Below are positions 1-64,000 of a stretch of 64,000 bases of DNA, in pieces. Location: assembly GCF_002715865.1 (NCBI RefSeq), contig NZ_CP017696.1, forward strand, positions 1,674,001 through 1,738,000. The letters run 5' to 3'. Below the pieces are notes generated by a model that worked only from the letters and a program-made list of their open reading frames with translations, ran no database searches and had not been told where the DNA came from. Every line of letters starts with the position of its first letter. Within the stretch, counting starts at the first letter, position 1. This DNA comes from Bifidobacterium asteroides DSM 20089 (GTDB lineage: Bacteria; Actinomycetota; Actinomycetes; Actinomycetales; Bifidobacteriaceae). The position numbers and the translations under genes were made by a program.

Positions 1-424
1 GCACCGGGCAACTGGTTAGCGTAGGCCGTGGATCGGTGCGCCACCCGACCATCAGCAGACCTTTGACGCCATAGGCCAGCAGATTATCTATATGGTGCTG
101 TTCAAGAGCCGGGTCTCTGCCGGCGTTGCAGAGAAAAACAGGAATGGACTCGACCCCGAAGTAGCTTTCCGCGCCGATCAGAATAGGCATGGAGAACTGA
201 CCGTCCAGGTCTGAAGTGACCAGGCCCACCGACTTGGGCAGGCTGGGAGGCTGGGACTGTTTCTGACGCTCATTGAGCGAAAAGGAGAGCTCCGCCGCGG
301 CCTTGAACACCTTGGCCCTTGTCGGGCCGCTGACCTGTGCGCTGTTGCGCAGCGCCTTGGAGGCTGTGGACACCGCAACCCCCGCCTTGGCAGCCACGTC
401 GGCCAGCGTCACTTTCTTGCTCAT
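1..424 (-). CDS. LacI family transcriptional regulator, 3' end cut by window
   Basis: The frame opens at an ATG at 424 preceded by a GGGAGG ribosome site and runs off the left edge without a stop, so about 141 N-terminal residues are visible. The start MSKKVTLADVAAKAGVAVST is the classic LacI helix-turn-helix, followed by the hinge helix region and the beginning of a periplasmic-binding-protein-like effector domain (VGLVTSDLDGQFSMPILIGA). Proteins of this family repress sugar-use genes until a sugar ligand binds. It diverges from the GH115 alpha-glucuronidase across 192 bases, so that enzyme is its most likely target; this is inferred from position only. The ligand cannot be told from the part present. 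Confidence 0.93.
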   Translation of the reverse strand, partial: MSKKVTLADVAAKAGVAVSTASKALRNSAQVSGPTRAKVFKAAAELSFSLNERQKQSQPPSLPKSVGLVTSDLDGQFSMPILIGAESYFGVESIPVFLCNAGRDPALEQHHIDNLLAYGVKGLLMVGWRTDPRPTLTSCPV

Positions 425-526
425 CGAATCGCCTCCCGGATCTGCTGGACTGCGAGCATCTCCAACTATGGTAATTGAAAGAGACGGCTATCGAGTCCTT
501 CCAGTCCGATCTATTTTTCTACCATT

Positions 527-536
527 GAAAATTTTC
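527..536. promoter_or_regulatory. Small perfect palindrome in the lacI-GH115 divergent spacer
   Basis: GAAAATTTTC is a perfect 10-base palindrome in the 192-base spacer between the LacI regulator and the GH115 gene. The surrounding spacer is AT-richer than the genes and must hold both promoters. A LacI operator is expected here, but typical LacI-family sites have a central CG and this one does not, so it is only a candidate. Confidence 0.22.
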
Positions 537-616
537 CTAATCTGGTGCTAGCCTTTGGGTGTCCGAACACAGGCGGCAAAGCATCCGCCTGGTAAACAGA
601 CAATTGGAGCGCCACT

Positions 617-3600
617 ATGGTCACCCTGTTTCATCCCCAGCCCGGAAACATCCCAGTGACCGCCGGATCGGGAGCAGTCCTGGCCGACTCAGGGGTCCGA
701 CCAAATTGGCTGCTGGAGCATGGTGAGGATTCGGCCGTGCAGATTGCGACCGGCAACCTGATGCGGGATTTTGCGGCCGTGACAGGCCGTACCCAGAGGC
801 GGGCTAATCTGATCGATGAGGGCAGCCCGACCATTTGCTTGGGTACTCTAGGCCATTCCAGCTGGATCAATTCAGCCGTCCGCAACGACCAGCTCGATCT
901 TACCCCGCTCGAAGACCCCCAAGGGGAGTATCGCTGGGAAGGCTTCACCTTGCAGGTCGTCGACGGCACACTTTATGTTGTCGGAACCGACCGGCGCGGA
1001 ACCATCTACGGAATCTACGCCCTTAGCCGGGCCATTGGCATCTCACCCCTGCACTGGTGGGGAAACGTGCCAGTCCGTCACCATGAACGGATATGCCTGC
1101 CCGGCGACCTGCGCGTCTTCGACTGGCCCTCTGTCAAATACCGGGGCTTCTTCATCAACGACGAGGAGGAGCTGGACGACTGGGCCCGCCTGCACACCCC
1201 GGATGGAACCATCGGACCAACGACCTACGAAAAGGTCTTTGACCTGATCCTACGGCTGGGCGGCAACTATCTGTGGCCGGCCATGCACGTCAACGCCTTC
1301 AATGCCGACCCGCGCAACGGCAGGCTTGCCCAGAGCATGGGGGTCGTCATCGGGAGCAGTCACTGCGACATGCTTCTACGGAGCAACCAGCATGAGTGGG
1401 ACCCCTGGGTGGCCTCGCAGGGCGGACATGTGGACTATGACTATTCGCTGCCTGGACGCAACCGGGACATGATTCGGCGCTACTGGTCGCAGAGCGTGGA
1501 CATGAACCGGAACTACGAGGTCACCTGGACCCTGGGCATGCGCGGCATTCACGACACAGGCCTGACCACGCGCGCCATCGACGAGGATCCGAACCTGGAC
1601 CGGAAGGACCGCCTGCAAGCGCGGGTCGATCTGCTCGGTCGGGTCATTCACGACCAGAGAAGCATCCTGCGTCAGCACCTGGGCCGACCTCCACAGGAGG
1701 TCCCCCAGCTCTTCATTCCCTATAAGGAGGTGCTGCCCCTCTACGACGCGGGCCTGGACCTGCCAGAAGACGTGACCATCATGTGGGTCAACGACAACTA
1801 CGGGTATATGCGCCGCTTCCCCAATCAGGCCGAACGGGCACGCAGCGGAGGCAATGGGGTCTACTACCATAGCTCCTACTGGGCGCCGCCGAGGACCAGC
1901 TACCGCTGCACTTCATCCACCCCCCTGACTCTGATGAACGACCAGCTGGGTAAGTGCTGGAATCGGGGCATCCGCCGGGTGTGGGTGGATAATCTGGGGG
2001 CCATCAAGCGATTGGAGTTGGAGGGATCCTACTTCCTCCATCTGGCCTGGAATGCAGACAAGGATCACCACAGTCTGTCGGCCCGGGACTTCGTAGCCTC
2101 TTGGTTCGACCAGACCTTCGCCGACAAGCGCGGCTCTGAGGCTGCCGACCTGTGCATGAGCTACTACCGGATCAACAATCAGACCAAAATCGAACACCTG
2201 CACGAGGACTCCTTCACCCAGACAGGCTACGACGACGAGGCCGGCGGCCGCCTGGCAGCCTTACGGGAGCTGGCTGAGCGCTCACACAATCTTGGCAGGA
2301 GCATGAAGCCAGAGTTTCGTGAAGCATACCGATCGCTGGTTGACCTGAAGATCGCCATGGCCTACTACGTGAACGCCCAGTTCTACCATGCGGACCGCAG
2401 CCGCCTCGAGGCCGCCCGAGGCGCCTTGCCGGCCGCCGACAGGCAGATGAGAATCTCTCATCTCTTCCAGGGGATGATCCGGGCTCTGCTCCATTGGTAC
2501 AACAGGGAGCTGGCGCAAGGCGATTGGGACGGCATTCTCACTCCTAACAGGTTCCCTCCTCCTACGCTGCCTCAGTACCCGGCTTGCAGACCGGTGAAGG
2601 TCCAACCGGACCAGGGGCTGATCCTTACGCCACAGGGAGCAGAGGAGAGCCTTAAGGTCCCCGGCAACAACAATCACGCCAGGCTGGTCTTTGATCCCTA
2701 CGGCATCTTCGACCAGTGGTTTGACCTGGACCTTATGGGCAGCTCTGCACAGGAAGTGCGCATCTGCGCCGATCAGGACTGGATCCGCCTGCCAGAGGAG
2801 GAGCGGGTCGTCAAGGACGAGTGGCGAATCCATGTACAGGTCGATAACGCCTCAACCCGTGCTGGTCGTCAGGGTACGCTGACCATCTTCACCCGCCCCT
2901 GTAATCCGGAGGCAACCGAAAAAGCCTGGTCGACGCCGATCAGGGTCGATGTTCTAGTAGGCAAGGATCCTCGCCTCGAAGAAGGATTCACCGGCTACGT
3001 CGAGGCAGATGGCCACATCAGCATGGACCCCTCACGAGGACACGCTAATTCCGACCTTACGAAGGCCACCACTTGGCTGGCGACCCAAGACCTTGGGCGT
3101 TTCGGCTCGGACCTGATGCAGACCAGGGGCTGGAGCGACCCGGATTCAGGAAGCGGGGCCTGTCTGAGTCTGGACTTCTGGCTGAAGACCCCCGGCCGCC
3201 ACCATCTAGAGGTTCACCGGATGCCCACCCTGAACTCACGTGGGCGAATACGCCTGCGTGTCAGCCTGGATGGCAACCGAGGCGAAATCCTGGAATCGCC
3301 CACCACTGACGAATTCCGTGGCAACTGGCAGGAGACCATCGTATACAACGCCGAGCAACTAACCATGATCCTGCCTTATTTGGAGGCAGGACCCCACCAG
3401 CTGCAACTTATTGCCGTGGACGACTCCTTCGGCATCGACAAAGTCGTGATCAACACCGGTCGGGAACGGCCCAGCCGGCTGGGACCGGCCTTCAGTACCT
3501 GGGTGGGAGATGGCCGGACCTCCAAAGGGGCTGATAACGGAAACTCTCACACATCTCACATAGACATAGATCAGACCAGCAATCAGATTACAGACCATCA

Positions 3601-4342
3601 GCCAACGCCCACGACCGATGCCTTGGACCGCCCCCTGCGGAACCTGGCCATCGAGGACTACGGAATCGATCCGGGTCATACCCCGGACGAACCTGTACCC
3701 TACTTTGACCGGGACTACTGGCTTCACGGCGGTTTGTATACGCGACCGAAGCTGGTCTGGCCCGCCGGACACCAGCACGAGCAGAAGCTCAGCCAGAACA
3801 ATGACGCCAGCAAGACTTCAGAGCGCATCTACCTTGAGACCGCCGATTGCCTAAGACAGGACGAAAACGCCTGGCTGTCACAGGATGGGCCACAGAATGG
3901 CAAGCCTCGGAAGGGCTGCTGGGTACCCACCGACGCCCCCATTTACAGCGGCCGGGGCCTGGCCATGCGGGCCGAACCAAGGCAACAACTCTGGCCCGAT
4001 CCTGGTCGGGCTCCCGGCATGAACCTGGCCTTCCGGGTTGGCAGGCCAGGCAACTATGGAATCTGGCTCCTGGCCCAGTTCGCCTCGGATCTGGAGGACT
4101 CCTGCCATTTGATTCTGGACGGCCAGCCGTTGGCCCCTGCCCAACTCTTCCCCCGAGGGGGAAGACTGATGACCTTTGCCACCGAGCATGTCTGGGGATG
4201 GTCGGAGATGACCGCCGTCCAGCTGACCGGCGGTCGGCACGTCCTGACTTTGGAGCCGGAACGGGCCGGCATGCGCATCGCACGTGTCTACCTGGCCTGT
4301 GACGGATCACGGCCGCCCTTGGATGGGCAGTGGCCCCGTTAG
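617..4342 (+). CDS. Glycoside hydrolase family 115 alpha-glucuronidase
   Basis: A 1,241-residue protein of the GH115 family, whose characterised members remove (4-O-methyl-)glucuronic acid side groups from xylan. Family hallmarks are visible: an N-terminal mixed domain (about 1-165), then the barrel with YRGFFINDEEELDDW (about 176) and GGNYLWPAMHVNAFN (about 215), GSSHCDML (about 245) and GMRGIHD (about 310), a helical region (about 500-690) and the C-terminal beta-rich domain beginning near DPRLEEGFTGYVEADG (about 790). The usual TSHHEPM-type motif reads SSHCDML here. The last roughly 240 residues extend past the usual C-terminal domain and look beta-rich. No signal peptide is seen, so the enzyme probably acts inside the cell on imported oligosaccharides. 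The ATG at 617 follows a GGAG. The divergent LacI gene suggests sugar-controlled expression. Confidence 0.9.
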   Translation: MVTLFHPQPGNIPVTAGSGAVLADSGVRPNWLLEHGEDSAVQIATGNLMRDFAAVTGRTQRRANLIDEGSPTICLGTLGHSSWINSAVRNDQLDLTPLEDPQGEYRWEGFTLQVVDGTLYVVGTDRRGTIYGIYALSRAIGISPLHWWGNVPVRHHERICLPGDLRVFDWPSVKYRGFFINDEEELDDWARLHTPDGTIGPTTYEKVFDLILRLGGNYLWPAMHVNAFNADPRNGRLAQSMGVVIGSSHCDMLLRSNQHEWDPWVASQGGHVDYDYSLPGRNRDMIRRYWSQSVDMNRNYEVTWTLGMRGIHDTGLTTRAIDEDPNLDRKDRLQARVDLLGRVIHDQRSILRQHLGRPPQEVPQLFIPYKEVLPLYDAGLDLPEDVTIMWVNDNYGYMRRFPNQAERARSGGNGVYYHSSYWAPPRTSYRCTSSTPLTLMNDQLGKCWNRGIRRVWVDNLGAIKRLELEGSYFLHLAWNADKDHHSLSARDFVASWFDQTFADKRGSEAADLCMSYYRINNQTKIEHLHEDSFTQTGYDDEAGGRLAALRELAERSHNLGRSMKPEFREAYRSLVDLKIAMAYYVNAQFYHADRSRLEAARGALPAADRQMRISHLFQGMIRALLHWYNRELAQGDWDGILTPNRFPPPTLPQYPACRPVKVQPDQGLILTPQGAEESLKVPGNNNHARLVFDPYGIFDQWFDLDLMGSSAQEVRICADQDWIRLPEEERVVKDEWRIHVQVDNASTRAGRQGTLTIFTRPCNPEATEKAWSTPIRVDVLVGKDPRLEEGFTGYVEADGHISMDPSRGHANSDLTKATTWLATQDLGRFGSDLMQTRGWSDPDSGSGACLSLDFWLKTPGRHHLEVHRMPTLNSRGRIRLRVSLDGNRGEILESPTTDEFRGNWQETIVYNAEQLTMILPYLEAGPHQLQLIAVDDSFGIDKVVINTGRERPSRLGPAFSTWVGDGRTSKGADNGNSHTSHIDIDQTSNQITDHQPTPTTDALDRPLRNLAIEDYGIDPGHTPDEPVPYFDRDYWLHGGLYTRPKLVWPAGHQHEQKLSQNNDASKTSERIYLETADCLRQDENAWLSQDGPQNGKPRKGCWVPTDAPIYSGRGLAMRAEPRQQLWPDPGRAPGMNLAFRVGRPGNYGIWLLAQFASDLEDSCHLILDGQPLAPAQLFPRGGRLMTFATEHVWGWSEMTAVQLTGGRHVLTLEPERAGMRIARVYLACDGSRPPLDGQWPR

Positions 4343-4393
4343 AAAGACGACAGACCAGTGGACACGTGTGGGCTGGAAACCTGAGGTCAACGG

Positions 4394-7300
4394 TCATCGC
4401 CGTCCCTTAGGGCTCTTGGACACCCGCCTGACCAGGCCGGAGAGAAGCGAGCCGATCATGACTGCCGCTGCAAGGATGGCCAGAGGAAGAGCCACTGCTG
4501 CCCCGGTTTTGGGCAACGCTTCCTCCAGTGCGTTCCAATCGTCGCTATTTGAACGGACAGCCCGATCCGAGCACAACAGACGGCCGTCGACCATCACGCC
4601 CTGGGAATTTGGCTGTAGAGAAGCCCTGTCGGCATCTTCCCGCTCAGGAAGGGCCGCCGCATCATCTACTGGACAAGGCACCAAAGGACTGCCGATGACA
4701 CGGGCCCTGTCGGTGTGCCGACCTGATATGCCCGTCACCGTAGCATGCACGTCCACAGATTGGCCGGGACGGAGCATAAGGGTTGACCAATTGTCTGGAT
4801 AGCGGACCCCGGTGACCCGTCCCCGACCCACAACTGTCTGATCTTCCAAATGCAGTTGGCGAGCCAGGAAAACAGCTCCCGTCCCATCGCCGGGATCCCG
4901 TGGCGAATCATTGGTGATCCGGAAGACAATGGGAACGTCATCACGAGTCCGGAGGGCCTGTTCCGGCTGATCCCGATCACCCTTGGGCATACCGCCAGCC
5001 TGATCAAACTTCTCAATGTGTAGAGCCGGTGTCATATCGGGCGTTCCGGTCCAGACCGTGTTGGAGACCAGGGTCTTGTCCTGATAGAACTCAGTGAATC
5101 GGTTCTCATGACGTTCCACCTTCTTCAGCCGTCTGCATTGCAGGTAGGCCCTCCAGCCGACCGGACGGTCACCTGAAGCGCTGACCAGGGCCAGATACCG
5201 TGGTGTAGCCTCCACTTTGACCAGACCTGCAGGGTCTTCAGTCATCGTAAACAAGGGGCCACCATGGATATCTGCGGACATATCCGAACCAGCCATGATC
5301 CGTCCATGATGAATCAGGATGCGCCCATTCTCGTAGAGGTCCTGGGTGGCGTAGACGGCCCAATGGCCAGTAAACCGATCCACCGTGGGATCTAGCCGAT
5401 CCTCGATCCGCCATGTCTTCACCTGTGGATAGGCACGTCCGGCCGGCAGCAGACTGGAGTCCAGACGATAAAGGAAGAGTCGGTCACGATAGATGCTGCC
5501 GCCATGTGCACTTCCCCCGCCCACAGCGACTACCACATCCTTGGCGGGATTGAGCGGCTTGACCGGATTGGCGACCACGTTGGTCGCTTTGTGCAGGTCG
5601 TTGACGATCTGGGTCGCCTGGTTACGCACCACGTGACCGGGTTCTGCCCGGATGACCGTGTAGGGCAGGACCAGATCGTAGGTACGACCCAGCAGCCCTT
5701 GGTCAATAGCCGGCTCTCTGAGGGGATTATGGCCTCGGTCAGCGGCATAGGCAGCCAGATCCGCAGGCTGGGGATCCCCTTTGAGAGTCTCGCCTGTAGC
5801 AGGAACATAGGTATCCACGGTTTTGGCGAAGACGAGGACAATACCATCAGCCACCTGAATATTGAAAGCCTTGGTGTAATCGCGACCGTCGGAGCCCAGA
5901 ACCTCGATGCTCTTGGGATCGATATCCAGATGACGAGCGTCGTAGGCATCCGTCATGCCCAGCCGCCAGACCGGATAGGCGGTATCTCTGCGGCGGGCGT
6001 CAAGACTGATTCGATAAACTCCACGGTCGCCCACGAAGAGCACCTTGCCGTCGATGCTGATGCCTGGATCATGCGCGCTGACATCGCTCTTTGAAGGATG
6101 GAAGTCGGCGGGCGGATTGCTTACCTGGTTGGAGGGGGTCAGTGAATTGTTCAGCGCCAACACCCAATGATTGTCCACCTGATGATCCGTTGGAGCCTTG
6201 GGATCAACCCTGCCTTCGAAGCGCAGACGGATTCTGGGGTTGCTCCCGGCACGCCACTGGCTGATACGGGCGGAGTCGGTAATGGTCACCCGCAGGCCAT
6301 GGTCCTTGTCCTTCCACTTTGTGGCATATCCGGTCTTGGCGATGACATCGCCACTCTGCAGGTCAGTCACCTCAAGGGTCTGTTTGTCAGGCAAAAACCA
6401 GCGGTCATATACATCCGTCAGAATGATTGATTTGACAGGATAAGCCAGACTGTCAGGCAGACTGGGCTGGGTATCCAGCTGATACTCCAGCCGCTGACCA
6501 GGGAAGACCACCTTGCCGTCAACGCTGGCCTGCTCCCCGCCCTGGCCAGCCTCAGAGATGACATCCTTACGCACCGGCGGCAGGTATCCACAGATGCCTG
6601 GCTTATTGGTCTGTACACTCTGCGTGTTGACCGTTTGGGAGCCCGAGTTGGTCAGAGCCTCGCCCTGGTTGCCATGGCCGTCCGGCGCCTTGCAGAAGAT
6701 CAGCTCCTGATCAGGTGTTCCGCCCAGGTCATTGCGGACCTGGGACGCACCACCGCCATTGGCAAAGCGAACCGTGAACGGTACCAGCATGGTGACCTGC
6801 ATGGGGTCCTCCATCCCCTTGAGACCGTTCAACCACCCGCTCTTGGCCTGAGCCCGCGCCCGAGTGCCGCTCACGCTGACTTGGAAACGGTCGGTCACGT
6901 CCCTGCCCATGGCCACGATGTCTCCGACGCTGCTGTGGCGGTAGTGCCCGTCTGCATCAGCCTTGGCTTTGGCAACGAATATGCGAATTGCCCCAGCCCC
7001 GTCCTGATCAACCAGATAATCGGCGGCACTCCAGTCGTCAGTCAGGGCGAAAACCTTAGGAGCCTCGACCAGATGGGCTTCGACAGTGGCGTTGACCACC
7101 GACCCCACCCGGTCGCCGTCCAAAAAGACATGTCCGTCAGCACCAGTCTTGTTACTCCATTGGGGGTCTACGACGCTCTTCCACACCCCCGTGGCGGCAT
7201 CCCGCAGGATCCAGGATTTGTCCGGCCTGGGCCTCCAGGTGGGTGTACGACGCTCCGGGGTCGACTGGTCAACCTGCCGGGCAGCGCCCATCCAATGGAC

Positions 7301-8299
7301 TGCACCCTGGTCCAGAATCAGTCCGGTCTCCGGTCGCTCGACAGTCACGTCCAGCTGCCACGCCCAGCGATGTTCCTCGGGCAGAGCCCCACCCTTCCAG
7401 GTGGCTGTGGCCCGGTCCCCGGGCGGCCTATCCCCTTCGGCGGTGTTGAAAACGAATTTGTCGGTCAGGTCTTCGCCGCTGGTCTGGTCCCTGACATGCT
7501 GACCACTGATACGGTACTGCTTGCCCTGAGGATTGAAGACATCACTAAAAGTCAGTTCGCGCCCACCCCGACCGGTTCCAGTGACGATATGGGTGCGATT
7601 GGTCATCCCATCCGCGCTAGTGCCACGACCTACTTGCTTATCGGGTGGATCCGGTGGCAGATCGGCCGGCTTGGGCTCGTAGTCGTTGAGCATGATCACC
7701 ACCAGGGAGATGCCCTTCTCGTTGCCTGCATACTCGTCAGCGAACTTGTCCAGATTGTCGTTGGACTGATCCCAGAAGGAGTCGCTGGTCCGATAGGTCA
7801 CTCCACGGTTGCTGAAGGTGGTGTTGGCCACCTGGCTGCGCCAGTTGTCCATCCAATACTTGTGAATAGCCACGGAGATTCCGTCAAAGATACGTTGGGA
7901 TCCACGGTAGGTGGCAACCACTCCCACGCCGGTCACCCGACAGTGACCCTGTCCGGATTGGTCGGCGTGGGCCTCATTAAAGCGCGCCTGACAGTTGCCA
8001 TTGGCCTCGTCTAGAGCCTGCCGCTTGACCCGGGCCGTATTGGCATTGCCCTTGTCCACAACCCCCAACTGGGAGAACGCCTTGTCGATGCTGTCTATCG
8101 CATAGCCGCCAAAGGCGCCTTGTTCGTCATCCTTGTAGGCCCAACCCTGCCAGATCTGAATGTTTTCGTCGCCCGGGGCCACTGGTCTGCCGCCGGCATG
8201 GCCTGATCCTCCCCCAGCTATGGCAGGAGTCACCGGACCGGCAAGGGCCGCCAAGGCAGCGAGAGCCGTCAACAGGCCAATCCATCTATGCTTGTTCAT
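4394..8299 (-). CDS. LPXTG-anchored adhesin with antigen I/II-like isopeptide domains
   Basis: A 1,301-residue exported surface protein. The start at 8299 (MNKHRWIGLL) is chosen because GAGGA lies seven bases upstream; a GTG four codons earlier is also open. It has a hydrophobic signal peptide (about 1-30), an N-terminal Cys-containing globular region, and then at least three domains resembling the C-terminal isopeptide-forming domains of streptococcal antigen I/II fimbrial adhesins, marked by VDGKVVFPGQRLEYQL and SIDGKVLFVGDRGVYRI. The end is a complete sortase signal: LPKTG, hydrophobic stretch, then RRVSKSPKGRR. It should be covalently linked to peptidoglycan by a sortase, none of which is in this window. 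It converges with the GH115 gene with about 50 bases between stops. The ligand is unknown. Confidence 0.85.
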   Translation of the reverse strand: MNKHRWIGLLTALAALAALAGPVTPAIAGGGSGHAGGRPVAPGDENIQIWQGWAYKDDEQGAFGGYAIDSIDKAFSQLGVVDKGNANTARVKRQALDEANGNCQARFNEAHADQSGQGHCRVTGVGVVATYRGSQRIFDGISVAIHKYWMDNWRSQVANTTFSNRGVTYRTSDSFWDQSNDNLDKFADEYAGNEKGISLVVIMLNDYEPKPADLPPDPPDKQVGRGTSADGMTNRTHIVTGTGRGGRELTFSDVFNPQGKQYRISGQHVRDQTSGEDLTDKFVFNTAEGDRPPGDRATATWKGGALPEEHRWAWQLDVTVERPETGLILDQGAVHWMGAARQVDQSTPERRTPTWRPRPDKSWILRDAATGVWKSVVDPQWSNKTGADGHVFLDGDRVGSVVNATVEAHLVEAPKVFALTDDWSAADYLVDQDGAGAIRIFVAKAKADADGHYRHSSVGDIVAMGRDVTDRFQVSVSGTRARAQAKSGWLNGLKGMEDPMQVTMLVPFTVRFANGGGASQVRNDLGGTPDQELIFCKAPDGHGNQGEALTNSGSQTVNTQSVQTNKPGICGYLPPVRKDVISEAGQGGEQASVDGKVVFPGQRLEYQLDTQPSLPDSLAYPVKSIILTDVYDRWFLPDKQTLEVTDLQSGDVIAKTGYATKWKDKDHGLRVTITDSARISQWRAGSNPRIRLRFEGRVDPKAPTDHQVDNHWVLALNNSLTPSNQVSNPPADFHPSKSDVSAHDPGISIDGKVLFVGDRGVYRISLDARRRDTAYPVWRLGMTDAYDARHLDIDPKSIEVLGSDGRDYTKAFNIQVADGIVLVFAKTVDTYVPATGETLKGDPQPADLAAYAADRGHNPLREPAIDQGLLGRTYDLVLPYTVIRAEPGHVVRNQATQIVNDLHKATNVVANPVKPLNPAKDVVVAVGGGSAHGGSIYRDRLFLYRLDSSLLPAGRAYPQVKTWRIEDRLDPTVDRFTGHWAVYATQDLYENGRILIHHGRIMAGSDMSADIHGGPLFTMTEDPAGLVKVEATPRYLALVSASGDRPVGWRAYLQCRRLKKVERHENRFTEFYQDKTLVSNTVWTGTPDMTPALHIEKFDQAGGMPKGDRDQPEQALRTRDDVPIVFRITNDSPRDPGDGTGAVFLARQLHLEDQTVVGRGRVTGVRYPDNWSTLMLRPGQSVDVHATVTGISGRHTDRARVIGSPLVPCPVDDAAALPEREDADRASLQPNSQGVMVDGRLLCSDRAVRSNSDDWNALEEALPKTGAAVALPLAILAAAVMIGSLLSGLVRRVSKSPKGRR

Positions 8300-8456
8300 A
8301 CTCGTCCTCACTCTTCGCCCGCTCCATGCCTTGAGTATGAATGGCCGCAGGGCATAGGGGTGCGCGAGCGAGCGACTGTGGTCGAATGTGCTGCGGGACG
8401 GTTATGCTGTGTATGAGACATACCTATGCCGTCCAGACCGAAAAGGAGACAGGACA

Positions 8457-8948
8457 ATGGCAGAGACATTCGACGTGCTGGTAGAGATTCCCCGGGGCTC
8501 CCGCAACAAGTACGAGATGGACCACGACAGCGGCCATATCAGGCTGGACCGCACACTCTTCACCTCCATGGGCTACCCCGACGACTACGGGTACATCGAC
8601 GGCACCCTGGGCGAGGACGGGGATCCCTTGGACGCCCTGGTGATGATTCCCGATTCGGTCTTCCCGGGTTGCATCGTCGAATGCCGCGCCGTGGGCCTCT
8701 ACCACATGGTCGACGAGGCCGGCGGGGATGATAAGGTCCTCTGCGTGCCCGCCGACGTTCGCTTCGACGCCATCAAGGACATCGACGACGTCTCCGACTT
8801 CCACAAGCAGGAAATCAAGCACTTCTTCGAGCAATACAAGGCTCTGGAGCCAGGCAAGGAGGTCATGCCCGGGGACTACTGGACCAACGCCGAGGCTGCC
8901 GAGACCCAGATCAAGGCTGCACGCGAGCGCTTGGCCGCCCAGCACTGA
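8457..8948 (+). CDS. ppa: Inorganic pyrophosphatase (soluble family I)
   Basis: A 163-residue cytoplasmic enzyme that splits pyrophosphate to two phosphates and so drives biosynthetic reactions. The family I signature is clear: VLVEIPRGSRNKYEMD at the start, YPDDYGYIDGTLGEDGDPLDALV containing the metal-binding Asp residues, and KVLCVPADV with DISDF-like DIDDVSDFHKQEIKHFFEQYK further on. The ATG at 8457 is preferred over an ATG 23 codons upstream because it follows AAAAGGAGA and gives the usual family N-terminus. The gene stands alone, divergent from the adhesin across about 157 bases. Confidence 0.97.
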   Translation: MAETFDVLVEIPRGSRNKYEMDHDSGHIRLDRTLFTSMGYPDDYGYIDGTLGEDGDPLDALVMIPDSVFPGCIVECRAVGLYHMVDEAGGDDKVLCVPADVRFDAIKDIDDVSDFHKQEIKHFFEQYKALEPGKEVMPGDYWTNAEAAETQIKAARERLAAQH

Positions 8949-9098
8949 CCTCTCAAGAACGACCACCGGTCATAACCACCCCGGCAAGGGACCAATCGAG
9001 CGCCTGAACCGGGGTTTTGCATGCCCAAATCCTCCCAAAACGCATCCGGCCGTCTACGATTGCGAATTGCGGGTGCGCGCGCAAGGGCAGGAGCGGCT

Positions 9099-9545
9099 AT
9101 GACTTTCTATACGTACCAATATCTCAAGGGTGGACAGACCAACTGGACCATGATCAGAATCATCGTGGTCGTCGTTCTGGCCCTGGCCTTCCTTTTCTTC
9201 CTGTTCATGTACTCCCGCCACCGCTGGAACCACAAGTACAAGGATCTGTCCATCATCCTGGCCACCCTGCTCCTCTTGGCTGCGGCCATCCAGTACAGCG
9301 ACTACACCAATCTGCGTACGGCCAGCCTGCAGAGCGGACAGCTGACCACGGTCATCGACAAATCCGCCGCCAAGCTCAAGGTCAATCCTGAGCAGATCAG
9401 CATCAACGACACTTCGCGCAACAACGACATGATCATCAAGACCCCCAAGGGCTACTACACCCTGGTATTCAACAGCTCCGGCTCCGAATTCCTGCTGCAG
9501 CGTGCCGATCTGTACCACCCAGACATCACCGTGATCGGAGAGTGA
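9099..9545 (+). CDS. DUF3290 family membrane protein
   Basis: A 148-residue protein with two N-terminal membrane helices (about 16-40 and 47-65) and a roughly 80-residue soluble tail. The order and length match the DUF3290 family, commonly encoded next to a DUF421 (YetF-like) protein, as here. The ATG at 9099 follows AGGAG by five bases; the frame extends 26 codons further up, but that part reads as an arginine-rich non-protein tail. The stop is only three bases before the DUF421 start, so the two are surely one transcript. The biochemical role of the family is not established. Confidence 0.82.
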   Translation: MTFYTYQYLKGGQTNWTMIRIIVVVVLALAFLFFLFMYSRHRWNHKYKDLSIILATLLLLAAAIQYSDYTNLRTASLQSGQLTTVIDKSAAKLKVNPEQISINDTSRNNDMIIKTPKGYYTLVFNSSGSEFLLQRADLYHPDITVIGE

Positions 9546-9548
9546 CCC

Positions 9549-10193
9549 ATGGATATCAATTTCTACGTCAACGTGGCCCTGAAGCTGATCGTCGGACTGC
9601 TCTTCATCACCCTGCTCATCAACGTGACCGGCAAGGGGAACCTGGCACCCACCTCTCCCATGGACCAGTTGCAGAACTACGTCCTGGGCGGCATCATCGG
9701 CGGGGTCATCTACAGCGACAGCATCTCCATGGCCCAGTACATTGTCATCCTGCTGATATGGGCGGCACTGATTCTCATCACCAGGTATGCCAAGACCCAC
9801 ATCCACGCCGTGGGCAAGTACATCGACGGCGAACCGGTCACCATCATCAAGAACGGCAAACTGCTGGTCCAGAACTGTCTCAAGGTCAACCTGACCGCCA
9901 AGGAGGTGGACTTCAAACTGCGCACCAAGGGCATCAACGACATCCGCGACGTCAAGCGGGGCATCGTTGAGCAGAACGGCAGTCTGACCATCATCTCCGA
10001 AGGCGACAAGGACGTGCGCTATCCGGTGGTCATGGACGGACGGGTCAATCCCGACGTTCTTGACACCATGGGACGGGACGAGGACTGGCTCGACGGGCAG
10101 CTGGCCAAGCAGGGCATACACAAGGTCAGCGATGTGTACATGGCCCGATACCAGAACGGCGAGTTCTACGCCGTCACCTACCAGGACAAGTAG
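9549..10193 (+). CDS. DUF421 (YetF/YcaP-like) membrane protein
   Basis: A 214-residue protein with three hydrophobic N-terminal helices (about 5-28, 40-60, 62-82) and a cytoplasmic domain of about 130 residues starting near YIDGEPVTIIKNGKLL. The phrase pair PTSPMDQLQNYVLGGIIGG and the EPVTIIKNGKL segment are typical of DUF421 proteins. It is encoded three bases after the DUF3290 gene, a known pairing. Family members in spore formers have been linked to germination-related complexes, but no role is known for bifidobacteria, and none should be assumed. Confidence 0.87.
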   Translation: MDINFYVNVALKLIVGLLFITLLINVTGKGNLAPTSPMDQLQNYVLGGIIGGVIYSDSISMAQYIVILLIWAALILITRYAKTHIHAVGKYIDGEPVTIIKNGKLLVQNCLKVNLTAKEVDFKLRTKGINDIRDVKRGIVEQNGSLTIISEGDKDVRYPVVMDGRVNPDVLDTMGRDEDWLDGQLAKQGIHKVSDVYMARYQNGEFYAVTYQDK

Positions 10194-10459
10194 CGCCATC
10201 CATGCAGCAGGAGGCAGCCTGACGGTGACTATGGCTCATTAACGGGCCGATTCAATAGTTTGCCATGCTTGATTGTTCCGGCGCTGGCAGGTAAAATCCA
10301 TGTCCATATTGTTATGGCGTAGCATGTGAACGGCATTCAACGAATTCAAAGCCGACTCCAATCGGCAGTTCCGCGCTCGACGCTTCCGAGGCGTAGGCGG
10401 GTTTGAGGAGACCTGGTCGAGGCCCATCCCACCGGGGATGAACCCTTTCAAGGAATGCC
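10194..10459 (+). other. Long leader in front of mntP
   Basis: There are 266 bases between the DUF421 gene and mntP. They contain a small hairpin (GCCGA-CTCCAA-TCGGC near 10350-10367) and a second one just before the gene (CATCCC, ACCG loop, GGGATG near 10426-10441). Exporters of the MntP family often sit behind a manganese-sensing yybP-ykoY riboswitch, but the conserved GGGGAGUAG core of that switch is not recognisable here. The stretch may be a regulated leader of another type. Confidence 0.35.
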
Positions 10460-11023
10460 GTGTTCTTAAGACTGTTGTTTATCGCTTTAGGTGTATCTTC
10501 TGACGCTTTCGCTGTCTCCATCAGCAAGGGACTGTCCGTGGACAGACTGCGGGCGCGCCATCATTGGCTGGTGGGACTTTGGTTCGGCGGATTCCAGACT
10601 CTGCTGCCCCTGCTGGGATACTTCGCCGCCTCCATGCTGCAGGACTCTCTGGCCGCCGTGGATCACTGGATTATCTTCGGCATCCTTTCAGCCATCGGAG
10701 TCAACATGATCCGAGAGGGCGTCTACGGCGAGGAAGAGGAATCGAACAGCGAGGAGAGCTTCTCCTGGCGGCTGATGCTCCCTGCAGCCATCGCCACCAG
10801 CATTGACTCATTCGGTGTGGGCGCAGGCCTGGCCCTGCTGGGTATCAACATCTGGCTGTCCGCACTGGTCATCGGACTGGTGACGGCTGCGGCCTCCATT
10901 CTGGGGCTGCGCATCGGATACGCTGTCGGGTCCCGCTGGCGCAAGCCTGCAAGAATCGCCGGCGGCATCATTCTGATCGTCATGGGCATCCAGATTCTTC
11001 TGGATCATCTGATGAATGCCTGA
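10460..11023 (+). CDS. mntP: Manganese efflux pump MntP
   Basis: A 187-residue, six-helix membrane protein of the MntP (YebN) family that exports Mn(II). The two internal halves each carry the family's acidic membrane motif: SSDAFAVSISKG near residue 13 and TSIDSFGVGAGLALLG near residue 113. The acidic linker EEEESNSEES between halves is also typical. Translation appears to start at the GTG at 10460 after AAGGA; an overlapping ATG at 10455 is in another frame. The stop lies one base from the end of the convergent membrane gene. Confidence 0.93.
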   Translation: MFLRLLFIALGVSSDAFAVSISKGLSVDRLRARHHWLVGLWFGGFQTLLPLLGYFAASMLQDSLAAVDHWIIFGILSAIGVNMIREGVYGEEEESNSEESFSWRLMLPAAIATSIDSFGVGAGLALLGINIWLSALVIGLVTAAASILGLRIGYAVGSRWRKPARIAGGIILIVMGIQILLDHLMNA

Positions 11024-11024
11024 C

Positions 11025-11687
11025 TCAGAACGTCGTGAGCAAGACCATGGCAGCCAGAACCACAATGGATCCGGCCAGAAGAACCGACATCAGCGCCAGG
11101 CCAATGGCTCCACGCCGATCAACTGCCTCTTGTGCCCAGCGATGGCCCGAGGTCATGAGCCCGACCAGCAGCAGCAGGGCCACAAGCACCACCAGGATCG
11201 GCATCAGGTCAGGGTACAGGCCTCCAATCAACTCTGGCAGGAAGACCCATCCCGAGGCGGCGACGGCGGTCACCCCGCCCATGGCGGTTGCAGAAATACC
11301 ACGGATGACCATCCGTCGGTCCCGACGCAGCATCTGCCGGACGAACATGAACACGGCCAGGAGGGCCAGCAGGAATGCCGCAGTCGACAGCCAGGCCCAA
11401 AGGGCACCAGGCCCCTGCACAACCAGGGTCGGCACCAGGCAGGCCAAGGCAAGCAGGCCGGACACGGCTCGGTCAGGACCTGATCGGATGCCCCGGCCCA
11501 CCAAGGGCCAAGAGGCCAACAGGGCCAGGACCAGCACCAGAACCAGAACAGCCTGCACCCATCGAGCGACCCGGGGCTCGATCAGCAAACCCGTCACCAC
11601 GCCCGGCAGAACCAGGGCCGTCAGGGCCAGCAGCTGCGTCAGAGCGGGTGCGTGCCCATCCCGGGTTTCTTTTACGGTCTGCGCCAT
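11025..11687 (-). CDS. Multi-pass membrane protein of unknown function
   Basis: A 220-residue, strongly hydrophobic protein with about six or seven membrane helices and no motif that I recognise. The ATG at 11687 is preferred over one eleven codons upstream because an AGGAGG ribosome site sits just before it. The loops are rich in arginine, including RQMLRRDRRMVIRG in mid-protein. It meets mntP tail to tail with one base between stops and diverges from the GlnR-type regulator. The frame, codon use and ribosome site show it is a real gene, but no substrate or partner can be named. Confidence 0.75.
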   Translation of the reverse strand: MAQTVKETRDGHAPALTQLLALTALVLPGVVTGLLIEPRVARWVQAVLVLVLVLALLASWPLVGRGIRSGPDRAVSGLLALACLVPTLVVQGPGALWAWLSTAAFLLALLAVFMFVRQMLRRDRRMVIRGISATAMGGVTAVAASGWVFLPELIGGLYPDLMPILVVLVALLLLVGLMTSGHRWAQEAVDRRGAIGLALMSVLLAGSIVVLAAMVLLTTF

Positions 11688-11778
11688 GGGTCCTCCTGCC
11701 TGTCCCCGTCGGGGAGCCATACGTCACATCCTAGGGCAAGGCCATCCTGTGAACTCGGAGCCCTTGTGACGGGCCGAT

Positions 11779-11784
11779 TGTACA
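11779..11784 (+). promoter_or_regulatory. Probable -10 box of the GlnR-type gene
   Basis: TACAAT lies so that transcription would begin near 11791, downstream of an in-frame ATG pair at 11785 and upstream of the GTG at 11851. This supports the GTG as the true start. No clear -35 box is seen. Confidence 0.45.
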
Positions 11785-11850
11785 ATGATGACGACTGTTC
11801 AACGAATCCACCCCCGCTATGGACGAACGGACAGGGAAGAAGGTACCCCC

Positions 11851-12681
11851 GTGACGGATCTGACCTTGATGACCTGCGCCGAGGACCCGGCATCGGTTCT
11901 GCCAGCCTTGGCCCTGCTCTCCCATCGAGTGCGCGTTCTGCCCCTGGATGCCGCCTCCCTGGTAAGAATGCCGGAGGATACGGTGCTGCTGATTGATGCC
12001 AGCGACGACCTGGCCGAGGCCAAGACCCTTTGCAGCCTGACCCGAGCCTCGGGCCTGTCCACACCCATCATCCTGATTCTGAGCGAAGGCGGCTTCACCG
12101 TGGTCAATGCCGGCTGGGGCGTGGCCGATATTATCATTCAGTCCGCATCCCCCGCGGAGGTCGAGGCCCGGCTACGTCTGGTCTGCCAGCGTGTGACACC
12201 GACACGCAAGCCGGATGTCCAGCCAGAAGAGGTGGAGAACCAGGTGCCCACCGGTCAGGTCCGCTCGGGTGACCTGGTTGTGGACACCGAGAGCTACACG
12301 GCCCGGATCCACGGTCAGCCCATCAACCTGGCCTACAAGGAGTTCGAGCTGCTCAAATACCTGGTTCAGCATCCAGGCAGGGTCTTCACCAGAGCCCAGC
12401 TCCTCCAGGAGGTCTGGGGCTATGACTACTACGGCGGCACCAGAACGGTGGATGTGCACGTGCGGCGGCTCAGGGCCAAGCTGGGCAGCGAGTATGAGCA
12501 CCTGATCGGCACGGTCCGCAACGTGGGCTACCGATTCGATCCGCCCTCGTCAGCACGGACGGCCTCAGTCCCCAAGTCCGAGCCGGATGCCGAGACCGGC
12601 CCAGACCCAGCCGAGCAAAAGGACAACCAGTCGGAACAATCCCAGGATTCCCAGAAGAAGAAAACCAATCATAGTGACTGA
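11851..12681 (+). CDS. glnR: GlnR-type orphan response regulator
   Basis: A 276-residue OmpR/PhoB-class regulator. An N-terminal receiver-like domain (about 1-110) with VLPALALLSHRVRVLPLD and LIDASDDLAEAKTLC is followed by a winged-helix DNA-binding domain (about 138-230) with YKEFELLKYLVQHPGRVFTR and GGTRTVDVHVRRLRAKLG. Overall order and wording match actinobacterial GlnR, the global nitrogen regulator whose receiver is atypical and has no paired kinase; none is present here. The C-terminal tail of about 45 residues is hydrophilic and rich in E, Q and S. GTG at 11851 is chosen for the AAGAAGG upstream and for agreement with the family. The stop overlaps the probable start of nth by eight bases. 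Confidence 0.83.
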   Translation: MTDLTLMTCAEDPASVLPALALLSHRVRVLPLDAASLVRMPEDTVLLIDASDDLAEAKTLCSLTRASGLSTPIILILSEGGFTVVNAGWGVADIIIQSASPAEVEARLRLVCQRVTPTRKPDVQPEEVENQVPTGQVRSGDLVVDTESYTARIHGQPINLAYKEFELLKYLVQHPGRVFTRAQLLQEVWGYDYYGGTRTVDVHVRRLRAKLGSEYEHLIGTVRNVGYRFDPPSSARTASVPKSEPDAETGPDPAEQKDNQSEQSQDSQKKKTNHSD

Positions 12682-13390
12682 TGTATCATCAAATCGAAAG
12701 CACCCTCAGGGCAGAGAAAGCAAGGCCCGACGCCTGGCCCGCATGCACGAGGAGTACAGCATCCTCTGCCAGGTCTTTCCCGAGGCGGTCTGCGCCCTGC
12801 ACTTCCGCAACCCCTTTGAACTGCTGGTTGCCACGGTCCTGAGCGCCCAGACGACCGACAAGCGGGTCAACTCGGTGACCCCCGAACTCTTCGAGCGCTA
12901 CCCCGACCCCGCGACCATGGCCCAGGCCCAGCCTGCCGAACTGGAGGCCATCATCCACCCGGTGGGCTTCTACCATGCCAAGGCCCGCCACCTCTTGGGG
13001 CTCTCCCTGATGCTGACCGAAGACTACGGCGGCAAGGTCCCCCAGACCATGGAGGAGCTGACCAGCCTGCCCGGCGTGGGGCGCAAGACGGCCAACGTGG
13101 TCCTGGGCAACGCCTTCAACATTCCCGGATTTCCGGTGGACACCCACGTCACCCGGGTCACCGGACGCCTGCGCTGGCGAACCGACTGGCGAAGCGCCCA
13201 CCCCGATCCGGTAAAGATCGAGCATGAGATCTGCGATTGCTTCCCGCCCGAGGACTGGACCAATCTGTCACACAGGCTGATCCTCCACGGCCGGGCCACC
13301 TGCCACGCCCGCAAGCCCGACTGTCTCCACTGCCCCCTGGCCGAAACATGTCCCAGCGCCGAGCTCCTGGCCGGACCGGCCTCTCGATAG
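12674..13390 (+). CDS. nth: Endonuclease III (DNA glycosylase/AP lyase)
   Basis: A 238-residue base-excision repair enzyme that removes oxidised pyrimidines and cleaves the abasic site. The helix-hairpin-helix LPGVGRKTANVV carries the catalytic Lys (residue 138) and FPVDTHVTRVTGRL carries the catalytic Asp (residue 156). The C-terminal four-cysteine [4Fe-4S] loop has the canonical spacing C-x6-C-x2-C-x5-C (residues 210, 217, 220, 226). The start is uncertain: GTG at 12674 overlaps the preceding stop and would allow translational coupling, while ATG at 12743 gives a start at MHEEYSIL. No strong ribosome site decides between them. Confidence 0.94.
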   Translation: MTDVSSNRKHPQGRESKARRLARMHEEYSILCQVFPEAVCALHFRNPFELLVATVLSAQTTDKRVNSVTPELFERYPDPATMAQAQPAELEAIIHPVGFYHAKARHLLGLSLMLTEDYGGKVPQTMEELTSLPGVGRKTANVVLGNAFNIPGFPVDTHVTRVTGRLRWRTDWRSAHPDPVKIEHEICDCFPPEDWTNLSHRLILHGRATCHARKPDCLHCPLAETCPSAELLAGPASR

Positions 13391-13393
13391 AAT
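13388..13393 (+). promoter_or_regulatory. -10 box for a leaderless substrate-binding protein mRNA
   Basis: TAGAAT is followed by seven bases and the ATG at 13401, with no Shine-Dalgarno sequence. The first three bases are the stop codon of nth, so the box is embedded in the end of that gene. Confidence 0.45.
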
Positions 13394-13400
13394 CAAGACC

Positions 13401-14957
13401 ATGGCACACGGCAGACACAAACAGATCAAATCCGGAGTCATCTTTCTCCTGGTACTGGCGGTCCTGACCGCGGGCACCTACATAGCCTGGCCACTGGTGA
13501 CAGGACAAGGAGGTTGGCAGCTGCCCTGGGCCCAGGGCGGTTCGGGCCAAATCGTGCGCATCCGCGCCCGTCATGCCCCTGTATCCCTGGATATTCGTAC
13601 CGAACCCGGACACGCCACCGACCAGGCCCTGATGGGCAACGTCTATCAGACCCTGACCAGGCCTGATGCAAAAGGTCGGCCGACGCCCGGCCTGGCTCAG
13701 AACTGGGAGGTCTCCGCAAACGGGCTGCTCTATACCTTTCATCTGCGCGATGACGCCCGTTTCGCTGACGGACGCCGCCTGACCTCGGAGGATGCCCTCT
13801 GGTCCCTGCAGCAAATCATCGACCACCAGTACCAGGGCCATCGGGACCTGGACGGACTGGCCAGGGTCACCAACCCCGATGATGCCACACTGGTGATTGG
13901 TCTGAAGAGCCCGAACGCCAGACTGCTGACCGCCCTGAGCGGTCGGGCGGGCATTGTCTACGACCGCCAGGCCCGGGTAAACTATTCCACTCGATCAGCT
14001 GGTTCAGGCCCCTACCAGGTGGATGACTGGCAGCCGGGCACCAGCCTGACCCTGACCGCCAACAAGTCCTACCGAGGCCCGGACAAGGCCGCTATTCGCA
14101 AGGTGATCTTCAGCTACGCCGGCGGCCCCGAGCAGACCATCAAGGATTTGGACCAGGGACGCCTGGACGCTGTGGTGGACATGGACCCGGCCACCGCCGA
14201 CCAGGCCCGCAAAACATCCTCAGCCAAGGGACGCAAGGCACCGACCGCCACGCCCAGCACAGACAATGTGGTCCTGGCCTTCAACAACGAGGCATCCAGC
14301 CTGCTGTCCGACCAGCATGTGCGCGAGGCCGTCCGCTATGCCCTGGACCGCCAGGCGCTGGCCGATCTGGAAGGCGGCGAAGCCAAAGCTCTGGGCGGGC
14401 CGCTCAACCCGCTGAGCCCCGGCTATGATCCCGGTCTGCAGGCCTTCCCCTTCGACCGAACCCAGGCGGCCCGTCGAACCTCTTACTACGCCCAGTCCTA
14501 CTATCACGGTGGTCTGCGCCTGGTCTACCCCCAGGAATTCGGTAGCCAGGCGGGCGATCTGATCCGCACGCAGCTGAAGGCGGTGGGCATCCCCAGCCAG
14601 GTCTCCATGGTGGACCAGGCTGCATTCCGCGACCAGGTGCTCAACCACCACGACTATGACATGGCCCTGCTGGTCATGGACAATGATGAAATCGACCGCT
14701 TCGCCGACCCCGCCTCCACCATGCTCTTCGACAACGTCGATATTCAGAATTCCTGGAAGCAGGTGACGGACTGCACCGACCAGAACACCTATGCCGAGCG
14801 ACTGCGGGCCTTTGCCCGACAGGTCAGCGACCTCTCCCCCAGCGACTGGCTTTATCAGCGTATGCCCCTGGTCCTCACCGCCCCTCGCCTCCAGGGCATG
14901 CCCAGCTCTCTGTTGGACCGCTACCTGCCCCTGTGGAACCTGCGCGTCCAGGGGTAA
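13401..14957 (+). CDS. ABC transporter substrate-binding protein, family 5
   Basis: A 518-residue member of the peptide/nickel-type extracellular solute-binding family 5. A hydrophobic segment at about 10-35 is followed by the typical opening (HAPVSLDIRTEPGHATDQALMG, split here only for reading) with NVYQTLTRPD, then LAQNWEVSANGLLYTFHLR and DDARFADGRRLTSEDALWS. The C-terminal lobe includes ISYDxAL-like HHDYDMALLVMDND. There is no lipobox cysteine after the hydrophobic segment, so the protein is probably held by an N-terminal membrane anchor and not by lipid. No permease or ATPase genes are adjacent, so it is an orphan, and its ligand, presumably a peptide, is inferred from the family only. 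Confidence 0.87.
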   Translation: MAHGRHKQIKSGVIFLLVLAVLTAGTYIAWPLVTGQGGWQLPWAQGGSGQIVRIRARHAPVSLDIRTEPGHATDQALMGNVYQTLTRPDAKGRPTPGLAQNWEVSANGLLYTFHLRDDARFADGRRLTSEDALWSLQQIIDHQYQGHRDLDGLARVTNPDDATLVIGLKSPNARLLTALSGRAGIVYDRQARVNYSTRSAGSGPYQVDDWQPGTSLTLTANKSYRGPDKAAIRKVIFSYAGGPEQTIKDLDQGRLDAVVDMDPATADQARKTSSAKGRKAPTATPSTDNVVLAFNNEASSLLSDQHVREAVRYALDRQALADLEGGEAKALGGPLNPLSPGYDPGLQAFPFDRTQAARRTSYYAQSYYHGGLRLVYPQEFGSQAGDLIRTQLKAVGIPSQVSMVDQAAFRDQVLNHHDYDMALLVMDNDEIDRFADPASTMLFDNVDIQNSWKQVTDCTDQNTYAERLRAFARQVSDLSPSDWLYQRMPLVLTAPRLQGMPSSLLDRYLPLWNLRVQG

Positions 14958-14989
14958 GGAGGCCGGTGCCCCTTGTCACTGTTCGTCCA

Positions 14990-14995
14990 TAAAAT
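14990..14995 (+). promoter_or_regulatory. -10 box for a leaderless valS mRNA
   Basis: TAAAAT is followed by six bases and then the ATG at 15002. No Shine-Dalgarno sequence lies in the usual window, so transcription probably begins at or next to the start codon. Confidence 0.45.
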
Positions 14996-15001
14996 GCTGG
15001 T

Positions 15002-17743
15002 ATGTCTGCTGAACACCAAGGAATCGTCAATGCCCATCTGACCCCCCTGCCCGACAGGGTGGGCGTGGATGGCCTGGAGGAAAAGTGGTGCCGCGACTGG
15101 GACGAGTCCGGCGTCTATCGCTTCCGCAACACCCGCGAGCGCTCCGGCGTCTACTCCATCGACACCCCGCCGCCCACGGTCTCCGGGCATTTGCATGTGG
15201 GACACGTCTTCTCATATACCCATACCGACGTGATCGCCCGGTTCAAGCGGATGCAGGGCTATGACGTCTTCTACCCCATGGGCTGGGACGACAACGGCCT
15301 GCCCACCGAGCGGCGGGTCCAGAACTATTACGGGGTTCGCGTGGATACCTCGCTCAAGTATGATCCGGACTTCAAACCCCCCTTCCACGGAACCAAGGGC
15401 AGGAAGATCAGCGCCAAGAACCAGGTGCCGGTCTCTCGGCAGAATTTCATCGAACTTTGCGAGGAACTGACCGCCGAGGACGAGAAGCTCTTCGAACAGC
15501 TCTGGCGGTCGCTGGGCCTGTCGGTGGACTGGTCGCAGACCTACCACACCATCGGCGAGCATCCCCGCCGGGTGGCGCAGAAGGCTTTCCTGCGGAACCT
15601 GGCCCGGGGCGAGGCCTACCAGAAGGAGGCCCCCGGGCTCTGGGACGTGACCTTCCAGACCGCCGTTGCCCAGGCCGAGCTGGAGTCGCGCGAGTACGAC
15701 GGCTTCTACCATCGTGTGGCCTTCCGGTTTGCGGACGGCACGCCAATATACATCGAGACCACCAGGCCTGAGCTGCTGGCGGCCTGCGGCGCCCTGATCG
15801 CCCATCCGGACGACAAGCGCTACCAGAAGTACTTCGGGCAGAAGGTCTACTCCCCCCTGTTCAAGGTGGAGGTGCCCATTCTGGCCCACCCCGCCGCAGA
15901 AATGGACAAAGGCGCCGGCATCGCCATGTGCTGCACCTTTGGCGACGTGACCGACGTGCAGTGGTGGCGGGATCTGAACCTGCCCACCAGGTCCATCATC
16001 CAGCGCAATGGACGAATCGTGATGGACGTGCCGGATTGGATCACCGATGAAGGCGGACGGCGAATCTTCAAGCAGACCGAGGGCAAGACCACCTTCTCCG
16101 CCCGCAAGATCATCGTGGACGCCCTGCGCGAGTCCGGCGACCTGGACGGCGAGCCCAAGCCCACCAAGCGCATGACCAACTTCTACGAGAAGGGCGACAA
16201 GCCCCTGGAGATCGTCACCTCCCGTCAGTGGTACCTGCGCAATGGCGGCACCGACCAGAAACTGAACCAGGAGCTGCTGGAGCGTGGCAAGGAGCTCAAC
16301 TTCCACCCGGACTTCATGCGGGTGCGCTACAACAACTGGGTCGAAGGCCTAAACGGTGACTGGCTGATCTCCCGCCAGCGCTTCTTCGGAGTTCCCTTCC
16401 CTCTCTGGTACCCGGTCAAGGAGAACGGCGAGACCGACTACGCCCATCCCATCACCCCGGCCGAGGACAGGCTCCCCATCGATCCCAGCAGCGACGTACC
16501 CGAGGGCTTCGAAGAGTCACAACGCGACCAGCCCGGCGGCTTCACGGCCGAGAGGGACATCATGGATACCTGGGCCACCAGTTCCCTGACCCCCCAGATT
16601 GTGACCCACTGGGCCGAGCCGGGCGAGCAGGACCAGGCCCTCTTTAAGGCCACCTTCCCCATGGATCTGCGTCCCCAGGGCCAGGACATCATCCGCACCT
16701 GGCTCTTCAGCTCCATGGATCGCGCCCACCTGGAGAACGGCTGCCTACCCTGGAGCGACACCACCCTGTCGGGGTGGATCCTGGACCCGGACCATAAGAA
16801 GATGAGCAAGTCCAAGGGCAATGTGGTGGTGCCGGACGAACCCATCAAGAAGTATGGAGCCGATGCCGTGCGCTACTGGGCATCCTGCGCCCGGCTGGGT
16901 CTGGACGCCACCTACGATGAGGGGCAGATGAAGATCGGCCGCCGCCTGGCCGTCAAGCTTCTCAACGCCGTCAAGTTCGCCCTGGCCATCGGGCGGGAGG
17001 ATGAGAATCATAAGGTCACTCAGGCAGCGGAGGCCACCTGGAACCCCGCTGACGTCACGGTCCCGCTGGACCGGGCGGTCCTGGCCGGCCTTGCCCAGGT
17101 GATCGACCAGGCCACCAAGGCCCTGGAATCATACGAGCACTCCAAGGCCCTGGAGGTGACTGAGTCCTTCTTCTGGGACTTCTGCGACAACTACATCGAA
17201 CTGGCCAAGAACCGAGCCTACGGAACTGCGGATGCCACCGGCAGGACCCCTGATGAGACCCAGGTGCTCAGCGCCCGCACGACCCTGGGACTGGTCCTGG
17301 ACGCTCTCGACCGTCTCCTGGCCCCCTTCCTGCCTTTCGCCACCGAGGAAGCATGGCAGTGGATGCACCAGGGAGACGGATCGGTTCACCGGGCCTCCTG
17401 GCCTCGTTCGGAATCCTACCGGGCAGCTGCCCAGGGCCAGGATCCAGCTCTTTTGGCCTGGGCAGGCATGGCCTTGGCATCACTGCGGCGGATCAAGTCC
17501 GAGGCCAAGGTCTCCATGAAGACCCCCATCCTCTCCGCATCCTTGAGCGTGGCGCCGGAGGGCCTGGAAGCCGTCAAGGCCGCCCTGGACGATATAGCGG
17601 AAGCAGGCAGGGTCACCGGAGATCTGGATCTGGTCGAGGAGCCCGCTCAGTCCGAGGCGGCGCGAGCCGGCGAGGATGAAGCGGGCATCCGGGTGACCGC
17701 CAGCCAGCTGGGCGAGCCCCCCGCCAAGAAGCCTCGCAAGTAG
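15002..17743 (+). CDS. valS: Valyl-tRNA synthetase
   Basis: A 913-residue class I synthetase that charges tRNA-Val. The HIGH-type element appears as GHLHVGHVFSYTHTD near residue 62, MGWDDNGLPTERRVQNYYGV follows, the editing (CP1) domain spans roughly 200-400, and the KMSKS loop reads KKMSKSKGNVVVPDEP near residue 600. The anticodon-binding helical domain (about 690-830) follows. The usual C-terminal tRNA-binding coiled coil looks weak, with the end ending in a hydrophilic tail PPAKKPRK. It follows the substrate-binding protein gene by 44 bases and seems to have its own promoter. Confidence 0.97.
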   Translation: MSAEHQGIVNAHLTPLPDRVGVDGLEEKWCRDWDESGVYRFRNTRERSGVYSIDTPPPTVSGHLHVGHVFSYTHTDVIARFKRMQGYDVFYPMGWDDNGLPTERRVQNYYGVRVDTSLKYDPDFKPPFHGTKGRKISAKNQVPVSRQNFIELCEELTAEDEKLFEQLWRSLGLSVDWSQTYHTIGEHPRRVAQKAFLRNLARGEAYQKEAPGLWDVTFQTAVAQAELESREYDGFYHRVAFRFADGTPIYIETTRPELLAACGALIAHPDDKRYQKYFGQKVYSPLFKVEVPILAHPAAEMDKGAGIAMCCTFGDVTDVQWWRDLNLPTRSIIQRNGRIVMDVPDWITDEGGRRIFKQTEGKTTFSARKIIVDALRESGDLDGEPKPTKRMTNFYEKGDKPLEIVTSRQWYLRNGGTDQKLNQELLERGKELNFHPDFMRVRYNNWVEGLNGDWLISRQRFFGVPFPLWYPVKENGETDYAHPITPAEDRLPIDPSSDVPEGFEESQRDQPGGFTAERDIMDTWATSSLTPQIVTHWAEPGEQDQALFKATFPMDLRPQGQDIIRTWLFSSMDRAHLENGCLPWSDTTLSGWILDPDHKKMSKSKGNVVVPDEPIKKYGADAVRYWASCARLGLDATYDEGQMKIGRRLAVKLLNAVKFALAIGREDENHKVTQAAEATWNPADVTVPLDRAVLAGLAQVIDQATKALESYEHSKALEVTESFFWDFCDNYIELAKNRAYGTADATGRTPDETQVLSARTTLGLVLDALDRLLAPFLPFATEEAWQWMHQGDGSVHRASWPRSESYRAAAQGQDPALLAWAGMALASLRRIKSEAKVSMKTPILSASLSVAPEGLEAVKAALDDIAEAGRVTGDLDLVEEPAQSEAARAGEDEAGIRVTASQLGEPPAKKPRK

Positions 17744-17762
17744 GCTTCACAATTCCCAATGC

Positions 17763-17802
17763 AACCGGGGCGGTTCAGCCATAGGCACCGCCCCGGTTTT
17801 TT
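17763..17802 (+). terminator. Intrinsic terminator after valS
   Basis: A 12-base stem with arms AACCGGGGCGGT and ACCGCCCCGGTT around a 12-base loop is followed directly by a run of T. It sits 20 bases past the valS stop. Confidence 0.9.
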
Positions 17803-17803
17803 A

Positions 17804-18085
17804 TCGGCGTCACTGGTGACAAGGCCGTTATCAGTGCAACCATCGTGGCAATCCGCAATGCCAATCGAACCTTCGGCGCTCATGCAAAAAGTGCAGCCTC
17901 CACAATCAACGGCATGGCCTCTTGCAACGAATTTGTCCTGCAAGGGCCTGATCACGACACTATGAACTGCTCGAAGATTGCAATGCTACAGTAGAAGTTA
18001 TAGAGGGACTTTATTTTAGTGTGCACCGACGCAGATTTTGGGGTTACGACCCGGGGAATCGGCACGCTTGGGGAGGAAGAATCGA
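17804..18085 (+). other. Spacer before the RCC1 surface protein
   Basis: About 280 bases with no coding frame that I can support. It is AT-richer toward the right end, where the promoter of the RCC1 gene must lie; TTGCAA at about 17979 and TTATAG at about 17999 could be its elements but are only 14 bases apart. Confidence 0.4.
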
Positions 18086-21000
18086 ATGGGGAATGCTCAT
18101 GGCATCCGCAGACTGATGACGCTGACAGCCATGGTTGGGTTGGCACTGATCGGCGCATCAACAGGAGCATACGCAACCACAGGCGATACGGCGCCTTCGC
18201 CTACCACGGAAACGCCCTCTCCCAGCCCGTACAGCAGCGTGAGTCCATTGCTCAGGACGGGCGGCGAAGCACAGGCCGGGGCCGCTGCTCCGACCGCCAC
18301 ACCATCACCGCTGGCCAGCAACAATCCCTCGCCTTTCAAGTCCATCCTACCGTTCAACGAGAAAAAGACAGACAAACCCATCAGGAACAGCTCACCGAGA
18401 GCCAAGTCGCCACAGACCAGGGATTCATCCTCATATACCCTCACTTTCGAGCCTGACGGGGGCTCGCTGACGTCCGGCTCGCCGGCCTTGAGCCAGACAG
18501 TAACCTCAGGTCATCTGGCATCTCCTCCTACCGTCACCAAATCAGGCTACCTGTTTGACGGATGGTTCCTGAAGGGCTCCGATGTAGCCTATGACTTCGG
18601 CAAGCCGGTCACCAGCGCGCAGTCGCTGACGGCCCATTGGTCGTCGGTCAACGACGCCCAGTGGACGACAGCCGACGTCAGCGGTGACGACACCGGGGGC
18701 TCTGCAATCACCCTGACTCCCCCCAAACCCAGAGGGGTGAGATTTGCACAGGTCAGCGCCGGCCACGACCACACCCTGGCCGTAGGTTCGGACGGCCACG
18801 TCTACGCCTGGGGCGACAACAGCAAGGGCGAGCTTGGCGACAGCACCACAATCAACAAAAACACGCCAGTGCGGATTACCGAAAACGAGGCCATCAAGGG
18901 AAAGACCTTCATATCCGTCAGCGCGGGAACCACATTCTCCATGGCCCTAGCCTCGGACGGCACCGTCTACACCTGGGGCGACAACAGTCGCGGCGAACTC
19001 GGCAACGGGTCCACCACGAATTCTTCAGTACCGGTAAAGGCGAATCTCAACGCCACCATCACCGCCATCAGCGCCGGATACTGGCATGCCATGGCCCTGT
19101 CCTCGAGCGGGACGATCTACACATGGGGAGACAACGAATACGGCCAGCTCGGCAACGGGCACACGGGTGTCAACGTCAACGCTTCACCAGCAGCGGTCTC
19201 TTCATCCGGCGTCACCTTCACCACCATCAGCGCCGGATACGATTTTCAAACGGCGCTGGACAGCCAAGGACATGCCTACGCCTGGGGACGCAACCAGGGC
19301 GGCCAGCTCAGCATCGGCACCATGGACGGCACCAGCAGTGGTTCCAACGTCTACACTCCATCGCGCATTTACGGCGACTCGACCGGCAACCCAGACAGCA
19401 CTGTCTACACCGACATCGATGCAGGGTACCTGCACGTCCTGGCACTGAGCAATTCAGGCAAGGTATATTACTGGGGTTATCCCCTGACCAAAGGAGATGA
19501 CCCCAATGCCGACAGCGTTCACTCCTTCTATCCCAGTCTGGTAAGCCTGCCCACGGGAGCGGCGACGCCTGTTTCAGCCAGCGCCGGGGACTACTCCTCT
19601 GCGGTGGTCGACTCTGCGGGCAGCCTGTACATGTTCGGCAGCAATTCCAGCGGTCAGCTGGGCGACGGAACCACAAAGCCTAAATCAACTATGACCGAGG
19701 TGAGCCTGACAGGCGTCACAGTCGCCGCATTCGATGTCTGCCGGCACAGTCTGGCCATCGGCTCGGACGGGCTCCCCTACAGCTGGGGGGAAGCGAAAAG
19801 CGGCAAGCTGGGACAAGGCAGCAAGGGACCTCAAAGCGGTTCGCAGACCAAGCCTGCAGCGGTCGGCCCACCCCAGATAGACCTGGCCAAGGTAACCTTC
19901 GGCAGGACGGATGTAGCCAAGACCGACACCAACAGCCCGATTAGCCGAACTTCAGCAGGCGACGACACCTGGAGTTCAAATACCCCATGGACGGTCACTA
20001 CCCCGCACCACACTTACGGAACCACCAAGATCAGGATCAACGACGGTCAATGGTCCATTGGCGGTGCTGCACAACAGGGGCAAAGCATTGGCAACTATAC
20101 ATTCGCACCCACTGCCCAGAAGATCACCTTTGATTCGGACGGAGGCTCATCAGCCTCGGACCAGTTCGTCACCGCAGGCAAGCAGGCTTCGCGCCCCACC
20201 GTCACCAAGGCAGGTTTCCTGTTCGACGGCTGGTTCATCAAGGAGGCGGACGGCAGCTCCAATGTGGCCTACGACTTCAGCAGTCCTGTCACCGGGCCAC
20301 TGAATCTGAAAGCGCATTGGTCTTCGTCAGACATGAAATGGAAGACCTCGGATGCCCTCCATGGCGACGACACCGGGGGCTCCAAAATCACCCTGACTCC
20401 CCCCAAGCCCAGAGCAGTGAGATTTGCCCAGGCCAGCGCCGGGCGCTATCACACCCTGGCTGTGGGTTCTGACGGACACGTCTACGCCTGGGGAAATCAG
20501 GCCAGCGGCGGACTGGGGAACAGCAAAAACTCAGGCACGGCGACGACACCTGTGCGAATCACCGAAAATGATGCCATAAAAGGAAAAATCTTCATAGCCG
20601 TCAGCGCCGGGGATGCTTATTCCATGGCCCTGGCCTCGGACGGCACGGTCTACACCTGGGGCAACAACGGCAAGGGACAGCTCGGCAACGGCACTACCGG
20701 AAGCTATTCCAGCGAACCAGTAAAGGCACAGACAGACAATGCCAAAATCACCGCCATCAGCGCAGGACGGGCATATGCCATGGCCCTGGCCTCGGACGGC
20801 ACGGTCTACACCTGGGGCGACAACACTCAAGGCCAGCTCGGCATCGGCAACTATGACAGCCATTCCACCCCTACCAAGGTCACGGCGTTGTCCAACATAA
20901 CAGCCATCAGCGCAGGATTTACCTCGGGCACGGCCCTGGACAGTCAAGGCCACGCTTGGACTTGGGGCCAGAACGACAAGGGGCAGCTTGGCAACGGCGC

Positions 21001-23572
21001 CCCTAATCGCAGTCCGACACCGACACGTGTCCAAGACCTAGACACCGGACAGCCTGATACTCGGTTCTATATCGCCATCAGCGCGGGCTACCAGCACGTG
21101 CTGGCGCTGGATACGGATCATGACCTCTATGGATGGGGTTCCGGCACCGCCATCGGCTCCACTACAGATACCAATGTCAGTAAGAGAGGATCCACCGCGA
21201 TTAGCTTTGGAGACGAGCCTGTCAACATCACCGCCATCAGCGCGGGCGACGATGGATCGGAAGCCATAGACGACAGCGGAAAGATCTATACCTGGGGCAA
21301 GGAGGCCTACGGCCAGCTGGGCAACGGCGTGTACGATAATACGGCTTGGCAGATCAATCCGAAAACCATCACCCTGGCCCAGTCGGTAAAGGCTTGCACG
21401 GTATCCACCTCCAGCCATCACCAGACGGCCATTGGGTCTGACGGATTGCTCTACACCTGGGGATACAGCTACTACAACCAGCTTGGACGAACCGGAGCGA
21501 TCTCAGTGCCCGGCACCACACAGTCGCCCCAGATTACCCTGATTAAGGTCGTCTTCGGCACCATGGCCAGCAGTACCAAGCCAGCCACAAACCTGACCCA
21601 GACAGGCAACGACACCTGGGATGCAAACCAGGATTGGACCTTCGTCACACCCGCGTACCCGTACGGCCCCTCCAGTTTCACTATCACATGGACTATTGCC
21701 GACGATACCGGAGACTCAAGGCAGAGGCAGCAGTTCGACTACACCTTCGATCGGACCAAGAAGCGCATAACGCTTGACCCCGAGGGAGGTACTGGAGCTG
21801 CATGGACAAGCAAGGACATCGAGGAAGGTGAATTGGTACCCCGACAGACCCTGACCAAGACGGACTTCCTCTTTGACGGGTGGTTCGTCAAAGCGGCTGA
21901 CGGCAGTTCCAATGTGGCCTACGACTTCGGCAAGCCAGTCACGGAACCGTTGACCCTGGTCGCGCACTGGACGCTTTCGACTCAAATGACCGTCGACCCA
22001 ACCGTCAGTCCATCCACTGGCGGATACCAGGTCACCATCACTCCGCCCTCGCAGCGCGGCATCCGCTTCGCCCAGGTCAGCACAGGCAAAAACCATTCTC
22101 TGGCCGTCGGCAGCGACGGCAACGCCTACGCCTGGGGAGACAACAGCACGGGACAGCTCGGAAACGGCAGCAAGGACAGCAGCAAGACGCCAGTCCAAGT
22201 GAAGAAGCCATCCGACGCAGGTACAGACTTCGCCTACACCCAGGTAAGCGCAGGATATGGATTCTCGTTGGCCCTCGGAAGTGACGGTAATGCCTACGCC
22301 TGGGGAGACAACGGCAGGGGGCAGCTTGGCAAGGGCGCTGCAGGCGGCACCAATACGACGCCCGTCCAAGTGAAAAAGCCCTCCGGTGCAGGCACTGACT
22401 TCGCCTACACCCAGGTAAGCGCAGGAGGCTATCATTCCCTGGCCGTCGGCAAGGATCATCAGGCCTATGCCTGGGGGGACAGGAGCAACGGCGGACAGGT
22501 GGGCGACGGTAACACGACCGGGAACGCCCCTGCTCCTGTAGCCGTCAACGCAAGCGCCACCAGTCCTGGGTTCCAAGTCAGGCAGGTCAGTGCGGGATAC
22601 CAGCACTCTCTGATCATCGGCATAAGCGGACAAACCTACGCCTGGGGATACGGCGACAGCGGCAGACTGGGCAACAATGCCAAATCCTCACAGGCCACTC
22701 CTGTGTCGGTGTCGTCACCCGTGAAATACGAGGACGGATCAATAGGCTTCTTTGCCACCCAGGTCAGCGCAGGGGGCTCACACTCCCTGGCCATCGGCAG
22801 AGACGGCAAGGCCTACGCCTGGGGTGCGAATACCGACGGACGCCTGGGCACCGGAGACACCAATGATGCTGCAATACCGACCCTGGTGGCCAATCCCGAC
22901 GGAGGCAGCGATGGATTCAAACCCACCGAAATCAGCGCCGGTGGATGGTTCTGCGCGGGAATCGACGACAAAGGGAAAATATACACCTGGGGAAGCAACG
23001 GTCACAACGCCCTGGGCAATGTCTCCATCTCAGGATCCATCAGCGAATCCCCCGTTCTGGTAAGCAAAGACGGCAGCACCACACAGATCAGTGCAGGCGA
23101 GCGCCAAGTCCTGGTCATCGACTCCAATGACATGGCCTATGGCTGGGGCGACAACAGCAGCAGACAGCTAGGAACCAATTTGGACAGCACTTCCGTCAAG
23201 GCAGCCACCTTGGTCTGCCCGCCGCAATTGACCATCAGCTCGGTCACAGTCGGCACGGATCCGGATACTGCTACAGTTCTTGAACTGACCCGGAGCGGCA
23301 CAGCCGACGCATGGGGATCATGGAATACCTGGACCTTCTATACCCCAGCCTTCAAGGCGGGCCGGACAACAGTCAACGTCACCTGGAATGTGGGCCAAGG
23401 CAACCCTCAAACCGAGAATCTGCCCTTTACCTACAAGGATATTCTGCCTCTGACCGGTAGCCAGGGTCTGCTCATCGTGCTGCTTGTCGGACTTTTCATA
23501 ACGGTGACTGTCCTGGCAGCAAGACAGCATTACTTGGAAATGGCTCGTCAGACTCTAACCAGCACTCGCTGA
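18086..23572 (+). CDS. Wall-anchored surface protein with 21 RCC1 repeats in three modules
   Basis: An 1,828-residue exported protein. The ATG at 18086 follows GGAGGA by eight bases. Residues 1-30 form a signal peptide ending AYA. A Pro/Ser/Thr-rich stretch leads to three copies of one module: an InlB-type B-repeat (each with the LFDGWF core and a TAHW-like end), seven RCC1 repeats of the type SAGYHSLAVGSDGNAYAWGDN followed by GQLGNG, and an Ig-like strand-rich unit containing DTWS..PWTV/DTWDANQDWTF. Seven RCC1 repeats make one seven-bladed beta-propeller, so three propellers are predicted. The end LPLTGSQG, a hydrophobic helix and RQHYLEMARQTLTSTR is a sortase signal, with a longer basic tail than usual. 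The role is probably adhesion or binding; no ligand is evident. Confidence 0.88.
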   Translation: MGNAHGIRRLMTLTAMVGLALIGASTGAYATTGDTAPSPTTETPSPSPYSSVSPLLRTGGEAQAGAAAPTATPSPLASNNPSPFKSILPFNEKKTDKPIRNSSPRAKSPQTRDSSSYTLTFEPDGGSLTSGSPALSQTVTSGHLASPPTVTKSGYLFDGWFLKGSDVAYDFGKPVTSAQSLTAHWSSVNDAQWTTADVSGDDTGGSAITLTPPKPRGVRFAQVSAGHDHTLAVGSDGHVYAWGDNSKGELGDSTTINKNTPVRITENEAIKGKTFISVSAGTTFSMALASDGTVYTWGDNSRGELGNGSTTNSSVPVKANLNATITAISAGYWHAMALSSSGTIYTWGDNEYGQLGNGHTGVNVNASPAAVSSSGVTFTTISAGYDFQTALDSQGHAYAWGRNQGGQLSIGTMDGTSSGSNVYTPSRIYGDSTGNPDSTVYTDIDAGYLHVLALSNSGKVYYWGYPLTKGDDPNADSVHSFYPSLVSLPTGAATPVSASAGDYSSAVVDSAGSLYMFGSNSSGQLGDGTTKPKSTMTEVSLTGVTVAAFDVCRHSLAIGSDGLPYSWGEAKSGKLGQGSKGPQSGSQTKPAAVGPPQIDLAKVTFGRTDVAKTDTNSPISRTSAGDDTWSSNTPWTVTTPHHTYGTTKIRINDGQWSIGGAAQQGQSIGNYTFAPTAQKITFDSDGGSSASDQFVTAGKQASRPTVTKAGFLFDGWFIKEADGSSNVAYDFSSPVTGPLNLKAHWSSSDMKWKTSDALHGDDTGGSKITLTPPKPRAVRFAQASAGRYHTLAVGSDGHVYAWGNQASGGLGNSKNSGTATTPVRITENDAIKGKIFIAVSAGDAYSMALASDGTVYTWGNNGKGQLGNGTTGSYSSEPVKAQTDNAKITAISAGRAYAMALASDGTVYTWGDNTQGQLGIGNYDSHSTPTKVTALSNITAISAGFTSGTALDSQGHAWTWGQNDKGQLGNGAPNRSPTPTRVQDLDTGQPDTRFYIAISAGYQHVLALDTDHDLYGWGSGTAIGSTTDTNVSKRGSTAISFGDEPVNITAISAGDDGSEAIDDSGKIYTWGKEAYGQLGNGVYDNTAWQINPKTITLAQSVKACTVSTSSHHQTAIGSDGLLYTWGYSYYNQLGRTGAISVPGTTQSPQITLIKVVFGTMASSTKPATNLTQTGNDTWDANQDWTFVTPAYPYGPSSFTITWTIADDTGDSRQRQQFDYTFDRTKKRITLDPEGGTGAAWTSKDIEEGELVPRQTLTKTDFLFDGWFVKAADGSSNVAYDFGKPVTEPLTLVAHWTLSTQMTVDPTVSPSTGGYQVTITPPSQRGIRFAQVSTGKNHSLAVGSDGNAYAWGDNSTGQLGNGSKDSSKTPVQVKKPSDAGTDFAYTQVSAGYGFSLALGSDGNAYAWGDNGRGQLGKGAAGGTNTTPVQVKKPSGAGTDFAYTQVSAGGYHSLAVGKDHQAYAWGDRSNGGQVGDGNTTGNAPAPVAVNASATSPGFQVRQVSAGYQHSLIIGISGQTYAWGYGDSGRLGNNAKSSQATPVSVSSPVKYEDGSIGFFATQVSAGGSHSLAIGRDGKAYAWGANTDGRLGTGDTNDAAIPTLVANPDGGSDGFKPTEISAGGWFCAGIDDKGKIYTWGSNGHNALGNVSISGSISESPVLVSKDGSTTQISAGERQVLVIDSNDMAYGWGDNSSRQLGTNLDSTSVKAATLVCPPQLTISSVTVGTDPDTATVLELTRSGTADAWGSWNTWTFYTPAFKAGRTTVNVTWNVGQGNPQTENLPFTYKDILPLTGSQGLLIVLLVGLFITVTVLAARQHYLEMARQTLTSTR

Positions 23573-23580
23573 TACCTTGT

Positions 23581-23616
23581 GGCCGATGGCATAGGAATTG
23601 ATCCGAGCCGTCGGCC
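23581..23616 (+). terminator. Weak hairpin between convergent genes
   Basis: Arms GGCCGATGG and CCGTCGGCC pair over nine bases (one G-T) around an 18-base loop, between the RCC1 gene and chorismate mutase. There is no T-run, so it is a weak terminator candidate at best. Confidence 0.3.
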
Positions 23617-23637
23617 ATGACCATACGATGGATTTCC

Positions 23638-23994
23638 TCAGTGTGAGTTGGTCTGATCGGCCAGCCGTTCGTGGTCGCGCTTGGCGGCATCGGCCACCAG
23701 ATGCAGATAGGCCTCAGCCAGATCCGGGTCCAGCCCGTAATCATCAGCCTTGTCTCGCAAGATGGCTATTTGTGCACTCTCCCGGTGCATATCCGCCGAG
23801 GCGAATCCTGCCTGGGCCTTGAGCAGCCCGATGCGGTGGGTCACCCTGAACCGCTCGGCCAGCATGGCGACAATGGCGGCATCAATGGTGTCCACATCGG
23901 CACGCAGTTCCTCCACCTGGCGGGCAGCCTGGGCCTGTGGACCCCCGCTCTGCACCTGGTCATCGATCACTGTTTCCATCTTCGCATCGCTCAT
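23638..23994 (-). CDS. Chorismate mutase, AroQ class
   Basis: A 118-residue all-helical enzyme converting chorismate to prephenate for phenylalanine and tyrosine synthesis. The long first helix carries ELRADVDTIDAAIVAMLAER, then FRVTHRIGLLKA and a REsaQI-like HRESAQIAILRDKA segment with the catalytic Arg and Lys positions. It is a stand-alone mutase, not fused to DAHP synthase or prephenate dehydratase. Instead of a ribosome site, TAGACT lies eight bases before the ATG, suggesting a leaderless message. It converges with the RCC1 gene. Confidence 0.9.
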   Translation of the reverse strand: MSDAKMETVIDDQVQSGGPQAQAARQVEELRADVDTIDAAIVAMLAERFRVTHRIGLLKAQAGFASADMHRESAQIAILRDKADDYGLDPDLAEAYLHLVADAAKRDHERLADQTNSH

Positions 23995-24002
23995 AAAATA
24001 CC

Positions 24003-24008
24003 AGTCTA
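24003..24008 (-). promoter_or_regulatory. -10 box for a leaderless chorismate mutase mRNA
   Basis: On the minus strand TAGACT is separated from the ATG at 23994 by eight bases, and no Shine-Dalgarno sequence is present. Confidence 0.45.
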
Positions 24009-24157
24009 ATCAAGCGTCCTAGGCGACTATGCCGGGCTCCTCTCCACCTTGACACTGGTGTTATTGGAATGGATGGGATTATTGACTCTTGGTGAGAGTC
24101 TCGTTCGCCTACACCTACCTATGCAAGTGCCGGACGCATGGGTGAGGATGCCTTCAC

Positions 24158-24542
24158 ATGAAGATGGTACGTAGTCGTGGCGCCACAGTACTCGTCAGTC
24201 TATGCTACGTCTTGGTCGCCTTCAGCATGATTGGCCTGCAGATTGGTCAATCAGCGCTGGAGACCATCAGGCTCTGGCACTGGATTCCCGGCAACGCATC
24301 TGGACCTGGTGACAGGTCAAGCGTGAGAGCAAGAAAGTCCCAGCCCTATTGGCCTTTCCCAACGGACTGCCGACGGGGTTTGCTGTCAGGCAGATCAGCG
24401 TCGGTACCGGTGCATCCTAAACTGGAGCAATACCACAGAAGGCGCAAATCCTGCATTCTTGGCCGAATCCAAGGAAGCGCCTGCAGATTTCAGTGGCGGG
24501 AGAGCGGGATGGCAGCATGACAGAGAGGCGACGACACTATGA
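24158..24542 (+). pseudogene. Decayed fragment of an RCC1-repeat surface protein
   Basis: An ATG at 24158, with GAGG upstream, opens a signal-peptide-like stretch (MKMVRSRGATVLVSLCYVL). After a frame change the DNA from 24244 reads SISAGDHQALALDSRQRIW, then TW and a TGA at 24310. This is a textbook RCC1 repeat that stops where the conserved WG should be. The same frame continues to FAVRQISVGTGAS and a TAA at 24418, again RCC1-like, and a third frame shows NTTEGANPAFLAESKEAP up to a TGA at 24540. Frame changes and stops show a broken gene. The nearest relative in the window is the large RCC1 protein ending 600 bases upstream, so this may be a lost tandem paralogue. Confidence 0.68.
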
Positions 24543-24611
24543 AAAACAAAGGCTAAGGCTTCGAACAGATCATCGCCCTAAACGGCCGTATTGTTTCGTC
24601 GCTGCCTATGC

Positions 24612-24653
24612 ATTGGGTTCCATCCGCGAACTGAATCGCGGATGGAACCCAAT
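24612..24653. terminator. Long perfect inverted repeat downstream of rho
   Basis: Two perfect 18-base arms starting ATTGGGTTCC and ending GGAACCCAAT surround a six-base loop (ACTGAA), 26 bases past the rho stop. There is no T-run on either side. It could block transcription or protect the 3' end of the rho message, and it separates rho from the RCC1 pseudogene. Confidence 0.6.
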
Positions 24654-24678
24654 AAGCGGGTCAGATATCAGGCCCGAG

Positions 24679-26586
24679 TCACTTCTGAGCCAGCATGGAC
24701 TGGTTGATGGCCGCCAGGAAGTCCCGGTTGGTGGCGGTCTTCTTCAACCTGGGCACCAAGGTCTGGTAGGCCTGCTCGGTTTCCATACCGCCCAGAAGGC
24801 GACGCAGACGGTAGACCACAGACAACTCCTCGGGCGCGGTGATCAGCTCCTCGCGCCGGGTGCCGGAAGCGTTGATGTCGATGGCGGGGAACATGCGCTT
24901 GTCGGCCAGATCCCTGGTCAGCCTCAGCTCCATGTTGCCGGTGCCCTTGAACTCCTCGAAGATGACCTCATCCATCTTGGACCCGGTCTCCACCAGGGCC
25001 GATGAGATGATGGTAAGGGAGCCGCCGTTCTCGATGTTGCGGGCGGCACCGAAGAAACGCTTGGGCGGATAGAGTGCCTGCGCATCCACACCGCCGGAGA
25101 GGATGCGGCCGGAGGCGGGAGCCGAGATGTTGTAGGCGCGGGCCAGGCGGGTCATGGAATCCAGAAGGACCACCACATCCTGCCCCAGCTCCACCAGGCG
25201 CTTGGCCCGTTCGATGGCCAACTCGGCCACAGTGGTGTGATCGCTGGCGGGACGGTCGAAGGTGGAGGAGATGACCTCGCCCTGAACCGTGCGCTCCATG
25301 TCAGTGACCTCCTCGGGCCGCTCGTCCACCAGGACCACCATCAGGTGCACCTCGGGGTTGTTGGCGGTGATGGAGTTGGCGATGGACTGCAGGGTCAGAG
25401 TCTTGCCGGCCTTGGGTGGTGACACAATCAGGCCGCGCTGGCCCTTGCCAATGGGGGCGACGATGTCGATCAGACGACCGGTGATGTTCTTGGGCTGGGT
25501 CTCCATCCGCATGCGCTCCTGCGGGTAGAGGGGGGTCAGCTTGTTGAAGTGGGGCCGCCCTGCAGCGTCCTCCACGCTCATGCCGTTGATGGTGTCAATG
25601 GCCTGCAGGGGGACGAACTTCTGCCGCTGATTGCGGTGCTCGCCCTCGCGCGGAGGACGGATGGAGCCATGCACGGCATCGCCCTTGCGCAGGCCGTACT
25701 TCTTGACCTGGCCCATGGAGATGTAGACATCGTTGGGACCAGGCAGGTAGCCGGAGGTGCGCACAAAGGCGTAGGAGTCCAGCACATCCACAATGCCTGC
25801 TACAGGAACCAGATCCTCGGGCTTGAAATTCTCCCTGGGCTCATAGTCGCGATCACGGACGGCATTACGGTGATTGTTGCGGTTGCGTCGATCATTGCGG
25901 TCATTGCGATCGTTACGGTCATTGCGATCGCCACGGTTCCGGCGATCATAGCCGTTGTGACGGTAGTCACGCCCATCCTCGCTATGATCCTCATAGCTGC
26001 GCCGACGGGGCCGGTCATTTCGTGAGGGCAGTGCTGCCAGAATGTCGTCCAAGTTACGCACTGAACCAGAGCCGGAACCTTCGCGCTCCTCACCATGCTC
26101 ACGCTCGCTCCGGCCACGGTTGGTGTGGGAGCCTCGGGATGAATCCGTGTTGCGGTGACGGCGACGGGATATGACCACGTTCTCCTCGTCGGCAACGGTA
26201 TGGGGGAAGCGGTTCCTGTGCTCGGTATGGCCGCTCTTATGAGCGTCAATGCCCAAAACGTCGAAGAGGTCTCCAACAGGACGCTCATCCTTGGATTCCT
26301 TAGATTCTTCGGTTTCGGTGGACTCCTGTCCGCCTTCCGCGGAGGACTTCGTCGCCTGCCCTGCCGGCTGCTGATTGGCGTCATGGCTCCCCTTGGCCAC
26401 GGCGGCCGCAGCCTTGGGCTTACCAACGGTTACTCCCTCAGGGGCCTTGCCGCCCGAGCGTGCCGCCTCGATCGTCTCGATCAGGACTGGCTTGCGCATG
26501 CCGGAAATACCGCGCAACCCCAGCTGCCTGGCCAATTCCTTGAGTTCGGGCAGCTTCATGGAATGAATATCTTGGCTTGTTGCCAC
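24679..26586 (-). CDS. rho: Transcription termination factor Rho
   Basis: A 635-residue hexameric RNA helicase that ends transcription. It has the Rho N-terminal SAP-like motif ([20 protein letters not shown]), a long hydrophilic insert (about 55-260) typical of actinobacterial Rho and full of Arg, Asn and Asp, the RNA-binding cold-shock-like domain ([20 protein letters not shown]), and the ATPase core with Walker [11 protein letters not shown] and the [11 protein letters not shown] motif. The start is a GTG at 26586 preceded by AAGGAAAGG. It is a single gene with the pseudogene downstream and a TetR gene diverging upstream. Confidence 0.97.
25888..25931 (-). repeat. Short codon repeats coding for RND units in Rho
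   Basis: Nine-base units encode consecutive Arg-Asn-Asp triplets inside the Rho insert ([16 protein letters not shown]). The tandem arrangement makes this segment prone to length change between strains. Confidence 0.75.
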
Positions 26587-26612
26587 TGTTGTAATGCCTT
26601 TCCTTCGCTATA

Positions 26613-26624
26613 CCTAATTAGGTT
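26613..26624. promoter_or_regulatory. 12-base palindrome in the rho leader
   Basis: ACCTAATTAGGT is a perfect palindrome about 26 bases before the rho start codon, in a locally AT-rich stretch. It could be an operator or part of the rho promoter; no regulator can be assigned. Confidence 0.25.
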
Positions 26625-26768
26625 AGGCAAATAGCTTGAGAATAGTGCGGGGGTACCGCTCATGAAAATTCGATGCCGACTCGGCTTATCGAACTTCCAT
26701 AAGCCTACAACGCGCGGCCGACGGGTGCAAGAACCGGCCTGCGTGTCCAGAAATCACAGGTAAACCTC

Positions 26769-26774
26769 TAGACT
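26769..26774 (+). promoter_or_regulatory. -10 box for a leaderless tetR mRNA
   Basis: TAGACT is followed by six bases and the ATG at 26781, with no Shine-Dalgarno sequence. Confidence 0.45.
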
Positions 26775-26780
26775 GGGCAT

Positions 26781-27443
26781 ATGAATGATCGATCATCTCT
26801 GCGTGAACAGCGGCGGAGCGAATTCGTAACCACCGCCATGCGGGTCTTCGACCGGAAAGGCGCTGCGAACACATCCCTGCGCGACGTAATCCATGCCATG
26901 AACCACGGTAAGGGCGTGGGCATGAGCGTTTTTTATTACTACTTCAAATCCAAGGACGACCTGGTAGATGCCTGTGTGCGTACCTACCTGGCCTCCTACG
27001 TGGATCATGTAGTCGACATCCTGCAGAATCCTGACCTGAGCGTTCAAGAGGCGCTGGATGACATCTGCCCGCATCTGATAAGGGCCATCTGGAAGATGGA
27101 TGTCATCTTCGCAGACAAGGCCAACTGGTACAACTACCTGAGCACCAACAGCAATGTGATGGAGGGCTTCGTCAGGCAGATCATCGACCCTTTGACCAGG
27201 GCCCTGGACCGATGGCTGGATCGGGGCGACCTGCCGCGGACCCAGCTGATCCAAACCGCCGGCACCCGTACTGTGGCCTGGCTGATGGCCGACGGGCTCT
27301 CGTCCATCGTCAGCAACGGCAGAGGAGCGGCAGGCCACCCGCAGATCAGAGAGGTGGTCCGTCAACGTGTTCGCGAGAGTGTGGCCTTCTTCTCGCAGCT
27401 GTTGGGCCTGCCCCTGAAGGCACCGGCCATCGCCCTGTCGTAA
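26781..27443 (+). CDS. TetR/AcrR family transcriptional regulator
   Basis: A 220-residue regulator. The N-terminal helix-turn-helix is clear: RSEFVTTAMRVFDRKGAANT, SLRDVIHAMNH, and VFYYYFKSKDDLVDACV. The remaining part is the helical ligand-binding domain. It has no adjacent transporter in the same direction: rho diverges upstream and the flavoprotein gene converges downstream, so the target is not obvious and may be its own promoter. The ligand is unknown. Transcription ends at a strong shared hairpin just past the stop. Confidence 0.9.
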   Translation: MNDRSSLREQRRSEFVTTAMRVFDRKGAANTSLRDVIHAMNHGKGVGMSVFYYYFKSKDDLVDACVRTYLASYVDHVVDILQNPDLSVQEALDDICPHLIRAIWKMDVIFADKANWYNYLSTNSNVMEGFVRQIIDPLTRALDRWLDRGDLPRTQLIQTAGTRTVAWLMADGLSSIVSNGRGAAGHPQIREVVRQRVRESVAFFSQLLGLPLKAPAIALS

Positions 27444-27449
27444 ATGACA

Positions 27450-27477
27450 AAGCCCCCGACCCTGCAGTCGGGGGCTT
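27450..27477. terminator. Two-way terminator between tetR and flavoprotein gene
   Basis: Perfect 11-base arms AAGCCCCCGAC and GTCGGGGGCTT around a six-base loop lie between two convergent genes. T-runs are short on both sides. Confidence 0.8.
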
Positions 27478-27503
27478 GAAGCGAAACAAAGGCCGAGGTT
27501 TGT

Positions 27504-29093
27504 CTACTTTTCCTCGTGGTAGGACTTCTCGGTGTTAACGTTCCAGACGTTGGTCTTGTCGGCACGCCCCGATTTGATGTTGGCCACAGCTTCCATGGAT
27601 GTGGCCATGGAGTGGTCCTGGTTGTTGTAGTGGTGCTGCCCGTTGCGGCCTACACAGTAGAGGTTGCCGAAGGAGTCCAGCCATTTGACCAGCTCCGGCA
27701 TCTGGGCGTAGGTGTCGAAGTAGGCCGGGTAGGCCTTGACCACCCGCTCCCGGTGCGAGTCCAGCACGTCGGTAGGGCCGTTGATGATGCCCATCCGGGT
27801 CAGCTCCTTGATGGCGAAGTCAGTCGTCTCCTGATCGCTCATGCTCCAGAAGTCATCGCCCTCCTTGCAGAAGTACTCCAGACCGATCCAGACAGTGCCG
27901 TCCACATTCTTGACCATGTAGGGGCTCCAGTTGTTGAAGATCTGGATGCGGCCCATCTTGTAGCCGGGGTCCTGCACATAGATCCAGCAGTCAGGAACGA
28001 TGGGCGGATCGCCCAGGGTCTTGATGGAGGTGGTGTTGCGGATGCGCAGGTGGCGGACCAGCAGGCCAACGGTCACGAAGTCGCGGTAGGGCAGACCCTG
28101 AGCCACTCTGACCATTTCCTTATCGGTGGAGGGCTCCTCGTGGGCAATGGCCTCCACCAGGTCCTTGATGGGCATGGAAGAGATGATCTGATCAGCCTTC
28201 AGGGTCACCTCTTTGCCATCAGCGTTGCGATAGATCACACCGGTCATGTGGCCATCGCTCTGGGTCAGTCCGATTACGCGGGCATCGGTGATCACGTGGA
28301 CCCCATGCTCCACATTGCGCCGCTCCACGGTCTCCCAAAGCTGCCCTGGACCCAGCTTGGGATACCAGAACTCCTCGATCAGGCTGGTTTCGACCTGATG
28401 GGCATCACGCTTCTTGGGCAGCAGCTTCTGGAAGGCGTTCTTGAGTACGCCCATGATGCTGAGCCCTTTGACCCGCTGGGCGCCCCAGTCGGCGCTGATC
28501 TCGCGGGGATGGCGACCCCAGAGCTTTTCGGTGTATCCCTCGAAGAACATGGAGTAGAGTTTGCGGCCGAAGCGGTTGATATAGAAGTTCTCCAGATTGT
28601 CCTCGGGCAGCTTGTGGACGACGGACTTCAGGTAACTGAACCCGGCCTGCATGGTCAGCTTGAAGCCCATGGCCTTGAGGGTGTTGAGCGTCAGGGAAAT
28701 GGGATAGTCGAAGAAGTGGTGGTTCCAGTAGATCCTGGAGACTCGGTGACGCTTGAGCATGACCCGGTCGGTCTTCTCCGGATCAGGGCCACCAGGCTCC
28801 AGGTCGTGGTGGCGACCAAGTTTTTTGTCGTCATAGGAGGGTGCCCCTTGCAGAGGCAGGACATCCTTCCACCAGTCCATGATCCGGTCATCCTTGGAGA
28901 AGAACCTGTGGCCACCGATGTCCATGCGGTTGCCGTTGTGTCGAACTGTGCGGGAGATGCCGCCGAATTGCTCAGTGGCTTCCAAAACGGTGACATCATA
29001 TTGCTTATCACCGCCATCCTTGACCAGTTCCCATGCCGCCGTCAAGCCGGCAGGACCACCGCCGATGACGACTACAGACTGTTTGTGTTCCAT
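27504..29093 (-). CDS. FAD-dependent oxidoreductase related to UDP-galactopyranose mutase
   Basis: A 529-residue flavoprotein. The start at 29093 follows GGAGGATGGC and opens directly into the dinucleotide-binding motif VVVIGGGPAGLTAAWEL. The second glycine-rich element FGGISRTVRHNGNRMDIGGH and the C-terminal CVGRNGQHHYNNQDHSM match the NAD(P)/FAD amine-oxidase-like superfamily that includes protoporphyrinogen oxidase and UDP-galactopyranose mutase relatives. The protein is longer than ordinary mutases and its substrate is uncertain. It is encoded just past DUF2469 (136 bases) in the gatCAB direction. A role in cell-surface sugar synthesis is plausible but inferred only from distant similarity. 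Confidence 0.8.
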   Translation of the reverse strand: MEHKQSVVVIGGGPAGLTAAWELVKDGGDKQYDVTVLEATEQFGGISRTVRHNGNRMDIGGHRFFSKDDRIMDWWKDVLPLQGAPSYDDKKLGRHHDLEPGGPDPEKTDRVMLKRHRVSRIYWNHHFFDYPISLTLNTLKAMGFKLTMQAGFSYLKSVVHKLPEDNLENFYINRFGRKLYSMFFEGYTEKLWGRHPREISADWGAQRVKGLSIMGVLKNAFQKLLPKKRDAHQVETSLIEEFWYPKLGPGQLWETVERRNVEHGVHVITDARVIGLTQSDGHMTGVIYRNADGKEVTLKADQIISSMPIKDLVEAIAHEEPSTDKEMVRVAQGLPYRDFVTVGLLVRHLRIRNTTSIKTLGDPPIVPDCWIYVQDPGYKMGRIQIFNNWSPYMVKNVDGTVWIGLEYFCKEGDDFWSMSDQETTDFAIKELTRMGIINGPTDVLDSHRERVVKAYPAYFDTYAQMPELVKWLDSFGNLYCVGRNGQHHYNNQDHSMATSMEAVANIKSGRADKTNVWNVNTEKSYHEEK

Positions 29094-29229
29094 GCCATCC
29101 TCCTGAAGACAAATAAAATCATTATTACTGTATCCAGGCCTTCCATAAACCCAGGTTTCCAATCGACTTCCCACACGAATTCCCGCCATTGCGTGGAGTA
29201 AACGTAATGAGAACCATTCTTTTCACCGC

Positions 29230-29544
29230 TTAGCCCAACGAATCGGGGATGTCGATGTCCGTCTTCTGCACTTCCTCCACATTGACATCTTTGAAGGTGA
29301 CGATGCGGACGTTCTTGACGAACCGGCTGGACCGGTAGACGTCCCAGACCCAGGCATCGGTCAGCCGGACGTCGAAGTAGACGTCCTGCCCGGCGGATCG
29401 GACGTTGAAGTCCACCTTGTTGGCCAGGTAGAACCGCCGCTCGGTCTCGACCACGTAGGTGAATAGCTTGATCACGTCCCGATACTCGCGATACAAGGCC
29501 AGTTCGGCGTTGGTCTCGTAATTGTCGAGATCCTCGGCACTCAT
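29230..29544 (-). CDS. DUF2469 family protein
   Basis: A 104-residue conserved actinobacterial protein of unknown function. The typical family wording is present: SAEDLDNYETNAELALYREY, LFTYVVETERRFYLANKVD, DAWVWDVYRSSRFVKNV and TFKDVNVEEV. Its ATG overlaps the stop of the acetyltransferase gene as ATGA, so the two are translationally coupled. It is soluble, with no signal or membrane segment. Confidence 0.9.
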   Translation of the reverse strand: MSAEDLDNYETNAELALYREYRDVIKLFTYVVETERRFYLANKVDFNVRSAGQDVYFDVRLTDAWVWDVYRSSRFVKNVRIVTFKDVNVEEVQKTDIDIPDSLG

Positions 29545-30704
29545 CGACTACCTCCATTCGCGCGATCACGGCCATGACCAAGCGTACGCCACCAGGCGCG
29601 CTTGGAGCGCTTGGACTCAGACGACCCATAGGCCCAATCCGATGCCGTATGCTCCTCGCCAGGCTGCTCGGCGGTCGACCCCCCGGAACCGGACTCCTCC
29701 GCATCCTTGGCGTCCGTCTGACCAGAGCCCGTCTTCTCATCACTCCATCCGCCGGATCCTGCATGGCCTTCAGCAACTTCTCCTGAACGCGGACCATCCG
29801 TCGGGGCCTGATTGGCCTTGTCACCTGATGCCTGCGTGTCCTGAGATGCCGGGGTGGCCTCCTTGGACTCGGCTTCGCTGATACCGCCATCCTCATCCGC
29901 GGCGTATCCATGTGCAACAAGGGCTTCTGCCACACCAGGATTTTCGCGGATGACATGCATGCCAAACGCATTCAAAGAACGGATGGGATCATACTCGTCG
30001 ACCAGGGCGTCCATGACGATCTGATCCTGATACTTGCCATTCTCGGCATCCCAGAGCGCATCACGCGAGGTACCCGAGATCATGAAGCCCAGGGACTGAT
30101 AGACGGAGATGGAACGTGTGTTTTTCTCTGGCACAGCCACCCAGATCCGGTGCAGGCCCAGACCCGTAGGAGCAGCCGCGTACCCGTAGGTCATGATTCT
30201 GGGCATGGCATCCCGGGAATAGCCGCGCCCGCGGAAATGCCTGCCCAGGACCACCTGAATCCTGGCCGAGCGGGACCAGCCGTCCACATCAATCAGGAAG
30301 ATCATGCCGATGACCCCCTTGGTGGCATCGGCATCGGGCGAGCCGTCCTGGTCGGTGTCCGCATCAGTGACCATGGCCCAGGCCAGGGTACGGCGGGACT
30401 CTGGATCGCCCACGCCCGAATCACGGGCGGCCAGACCCTTGGACCAGGCCACCGACCGACGCACCCAGGCGTTGACCACGGCCCGTTCGGCGCTAGGCCC
30501 CTTGCCGGTGATGCCGGTGGAATTGTAGAAGGCCTCCAGCTGATCCATTGCCGTCAAGTCGGCGATGACCGCCGGACGCAGGTGCAACATCTCGCCCCGG
30601 ATGTAGGGAATCTCAATCCGGTCGGGCAGCTGCCTGCTCGCCACATCGTCAGATTCCTCGCTTTGCGTTTGCGGTCGGTCATTGCCCCTGCCGCTCATAG
30701 ACAT
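29541..30704 (-). CDS. GNAT family N-acetyltransferase with acidic tail
   Basis: A 387-residue protein. The ATG at 30704 follows GGAGG by seven bases. A short polar N-terminus precedes a RimJ/RimL-type GNAT fold (about 30-225) with IEIPYIRGEMLHLRPAV, the acetyl-CoA loop region LGRHFRGRGYSRDAM and HRIWVAVPEKNTRSISVYQSLGF. A further domain of about 45 residues is followed by a low-complexity tail (about 265-387) full of Ser, Glu, Asp, Gly and Ala, which ends in a basic patch. Members acetylate protein N-termini or small amines; the substrate here is unknown. It overlaps DUF2469 by four bases. Confidence 0.82.
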   Translation of the reverse strand: MSMSGRGNDRPQTQSEESDDVASRQLPDRIEIPYIRGEMLHLRPAVIADLTAMDQLEAFYNSTGITGKGPSAERAVVNAWVRRSVAWSKGLAARDSGVGDPESRRTLAWAMVTDADTDQDGSPDADATKGVIGMIFLIDVDGWSRSARIQVVLGRHFRGRGYSRDAMPRIMTYGYAAAPTGLGLHRIWVAVPEKNTRSISVYQSLGFMISGTSRDALWDAENGKYQDQIVMDALVDEYDPIRSLNAFGMHVIRENPGVAEALVAHGYAADEDGGISEAESKEATPASQDTQASGDKANQAPTDGPRSGEVAEGHAGSGGWSDEKTGSGQTDAKDAEESGSGGSTAEQPGEEHTASDWAYGSSESKRSKRAWWRTLGHGRDRANGGSR

Positions 30705-30835
30705 CACGTCACCTCCATGATCGCCACCCTGCGATGGCAATCAATTGTAATCCCTCGCCCCTGGGAAAACCATGAGAGGCCGGGCGGGTCCGCCGGTCCG
30801 AACCCGATGGGACAAGGCCGGCGGACCGGGCGCGG

Positions 30836-32338
30836 TCAGGACTTAGCGATGCGCTCCATGACGATCTTGCTGACCGCCTTGGCATCGGCTTGGCCCTTGG
30901 TGGCCCGCATGACCGCTCCGATAATGGCGCCCATGGGCTTCATGTTGCCGCCTTTGAGCTTGGCCACGATGTCCGGGTTGTCCTTGAGGGCCTGATCGAC
31001 AGCGGCATCCAGAGCCCCATCGTCCGAAACCACCTGATAGCCGTGCTTCTTGACGACCTCGGCAGGCTTGCCCTCGCCGGCCAACACACCGGAGACGGTC
31101 TGCTTGGCCAACTTGTCATTGAGCTTTCCGTCAGCGATCAGCTGTTCCACATCGGCGACATCCTGAGCCGAGATAGGCAGCTCCTGCAGACTGACCCCAC
31201 GGGCGTTGGCTTCGCGGGAGATCTCGCCCAGCCACCACTTGCGGGCTCCGGCAGCCGTGGCGCCGGCCTTGACCGTATCCTCAATCAGATCCACGGCATC
31301 CGCATTGACCGCGTCCTGCATCTGCCGGTCTGTGAAGTCCCATTCCTTCTTGAGACGGGCGCGGCGCTCACGCGGCATCTCAGGCATCTGGGCCTTGAGT
31401 TCCTCGATATGGTCCTTGGTCACATGGACCATGACCAGATCGGGGTCAGGGAAGTACCGGTAATCGTTGGCATCGGTCTTGACACGGCCGCCTGCCGTGG
31501 TCTGCGTGGACTCATCCCAGTGACGGGTCTCCTGCAGCACCTCCCCGCCGGACTCCAGCAGGGCCGCCTGACGGCGGATCTCGTAGGTCAGCGTCTTCTC
31601 GATGCCCTTGAAGGTGTTGACGTTCTTGGTCTCCGACCGGGTTCCCAGAGGGGCGTCCGGCCCGGCATGCAGGGAGACGTTGACGTCGGCGCGCATGTTG
31701 CCCTGCTCCATTCGGGCGTGGGAGATGCCCAGGGCCCGGACGATGTCGCGGATGGCCCGGACGTAGGCCCCGGCCACCTCGGGGGTGCGCGCCCCGGCGC
31801 CCTCGATGGGCTTGGTCACGATCTCAACCAGAGGAACACCGGCACGGTTGTAGTCCACCAGGGAGTGGTCGGCGCCCTCAATACGGCCGTCGGCCCCACC
31901 CACGTGGGTGTTCTTGCCGGCGTCGTCCTCCACATGGGCCCGCTCAATGGGCACACGGAAGATGCTGCCGTCGTCCAGCTCCACGTCCAGATAGCCCTCG
32001 CCGTTCAGGGGCTTGTCGTACTGGGAAATCTGATAGTCACGAGGCATGTCCGGGTAGAAGTAGTTCTTCCGGGCGAACTGGCTCCACTCGTTGATCTGGC
32101 AGTGCAGGGCCAGACCCAGCTTGACCGCATAGTCGATGGCGGTCTTGTTGACCACGGGCAGGCTGCCAGGCAGGCCCAGGGAGACCGGGGTCAGCTGGGT
32201 GTTGGGCTCGCCGCCAAACTCGATATGGGCCGGGCAGAAGAGCTTGGTGTTGGTGCAAAGCTCGACATGGACCTCCAGACCGAACACCGGGTCATACTTG
32301 GCCACGGCATCGGCGTACTTCATCAGTTTTTCAGCCAT
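30836..32338 (-). CDS. gatB: Aspartyl/glutamyl-tRNA amidotransferase subunit B
   Basis: A 500-residue subunit of GatCAB, which amidates Glu-tRNA(Gln) and Asp-tRNA(Asn). GatB binds the misacylated tRNA and transfers the amide. Signature segments: [50 protein letters not shown], and the C-terminal YqeY-like helical domain ([10 protein letters not shown]). AAGGAAACGG lies before the ATG. It is the last gene of the gatC-gatA-gatB run, 24 bases after gatA. The [11 protein letters not shown] loop is a reliable family marker. Confidence 0.97.
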
Positions 32339-32362
32339 TATGATTCCGTTTCCTTCCGATGC

Positions 32363-33916
32363 CTACTTGGTCGATCCCTGATCCAGGCCATCCAGCCAGG
32401 GGGTGGACAGCTTCCGGGAGATGGGCCCTCCCCACTGCTCCTCCAGGGCCGCCTCAAGTGCAGCGGCAGGCCTGTACATGACCTCGTCGCGCATCTGGGG
32501 GGCGAAGAACTGGAAGCCGACAGGCAGCCCGTCGTCGCTGAGCCCGGCGGGAATCGACATGGCGGGGGTTCCGGCCAGGTTGGCCGGAATGGTGGCCACG
32601 TCGTTCAGGTACATGGCCAGCGGATCGTCCATCTTCTCGCCGAAACGGAAGGCCGTGGTCGGCGAAGTCGGCGATACCAGGACATCGGCCTGCTCGAAGG
32701 CTTTTTCGAAGTCGCGGATGACCAGGGTGCGGACCTTCTGGGCCGAGCCGTACCAGGCGTCGTAGTACCCGGCGGACAGGGCGTAGATACCCAGGATGAT
32801 CCTGCGCTTGACCTCGTCGCCGAACCCGGCCTCGCGTGTAGCGGCCATCATGTTGGCGGCCGTCTGGGGAACGCCCTCGGGGGGCATGACCCGCAGGCCG
32901 TAGCGCATGCCGTCGTAACGTGCCAGGTTGGAGGAGACCTCGGAGGGCATGATGATGTAGTAAGCAGCCAGCGCGTAGGGGAAGTGCGGGCAGGAGACCT
33001 GAACCACCTGAGCGCCCATGGATTCCAGTAGCGAGACAGCCTCGTTGAAGCGGGCCTCGACGCCAGGCTGGTAGCCCTCGCCACCCAGCTCCTTGACAAG
33101 ACCCACCTTGAGGCCCTTCAGGTCACGCTTCTGACCCTGCCGCGCGGCCTGGGCCAGAGGGGGAACCGGCTTGGGAATGGATGTGGAGTCACGACGATCA
33201 TAGCCACCGATGACCTCCTGCAGCAGTGCCGCATCCAGCACTGACCGGGAAACCGGACCAATCTGATCAAGGGAGGAGGCCATGGCTATGGCCCCAAACC
33301 TGGAGACACCACCGTAGGTGGGTTTGACACCCACGGTGCCGGTCAGAGATCCGGGCTGGCGAATGGACCCGCCGGTGTCGGTACCCAGGGCCAGCGGAGC
33401 CTCAAAAGCGCCGACAGCCGAGGCCGAGCCGCCACCAGAACCGCCTGGGACCCGTTCGGTGTCCCAGGGGTTGTGTGTGGGCTTGAAGGCCGAGTGCTCA
33501 GTGGAAGACCCCTGGGCGAACTCATCCAAGTTGGTCTTGCCCAGAATAGGCATACCCGCGGCCTTGAGTTTTTTGATGACAGTAGCGTCGTAAGGCGGCA
33601 CCCATCCCTCGAGGATCTTGGAGGCAGCCGTGGTGGGAATGCCCTTGGTGACGATCATGTCCTTGATGGCAATGGGAACGCCGGCCAGTTCCGGCAGCCC
33701 CTCGGCCCCATCATGAGCCAGGCGCTGGTCGAAGGCGTCAGCCTGCTCCAGGGCCTGATCGGCGCTGACATGCAGAAATGCATCGATGCTGGGCTCGGCA
33801 GCCTCGATCACATCCAGATGAGCCTGAACCAGTTCACGGCTGGAGACCTGCCCCGACCGCAACTGTGCGGCCATATCGGAGGCGGATTGCTTGACCAATT
33901 CTTCCTGTGCGCTCAT
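32363..33916 (-). CDS. gatA: Aspartyl/glutamyl-tRNA amidotransferase subunit A
   Basis: A 517-residue glutaminase subunit of GatCAB, in the amidase signature family. The catalytic triad region is visible: Lys in [10 protein letters not shown], and the Ser-Ser pair in the Gly/Ser-rich stretch [20 protein letters not shown] with [10 protein letters not shown]. The ATG at 33916 follows GAGGAG and lies four bases past the gatC stop; an upstream ATG five codons earlier overlaps gatC and is less likely. Together with GatB and GatC it provides the amide for Gln-tRNA. Confidence 0.97.
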
Positions 33917-33920
33917 CGTC

Positions 33921-34217
33921 TCACTCCTCACCCAGAATGCGCGGGGCCACGAACATGCCCGACTCGGTGACCGGAGCCCCTGAAAGTGCAGCCTCCTGGG
34001 TCAGCGGTTCCTCAGCCTCATCAGGGCGCAGATAGGCCTCCAGAGGAATGGGATTGGCGGTGGGGGGCACGTCGTCGCCGGCCACCTCCTGAACCTTGGT
34101 GATGGAATCGGCGATCACGTTGAGTTCGCCCTTGAGGCGGTCAGCCTCCTGATCGGTCAAAGCAATACGGGCCAGATCGCCCAGGTGCTTGATCTCTTCA
34201 CGTGTAAAAGTTGGCAT
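33921..34217 (-). CDS. gatC: Aspartyl/glutamyl-tRNA amidotransferase subunit C
   Basis: A 98-residue linker subunit that holds GatA and GatB together. The N-terminus [20 protein letters not shown] and the central [18 protein letters not shown] are typical. The ATG at 34217 matches the family start; an in-frame ATG four codons earlier is part of the -10 box region. There is no useful Shine-Dalgarno sequence, and a -10 box seven bases upstream suggests the message starts at the ATG. It is the first gene of gatC-gatA-gatB, which probably continues into the acetyltransferase and DUF2469 genes. Confidence 0.95.
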
Positions 34218-34224
34218 ACCTCTT

Positions 34225-34230
34225 ATCATA
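34225..34230 (-). promoter_or_regulatory. -10 box for a leaderless gatC mRNA
   Basis: TATGAT on the minus strand lies seven bases before the gatC ATG. TTGCGT, 15 bases further up, could be a -35 box, though the spacing is short. Confidence 0.5.
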
Positions 34231-34260
34231 TGGGTGCTCTATGACACGCAAAAGGCAGGC

Positions 34261-35229
34261 TCAACCGATGTCTACGCGCCGGAAGACCAGGGTTCCCAAA
34301 GCACAGGATAGAGCCGTCCAGGCCATCATAATCAGGCCCGCCTGCCACCATGTCGGCCACCATCCGACGCCTGTCCCTGACACCCGGCCCATGCCCGTGA
34401 GGAAAGTGCCCAGCAGGCTGGCTGGGGTCAGCCTGAAGGGGATCCGCAGCCAGCCGACAGGAAGGCTCAAACCCCTCAGGAGGCCCAGAATCAGTGGCAG
34501 GATCAAGGTCAGCCCCAGGAACAGGCCGATTCCGCCGACCTTGGATCGGCTCAAGGCACCCAGACCCAGGCCCATCAAAGCAAAGAGGACCAGCATGAGC
34601 GGTCCGCCCAGAAGATCGACAAGAGCGAGCCCGGGCTTGGAGGCAGACAAGGCACCAGATCTGCCTGACAGAAGCAGGGTTGCCAGGATCCAGCTGAGCA
34701 GCAGGCCCGCTTGTGCCGCTAACCAAGTCAGCAAGGCCAAGGCAAGGCCCTTGGCCATCAGAACCATGCCCCGACGAGGATTGGCCGTCAGTGTGCTCTC
34801 AATGGTGGCGCCGGAAAACTCACGCGTAAGGACCAGAACCCCCAGAATGCCCGCCACAAACATGCCCGGAAACAGGCCGAAAACGGCTGTCGTCCAGAAA
34901 AGGCCACTGGAGGCAGGCAGGAGGTGAGCCAGGAGGTGATCGGTCTGCCGAGCCAGGCCAGCCATAAGACCGGTGCTCAACGGCTGTAGGAACATGACAA
35001 TCAGGAGCAGAACCCGGGTCGATCGCAGGGAGAACATCTTGCGCAGCTCCCCTCGAACCGCCCCTGAAAGGGTCAACTGACCGGAGGGCCGACGCAAATC
35101 CAGGAGGGACAGCCGCGAGGTCCGACGCAACCGGGTAAAGGCGGAGCCATGCCGTGGGGTTGCTTTATCAGATCCCGTGGGTACCTCTCGTCGGCTCCGG
35201 CGGACTTGGCGACCGTTGTCGGCACTCAT
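34261..35229 (-). CDS. ABC transporter permease, ABC-2 type
   Basis: A 322-residue membrane protein with a basic N-terminus of about 65 residues and six predicted membrane helices. The order (first helix, long outer loop, paired helices, then LTREFSGATIESTLTANPRR) fits ABC-2-type permeases that pair with the DrrA-like ATPase upstream. Its ATG overlaps that gene's stop as ATGA, so both form one transporter. The exported substrate is unknown; relatives handle drugs, peptides or lipids. Confidence 0.83.
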   Translation of the reverse strand: MSADNGRQVRRSRREVPTGSDKATPRHGSAFTRLRRTSRLSLLDLRRPSGQLTLSGAVRGELRKMFSLRSTRVLLLIVMFLQPLSTGLMAGLARQTDHLLAHLLPASSGLFWTTAVFGLFPGMFVAGILGVLVLTREFSGATIESTLTANPRRGMVLMAKGLALALLTWLAAQAGLLLSWILATLLLSGRSGALSASKPGLALVDLLGGPLMLVLFALMGLGLGALSRSKVGGIGLFLGLTLILPLILGLLRGLSLPVGWLRIPFRLTPASLLGTFLTGMGRVSGTGVGWWPTWWQAGLIMMAWTALSCALGTLVFRRVDIG

Positions 35230-36152
35230 GGCCGCGCATCCCCTCTGCCATGGATGACATCCTTGTAGGCCTGTTCCAGGGAAACCTCCTCCTGCTGAAA
35301 CTCATAGAGCACCACACCCTCCTGGGCCAGAATCGAGGCTGTGGAAGCCAGGGGCGCACCCTGGATGCGGAAGCGGGCGGCATCCGGCGGACAGCTCTCG
35401 TCTGGCGGCAGACGGGTGATGCTGATTCCGGCCGCCGTGGCCAGGGCGGCCTTTAATTGGTCGGGCTGCGGCGTCACCGCATAGAGAGAGTCACAGGAGT
35501 GCTCACCAATGAACCGGGCCACCGTCGTTCTCTCCAGGATCCGTCCCTTGGCGACGATGACCAGATCATCGGCGATTTGAGCCATCTCGTCTATCTTACG
35601 GGAGCTTAGGAGGACTGCCCTGCCCCGTGAGGCAAGACCGCGCCAGATGCCCCTCACCCGCTCGGCTCCCTCCGGGTCCAGCCCATCAAGGGGCTCATCC
35701 AGAACCAGGTTGTGTGGGTCACCCAGAAGGGCTGCGGCCAGGGCTAGTCGCTGACTCATCCCCAGAGAGAAGGAACCCGCCGGCCTGTCGGCGACCGATT
35801 GCAGGCCAACCATCTCCACCACCCGGTCCACCCGGCGGTGATCAATGCCATTGACCGCAGCCAGTGCCATCAGGTGTTCCCTGGCCTTGCAGGCAGGATG
35901 GGCGTTGCGTGGATTCAGTACCGCTCCCGCTGTCCGCATGGGCGATGAGAGCCGGACGAAGGACTGGCCATCGAACAGGACCTTGCCCGAATCAGGACGA
36001 ACCAGCCCCAGTGCAATGCGCAGTGTGGTCGACTTGCCGGCGCCTTTAGGCCCCACAAACCCGGTCACCCGACCGTCCCTGGCCGTGAAGGAGACACGGT
36101 TCAGTGCCTTGCGGGAGCCAAAGCGCTTGGTGAGCGAGTCGAAGACAATCAT
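35226..36152 (-). CDS. ABC transporter ATP-binding protein with altered H-loop
   Basis: A 308-residue ATPase of the CcmA/DrrA type. Walker A is GPKGAGKST (34-42, with Lys in place of the usual Asn), the signature is SLGMSQRLALA (129-139), and Walker B with D-loop is LVLDEPLDGLDPEG. Where family members have the switch histidine (SSHLLSEM), this protein has LLSSRKIDEM with Arg at 185. The C-terminal extension of about 90 residues is also typical of the family. Start and stop overlap its neighbours by four bases (TrmH before, permease after). Function as the motor of the adjacent permease is likely, but turnover may be slow or absent. Confidence 0.85.
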   Translation of the reverse strand: MIVFDSLTKRFGSRKALNRVSFTARDGRVTGFVGPKGAGKSTTLRIALGLVRPDSGKVLFDGQSFVRLSSPMRTAGAVLNPRNAHPACKAREHLMALAAVNGIDHRRVDRVVEMVGLQSVADRPAGSFSLGMSQRLALAAALLGDPHNLVLDEPLDGLDPEGAERVRGIWRGLASRGRAVLLSSRKIDEMAQIADDLVIVAKGRILERTTVARFIGEHSCDSLYAVTPQPDQLKAALATAAGISITRLPPDESCPPDAARFRIQGAPLASTASILAQEGVVLYEFQQEEVSLEQAYKDVIHGRGDARP

Positions 36153-36874
36153 GGCAGGGTCCCCTGCTCTGACTGACCCGCCACCCCGGCATGCTGGCAG
36201 ATCCAGGAGTGCATGGCCACGGCAGCCGCGGCACCGGCGTTGATGGAGCGGACCGATCCGAACTGGGAGATGTAGACCACGTCGTCCGCCAGCTCCAAGG
36301 CCTTCTCAGACAGGCCAGGCCCCTCGGCACCGAACATGAGCAGGCAGTGACGAGGAAAGCGGTAGGTCTCCATTGGGACGGCCCCGGACACGTTGTCGAT
36401 GGCGATCATACGGGGCATGGATTCCCCCAGCCCAGCTGTCTCTTCTCGCAGGTTGGCCGTCATGGTTGCTACGTCGGGGTCGTGAACCACGTGCTGGTAA
36501 AGCTCGGTCATCAACGAGCCCTTACGGTTCCATTTGTGGGGACCGACTATGTGGACGCGGCGTGCGGCAAAGGCGTTGGCTGTACGGACCATGGATCCGA
36601 TATTGAAGTCGTGGGTCCAGTTCTCCACAGCCACCTCGAAATCATGACGGCCCCGGCGATCCAGGTCGTCCCGAATGGCCTCGACCTTCCAGTAGCGGTA
36701 CCGATCCAGGACGTTGCGGCGATCCCCCTGTTCCAGCAGTTCAGAGTCATAGCGCGGGTCCGTCGGCATGGGCAGCTCAGGATGCTCCTCCTGCCAGGGG
36801 CCGACCCCCACCTCGCGGAAGACCGGCTCATCCGAGGCCATGGCCGCTCGGGTCACTGGATCAGGCTCCCTCAT
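36149..36874 (-). CDS. TrmH-family RNA 2'-O-methyltransferase
   Basis: A 241-residue SPOUT methyltransferase that adds a methyl group to a ribose in tRNA or rRNA. The three knot motifs are intact: NIGSMVRTANAF, LLMFGAEGPGLSEKA and ISQFGSVRSINAGAAAAVAM. The N-terminal 80 residues are an extra region found in actinobacterial members. In other actinobacteria the same gene lies next to pyrE and near clpB, as here. Its start and stop overlap neighbours as ATGA on both sides. The exact RNA target is unknown. Confidence 0.9.
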   Translation of the reverse strand: MREPDPVTRAAMASDEPVFREVGVGPWQEEHPELPMPTDPRYDSELLEQGDRRNVLDRYRYWKVEAIRDDLDRRGRHDFEVAVENWTHDFNIGSMVRTANAFAARRVHIVGPHKWNRKGSLMTELYQHVVHDPDVATMTANLREETAGLGESMPRMIAIDNVSGAVPMETYRFPRHCLLMFGAEGPGLSEKALELADDVVYISQFGSVRSINAGAAAAVAMHSWICQHAGVAGQSEQGTLP

Positions 36875-37548
36875 GATCGCTCCGGGGAATCGTCGGTCGT
36901 GCCGACGAACTGATCCTCCTGGTAGGCACAGATGAAAGGCAGCCTTTGCCGGGACCCGTCCACCGGATCCACCACCTGAATGCTGCCGTCCGTCCGACCA
37001 CCCACCAGCGAGGCGATGGCCAGCGTCTTCGCGCCCTGACGCTGAATGATCCCGCAGTCAAGATTGAGCTCGTTATTCTTGCCCAAGGTAACCAAGGACG
37101 AGGTCTGCACGTAGGATTTTCGGCCCAGCCAGGCATCCAGCAGGATGACCCTCCTGCCCTCGATGGACGGACCCTTGATGGAGGGGTAGACGAAGTCCAT
37201 GACGAAAGCGTCCAGATCCTGCCCACGCGAGGCTGCGGCATGGAGCATGGCATCAGCCAGTGGCACAGCGGCGGCGGTCAGGGCCCCGACCGCATCGAAG
37301 TCGTCGACTGAATAGCCTGCATCCTCCAGGGTGTCCAGAAGAACATGACCGGCAAGTTCGGCCCCGCGGTGATGGAAGGTGACCCCGCTCAGCTCGGTGA
37401 AGGGACGACCGCCGATCTCCCGGGCCAGGAGTTCACGCAGCTGATCGACCGGCTCGGGCAGATCCATGTCGGATCTGCGCCCGACGAGATCTGGTGATCC
37501 AGTGGGTCTGAAGAATGAACCCTCTTGTCTCTTCGTTGCCTCGTTCAT
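36871..37548 (-). CDS. Orotate phosphoribosyltransferase-like protein, PRPP loop lost
   Basis: A 225-residue protein that aligns over its length to actinobacterial PyrE: FDAVGALTAAAVPLADAMLH (84-103) and RGQDLDAFVM (109-117) match the substrate-side motifs, and the gene sits beside trmH with clpB nearby as pyrE does in mycobacteria. However, the PRPP-binding loop, normally a VEDTSTTGGS-type sequence, reads LLDAWLGRKS (136-145), and the VVRK..KAHG segment with the catalytic Lys reads VMDFVYPSIKG. It probably cannot transfer phosphoribose, so I do not call it pyrE. It is the first gene of a four-gene overlapping operon, with a TAGTCT box seven bases before the ATG. Confidence 0.72.
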   Translation of the reverse strand: MNEATKRQEGSFFRPTGSPDLVGRRSDMDLPEPVDQLRELLAREIGGRPFTELSGVTFHHRGAELAGHVLLDTLEDAGYSVDDFDAVGALTAAAVPLADAMLHAAASRGQDLDAFVMDFVYPSIKGPSIEGRRVILLDAWLGRKSYVQTSSLVTLGKNNELNLDCGIIQRQGAKTLAIASLVGGRTDGSIQVVDPVDGSRQRLPFICAYQEDQFVGTTDDSPERS

Positions 37549-37555
37549 GCTTATC

Positions 37556-37561
37556 AGACTA
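37556..37561 (-). promoter_or_regulatory. -10 box for a leaderless PyrE-like mRNA
   Basis: TAGTCT lies seven bases before the ATG at 37548 on the minus strand, with no Shine-Dalgarno sequence. Confidence 0.45.
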
Positions 37562-37585
37562 GCGCCGGAGGCCCCTAAGCGGCAC

Positions 37586-38938
37586 TCACTGCCCTTGGTC
37601 GGACAAAACTTCCGGCGCGGTCAGCTCCCTGATATTGCCCTTGTCTGAATCGATCATGTCGACCGAATCGATGACCTTGGAGGGGTCCATCTGCTGCAGC
37701 TTGCGGGCGGTAACCAGAACGCGCGACTCCAAAGAGGAGGCGAACTTGTTGTAGGCGGTCACCGTGGCAGTGATGGAACGGCCCAGTTTGTTGGCCCGAT
37801 CACCCAGGACCACAAAGCGGTCATAGAGCTCATGGGTCAACGTAAAGAGGGTGCGGGCGTCTTCAGACAGGTTCTGCTGCTGCCAGGCGTAGGCCACCGA
37901 CTTGAGCACAGCCCAAAGGGTCACCGGCGAGGTCAGAGCCACCTTTTGGGCAAAAGCATCGTCCATCAGGGTGGGGTCCACCTCCAGTGCGGCCTGTAGA
38001 AGGGAGTCGTTGGGTATGAAGGCCACCACGAAGTCCGGGGCTGTTTCGAAGGCGTTCCAGTACTCCTTGTCGGCCAGGGCCTTGACGTGCTCTCGCAGGG
38101 CCCGGGCATGCGCCTTGAGCAGTTCGTCCCGGCGGCGCAGCTCATCATCCGAAGCGGTGTCGGGAATCTCGCAGGCCCGCTGGTAGTCGGAATAAGGGGC
38201 CTTGGCATCGATGGGAATGGTCTTGCCGCCTGGCAGGTGAACCACCATATCGGGGCGCAGGACGCGGCCATCCGAGGCGGTGACCACAACCTGGGTGTCA
38301 AAGTCCACATGCTCCAAGAGACCAGCGGACTCGACGATGTTCCTGAGCTGAGCCTCGCCCCAGGCGCCGCGCACCTTGTTGTTGCGCAGGGCCGAAGCCA
38401 GAGAGCTGGTTTCCTTGTCCAGCCTCCCCTGCTGCTCGCCCAGGCTCTTCAGCTGCTGTCCAAGGGAGCCCATCTCCTGCTTGCGGCCCTCTTCGATCTG
38501 GGCCACCTTGTGTTGGAGGGCGTCCAAATTCTTCTGCACGGGGGCCAGGGCCGAGAGCACCTTGCTCTCCTCCTCCATGCTCTGAGCCTGCCTACGTCTC
38601 TTCTCCTCTTCCTGAGCCTGTGCACGGCGGCGCTCCTGCTCGATTCTGATCTGCTCGGCCTGCTGGGCCTGGGCCAGCTGGGACTTGACAAAGGAGAGCT
38701 CGCGGTTCAGACCGTCCACCTTGGTCCGCGCCTCCACCAGAGCCGCATCGGATCCGTGAAGCCGTTCCTGAGCCTGGTCCAGCTGCGAGCGCAGCTCATC
38801 CACCTGGCTGTCAGACCCCGTGCCGACGGCCCTCCGACCCCGGGCGCGACCCAGCACATACCCGGCCAGTCCTCCCAAAAAAATACCAATCAGCAGGAGA
38901 AGCACCACCATGACCACTGATGACGTAGAATCGAACAT
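37586..38938 (-). CDS. rmuC: DNA recombination protein RmuC
   Basis: A 450-residue protein thought to limit rearrangement at inverted repeats. One N-terminal membrane helix (about 8-28) is followed by a long coiled coil (about 45-190) rich in Glu, Gln and Lys, then the RmuC nuclease-like domain (about 195-420) with NNKVRGAWGEAQLRNIVESA, PDMVVHLPGGKTIPIDAKAP and FVVAFIPNDSLLQAAL. The ATG at 38938 is chosen because it precedes the membrane helix; a GGAGG lies 13 bases upstream, further than normal. It diverges from the P-type-ATPase-like gene. Confidence 0.93.
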   Translation of the reverse strand: MFDSTSSVVMVVLLLLIGIFLGGLAGYVLGRARGRRAVGTGSDSQVDELRSQLDQAQERLHGSDAALVEARTKVDGLNRELSFVKSQLAQAQQAEQIRIEQERRRAQAQEEEKRRRQAQSMEEESKVLSALAPVQKNLDALQHKVAQIEEGRKQEMGSLGQQLKSLGEQQGRLDKETSSLASALRNNKVRGAWGEAQLRNIVESAGLLEHVDFDTQVVVTASDGRVLRPDMVVHLPGGKTIPIDAKAPYSDYQRACEIPDTASDDELRRRDELLKAHARALREHVKALADKEYWNAFETAPDFVVAFIPNDSLLQAALEVDPTLMDDAFAQKVALTSPVTLWAVLKSVAYAWQQQNLSEDARTLFTLTHELYDRFVVLGDRANKLGRSITATVTAYNKFASSLESRVLVTARKLQQMDPSKVIDSVDMIDSDKGNIRELTAPEVLSDQGQ

Positions 38939-39114
38939 ATGTTCTAGTAAACCTCCAGTACTGGACCCGAAAGCCAAGTCGACACGGTGACCAGTCGGCG
39001 ATAATTCGAGAATTCGTTTTTTCCGCAAGGAATCGGCCTTAAGTCCGGTGTCGGGCCGCAGTGACGGGCAGAATAGGAAATATTGAGGGGTTGGAGCAAG
39101 ACCGAAGGAGATCC

Positions 39115-41190
39115 GTGGGTATCGATATCTTCCTGGCGATAGCCGATCTGGTCGTGGCCTGTGCGGTCACCTGGCTGATCATCTGGTACTTCCTTATGCC
39201 GTCGGCTCATGTCAGCGACCAGAATGCAGCCGTAGACTCCACGGCCAACCGTCCCTGGCGTGATCCCGAGGATTGGGGCAAATGGGGGGCCGATCTGGAC
39301 TCTCGCAGCCACCGCCTGCTCAGGCCGACCATCGTAAGCGCCCTGCTGACCGCGCCTGTTCTGGTTCTGGATCTGTTCGATCGTTTCGGCCCCGATCTGA
39401 TTCCCTCCTGGCTGACCAGCCCCTGGGTCCAGGCTATTCTGATAACCCCGGTCATCTTCTACTGCGGCCGCGGAATACTCATGGACGGGTGGAAGGCCAT
39501 GACCCAGCACCGCTGCAGCCCCGATCTCCTGGCCATGCTGGCCACAAGCCTGGCCTACCTGTACAGCCTGGCCACCTGTCTGGCCGGATCCCTGCTGCCG
39601 GAGGGCTCCCGATCCCCATACTTCGATCTGATAGGCGTGGTCATCACCCTCCTCTTGCTGTCCCGGGTCATCGGGACCAGAATGGAAGCATCCTTAGTGG
39701 CCTCCTTGAACCATCTGACGGAGATACGGCCAGCTTCAGGGCTGGTGGCCGATTCCGAGCATCCGCAGACAGTCCCCGCCCAGATTCTTGCACGTGACCG
39801 GATTCACCCAGGCGATCTACTCCTGGTGCGCACGGGAGAGCGCCCGGCCGCCGATGGTGTTGTAGAGTCAGGATCGGCCCTAGTGGACGACAGCGAGCTG
39901 ACCGGCGGCGACCGACCCCGGCCATGTGGACCCGGCGACCGGATCCTGGCCTCCAGCAAGATTCTGGAAGGTCGACTGTCCATCCGCGTGGATGCCGCCG
40001 GCGACAACACCTATGCAGACAGGCTCGTCAAGATCATCCCCCAGGCCCTGGTCGAACGCTCCCCTGACATGCGCAGGATGGACAGGATCGTCCACACAGC
40101 CATCGCCCTGATCATGATCGTGGCCATCTGGACATTCATGCTCTGGCTCATGCTGGGTCCGCAGCCCCACCTGGCCCATGCTGTAGGCAATGCCGTCTGT
40201 GTACTGACCATCGCCTGTCCTGCCGTCGCAGCCATGACCATCCCCATGGCCTTCCGAACCAGTCTGGAGACCGGCCTGGCCCACGGTCTGCTCTTCACCT
40301 CGCCACGGGCCATGAACCACCTGGGCCGGGTGCGCGCGCTGATTCTGGACGACTCCTCTCTGCTGGATCCTGACGATTCGGAGGGCCAAGGTGTCCACAC
40401 GGAATCCCTGACCCGGACCGCCACCCATCTACGCTCCCTGCGAGTAAGCAGCCTGATCCTGGATGGGAGCCGCCAGCCGGACGACAGGATTGAACGGGCC
40501 GCCCGTCAGGCGGGCGTAGATATGCTGATCACCCGGTTGACCCCCGAGCGCAAGCGCGAGTGCATGGATCGGCTCAATCACGACCTGACCCGGACCAGCA
40601 GGGGCGTTCCAGCGGATCGAACCGGTCAAGACACCGAATCCGCCGGGAGGCAGGGCCGAACCAGCCTGGTGGCTCTGGCGGCTGGGACCACAGCGGATCC
40701 CAAACTGATGACCAAGGCTCAGGTAGGTATCACTTTGGGTCCAAAACTCCAGACCGACACGGACGATGCCTCGGACGACATCGACCTGCCGCAGCCGGAC
40801 CTGATCCTGCACCAGGGCGACCTGGACGGGACCAGTAGGGCCATAGAACTGAGCCGAGCCACCACCCGGGTCATCAGGCAGAACCTGACCTGGTCCACTG
40901 TCTACAACATCATCGCCCTGGTGATTGCCACCGGAATCTGCCAACCCTTCTTAGGCTGGATGCTCAATCCCATGATTGCGGCAGTAACAGGGGCCCTATC
41001 CACTATCCTGGCCATGATCAACGTTCGCCGTCTGCACCGGCTGCGGCACCTGCGCCGTCGCTGGCTGCACCTGGCCCTGATCGACACGGACCAGCTTCCG
41101 ACAGTCGCGGCGCGTCGCCCCCAGGTCATCGTTGACAGCCAGTGGGAGTCCATACAAGAGGGCAGGGATCCAGCGGCCGCTATGGACTGA
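39115..41190 (+). CDS. P-type ATPase-like membrane protein with degenerate catalytic motifs
   Basis: A 691-residue protein starting at GTG 39115 behind AAGGAG. Its plan is that of a copper/heavy-metal P1B ATPase: helices, actuator domain, IACPAVAAM (Cys368) in the position of the CPC metal site, a P-domain and two last helices. The key motifs are altered. TGES reads TGGD (263-266), DKTGT reads DDSSL (412-416), and GDGxND reads AGTTAD (523-528). No SEHP-type or N-terminal metal-binding domain is evident. The frame is intact over 2 kb, so it is not a simple pseudogene. It may be a pseudoenzyme with a binding or regulatory role. Its neighbours give no hint of metal. Confidence 0.75.
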   Translation: MGIDIFLAIADLVVACAVTWLIIWYFLMPSAHVSDQNAAVDSTANRPWRDPEDWGKWGADLDSRSHRLLRPTIVSALLTAPVLVLDLFDRFGPDLIPSWLTSPWVQAILITPVIFYCGRGILMDGWKAMTQHRCSPDLLAMLATSLAYLYSLATCLAGSLLPEGSRSPYFDLIGVVITLLLLSRVIGTRMEASLVASLNHLTEIRPASGLVADSEHPQTVPAQILARDRIHPGDLLLVRTGERPAADGVVESGSALVDDSELTGGDRPRPCGPGDRILASSKILEGRLSIRVDAAGDNTYADRLVKIIPQALVERSPDMRRMDRIVHTAIALIMIVAIWTFMLWLMLGPQPHLAHAVGNAVCVLTIACPAVAAMTIPMAFRTSLETGLAHGLLFTSPRAMNHLGRVRALILDDSSLLDPDDSEGQGVHTESLTRTATHLRSLRVSSLILDGSRQPDDRIERAARQAGVDMLITRLTPERKRECMDRLNHDLTRTSRGVPADRTGQDTESAGRQGRTSLVALAAGTTADPKLMTKAQVGITLGPKLQTDTDDASDDIDLPQPDLILHQGDLDGTSRAIELSRATTRVIRQNLTWSTVYNIIALVIATGICQPFLGWMLNPMIAAVTGALSTILAMINVRRLHRLRHLRRRWLHLALIDTDQLPTVAARRPQVIVDSQWESIQEGRDPAAAMD

Positions 41191-41215
41191 ATCCACAGAG
41201 CACAATACATGATAC

Positions 41216-41255
41216 AAAAAGGGCCGGCACCCGGAAATTATCCGGGTACCGGCCC
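41216..41255 (-). terminator. Terminator after clpB (minus strand)
   Basis: Arms GGGCCGG-ACCCGG and CCGGGT-CCGGCCC pair around a short loop. On the minus strand the stem is followed by five T, ending clpB; on the plus strand it can also end the P-type-ATPase-like gene. Confidence 0.85.
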
Positions 41256-41264
41256 TAATTGATC

Positions 41265-44048
41265 TCAGCGAGACTGGGACTGACCCTGATCGTCGCCCCG
41301 TGCGGCATGACGGCCACGACCACCATCACGTCCGCCATCGCCGGCATCAGCATCGCCATCGCCATCGGCCGTCACATCGTCGACCGTGACCGAGTCGTCG
41401 ACCAGATTCTCGGTGGGCCAAGCGGTCAGCTCCAGATGGTCGCCGCCGGTCTGGTCCACCAGGACCGTGTCGCCGTCGTGGACCTTGCCAGCCAGCAGCA
41501 TCCTGGCCAGCTGATCACCGACCTCGGTCTGCACCAGCCTACGTAGAGGTCGGGCGCCGAAGGCCGGGTCATAGCCCATGTTGGCCAGCCACTCCCGAGC
41601 GGAGTCGGTGACATCCAGGGTGATGCGCCGGTCGGTCAGCCGCTGGGCCACCTGCTTGACCTGGATGTCCACAATGGAGCCCAGCTCGTCGCGGGTCAGC
41701 GGATGGAAGATGACCAGATCGTCCAGCCGGTTAATGAACTCGGGCTTGAAGTTGGCCTGTACAGCATCCATGACGGCCTTGCGCTTGCCTTCCTCGTCCA
41801 GGTCGTCCCGGACCAGGAACTGCGAGCCCAGGTTGGAGGTCATGATCAGGATGGTGTTCTTGAAATCCACCGTCCTGCCCTGGCCATCGGTCAGCCTTCC
41901 GTCGTCCAGAACCTGCAGGAGCAGATCGAAGACTTCAGGGTTGGCCTTCTCCACCTCGTCGAAGAGGACCACCGAGTAGGGCCGCCTACGCACGGCTTCG
42001 GTCAGCTGGCCACCCTCTTCGTAGCCCACGTAGCCTGGAGCAGCGCCGATCAGGCGAGAGACCGAGGCCTTCTCCATATACTCCGACATATCGATGCGGA
42101 CCATGGCCTTCTCGTCGTCGAAGAGGAAGTCAGCCAGGGCCTTGGCCAGCTCAGTCTTGCCAACGCCGGTGGGACCCAGGAACATGAAGGATCCAGTGGG
42201 CCTGTCAGGGTCGGCGATGCCGGCACGCGAGCGCCGGACAGCGTCGGAGACTGCATGGATGGCCTCCTGCTGGCCGACCACCCGCTTGCCCAGGTAGTCC
42301 TCCATATGCAGGAGCTTCTCGTTCTCGCCTTCCATGAGCCGTCCCACAGGAATGCCGGTCCAGTCGGAGACGATCTCCGCCACGGAATCCGCATCAACAT
42401 GGTCAGGAACCATGGGCTCCTGGGCCGGACCTCCGGCAATGTCGGCTCCATCGGGACCAGCGTCATTGGAGGCGTTCTTGGCCTGCTCGGCCGCGTTCTC
42501 CGCCTGGGCCAGCTGCTTGCGAATGCCGGGAATCTCCCCGTAGAGGATGCGGGAGGCCTTCTCCAGATCCCCCTCACGGGTGGCCTTGTCAGCCTCGACC
42601 CGCTTGGCATCCAGCTGGGCACGCAGGTCGCCGACCTTGTTGTGGCCGGCCTTCTCGTTCTCCCAACGGGCCTTGAGACCACCCAACTTCTCGCGGGAGT
42701 CCGCCAGCTCGGCCTGCAGCTTACTCAGACGGTCCTTGGAGGCCGGATCATCGGCCTTCTTCAGCTGCATCTCCTCCATCTCCAGACGGGTGACGCGACG
42801 TTGAAGCTCGTCGATTTCCTCCGGCTGTGAGTCCAACTCCATCCGCAGGTGGGCAGCGGCCTCGTCAACCAGGTCGATGGCCTTGTCGGGCAACTGACGA
42901 CCTGAGATGTACCTGTTGGACAGGGTGGCCGCAGCCACCAGGGCATCATCCCCGATGGTCACCTTGTGGTGGGCCTCGTAACGCTGCTTGAGACCGCGCA
43001 GGATGGCCACGGTGTCCTCCACAGAGGGTTCACCCACGAAGACCTGCTGGAAGCGGCGCTCCAGAGCCGGGTCCTTCTCGATGTTCTCCCTGTACTCGTC
43101 CAAGGTAGTGGCGCCAATCAGGCGAAGTTCACCCCTGGCCAGCATGGGCTTGAGCATGTTGCCCGCATCCATGGATCCCTCGGCTGCACCAGCACCGACG
43201 ATGGTATGGATCTCGTCGATGAAGGTGATGATCTGACCGTTGGCGCTCTTGATCTCGTTGAGGACAGCCTTGAGTCGTTCCTCGAATTCACCGCGGTACT
43301 TGCTGCCGGCCACCATGGAGCTCAGATCCAGGGAAATCAGCCTCTTACCCTGCAGAGTCGTGGGCACGTCGCCGGCGACGATACGCTCGGCCAGGCCTTC
43401 GACCACGGCGGTCTTGCCCACACCGGGCTCGCCGATGAGGACAGGGTTGTTCTTGGTCCGCCGGGACAGGATCTGCATGACACGACGAATCTCCTGGTCC
43501 CTGCCGATGACCGGGTCCAGCTTGCCCTCCTTGGCCTGGGCGGTCAGATCGGTGGAGTACTTCTCCAGGGCCTTGTAGGTGCCTTCGGCATCCGGGCTGG
43601 TCACCTTGGCGCCACCGCGCACCTGGGGCACGGCCTTGCGCAGGGTATCGGCCTGCAGACCGTTCCGATTCAGAATATCGGCAGCCTGCGAAGGACCCTG
43701 GGCTATGGCGATGAGCAGATGCTCGGTGGACACGTATTCGTCCCCCATGGCCTGCATTTCCTTCTCGGCCTGGGCCAGGGCCATGCTGAGCTGACGGCTG
43801 GCATCAGGCTGCGAGGCCGTGGATCCGCTGGCTGACGGAAGAGCCACCAAGGCCTGACGGACCTCTGCACCCACTCGTTGGCTGTCACCGCCTGCGGCCT
43901 GAATCAGTCCAGGTACCACGCCGGACTGCTGACGCAGCAGAGAGTCCAACAGATGGAGCACATCCACCTGGGGGTTTCCGGCCGCCGAGGCCGACTGGAT
44001 AGCATCGCCGATGGCCTGCTGAGCCATGGTGGTGAAGTTTTCGTTCAT
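41265..44048 (-). CDS. clpB: ATP-dependent chaperone ClpB
   Basis: A 927-residue hexameric disaggregase that works with DnaK to rescue aggregated proteins. It has the N-terminal Clp repeat domain ([11 protein letters not shown]), first AAA+ module with [13 protein letters not shown], the middle coiled-coil domain (about 410-530), second AAA+ module with [13 protein letters not shown], and the D2 small domain. The C-terminal tail (about 870-927) is Asp- and Gly-rich, longer than in most homologues. The ATG at 44048 follows GGAGGATG. An HspR-type operator lies 110 bases upstream, so heat-shock control is expected. Confidence 0.97.
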
Positions 44049-44157
44049 AGAGCATCCTCCAACATTCTTCGGCGGGACCAACCGAATTACTCGATCAGAC
44101 CCCGTCACGGGTTCATCTGTCTTCTACAACAGCGGAAGGAGGACACCTATTCCCAAA

Positions 44158-44178
44158 CTTGAGCCCATTCGACTCAAG
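44158..44178 (-). promoter_or_regulatory. HspR-type HAIR operator upstream of clpB
   Basis: CTTGAGT, seven bases, GCTCAAG on the minus strand matches the HAIR consensus CTTGAGT-N7-ACTCAAG at 13 of 14 positions. HspR represses dnaK and clpB operons in actinobacteria. It lies between clpB and the FAH-family gene. Confidence 0.88.
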
Positions 44179-44208
44179 TTTTTACCTTATTTGTTTTCCT
44201 GCTACATG

Positions 44209-45024
44209 CTACTCATCGATGACCACATTGCGCAGGTAGCCGATTCCCTCTATCTGGACCGTGGCCTCGTCCCGGTTTTTCAAGGAACCTGTGGCGTGCG
44301 GGGTACCGGTCATGATGACATCGCCGGGCAACAGGGTGGCGAAGCTGGAAATGAAGGCAATCTGTTCGGGAATGGAGTGGATCAGGTTGGCGGTGGTGCC
44401 ACTGGCCTCGGGCACCTCTTCCCCGTTGAGCTTGAAGGATATCTTCGCATCCCGATAATCCAGGTCGGTTTCGATCCAGGGCCCGAGGGGGCAGGCGGTG
44501 TCAAAACCCTTGCAACGGGTCCACATAGGATCGTTCTTCTGCAGATCGCGCAGGGTCACATCGTTGACGCAGGTGTAGCCCAGCACATAATCCATGGCCT
44601 CGTTGACGCTCACCTTCCGCGCCATCCTGCCTATGACGACGGCAACCTCGGGCTCGTAGTTCATGTCCTTGCTGTAAGAGGGCTTGACGATGGGGTCGTC
44701 AGGACCAATGACCGAGGTGGAAGGCTTCATGAAGAGCATGAGCTTCTCCGGTGGCTCAGGATTCGAGGACTGGCCATGTTCGGCCATGTAGGCGGCGTGA
44801 GCGCGGTAGTTCTTGGCTGCTCCGTAGATCTTGGAGGGGATGACCGGGGCCAGCAGCCGCACATCCTCGTCGTCCAGAGGGTAGCGCTTGCCGGTGGGTT
44901 CGACCTGCTGACCGGTCAGGGGGTAGCCGCTTAGCTCTACCAGGTAGTCCTTGCCGTCCTGCTTGTCAGTTTGGACGAAAGCATATCGTGGGGTGTCCTT
45001 GTAGGAAAAACGCGCGATTCTCAT
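44209..45024 (-). CDS. Fumarylacetoacetate hydrolase family protein
   Basis: A 271-residue protein of the FAHD1-type acylpyruvase/oxaloacetate decarboxylase group. The metal site residues are visible in MNYEPEVAVVIG (Glu-x-Glu), the later Asp in GYTCVNDVTLRDLQ, and the C-terminal LLPGDVIMTGTPHATG is typical. The KIYGAAKNYRAHAAYM segment is the usual start of the core. The real substrate in bifidobacteria is not known. A TAAACT box seven bases before the ATG suggests a leaderless message. It lies between the clpB operator and YggS, all on the same strand. Confidence 0.9.
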   Translation of the reverse strand: MRIARFSYKDTPRYAFVQTDKQDGKDYLVELSGYPLTGQQVEPTGKRYPLDDEDVRLLAPVIPSKIYGAAKNYRAHAAYMAEHGQSSNPEPPEKLMLFMKPSTSVIGPDDPIVKPSYSKDMNYEPEVAVVIGRMARKVSVNEAMDYVLGYTCVNDVTLRDLQKNDPMWTRCKGFDTACPLGPWIETDLDYRDAKISFKLNGEEVPEASGTTANLIHSIPEQIAFISSFATLLPGDVIMTGTPHATGSLKNRDEATVQIEGIGYLRNVVIDE

Positions 45025-45031
45025 AGGGCAC

Positions 45032-45037
45032 AGTTTA
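45032..45037 (-). promoter_or_regulatory. -10 box for a leaderless FAH-family mRNA
   Basis: TAAACT lies seven bases before the ATG at 45024 on the minus strand, with no Shine-Dalgarno sequence. Confidence 0.45.
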
Positions 45038-45090
45038 GCCCCAGGCGGGGCCTCTTGACAGGATCGGGTTCCGAAACAGACAGTGTCTGC

Positions 45091-45903
45091 TCAGATAAAA
45101 GCCCGCGGGCCGAAGATGGCTGTGCCTACACGGACCTCGGTCGATCCCTCAGCCACCGCATACTCCATGTCTCCGGTCATTCCCATGGACAGCATGGTGC
45201 AGGTGTCAGTGCCCGGCTGCCCAGAATCCCTGATGCGGTCGCGCAGGCCGCGCAAATGGGCGAATCCGCTCCTGATGACGGCCTCGTCGTCCACGTGTGC
45301 ACCGACGGTCATCAGGCCCTTAAGCCGGATTCCCTCCATAGCGGCCAGCTCATAGGCCAGATCCAGAGCCTGGTCGGGGGCACATCCCGACTTGGCCTGC
45401 TCGCCAGACTCGTTGACCTCCAGAAGTATGCCCACGGTTCTGCCCGCAGCCAGTGCCCGCGTGGCCAGCTTTCGGGCCAGCGAGGGCCCATCGACCGACT
45501 CGACCGTATCGACATATGGCAGGATCTTATTGATCTTGTTGGATTGGAGCTGCCCAATAAGATGGAAGCCCAGGCTGGATGAATCATTGTCTGTCGCATC
45601 AACACCAAGGGCCAACCCCCTGTCCCGACAGAGTTCCAGCAATCCCTGGGCTTTGGCGGTCACCTCCTGTGGACGGTTCTCGCCAATCCGACGCACCCCG
45701 GCATCAATGGCCGCCATGATCTCGCCCACATCGCGTGTCTTGGTGGCCGCCAGCAGAGTCACCGAACCCTCTTTTCGACCGGCGGAGTCCTCCGCCTTGG
45801 CGATCCTTTCAGCCACTCGCTTGACCCCATCCGCGATCTGCACGGCCCGTTCACTGCTGATCCGCCGATTGCCCAGATCCTTGTGGTCCATATAGGCGAC
45901 CAT
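45091..45903 (-). CDS. YggS family pyridoxal phosphate-binding protein
   Basis: A 270-residue PLP homeostasis protein with an alanine-racemase-like barrel. The PLP lysine lies in LLAATKTRDVGEI, with RIGENRPQEVTAKA, LGFHLIGQLQSNKINKILP and GLMTVGAHVDD as family markers. The C-terminal SMGMTGDMEYAVAEGSTEVRVGTAIFG is also conserved (split in the protein only by Gly/Thr turns). The first ATG has GGAGG seven bases upstream. It buffers PLP and influences amino-acid metabolism in other bacteria. Confidence 0.95.
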   Translation of the reverse strand: MVAYMDHKDLGNRRISSERAVQIADGVKRVAERIAKAEDSAGRKEGSVTLLAATKTRDVGEIMAAIDAGVRRIGENRPQEVTAKAQGLLELCRDRGLALGVDATDNDSSSLGFHLIGQLQSNKINKILPYVDTVESVDGPSLARKLATRALAAGRTVGILLEVNESGEQAKSGCAPDQALDLAYELAAMEGIRLKGLMTVGAHVDDEAVIRSGFAHLRGLRDRIRDSGQPGTDTCTMLSMGMTGDMEYAVAEGSTEVRVGTAIFGPRAFI

Positions 45904-46035
45904 GATCCGCTACCTCCTTAAAAAACCGGAAGCTTTGACTGAGGCTATGGTAGCCAGTGGCTCATACCGGCCAGCCCGCAAGCCCGGGACAAAGCAGATG
46001 CCAGAAAGGAGGAACGGAATTCAGGATTGGAGAGC

Positions 46036-47100
46036 TTACAGACTCGGCTTTACATCAGAAACGTTCACCTCGCTCAGGTTTAGCTGTCGGTCCTTGCGGT
46101 CAGCGGCCAGGGTGTTCCACGTGAAACCATCCAGCAGTTCGTGCGCGCTTGCAGGTCTAGGACGGTCCAAAAGCCCCATCAGCCAGCCACAAATCCCCAA
46201 TACCTGCCTGGGTGACCAGCCGTCCCTTCTGAGTGACCCCAGGTCCGGCGATCCGAAGCGCTTGGACATCCTCCTGCCGTCCACGCCGTCAATCAGCGGC
46301 AGGTGCGCGTACTGAACACCAGGAGCCTGCGACTGAAGATGATTCCGGATCCACATCTGAATGGCCGTGGACCTCAGCAGGTCCCGTCCTCGCACAATCT
46401 GATTGACGCCCATGGCCAGGTCATCCACCGTCACCGCAAACTGGTAGGAAACCAAGCCGTCCGAACGTCTGACGACCACATCACCGACCTGTCTGGGCAA
46501 GTTGAAGGACTGCGGGCCAAAAATCAGATCGTGGAAGCGACAGATGGCATCCGACTCGTCGGGCTGATCAGGGACTGCAATCCGGAGGCTGTGCCTCTGC
46601 GCCCGAGCCAGCCTTTCACTGACCATCCGAGGGGAAAGTCCTCGGCAGGTGCCCGGATAGACGATGAACCCGTCGCCTTCATTCGGTGCCGATGCCGCGC
46701 GGATATCGGCACGGGAGCAGAAGCAGGGATAGATCAGGGGCTGCCCGCCAACCAATTGCTGCGATTCCAACAACTTCAATGCCTGGCTGTATGCATCGGA
46801 GCGCTGGGACTGGTAGACCACCTCGCCATCCCAATCCAATCCCAGCCAGACCAGGTCATCCATGATCCAACGATCAGCGTCCTTGACCACCCTCGGCGTA
46901 TCTATGTCTTCGATGCGAAGCCACAGGACCCCGCCAGACCCTTGCGACCTGACACCCAGCCAGGCCGCCAGACATGCATAGACATTGCCCAGATGCATCC
47001 GTCCAGTCGGCGAAGGTGCCAACCTTCCTACGACCTTGGCTTCGTCGATCTGGTCCGTTCTCGGTTCTCCCTTGTGCATACCGACATGCTTACATAACAT
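46036..47100 (-). CDS. gluQ: Glutamyl-Q tRNA(Asp) synthetase
   Basis: A 354-residue shortened glutamyl-tRNA synthetase that attaches Glu to the queuosine of tRNA(Asp). The HIGH motif is RLAPSPTGRMHLGNVYA, the zinc site is YPCFCSRADI with a later YPGTC, and the KMSKS loop reads RRMSKRFG. The anticodon-binding domain is missing, as in all GluQ-RS. The start is unsure: ATG at 47100 or seven codons later, neither with a good ribosome site. Confidence 0.93.
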   Translation of the reverse strand: MLCKHVGMHKGEPRTDQIDEAKVVGRLAPSPTGRMHLGNVYACLAAWLGVRSQGSGGVLWLRIEDIDTPRVVKDADRWIMDDLVWLGLDWDGEVVYQSQRSDAYSQALKLLESQQLVGGQPLIYPCFCSRADIRAASAPNEGDGFIVYPGTCRGLSPRMVSERLARAQRHSLRIAVPDQPDESDAICRFHDLIFGPQSFNLPRQVGDVVVRRSDGLVSYQFAVTVDDLAMGVNQIVRGRDLLRSTAIQMWIRNHLQSQAPGVQYAHLPLIDGVDGRRMSKRFGSPDLGSLRRDGWSPRQVLGICGWLMGLLDRPRPASAHELLDGFTWNTLAADRKDRQLNLSEVNVSDVKPSL

Positions 47101-47167
47101 CCGGTCATCGGGGAACTATCATTCAGTCAAACTATTGCATGCCTCTGGATGGTTACAAAGCAAATAA

Positions 47168-48514
47168 TCAGAAGCTATCGAGCAGGCGATCAATCTCCTC
47201 GAAATGCTTGACCTCGGGCCGCCAGACCGGCTTACCGCGGACGATGACCAGCTTGGGATCAGACAGGGTCCGCACATTCTTGGCAGGGTCCTCGTCAAGG
47301 ACGATCAGATCCGCATCCTTGCCCGTGTCGACCGAACCAGTGACATTGTCGAAGCCCAGGTTTCGGGCATTGACCTGGGTGGCAGCGTGGAAGGCCTGAG
47401 CCGGGGTGAAGTCAGCGTACCGCACCAGATAGTCGAGTTCTCGCCAAGTGCCGTACTGGGGCACAAAGGTCATGCCGGTGTCGGTGCCGACGCCGACGGC
47501 AATACCGTTCTCATGAGCCTGCTTGGCGCTCTTGACCATGCCGTCGACTACCAGCTCGGAATTGCCACGGACTATGTCGTTGATTCCCAGCTCCTGCTGG
47601 CTGATCTTGACCAGCGGCAATCCGGCGGACAGGGTGGGGTCCAGGGCAGAGAAACCACGAAGCGAGCGCGGATTGTCAAGGAAGAGCCCAATCATCTCGT
47701 CATCCAGAGCACTGCCATGCTCGATGGTGTCCACGCCCGCCTTGAGAGCGGCCTTGACCCCTTCGGGGCTCTGGGCGTGTGCTGCGACTAGCACACCAAA
47801 CTCATGGGCCTCATCGCAGACAGCGGCCATTTCCTCCTCGGTCATCTGTGGGCTGCCGGCCTCGCCAAGCTTGGTGGCATCGGTCACACCACCGGTCGCA
47901 GCCACCTTGATGGCATTGACACCATGATCCAGGTTCTCCCTGGTCCGACGTCTGGCCTCTTCGGGAGAGGAGCAGGACAGGGCGATGAAGGGATCGCCAT
48001 GCCCCCCGGGAATCGCCAGGAGGGGACCGGCAGCCAGCATGCGCGGGCCGGTCAGCTCGTCGGCATCAATCTTGTCACGCAGGCGAACCGCCTCATAGCC
48101 CACATCGCCCAGGGTACGAATGGTCGTTACTCCCGAGTTCAGCAGCGTGGAGACATTGCCCTTGATCCTGGCATCCATCAGGACTTTGCCGGCGGGGCTG
48201 TGCACCACCTTCAAACCGGCATCGACCACACGCGGTGACAAATCCGTACCGCCAGACAAGGGCTTGCCATCGGCGAAGAGATGGGTATGGGCATTGATGA
48301 GTCCAGGGGCCACAAACTTGCCCGTAGCGTTGATCCGGTGATATCCGGAAGGCACGTAAGCCAGCGGAGTCGGGCAGACCTGCTCTATCCGACCGTCCGC
48401 GGACACCAGAACAGACATATCCTTCTGGACCGTGCCTTTTTCATCACCGGTCGCGATGCTGGCATGCTCGAGCACAAACGGCTCGCGCTCTTTCCTACCT
48501 TGAAGACGCCCCAT
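47168..48514 (-). CDS. Amidohydrolase family protein (imidazolonepropionase-like)
   Basis: A 448-residue metal-dependent hydrolase of the amidohydrolase superfamily. Metal ligands are visible as NAHTHLF, a probable carboxylated Lys in NAIKVAATGGVTD, His in VLVAAHAQSPEG and TIEHGSALDD, and Asp in GVGTDTGMTFVP. The composite beta-sandwich halves lie at both ends. The ATG at 48514 (MGRLQGRKEREPF) fits the family start best; other in-frame ATGs lie up to 29 codons upstream. It may hydrolyse dipeptides, ureas or imidazolones; the substrate is unknown. A single gene, ending before gluQ. Confidence 0.87.
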   Translation of the reverse strand: MGRLQGRKEREPFVLEHASIATGDEKGTVQKDMSVLVSADGRIEQVCPTPLAYVPSGYHRINATGKFVAPGLINAHTHLFADGKPLSGGTDLSPRVVDAGLKVVHSPAGKVLMDARIKGNVSTLLNSGVTTIRTLGDVGYEAVRLRDKIDADELTGPRMLAAGPLLAIPGGHGDPFIALSCSSPEEARRRTRENLDHGVNAIKVAATGGVTDATKLGEAGSPQMTEEEMAAVCDEAHEFGVLVAAHAQSPEGVKAALKAGVDTIEHGSALDDEMIGLFLDNPRSLRGFSALDPTLSAGLPLVKISQQELGINDIVRGNSELVVDGMVKSAKQAHENGIAVGVGTDTGMTFVPQYGTWRELDYLVRYADFTPAQAFHAATQVNARNLGFDNVTGSVDTGKDADLIVLDEDPAKNVRTLSDPKLVIVRGKPVWRPEVKHFEEIDRLLDSF

Positions 48515-48679
48515 GGTCGTACCTGCCTTCCCATCTCCGATGCACTCATTGCGAGGAATCGGGCATATATGGTCAATCATATCCATGGCAGGACGAACCA
48601 TTCAAGCGTGGCAACGCGATAGATAAGGTTTTGAGCCTCCAAGATGGGGTCCGGGACCTTGTTCTCACCGAGCAGCCGA

Positions 48680-49414
48680 TCAGGCAGCGAAAAGACTCTT
48701 GAAAATCACAGCTCCGACGATGGCACCAATGATGGGGGCCACCACCGGAATCCAAGCCTCGTTCCAGCGTGAGTCCCCCTTATTGGGCACGGGCAGAATC
48801 CAGTGCAGGAAGCGCGGTACCAGGTCACGTGCGGGGTTCAGGCCAGGGCCGGTGGGACCGCCCAGAGAGGTGACCAGCCCCCAAACGATCAAGCCGACAA
48901 CTATGGAGGCGGCAGCCAACCCCTTAGACCCCCACGGACCTTGTAGGCAGCAAAGGGCTCCGAGGACCAGCACCAGCGTGCCGAAGAACTCATTGATAAA
49001 ATAATTGACCGGTGATCCCGAGGCATCGGTAGTGCAGAAGGTGCCCAGAATCGGTGCCGGCTCCTTGGTCATGCGGTAGTGCGGGAAATAGCAGGCATAG
49101 ACGACCAGCTGGCCCAGAGCTGCTCCAATCAACTGCGCAAGAATATACGGCAGAACCTGGCTCCAGGGGAAGATGCCGATGACGGCCTGTCCCAGAGTCA
49201 TGGCCGGGTTGATGTGGGCCCCGGACACACCACCGAACATGAGCACAGGAAACATGACTCCGAAGCCATAACCCATGGCGATGGTGAGCCAGCCGGAATG
49301 ATGACCCTTGGTGCCCTCCAGATCCACATCGGCGACCGCGCCGTTGCCGAAGATCATCAATATGGCAGTGCCGACACATTCAGCGGCCAGCTTGGTCATG
49401 AGCGAATATTCCAT
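48680..49414 (-). CDS. glpF: Glycerol uptake facilitator (MIP/aquaporin family)
   Basis: A 244-residue six-helix channel. The two NPA boxes are HINPAMTLGQAVIGI and GLNPARDLVPR; the Asp after the second box is typical of glycerol-type channels. The ATG at 49414 lies after AAGGG; a GTG four codons earlier is also open. No glycerol kinase or dehydrogenase is next to it. Confidence 0.93.
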   Translation of the reverse strand: MEYSLMTKLAAECVGTAILMIFGNGAVADVDLEGTKGHHSGWLTIAMGYGFGVMFPVLMFGGVSGAHINPAMTLGQAVIGIFPWSQVLPYILAQLIGAALGQLVVYACYFPHYRMTKEPAPILGTFCTTDASGSPVNYFINEFFGTLVLVLGALCCLQGPWGSKGLAAASIVVGLIVWGLVTSLGGPTGPGLNPARDLVPRFLHWILPVPNKGDSRWNEAWIPVVAPIIGAIVGAVIFKSLFAA

Positions 49415-49736
49415 TCGGCCCTTCACCCCTCTCTCGATGCCGTCTTGGAGCCCCTTCCTCCCTACCGGTCATACAAGGGCCAAGGCACGGGCATCATTCA
49501 ATAAAAACGGGTGATGGCACTAGGCCGAGAAGCGCTCATGATCTCCATTGATTCAAGTGATTCGTTGAAATCCGATATCGCGCCAGCCCCAACCGCGTGT
49601 CACCATCAACACGACTGCACTTAAACCGGCATAAATATTCTATGCCAGCCACTGCTGATTTTGACGCATTGAGAACCATGCACGACCATCAGTGTCCCGG
49701 GTGGATTTCATACTCTCGGCAGATCATCAAAGCAGC
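49415..49736. other. 322-base spacer with a hairpin
   Basis: No coding frame is supported. It holds the glpF promoter region and a 6-base inverted repeat GGCATA-N7-TATGCC (49628-49646) that could be an operator or weak terminator for the membrane protein gene to the right. Confidence 0.4.
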
Positions 49737-50573
49737 TCACCCATGCGCCAAGCCGTCGGTTCGGCCGTCAGCAATGGAAGCGATGATCTGCCGGTCGGAT
49801 GCCGCCACAGCCTGGTCGCGGATGATGTATGGAGACAAGTCGATCTCCTTGTGCTTCGGCGGCAGCTCGACGCGCATATGGTATCGGCCCGTATGAGGAT
49901 CCTGACAAATATGCGCCTGCGTGACACAACCGTCCTCGGGCACCTGAAGATAATGCCGGGATGTTTGCAAAGGGGTAAGACAGCCGGCTGACTCGCCATC
50001 CAGCCACACTTCTATGGTGGGCCACTGCCGATGCAGATCGGACTGCACATGGCTCCTGGTGACCCACACCCATATCCATACGCCCTTGCCATACCGAGCA
50101 AACAAATCCTGATGATCCTGACGCCGACCGACATCCACGCCCCTGCAGTCCTCCACTTCCGCTACCACCTTGCCGTCGGGCTTCGCATTGCAGGGAGTGC
50201 AGTCCATGTCGGCCAGATAGCTGCGGCGGAATCTCGTCTCACGCTCCTGCGGAGTCTCCTCATAATCATCAGGACGCGGCTGCACATGGAAACCAAGGCC
50301 TGCATGTTTCTCTTCGTCCACCCGAGCGGAGCCATCAGACCAACCTTCACCCTGAGTTTTCCTGGCATGCATAGGCTTTGCGCCCCGATGCGACGGCTGC
50401 CCATCCGGTCTACGTTCTCCGTGTGCCCTCCGACGCCGCCAGACAAGAACCCACACAAGCAATAGCGTCAGAACTACCCCGATCACGGGACTGCCGGCGA
50501 AAGCCGCAGCCAGGAAAAACAGGACAACGCCACCCACGACAACACTGGCGAAGATACGCAGCACCTTCTTCAT
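49737..50573 (-). CDS. Single-helix membrane protein of unknown function
   Basis: About 278 residues with an N-terminal hydrophobic part (MKKVLRIFASVVVGGVVLFF and a second hairpin-like stretch), a short Arg-rich region, then a long soluble domain with many charged residues and several Cys. The C-terminal part has YHMRVELPPKHKEIDLSPYI. I recognise no family. The start is unclear because the frame extends 23 codons further up to a GTG at 50642. It diverges from a lipoprotein gene and lies in an accessory-looking patch beside tRNA-Lys. Confidence 0.6.
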   Translation of the reverse strand: MKKVLRIFASVVVGGVVLFFLAAAFAGSPVIGVVLTLLLVWVLVWRRRRAHGERRPDGQPSHRGAKPMHARKTQGEGWSDGSARVDEEKHAGLGFHVQPRPDDYEETPQERETRFRRSYLADMDCTPCNAKPDGKVVAEVEDCRGVDVGRRQDHQDLFARYGKGVWIWVWVTRSHVQSDLHRQWPTIEVWLDGESAGCLTPLQTSRHYLQVPEDGCVTQAHICQDPHTGRYHMRVELPPKHKEIDLSPYIIRDQAVAASDRQIIASIADGRTDGLAHG

Positions 50574-50709
50574 ATACAACAACATAGCCACAAGCAGAGA
50601 ACACGTCAGAGGGCAAACCACATAAACATATGTGTACAGCACAAAAGCAATTAGGCAGTTCTGTGCTTGCTGATAATCTGCTGAGAGTCAAAGCAGACAA
50701 GGAGGAAAA

Positions 50710-51282
50710 ATGAAAAGGCCAGTCGCTGCTATCGCAGCCGCTTTAGCACTAGTTTTGGGCCTATCGGGCTGCGGTGCAGCCAACAGCACTCAAACCCAGC
50801 CAGCCGCGGCATCGCAAACGCCCAAGAAAAACAGCCGAGGCAACATCGTCAAACACATTGGCGACGAGGCCGGCATCACCGGCGAAGACGGCAATGACAT
50901 GGCCGACTGGACGGTGACCAAGATAATCCCTGACCCGACCTGCTCAAACCCCGAACATCAGCAGCCGGAGCATGGCCATTTCGTCGAATTCGACATAAAT
51001 GCCAAAACAACTGAGAAATACGATCCCGACAAATACGGCTCTTTGGATGTCGGCACCTCCTACCGGTGGCAGCTCATCCAGAAAGACGGCACACAATGGA
51101 ACGGGATGCCGGGATCTTCGGCTGCCGAATCCTGCATGGTACAAACCGACAAGCTTCCGGGCTCGTTGAATCAGAATGCAAAAGCACAGGGCAAGGTCAT
51201 ATTCGATGTACCCTCTCTGGACGGAACCCTGTACTACCCGCAAATGGGCGAAGGGCATGGATGGGAGTATCCGCTCCAATGA
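50710..51282 (+). CDS. Lipoprotein of unknown function
   Basis: A 190-residue secreted lipoprotein. The signal peptide ends at the lipobox LSGC (Cys21), followed by a Thr/Gln/Ala-rich linker. The later domain has ADWTVTKIIPDPTC, FVEFDINAKT and a Trp-rich end, resembling DUF4352-like immunoglobulin folds in outline only. AAGGAGG lies just before the ATG. Its stop overlaps the start of the next small gene by four bases (ATGA). Confidence 0.8.
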   Translation: MKRPVAAIAAALALVLGLSGCGAANSTQTQPAAASQTPKKNSRGNIVKHIGDEAGITGEDGNDMADWTVTKIIPDPTCSNPEHQQPEHGHFVEFDINAKTTEKYDPDKYGSLDVGTSYRWQLIQKDGTQWNGMPGSSAAESCMVQTDKLPGSLNQNAKAQGKVIFDVPSLDGTLYYPQMGEGHGWEYPLQ

Positions 51283-51479
51283 AATTCGGCGTGCGAACAC
51301 CCAGCCCCAGACGCTCACGCAAGACCCGAACCACGGGCAAGTGGAAGCAGCAGGCGAAGAAGACCCTCATACCCGGCTACGGGAGGAAGGGTGTGGGGTG
51401 GATACGGAACCCCAGGAAAGCCGCCTACAACAAGATCTACCGGAAGACGACGTTCAGCCTCTGGTACCTGTTCAAGTAA
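51279..51479 (+). CDS. Small basic protein, coupled to the lipoprotein
   Basis: A 66-residue, strongly basic protein (MKFGVRTPSPRRSRK, GYGRKGVGWIRNPRKAAYNK). Its ATG overlaps the lipoprotein stop as ATGA, so it is translated by coupling. The wording resembles small proteins found in phages and accessory regions of other Gram-positive bacteria, but I am not sure of the family. It could bind nucleic acid. A strong terminator follows after 13 bases. Confidence 0.7.
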   Translation: MKFGVRTPSPRRSRKTRTTGKWKQQAKKTLIPGYGRKGVGWIRNPRKAAYNKIYRKTTFSLWYLFK

Positions 51480-51492
51480 GACAAAATATAAT

Positions 51493-51515
51493 CCCCGCTC
51501 CGGCGGGGCTTTTTC
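51493..51515 (+). terminator. Terminator after the small basic protein gene
   Basis: Stem CCCCGC-TCCG-GCGGGG followed by CTTTTT, ending the lipoprotein and small protein transcript. Confidence 0.88.
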
Positions 51516-51593
51516 CATACTCCGGGAGTGTCGGAATAATCCGATGCAATTTAGTATACATTTTGGGGCTTGCAGGCCTTGCTGCGGATAAAG

Positions 51594-51627
51594 GAAAAGC
51601 CCCGCAGCCTTTGCGGCTGTAGGGCTT
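51594..51627 (-). terminator. Terminator after tRNA-Lys (minus strand)
   Basis: On the minus strand arms AGCCCTACAGCC and GGCTGCGGGGCT pair around GCAAA and are followed by TTTT, ten bases past the end of tRNA-Lys. Confidence 0.8.
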
Positions 51628-51636
51628 TGACTCTGT

Positions 51637-51710
51637 GCCCCCACGGGGGCTCGAACCCCGGACACGCTGATTAAGAGTCAGCTGCTCTAGCCAACTGAGC
51701 TATAGGGGCA
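51637..51710 (-). tRNA. tRNA-Lys (CTT anticodon)
   Basis: A 74-base cloverleaf. Acceptor arms GCCCCTA and TGGGGGC pair (one G-T), the anticodon loop is CTCTTAA with anticodon CTT, and the T arm is CGGGG-TTCGAGC-CCCCG. Discriminator A; the CCA end is not encoded. It lies between the accessory patch and fhs. Confidence 0.97.
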
Positions 51711-51804
51711 GGGCACTTTCAAGAGCCAAGTAGATACTATACACGGTTTCGGCAGGCCCGCAACACGGCGCGTCACAGGTCTGCCGAATCCATGCATGGC
51801 CTGC

Positions 51805-53325
51805 TCAGACGATCTTGGGCATGGGAGTAGTCAGGGAGGTGGTCAGGTTCACCTGCAGGAGGCCGGCACCCGTATGGGCCTCGACCTTCTTCAGGGTGAC
51901 TGTGCGCCTGTCCTGGTCGGCCCGGTCATCGTCGGTCATGGTAGCCGGCGACTTGACCGCAACTACAACCAGATCCTCGAGGGAAATGCCCACCTTGCTG
52001 CACAGGTCGGAGGCCGCCTGGAGACTGTCCTGGAATCCCTCACGCTCGACGACCCGATCAGCCGGCACACCGTAGGCGCTCTGGGCGATCCAGCGAATCC
52101 GATCCGGCACGGACATATCATGCAGGCTGGCTGTATCCGCCTGGGCGTTTACGGGCTCCTGCAGGGCCTTGATCAGATCGTCCAGCTGAGGCTCGAGGGC
52201 CTTGCCCCCGTCACGGAAGAGGTTGCCCACGATGGGCCTGCGGAAGCCCAGGCCGTCGGCGGTCTCCCGCAAGGAATCCACCTGGTCGTCCTCACCCTCC
52301 CAGAGGTTGATCAGCGGGAAGGTGGGGATGCCCAGTCCCTCCAGACGGTGCACGTGGAAGGGGTAGCGCCAGCTCAGCTTGGGATCGTCCCGCCAGGTGG
52401 TGGCACGGGTGACGACCACGGCTGCGGCCGGCCATTGGGCCCCATACTCGCGGGCGGCGATGTCCAGCCACTTCTGGGCGCCGGCATCGGCTCCGTAGCC
52501 TGCCTCGACGACGACCACATCGTGCCTGGCGCAGGCCATCTCCACGGACACCAGGCTGGGGATGCCGATGGAAACGTTGGCGAATGGCCCGCCATGCACA
52601 TAGACCGGAGAGCCCTCCAAGGTCTCAGTGAAGGCTGGCTTGACCGCGTCTGTCAGAATGCCGGTGATCCGCCACAGGTCCACGAACTCCCCGAAGGTAA
52701 CCGGACGGCCATCCAGGGTTCCCGCGACCATGGCGGCCACGCGCCGTTCGATCTCCTCCATGCTCCGGGAGAGCACCACAATCTGCATGAGCTCGCAGGT
52801 GGGCGTCAGCACGGTCCGCTCAGGCAGATCGCTCTTGCCTCGGTCCACAGTGATCTGCCTCAGAGACCGCGAGGGCACCTCGCTGACCCGGGGCACCAGA
52901 ACGGTGTCCAACCGACCCTCGTCCACGGCCTTCTCCGCAAAGGAAACCAGCAGGTTCTGGGCGGATTCGATGGCCGCCATCTCCCCGCACAGTCCCCAAT
53001 CCACCAGCTCAGGATGAGTCAGGGAGGACTTGCCGCCACCAGAGGCGCCACCCTTGGACCCGGCAGCGGTAATGCCCATGCTGGGCTGACGCAGGACTGC
53101 GGCGGCGTCCACTCCCCGGGCACGCAGGGCGTCGATCAGGGCGATGGTGGTGGTTGTCTTGCCCTCGCCACGCGAGGCCTTCAGCGGGGTGTCTGCGGTG
53201 ACCAGCAGCACCCGGCCATGCTTGCGCGGCATATCCGGATGATCCTGCAGATCCTTCAGGTAGCCGAAGGCATCGATCTTGTCAAACAGGCCGTATGGCC
53301 TGACGTAATCGTCGAAGCCCGTCAT
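51805..53325 (-). CDS. fhs: Formate--tetrahydrofolate ligase
   Basis: A 506-residue enzyme that makes 10-formyl-tetrahydrofolate from formate and ATP, feeding purine and fMet synthesis. The ATP-binding loop is GEGKTTTTIALIDALRA and PSMGITAAGSKGGASGGG follows, with PTFGEFV-like PVTFGEFVDLWRITGI and HGGPFANVSIG also typical. The ATG at 53325 follows AAAGGAGGAG. Formate produced by pyruvate formate-lyase is the natural source in bifidobacteria. Confidence 0.97.
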   Translation of the reverse strand: MTGFDDYVRPYGLFDKIDAFGYLKDLQDHPDMPRKHGRVLLVTADTPLKASRGEGKTTTTIALIDALRARGVDAAAVLRQPSMGITAAGSKGGASGGGKSSLTHPELVDWGLCGEMAAIESAQNLLVSFAEKAVDEGRLDTVLVPRVSEVPSRSLRQITVDRGKSDLPERTVLTPTCELMQIVVLSRSMEEIERRVAAMVAGTLDGRPVTFGEFVDLWRITGILTDAVKPAFTETLEGSPVYVHGGPFANVSIGIPSLVSVEMACARHDVVVVEAGYGADAGAQKWLDIAAREYGAQWPAAAVVVTRATTWRDDPKLSWRYPFHVHRLEGLGIPTFPLINLWEGEDDQVDSLRETADGLGFRRPIVGNLFRDGGKALEPQLDDLIKALQEPVNAQADTASLHDMSVPDRIRWIAQSAYGVPADRVVEREGFQDSLQAASDLCSKVGISLEDLVVVAVKSPATMTDDDRADQDRRTVTLKKVEAHTGAGLLQVNLTTSLTTPMPKIV

Positions 53326-53364
53326 GAGGCTCTCCTCCTTTATGATCCTTGTCAATCGGATGGC

Positions 53365-54891
53365 TCAGTTGTCGGACAGGTGGTAGCCGTTGCGCATGCC
53401 CATGCTGACCGTATAAAGCACTTGGCCCAGCAGGTCATCGGTCTCCTTGCGCAGACGGTCGGCCATGTCCTGGTTTGCAGCCTCCAGCACCTGGCGGACC
53501 TCGGGGTTATCCGTGCCCTTATCGGCGCCCTCCAGCCTGGCCACCTGTTCGTCTGCAGCGGCGATCAGACGATGGCCTACGCCTCCAACGCTCTGCTGGT
53601 AGCGTTCAACTGCAGCTGAAGTGCCGGCGAAGGCCGAGTCGCACAGTGCAGCGATCAACCGATCGGACCAGTAGAGGCTGTCAGTGGAGACACGATTCGT
53701 AGCATTAGTGAGATAATCAGGCGTCCGTCCCACATTGGCATAGAAGGGAACCAGGGCATTGAAAGCGTTTGACCCGTAGGACATCCACTGGATGGCCCGG
53801 CAGGATTCAGGCCGGTAGGGGCGCAGCTGAATCAGGGCCAGCTGGTCGTTGCGGTTGATGCCAATGGGCCGGTAGAGCCCCTTGGTGTGCTCGTCGCCGG
53901 TCCGCCCATAGGGATCGTAGGGTGTGCCCTGGTAGTGGGAGCTGAGCAGATACTTGACATCCTCCACGGTAATCAGGCGCTCAGGCTGACGGCACCAGGG
54001 AATGTTGTCGCTGGTGGGAGTGTGGTCGGCGTCCGGCCCGTCCCAGATTTCGTCATAGGGATTGAGGAAACGCTGCATGTACCAGGCCCGAGGCGTGTTG
54101 TATACATGGTCCGAATCACTGTGGGAGCCAAAGGCATCACGGGGGTTGAAGGGTGAAGCCGACTCCACGGCCAGGTCCAGGAAGTTGTCGGCAATGAACT
54201 CCCGCAGGTCGGCCGAGCAAAGGTGGTCGGTCTGGTCTCCGAAGGCGTCGTCCAGATCGAACTCGTCAATGCCCAGCTGGTTGGGCATGGTCACGTAGGA
54301 ATCATCAGGCACGCGCTTGGCGATCCAGTGATGGCCACCAACAGTCTCCATCCACCAGATCTCGTCCACGTCACTGAAGGCAATGCCATTCATCTCGTAG
54401 GTGCCGTAGCGCTCGAGCAGGGAACCCAGCCGCTGGACGCCCTCCCGAGCCGAATGGATGTAGGGCAGGACGATGGTGACCAAGTCCTCCTCGCCGATGC
54501 CTCCAGGCACCTCGGCCAGATAGCCTTCATCGCCGGGGCGGCCCTGAGCAGGGGTGGGCTCCACCAGCGGATCGGCACCCAGAACACGCTCGTTGGTAGT
54601 GATGGTCTCGGTGGCTGACATGGCCACGTTGTCGCTGTTAACGCCTGCTTCGGCCCAGAGCCCCTGATCGAGCACGGCGTTGGGCACCGAGGTATAGCGC
54701 ATGGGATCCTCGGGCAGGTCCATCTCCAAGTGACTGATCACGCTGCGGTAGTGCCGGGGCTGCTGGTCAGGAGCGACTAATACGAAACGCTTGGGACGGA
54801 ACTCCCCGTTGGCTGAATCCTCATTCCGAGCGATGATGGTGGACCCGTCGTAACTGGCATTCTTGCCTATCAGAAGCGTGGTGCAGGGCAT
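53365..54891 (-). CDS. C69 family dipeptidase
   Basis: A 508-residue cytoplasmic peptidase of the PepD/C69 (Ntn-hydrolase) family. The protein begins MPCTTLLIGKNASYDGST, and the Cys near the N-terminus is the expected catalytic nucleophile after processing. NEDSANGEFRPKRFVLV and DEIWWMETVGGHHWIAKRVP are family markers. The ATG at 54891 lies after AAGGAAG and gives the usual start. It is on the same strand as fhs, 39 bases upstream of the fhs start. It cleaves dipeptides for amino-acid supply. Confidence 0.93.
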   Translation of the reverse strand: MPCTTLLIGKNASYDGSTIIARNEDSANGEFRPKRFVLVAPDQQPRHYRSVISHLEMDLPEDPMRYTSVPNAVLDQGLWAEAGVNSDNVAMSATETITTNERVLGADPLVEPTPAQGRPGDEGYLAEVPGGIGEEDLVTIVLPYIHSAREGVQRLGSLLERYGTYEMNGIAFSDVDEIWWMETVGGHHWIAKRVPDDSYVTMPNQLGIDEFDLDDAFGDQTDHLCSADLREFIADNFLDLAVESASPFNPRDAFGSHSDSDHVYNTPRAWYMQRFLNPYDEIWDGPDADHTPTSDNIPWCRQPERLITVEDVKYLLSSHYQGTPYDPYGRTGDEHTKGLYRPIGINRNDQLALIQLRPYRPESCRAIQWMSYGSNAFNALVPFYANVGRTPDYLTNATNRVSTDSLYWSDRLIAALCDSAFAGTSAAVERYQQSVGGVGHRLIAAADEQVARLEGADKGTDNPEVRQVLEAANQDMADRLRKETDDLLGQVLYTVSMGMRNGYHLSDN

Positions 54892-55049
54892 ATAAGCGTC
54901 TTCCTTTGTCTGGTTGCGGTCAACTGTCATCACCAGTCCGGAAGTCGGGGGATGCCTTTACACCCGACTGCGTGGGCAGGCAGGGATGACGGCTGCCTGC
55001 GCACTTGGGGCACGGCCTCACTCTAGTGCTAGACCGTCCCAATACCAGG

Positions 55050-55622
55050 TCAGGCATCAGCCGGCAGCCAGGCCCGAGCCGCTGCGGCCACCGGCTGGGC
55101 GGAATGGATGGCATGGGCCAGGGCATTGAGCCAGAACCCTTCCTCCAGTCCGGGCAAGGACCCTTGAGTGGCCCAGACCGACAGCACATAATCATGGACC
55201 TGGTCCGGAGGCGTGGGGCCGTTGTAACGCATAAGCACGCCAGGATCGTCGGCGATCTCCTCTTCCATGACCAGGGGCGAGGCCGCCGAGGTGCGCCCTT
55301 GGGGCACGCCGGGAATCAGATTAGACAGATTTCTGGAGAAGTCCTCCGGAATCGCCAGAACGGAGCTTTCGGTCCCGTCAGGCTGCAAGGCGAGCAAAGC
55401 CTCGATGGGCAGGTTGGCCAGGGACCAGTGGATCCAAGGGAAGCCGCACACGGGCACGGAGTCCGGATCCACCAGCATCCAGTGCAGGTACCGGGCCTCC
55501 TGGGGCACCCCTTCAAGCCGAAATGGGAAGGAAACTACAGGACGTCCCTTGCGGGTAAGGGACTGAGGGGCGCGCTTGGCGTACCGATCGGGAATAGTGC
55601 CGAAATCAGTGATAATCCTCAT
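55050..55622 (-). CDS. YbhB/YbcL family Raf-kinase-inhibitor-like protein
   Basis: A 190-residue PEBP-fold protein. The family motifs LHWMLVDPDSVPVCGFPWIH and RYNGPTPPDQVHDYVLSVWA are clear. Bacterial members have no firmly assigned function. No signal peptide is visible. It lies between the dipeptidase and holB on the same strand. Confidence 0.92.
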   Translation of the reverse strand: MRIITDFGTIPDRYAKRAPQSLTRKGRPVVSFPFRLEGVPQEARYLHWMLVDPDSVPVCGFPWIHWSLANLPIEALLALQPDGTESSVLAIPEDFSRNLSNLIPGVPQGRTSAASPLVMEEEIADDPGVLMRYNGPTPPDQVHDYVLSVWATQGSLPGLEEGFWLNALAHAIHSAQPVAAAARAWLPADA

Positions 55623-55687
55623 GATTCGATTCTCGCCCGCCCAGCCGACGAGGTCAAGCTCGTTCTTGACCAGAAATTAATTCGTAC

Positions 55688-56848
55688 TCAGACCAGCAGG
55701 GTGCAGAAGAGGGCCTCGAAGACCAGGAGCGGCGAACCGTTGGCAGCCAGTCTCCTGCGAGCCCGGCCAATCAGCTGAATGCGATCAATTGCCCCCTGTC
55801 TGGAGAGTCTGACGGACAAATCAGCAATTGCCGCCCGATTCTCCAAATTGACCAAGCCGGCCTTCTCCTCGGCACCGTTCTGCAGGACGCCCACATCTCG
55901 GTAGACGCTGGACAAGGTGCTCAGGTTACGGTCCAGCACATCCCGGGTCAGTCTGGTGACCCGTCGGCGAACCTGATCCTTGCCCCCCAAGGCATGATAG
56001 GCCCCACGCAACTGCCGGGGAATGCGTTCCTTGTCCCTAAGCCCGTTAATCTGCCGAAACTCCCGCTCGTCCTTGGCCACCTCATCGTCCACGGTGGCGG
56101 TGGCCTGATCCCGAGCCGCGTCCACCACCCGGCCAGCCAGAATCACGGCATCCGAAGCGCGTCTAAGTCCCAGCAGGCCCACCACCAGCTCATCACGGTC
56201 GGCCAGGACCTGATCCCTGGTGGCATAGAGACGGGCGATGCCGATGTGCCCCTGGGCCAGACGGGCGGCCTTGGCGGCAAGGACCCGGTCCACCCCCACC
56301 TGGTCAGTCAGGAAATCGGCCACTGCGGTGTTGGACGGCACCGCCAAGTTGAGCACCCTGGTCCGTGAACGGATGGTAGGCAGCACATCCTGAGCGCTGG
56401 GTGCGCACAAAAGCCAGATGGTATGTTCGGCCGGCTCCTCGATCTCCTTGAGCAGCACATTGGTGGTCCGCTCCAGCATCCGATCCACATCTTCGATGAT
56501 GATGACCCGCCATCGCGAGGTCGAAGGCATCTGTTCCGAGGTCATGATCAACTCCCTGACCTCGTTGATGCCGATGGTGACCTTGTTGGTGGATAGTATG
56601 GTCACATCCGGATGGGTTCCGGCCAGAACCTGCTGAGTGACGCGGGTGGGTTGGTCGTTCAATCCCTGGTCAGGGCTGATCAGGGCCGCCGCGAAAGCCC
56701 GTGCCAGATTGGAACGCCCCGATCCAGGAGGGCCGCAGATCAGCCAGGACTGCGCCACCTCGTCATGTCCCTGCGCCTGGGCCGCCACCGTCCGCTCAAG
56801 TAGCTCGACCGTGGGCTGCTGGCCCACAATGGCATCCCAGACGCTCAT
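55688..56848 (-). CDS. holB: DNA polymerase III subunit delta'
   Basis: A 386-residue clamp-loader subunit. The Walker A-like loop [14 protein letters not shown] has Arg where other AAA+ proteins have Lys, as is common for delta', and the SRC-like segment and three-domain layout are present ([22 protein letters not shown] and [14 protein letters not shown], shown in part). The ATG overlaps the tmk stop by four bases. holB-tmk-topA form one replication-related run. Confidence 0.92.
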
Positions 56849-57825
56849 CGGGTCTTCCGCAGGAGTCGGGACCGGAGCAGCCAGCGAGCGCGGGAACCCA
56901 CAGGAACCGAATCATCATCAGCATCCCCGCCTACTGTTCCTGTCTCCATGGGCTGGTCATCCTGGTCAACTTCAGCCTCCGATGCCTGATCGGACGTATC
57001 CGTAGCTTCGATCCAGTCCGGCTCTGCACCCTGCTCATCGTCCTCATAGCCTGCTGCCGATTCATCCTCGTCGGCATCGTCCTGACCGTCAGCGTCGCCA
57101 TTCTCATCATCGGCATCCGGGAGATCGTCATCGACCTGTGGCAGATCTGGCTCGCGCCCTTCGACCAACTTGTCCAAATCGTCTTGGATGATCTGCCAGA
57201 CCTGGTCGATGGATTGGGTGGCATCGATAACCAGGAACCGGTCGGGCTCCTTCTGAGCCAACTGCAGAAATGCCTGACGCACATGTTGCTGGAAATCGTC
57301 GCCAGCCGACTCCAGTCTATCGGGCTCATGGTCCAGACGTGACTTGGACTGAGACGGATCTGCATCCAGCAGGTAGGTACGTTTGGGCAGAAGGCCCTGA
57401 CTGGCCCACAGACTCAACCGACGAATCACATCCGCCGACAGATCACGGCCTCCGGCCTGATAGGCCACTGAGGAATCCAGGTAACGGTCGCAGAGCACAA
57501 TGTCTCCACGATCCAGAGCCGGACGAACTACCTGTGCCACGTGCTCTGCCCGATCCGCCGCATAGAGCAGGGCCTCGGTCCTGGGGGCCAGATCGTCGGA
57601 GGCATCAACCACGTCGGTACCTCCGGTCACAGCCACCGAGGGAAAAGCGGCCAAGCCGTGAAGGACGAGTTCCCGGATGGTCAATCCGACAGGGGTTCCG
57701 CCTGGCTCGCGGGTAACCAAAGATCGTAGTCCACGCTCCTGCAGATAGTTGTGTGCTTGTTGGACTTGGGTGGTTTTGCCTGCACCATCCACGCCCTCGA
57801 AGGAAATGAACAACCCATCGCTCAT
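56845..57825 (-). CDS. tmk: Thymidylate kinase with long acidic C-terminal tail
   Basis: A 326-residue kinase that makes dTDP from dTMP. The core (1-215) has [26 protein letters not shown], and [18 protein letters not shown]. From about residue 220 it carries an extra tail of more than 100 residues, made mostly of Asp, Glu, Gly and Ala and ending in a basic patch [15 protein letters not shown]. Ordinary thymidylate kinases end near residue 210. The gene overlaps topA and holB by four bases each. Confidence 0.95.
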
Positions 57826-60698
57826 GCCTGATACTCCGTAGTCTTGGAAATCTTGGTGGTTTTAGTCTTCTTTGTGGTTTTGCGGGCGCGAGTGGCCGAC
57901 TTTCCAGCTGTGGATTTGCCGGATGCCGACTTGCGAGCAGTGGACTTTCGTGCAGTAGACTTGCGGGTGGTCCGACCACGCCGCTTGGCAGGTCCGGCCG
58001 CGCGCTTCTCTGCCAGCAGGCGGAAGGCCACCTCTGGTTCGATGGACTGGGCCGTGTACTGCTTGGGCAGGGTCCTGTTGGTCTGCCCGTCGGTGATGTA
58101 GACACCGTAGAACCCGTCCTTGATGGTGACGGGTTTGCCGCTGTCAGGGTCCGTGCCCAGCTCACGAAGAGGAGGCTTGGCCGCGCTCCGGGAACGCCGT
58201 CCGTACTTGGGCTGGTCAAAGAGGGCTTTGGCCCCGGCCTGATCGATGGTGAAAATCTGCCCCTCGTCGGTCAGCGAGCGTGTCTCGGTGCCGCCGTCGG
58301 CCTTGGTGGCCGTCAGGTAGGGGCCATAACGGCCGTTGCTGGCAGTGACGGTGGCCTGGTCGGTTTCTCCCGTCTTGGCATCGGTCAGCTCGATACTGCC
58401 CACCGTCCTGGGCAGGCTGAGCAGCTTCAGAGCATCCTCCAAGGTGACCGTGTCCGGATCCATGGTTTTGAAGAGCGAGGCCATCTTGGGCTTAGGGCCT
58501 GTCTGCTTGGTTGTTCGTGCAGTCTTGCCGGCCGGCTTTTTCTGCTCGGCCGCTTCCTCCTCGGGGCTGATCAGGGCCACATAGGGCCCGAATCTACCCT
58601 TACGCACCTCGACCCGACCGCCGGTCTGCGGATCCTTGCCCAGCTGACGGGGACCGCCGGCATTGGCTGCAATCAGTTCATGTCCCGCTGCCACAGTCAG
58701 CTCGTCCGGAGCCATGGTGGGCGGCAAGGAGGCCCGCTTGGGGTTGCCGTCGGCATCCAGGTCGGCCGTATCCTCAAGATAAGGACCGTAACGACCGACC
58801 CTTACCTGCAGGCCATCACCAATCTCGATGGTGTTGATCTTGCGGGCGTCGATGTCTCCCAGCTGTGCCACCTGCTCCTGCAGGCCCTGATGAGCCTCGT
58901 CAGCGTTTTGAGCAGCGCCCGGGCCCGAGCCGAAGTAGAACCGGGTCAACCAGTCCTTGCCTCGCTCCTTGCCATGGGCGATCATGTCCAGGCCATTCTC
59001 CATCTGTGCCGTGAACTGGTAGTCCACATACTTGGGGAAATTGGTCTCCAACAATCCGACTACCGAAAATGCCAGCCAGGAGGGGATCAGTGCACGACCG
59101 CGCTCATAGACGTATCCGCGATCGATGATGGTCGAGATGATGCTGGCATAGGTGGAAGGCCTGCCTATCTCCTTGGCCTCCAGGGTCTTGACCAGAGAGG
59201 CCTCTGTATAACGGGCCGGCGGCTGGGTCTCATGACCCTCGGGATCGACGGAGGCAGCACGAAGCACGTCCCCCTGCTGGAGCGGGGGCAGGGAAGAACT
59301 CTCATCGGTCTGCTCAGAGCCTGCGTCCATGGCCTTGAGGAAGCCAGGGAACTTGATGACGGTACCTGAAGCCTGGAAGAGGGCCGTACCCTCCTTGCCC
59401 GCCTGCGCCGACAGGCGGATGGTGGCTGTGGACCCGGTGGCGTCGGCCATCTGCGAAGCCAGGGTGCGCCGCCAGATCAGGGTATAGAGCTTGAGCTGGT
59501 CAGGAGCCAGGCGGTCGGCCAGATCCTGGGGCCTATGGAAGGTGGAGCCTGCGGGCCGGATGCATTCGTGGGCCTCCTGGGCGCCGGCAGTCTTGGTCAC
59601 ATACTGCTTGGACTCGGTCGAAAGGTATTCCGCCCCGTATTCACGCTCGACCCCCTTTCGGGCAGCGGCAATGGCCTCCTGGGAGAGGGTGACCGAATCC
59701 GTACGCATGTAGGTGATGAACCCGTTCTCATAGAGCCCTTGGGCGGCACGCATGGTGGCCCGCGAACTCATGCCCAGCCGGTTGCCAGCCGTCTGCTGCA
59801 GGGTAGACGTAGTGAATGGGGGCTGAGGACGCCGCCGATAGGGCTTGGTCTCCATACCCGTCACCGTGAAGTCCTGATCCTTCAACGTCTCAGCCAGGTT
59901 CCGGGCATGCTTTTCATCCAGCTGCAGGACCTGCTCTTTGGCGGCCGTTTCCGTCAGCCGACCCTTGGATGTGAAGTCCTTGGAGACAGCCAGCCGCTGC
60001 TCCCCCAGGCTGATCATCCGCGCCTGAAAACCGCCTGACAACGACGATTCCCCGGTATCCTCCTGCACCAGACGCACCAGCAGATCCCAGTAGGAGGCTT
60101 TGACGAAGGCCATGCGCTCACGCTCGCGCTCCACAATCAGCCGGGTCGCCACAGACTGGACGCGCCCGGCGCTCAGCCCCGGACCCACCTTGCGCCAGAG
60201 TACCGGTGAAAGCTCGTAGCCATAGAGACGATCCAAAACCCTGCGGGTCTCCTGGGCATCGACCATGTGGGCATCCACGTCCCTGGTGTGCTTGAGCGAA
60301 TTCTTGATGGCCTCGGGGGTGATCTCATGAAAGACCATGCGCTTTACCGGCACTTTCGGTTTGAGGGTCTGGACCAGATGCCAGGCGATGGCCTCCCCCT
60401 CCCGATCCTCATCAGTGGCCAGGTAGAGCTCGTCGGCGTTCTTCAGTGCCTTCTTGAGCTCGGACACCGTATGCTTCTTCTTATCGTCCACGATGTAGTA
60501 GGGCTTGAAGCCATCGTTCACGTCTACGCCGAACTTGCCATAGGCCTTCTTCTGGGAGGCCGGGATCTGCGATGGCTGGGCCAGGTCGCGGATATGGCCC
60601 ACCGAGGCCATGACCGTGTAGCCCTTGCCCAGGTACCCGCCAATCTTCTTTGCCTTGGTTGGCGACTCAACAATGACGAGCTTATTGCCGGATGCCAT
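57822..60698 (-). CDS. topA: DNA topoisomerase I
   Basis: A 958-residue type IA topoisomerase that relaxes negative supercoils. The Toprim part has [18 protein letters not shown] and [17 protein letters not shown], and the catalytic Tyr lies in [17 protein letters not shown]. The C-terminus has repeated zinc-lacking TopoI_C domains (RFGPYVAL and RYGPYLTA types), as in actinobacteria, and a Lys/Ser/Thr/Ala-rich tail. SD AAGGAGAGG precedes the ATG. Confidence 0.97.
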
Positions 60699-60847
60699 GG
60701 CCTCTCCTTATATTGTGGTCTTTCGCACGCCATCTTACTCACGAGGTTCCGTCACCATGCAAATCAAGGGGCCATGTGCATGGATGTGAATCCCTGGGTC
60801 AGGTGGGGGTATGAATCAGAGATGTTCAGTACGTCCAGAGATCGACT

Positions 60848-61867
60848 TCAGTCATTTTGGGGCGGAGCCGGAGGCCGACCTACAAGTCCCATCCTGGTCA
60901 GAGGCGAGGCCGTGATCTGCCTCATCGCCAGAACCAGCCCCAGGGTCAGCGACAGAACAGAGGCCATCATTATGACAGCCGAGCAGTGAACCCCGTAGGC
61001 CGTCCACCGGGCGCCGATCTCCAGACCAGGGCTGATCTGCCAGATGACATAGCAAGCGTAGAGAACCCCCAGAAACCCCGCTACCAACATCAGGGTGGAG
61101 ACAATCTGAATAGAAGCCGAGGACATTCTGGTCCCAGGGACATCCATCCCGCTTCCCCGAGTGGCGGCCAGAGCAATAAGACAGAGACCGGCCGGAATAA
61201 GAATGCCCATGACCACGTCCGAGGGGCGGTGCCAGCCACCCTGCACCAGCGAGCAGCCCACGGACAGGTCAAAGGCAAACCCCACCAAGGCGACCGGGGC
61301 CCTCCAAATGCGGGGCACCACACAGAGCAGGGCCAGTACCACCGCAAGAGCCAAGATGGTGTGTCCCGAGGGGGCTGAGTTGGCTGTGGAGGCCTGAGCA
61401 TGGATCAGCACAGGGCGGGGCAGGATGCGTTTGAGAATGCGCGCCGCCACGTAGACCACCAGAGCATAAACCGCAACCTGGCCGAGCAGCCACCACCGGT
61501 GCCGAGCCAGAACAACCACCAGGGCCGCAAGACCCAGCACCACGCAGATCACCACAGTCACATAGGGAATGGTGAACAGCCCCAGATAAGCCTTGACCAG
61601 GGGCGCCTGGTCAAGAAATCCTCGGAAGTTGGTCAGGGCCATGTCGTCATAGGTCTGCCCGGGAACAGTCCAGACGGCCGCCCACCAGACCAAAGCCGCC
61701 AGACCCAGGCAGGCCAGGCCGACGACCAGGCACAGAACCAGGGCTGAAATCCGGGGGCGAGACGTCAGGGAATCCTGGTCGACATGGCTGCCGTCCGCCT
61801 CGGTCTGCTCATTCGGACTCCGGTACCAGGTCTGCTGTGCTTCGCCCTGCTTGCGCTTGTTGGTCAT
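60848..61867 (-). CDS. PAP2 family phosphatase
   Basis: A 339-residue membrane protein with about eight helices. The PAP2 motifs are KRILPRP, PSGHT and GGWHRPSDVVMG, which together form the phosphatase site for lipid phosphates such as undecaprenyl pyrophosphate or phosphatidic acid. A polar N-terminus of about 40 residues precedes the first helix. A TAGAGT box eight bases before the ATG suggests a leaderless message. No close partner genes. Confidence 0.92.
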   Translation of the reverse strand: MTNKRKQGEAQQTWYRSPNEQTEADGSHVDQDSLTSRPRISALVLCLVVGLACLGLAALVWWAAVWTVPGQTYDDMALTNFRGFLDQAPLVKAYLGLFTIPYVTVVICVVLGLAALVVVLARHRWWLLGQVAVYALVVYVAARILKRILPRPVLIHAQASTANSAPSGHTILALAVVLALLCVVPRIWRAPVALVGFAFDLSVGCSLVQGGWHRPSDVVMGILIPAGLCLIALAATRGSGMDVPGTRMSSASIQIVSTLMLVAGFLGVLYACYVIWQISPGLEIGARWTAYGVHCSAVIMMASVLSLTLGLVLAMRQITASPLTRMGLVGRPPAPPQND

Positions 61868-61875
61868 ACCTCAAG

Positions 61876-61881
61876 ACTCTA
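61876..61881 (-). promoter_or_regulatory. -10 box for a leaderless PAP2 mRNA
   Basis: TAGAGT lies eight bases before the ATG at 61867 on the minus strand, with no clear Shine-Dalgarno sequence. Confidence 0.4.
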
Positions 61882-61967
61882 TCCAACCCCTGGGTCGACA
61901 GCCGACACCCTGTCCGACGAACGCTTTGTTTTCACGACTTCAGCCAGCCCAGGCTGTGCAAATATGG

Positions 61968-62046
61968 AAAACTCCCACGCACCCGCCAGAGGCCACTTAC
62001 CCTTGCTGCATTCCTGCCCTGGGGGGATTGGGTGACATAACGCCAC
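61968..62046 (-). ncRNA. ffs: 4.5S signal recognition particle RNA
   Basis: The minus strand reads CCCCCCAGGGC, then the invariant loop AGGAATGCAGCAAGGGTAA, then a returning arm GCCTCTGGCGGGT. This is the small SRP RNA with its asymmetric loop and Ffh site. The 3' end is followed by TTTT. Ends are approximate. The remaining spacer to glf (62047-62293) contains no gene that I can support. Confidence 0.88.
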
Positions 62047-62293
62047 GTGAGAGCAAGTCACCATGATAGCAGACAGGCTCCACTTGTCCATTGGAAAGCG
62101 CCAACCCATCCATGCCAGGTGCCTATTCGGTCGATATTGCCGCCCGCTGCTTCCCTGACCAGACCTGTCCGCTAGCATGTAGACAACAGGATCGCCGTAC
62201 TCCAGCGGTTGATCACGGAATCATGCCGGACCCTGGCAATAGACAGCAGACGACCCGGCATCATAGCGACAAGGGATGGATGGCTGAAGACGA

Positions 62294-63472
62294 ATGGCTG
62301 ATATGGATGCTGATTTGGTGATTGTGGGCGCTGGCCTGTTCGGTTTGACCGTGGCCCAGCAGGCGGTCGAGCACAGCGGGGCCCGGGTGCGGATCATCGA
62401 CGTGCGCGACCACATCGGCGGCAATGCTTACTCCTACATGGACGAGGAGACTGGGGCCGAAATCCACAAGTACGGGGCCCACCTCTTCCACACCTCCAAC
62501 CGCAAGGTCTGGGAGTATGTCAATCGCTTCACCGAATTCACCGACTACACCCACCGGGTCTACACCACCCACAAGGGCGAGGTCTACCCCCTGCCCATCA
62601 ATCTAGGCACCATCAACCAGTTCTTCCACGCCCACTACACCCCCCAACAGGCCCGGGAACTGATCCGGGAGCAGGCCGGCGAGCTGGCCGGGACCGACCC
62701 GGGCAACCTGAATGACCAAGGTATCTCTCTGATCGGCCGACCCCTGTACGAGGCCTTCATCAAGAACTACACGGCCAAGCAATGGCAGACCGACCCTTCA
62801 CAGCTACCCGCCTCAATCATCAAGCGGCTGCCTGTGCGGTTCAACTACGACAACCACTACTTCAAAGACACCTGGGAGGGCCTGCCCAAGGACGGCTACA
62901 CAGCCTGGTTCGAGAGGATGATCGACGATCCGCGCATCCAGGTGAGCCTGAAAACCGACTTCTTCGACAACTCACAGCCCTGGAACCGGGATGCTCTGGT
63001 GGGCCAGGTCCCCGTGGTCTACACCGGCCCGGTCGACCGCTACTTCGACTACCGCCTGGGCGAGCTCAAGTGGCGGACCGTGGACTTCAAGGAGCGCCGC
63101 TACGACGAGGACGACCACTTTGGCTGCCCGGTCATGAACTTCTCCGATCCTGATGTGCCCTACACCCGCGCCATTGAGTTCAAGAACTTCAACCCCGAAC
63201 GCTACGACCGGCAGAACCATGAGCGGACCGTGGTCTGGGAGGAATACAGCCGATTCGCCGGCAAGGGCGACGAACCCTACTACCCCATCAACACAAGCGA
63301 CGACCGGGCCCTCTATACCCAGTACAAACAACTGGCCGCCCAGCAGCCGAAGGTGGTCTTCGGCGGCCGCCTGGGCACCTACGCTTACTACGACATGCAC
63401 CAGGTCATCAACTCGGCCCTGGATGCCTGGGAGAAGCGGATCGCTCCACTGGTAGGCCCCGCCAAGGACTGA
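62294..63472 (+). CDS. glf: UDP-galactopyranose mutase
   Basis: A 392-residue flavoenzyme that interconverts UDP-galactopyranose and UDP-galactofuranose, the donor for cell-surface polysaccharide. The FAD motif DLVIVGAGLFGLTVAQQA is at the start; HIGGNAYSYMDEETG, HKYGAHLFHTSNRKVWEYV and the C-terminal GRLGTYAYYDMHQVI are diagnostic. Start at 62294 or three codons later. A TetR gene converges downstream. Confidence 0.96.
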   Translation: MADMDADLVIVGAGLFGLTVAQQAVEHSGARVRIIDVRDHIGGNAYSYMDEETGAEIHKYGAHLFHTSNRKVWEYVNRFTEFTDYTHRVYTTHKGEVYPLPINLGTINQFFHAHYTPQQARELIREQAGELAGTDPGNLNDQGISLIGRPLYEAFIKNYTAKQWQTDPSQLPASIIKRLPVRFNYDNHYFKDTWEGLPKDGYTAWFERMIDDPRIQVSLKTDFFDNSQPWNRDALVGQVPVVYTGPVDRYFDYRLGELKWRTVDFKERRYDEDDHFGCPVMNFSDPDVPYTRAIEFKNFNPERYDRQNHERTVVWEEYSRFAGKGDEPYYPINTSDDRALYTQYKQLAAQQPKVVFGGRLGTYAYYDMHQVINSALDAWEKRIAPLVGPAKD

Positions 63473-63498
63473 GACCGAACCCGATTCGTGCCGACACT

Positions 63499-64000
63499 TT
63501 AGCGGCAATCATCCCACTGGGGTGACGGGAAGAGAATGGGTTCCGCCTTCGCCCACAGGGCGATCATGTCGTCGTCAGGATTGGTCAGCGCCTGAATCTG
63601 CACCCCATCCATGGTACAATAAACGGTTCTGATCAACCGGTGGAAGGCCGACCGATCCCGATAGGGCTCAGGCAACTTCCAGCGGATCCCGTCCATGAAG
63701 TCGATCATCCGGGCATGGCGATCACGGTAGTACTCGTGTGCGGGATGAGCAGGATCGTGAGCCTCCACAGCCAAATGCATGAAGAGCATGACCAGGACCA
63801 TACGCTCGGCGTTCTCCTTGACCAGACGACGCAGGTAACCAGGCAACGAATAGAGGGAGTGCCCCTCCTGGTCTCGACCAATGGCAAGTTCATCGCGCTC
63901 GCCGGGCTTTGATCCAAAAGTGAAAGAACCCTGATCGTAGTAGACTTGGATAACCAAAGAGAGCAGTTCCTCGCGCGTGCGGGCATAATGACGCAATCCC
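63499..64000 (-). CDS. TetR-like regulator, 5' end cut by window
   Basis: About 167 residues are visible; the frame continues past the right edge, so the N-terminal helix-turn-helix is only partly present. RHYARTREELLSLVIQVYYD is the end of a TetR DNA-binding domain (HYF-type turn with a dimer helix after it). The rest is a helical ligand domain. It converges with glf. Ligand and target unknown. Confidence 0.75.
   Translation of the reverse strand, partial: GLRHYARTREELLSLVIQVYYDQGSFTFGSKPGERDELAIGRDQEGHSLYSLPGYLRRLVKENAERMVLVMLFMHLAVEAHDPAHPAHEYYRDRHARMIDFMDGIRWKLPEPYRDRSAFHRLIRTVYCTMDGVQIQALTNPDDDMIALWAKAEPILFPSPQWDDCR

Follow-up and report, generated by a model that had tools for sequence, protein, structure and literature searches.

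The RCC1-like domains of human RCC1, HERC2 and RPGR have nucleotide-exchange, ubiquitin-ligase and ciliary roles inside eukaryotic cells, UVR8 is a single-propeller plant photosensor (the UV-B receptor), and BLIP-II, secreted by bacteria, is an RCC1-like propeller with beta-lactamases as its binding partners. The closest described systems are surface proteins of bee-gut bifidobacteria: 19 RCC1/Flg_new genes are reported from B. asteroides PRL2011 (Bottacini et al., 2012, PMC3447821) and 7-24 RCC1 genes per genome from bee bifidobacteria (Ellegaard et al., 2015, PMC4449606). In the running text of the latter, members of the family carry Flg_new before each RCC1 domain, 2-4 such domains with an average of 7 repeats per domain, and an LPxTG motif; one 3-domain protein is present in all Bifido-1 strains (PMC4449606). 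The window, i.e. the whole 64,000-nucleotide stretch of B. asteroides DSM 20089 analysed here, encodes a protein of this kind: the Flg_new order, the approximately seven repeats, the LPxTG motif and the tandem arrays of paralogs are all as in those descriptions (PMC4449606, PMC3447821). As far as that text goes, the protein family and its basic architecture, and with them what the initial annotation had found, are already published (PMC4449606). The text consulted from the two papers makes no mention of a near-invariant count of seven, conserved and changing tiers, face-specific variation, sisterhood of modules 1 and 2 or LPxAG versus LPLTG anchors (PMC4449606, PMC3447821); the other papers found on RCC1 in Bifidobacterium, going by titles, hold nothing on these proteins. 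The contrast between tiers is the part worth testing, the rest being known in essentials.

The computational analysis establishes the architecture, the fold by prediction, the conservation and the place of variation of the protein. It is encoded by a single open frame, whose ATG at 18086 is preceded by GGGGAGGAAG, a ribosome site of the GGAGG type, and whose stop codon lies at 23570-23572 (Table 1). From the N-terminus it shows a Sec-type signal, a Pro/Ser/Thr-rich linker, three modules, each of a B-repeat, seven RCC1 repeats and a strand-rich unit, and an LPLTG motif that forms, with a hydrophobic stretch and a basic tail, the C-terminal sorting signal. Pfam RCC1 (PF00415; E=3.3e-184, 597.9 bits against a cut-off of 21.7, 20 stretches) and Flg_new (PF09479; E=1.4e-28, 3 stretches), NCBIfam for the B-repeats, and a profile built from the family's own repeats (28-77 bits for each repeat) are concordant on this layout. 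The initial annotation's count of 7 + 7 + 7, its B-repeat ahead of every propeller and its LPLTG anchor are all confirmed, while the DTW that it placed in each strand-rich unit holds for units 1 and 2 but is DAW in unit 3. A phmmer search of the DTW unit (111 aa) against the PDB gave a single match, at E=0.97. Chance repeats or an artefact are ruled out by the E-values together with the orthologs. Promoter and terminator predictions were no more numerous than in shuffled sequences. The signal peptide and wall anchor, as read from the sequence, argue for predicted export, as against RCC1 proper, a Ran exchange factor inside the cell.

Table 1. Features of the RCC1 locus (positions are those of the window)
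Feature	Positions	Strand	Basis
Three-propeller wall-anchored RCC1 protein, 1828 aa	18086..23572	+	Open frame, Pfam, ribosome site
Sec-type signal peptide, ends ...STGAYA	18086..18175	+	By eye; without signal predictor
B-repeat 1 (Flg_new / List_Bact_rpt)	18434..18631	+	Pfam, NCBIfam, B-repeat search
Propeller 1: 7 RCC1 repeats	18743..19876	+	Repeat profile, predicted model, structure match
Strand-rich unit 1 (DTW)	19877..20119	+	Sequence; strands in model
B-repeat 2	20120..20317	+	Pfam, B-repeat search
Propeller 2: 7 RCC1 repeats	20423..21532	+	Repeat profile, predicted model, structure match
Strand-rich unit 2 (DTW)	21533..21766	+	Sequence; strands in model
B-repeat 3	21767..21967	+	Pfam, B-repeat search
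Propeller 3: 7 RCC1 repeats; blades 1/2 80% identical in DNA	22067..23227	+	Repeat profile, predicted model, structure match
Strand-rich unit 3 (DAW, not DTW)	23228..23440	+	Sequence; predicted model
LPLTG sorting signal with hydrophobic stretch, then basic tail	23444..23569	+	Sequence
Putative remnant (N-terminus) of a neighboring two-propeller RCC1 gene, intact here in L019/L021/L022/L024	24158..24520	+	By eye

AlphaFold2 models of all three modules match solved RCC1 propellers, with UVR8 as the best structural match, and support the three closed propellers that had been expected, closure being judged from the predictions and structure matches. Membership in the RCC1 superfamily is marked by repeats above the Pfam cut-off and by seven-bladed propellers in the prediction, whose blades are modeled as four-stranded. 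As strands alternate within a blade, the S1-S2 loop (with the GxxH motif) and the S3-S4 loop would lie on one face, here termed 'top', and the S2-S3 loop on the other. Columns 8-9 of the blade align with the Trp-Arg positions of the UVR8 motifs GWRHT and GFRHT (the latter from a W285F mutant chain). Unlike the three-propeller protein, UVR8 has neither B-repeats nor a wall anchor.

The genome of the same strain (G000; 2.19 Mb, one contig) encodes 20 or more RCC1 genes, which outside the three-propeller locus occupy six places, with clusters including those at 368-413 kb, 618-626 kb and 1064-1080 kb; 150 of 218 candidates were scored in the RCC1 search and 42 of 42 in the B-repeat search, which agrees with the RCC1 genes except for one further match, in a 195-aa frame at 2057 kb. 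At first look, G002 and G021 (genomes of 1.9 and 2.3 Mb) gave 497 and 535 RCC1 candidates, against those 218. Among the 20 genes listed for G000, 19 are long frames that include a sorting signal, the remaining one (404289-406115) being short and broken, with four repeats. Only the gene next to valS has three modules, and it presumably corresponds to the 3-domain protein of the Bifido-1 strains. The long genes fall into two types: six, the three-propeller gene included, have canonical blades throughout, while in 13 a canonical C-terminal propeller is combined with an N-terminal one of short blades, whose starts are approximately 40 aa apart, which lack the WG..GQLG loop and which are weak in Pfam RCC1 models. 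One example of the latter type is L010:9637-10689 (-), with an N-propeller of this second kind made of seven short blades. Seven repeats are present in 26/26 canonical modules, and seven positive-scoring blades in 13/13 short-blade N-modules by a profile trained on those same modules, a count that omits fragments below zero bits and includes an R842 blade of only 2 bits; the canonical profile at its threshold finds only 2-6 blades per short-blade N-module. The two profiles together thus give seven in all 39 modules of the 19 long genes. As to a possible BLIP-II-like nature of these N-modules, a short-blade profile from 8 of the 13 (A4) gave weak matches to HERC2, UVR8 and RCC1-type chains, BLIP-II being absent from the list. 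Sorting motifs divide into LPxAG in 15 genes (12 short-blade, 3 canonical), LPLTG in 3 (all canonical) and LPSTG in 1; with two sortase-family matches in the genome, the LPxAG and LPLTG anchors may have separate sortases.

Elsewhere in the genus the order of B-repeat and seven RCC1 repeats recurs, with genes that contain two, three or four modules in a row. In stretches picked for large RCC1 genes rather than at random, and among ORFs of at least 400 aa with at least 4 repeats, 70 of 71 modules have seven repeats; seven ORFs cut by the locus end were excluded from this count, and two that were included (L044:9733-12999 and one in L049) reach or nearly reach it. Seven repeats per module is thus nearly a rule in the genus. 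Three genes with two modules, from L050 and L051, showed no B-repeat ahead of the first propeller.

The three-propeller gene lies downstream of a gene that we take, from its sequence, to be valS, and is followed by a chorismate mutase gene on the opposite strand and by a gene presumably encoding Rho. valS adjoins it in 11/11 fetched relatives (73.7-93.5% identity), so that the syntenic gene is seen in 12 of the 27 genus genomes, our own included; it is full-length in 8 Bifidobacterium records that appear to be among those 11. With a dN/dS of 0.19 across 8 sequences (our own and 7 orthologs, the most distant, L023, being excluded), it is under purifying selection. Its flanks vary: L019, L021, L022 and L024 have a 14-repeat RCC1 gene between the chorismate mutase gene and rho, L020 and L025 have one between the three-propeller gene and the chorismate mutase gene and another after the latter that is cut by the locus end, and in L023 and L026 no downstream RCC1 gene occurs within the stretch examined. 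The segment at 24158-24520, which has no match in Pfam, looks by eye like a remnant of such a gene and would mark a gene loss beside the conserved gene.

In four-genome trees (our own, L022, L023 and L026, with paralogs) equivalent modules cluster across the genomes, 1 with 1, 2 with 2 and 3 with 3, which indicates that the module order is older than these species. Modules 1 and 2 are sisters with 100/100 support. In a tree without the divergent N-modules the three lie on one side of a branch at 82/40 only, and the tree that includes them gives module 3 no firm placement. A one-step triplication of a module is possible; as a whole, the initial annotation's interpretation is partly supported. 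Within every one of the 11 seven-blade genes compared, our own included, the first two blades of module 3 share 78-95% DNA identity, and in some genes they have a homogenised look. Recombination between these two blades would account for the six-bladed variant of the gene in G025 (L023), although, the G025 record resembling a short-read draft and these blades being 95% identical in DNA in G010, the other relative at 74%, an assembly collapse would be indistinguishable from a deletion.

The contrast between the two gene types emerges on comparison with G018, a relative whose valS is 97.9% identical. The three-propeller gene is 92% identical to its counterpart, and the five other canonical-type genes are 80-95% so: R396 95%, R392 84%, R409 84%, R284 80% and R400 92%. 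The R400 counterpart (G018:C1:541788-545430) is in two pieces, indicating that the conserved tier too loses members. Among the 13 short-blade-type genes, a single one has a counterpart at 88% while the best matches of the other 12 are at 63-74%, and in eight of the 13 cases the best match is non-reciprocal; in their canonical C-propellers 83% of comparisons show a difference at column 8 and 87% at column 9. With pS taken over all blade columns, five reciprocal short-blade-type pairs (62 blades, including N-module blades with a weak fit to the canonical profile; four of the pairs, at only 72-74% identity, may not be truly orthologous) give pN/pS of 1.06 at columns 8-9 (bootstrap 0.83-1.30), 0.98 in the S3-S4 loop, 0.36 in the bottom loops and 0.34 in the strands (0.28-0.39). 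The corresponding values are 0.18 (0.00-0.42), 0.51, 0.15 and 0.09 for the three-propeller gene, and 0.39, 0.49, 0.16 and 0.21 for four other canonical-type genes, the broken R400 being excluded. When pS is taken from columns 8-9 alone, the corrected dN/dS there is 1.31 for the short-blade type versus 0.09 for the three-propeller gene. Amino-acid change in the short-blade-type pairs is thus concentrated on the top-face loops. This marks where change is tolerated or favored; at 1.06, pN/pS does not significantly exceed 1 and does not prove positive selection, and the variable loops can reflect relaxed constraint. Across our own sequence and 7 orthologs of the three-propeller gene, pN/pS is 0.04 at GxxH columns 7-10 and 0.35 in the S3-S4 loop, and since no part of the blade varies more than this loop, only part of the top face is fixed. 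We tentatively propose a two-tier repertoire of wall propellers: a conserved canonical-type tier, the three-propeller protein included, with largely fixed top-face positions might serve constant ligands, and a short-blade-type tier, with fast-changing top faces on a scaffold and bottom that are held, might consist of diversifying receptors.

For the three-propeller protein, we favor with moderate confidence a sortase-anchored multivalent cell-wall binding protein whose ligand is fixed across the clade. Here we infer surface display, binding, the binding face and the ligand: three rigid seven-bladed RCC1 propellers would be strung along the wall, with B-repeats and strand-rich units as spacers, each presenting its top face (the GxxH loops and long WG..GQLG..P loops) to an extracellular ligand, possibly the bee gut surface, a glycan from pollen or mucus, or a component of its own cell wall or of that of a neighboring bacterium, while the short-blade-type paralogs of the same genome would furnish a changing repertoire. 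As the top-face GxxH positions are near-constant between species, the ligand is probably the same across the clade; the contrast between a spot fixed here and varying in the relatives hints at fixed versus changing binding targets.

The conserved GxxH patch could equally serve self-assembly, as a homotypic contact through which propellers pack face to face like UVR8 dimers, giving a surface coat or joining cells. The best structural match is indeed to UVR8, whose monomers are held together by salt bridges of R286, beside W285, and of other residues beside the sensor tryptophans (PMC5091643), and the equivalent positions are nearly fixed in the three-propeller protein; however, column 8 is mixed (Tyr 6, Asp 3, Gly 3 of the 20 blades with a residue there), unlike the Trp/Arg of UVR8, and we regard self-assembly as unlikely. 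Binding or inhibition of a secreted protein after the manner of BLIP-II has a similarly low probability, the blades of BLIP-II being three-stranded (PMC6121496) and the protein itself single and unanchored, as against wall-bound propellers with blades predicted to be four-stranded. The presence of at least 20 clustered genes, the gain and loss next to the three-propeller gene and the diversification inferred earlier for this family (in the text of PMC4449606) would suit a surface repertoire changing under phage or host attack, of which this gene is merely a slow member, but with its low dN/dS and its synteny in every fetched relative we consider this quite improbable. These genes amount to a large set of RCC1 propellers on the bacterial wall of a bee symbiont clade; the valS-adjacent member, being single and syntenic, is a natural first target for functional work, and its contrast with the paralogs points to residues worth examining.

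RCC1 matches are found in 22/27 genomes of the genus; at the family level they occur in 39/189 at E<=1e-8, comprising these 22 and 17/162 outside the genus. In the stretches from beyond the genus (L027-L030) no B-repeats were found by a profile built on bifidobacterial repeats, which may miss some, and the RCC1 repeats occur in runs of 1-7. One of these, L027 from a Clostridia MAG, in which the B-repeat was likewise not found, contains at 2-21964 a 7321-codon frame whose 84 RCC1-like repeats come in runs no longer than 7.
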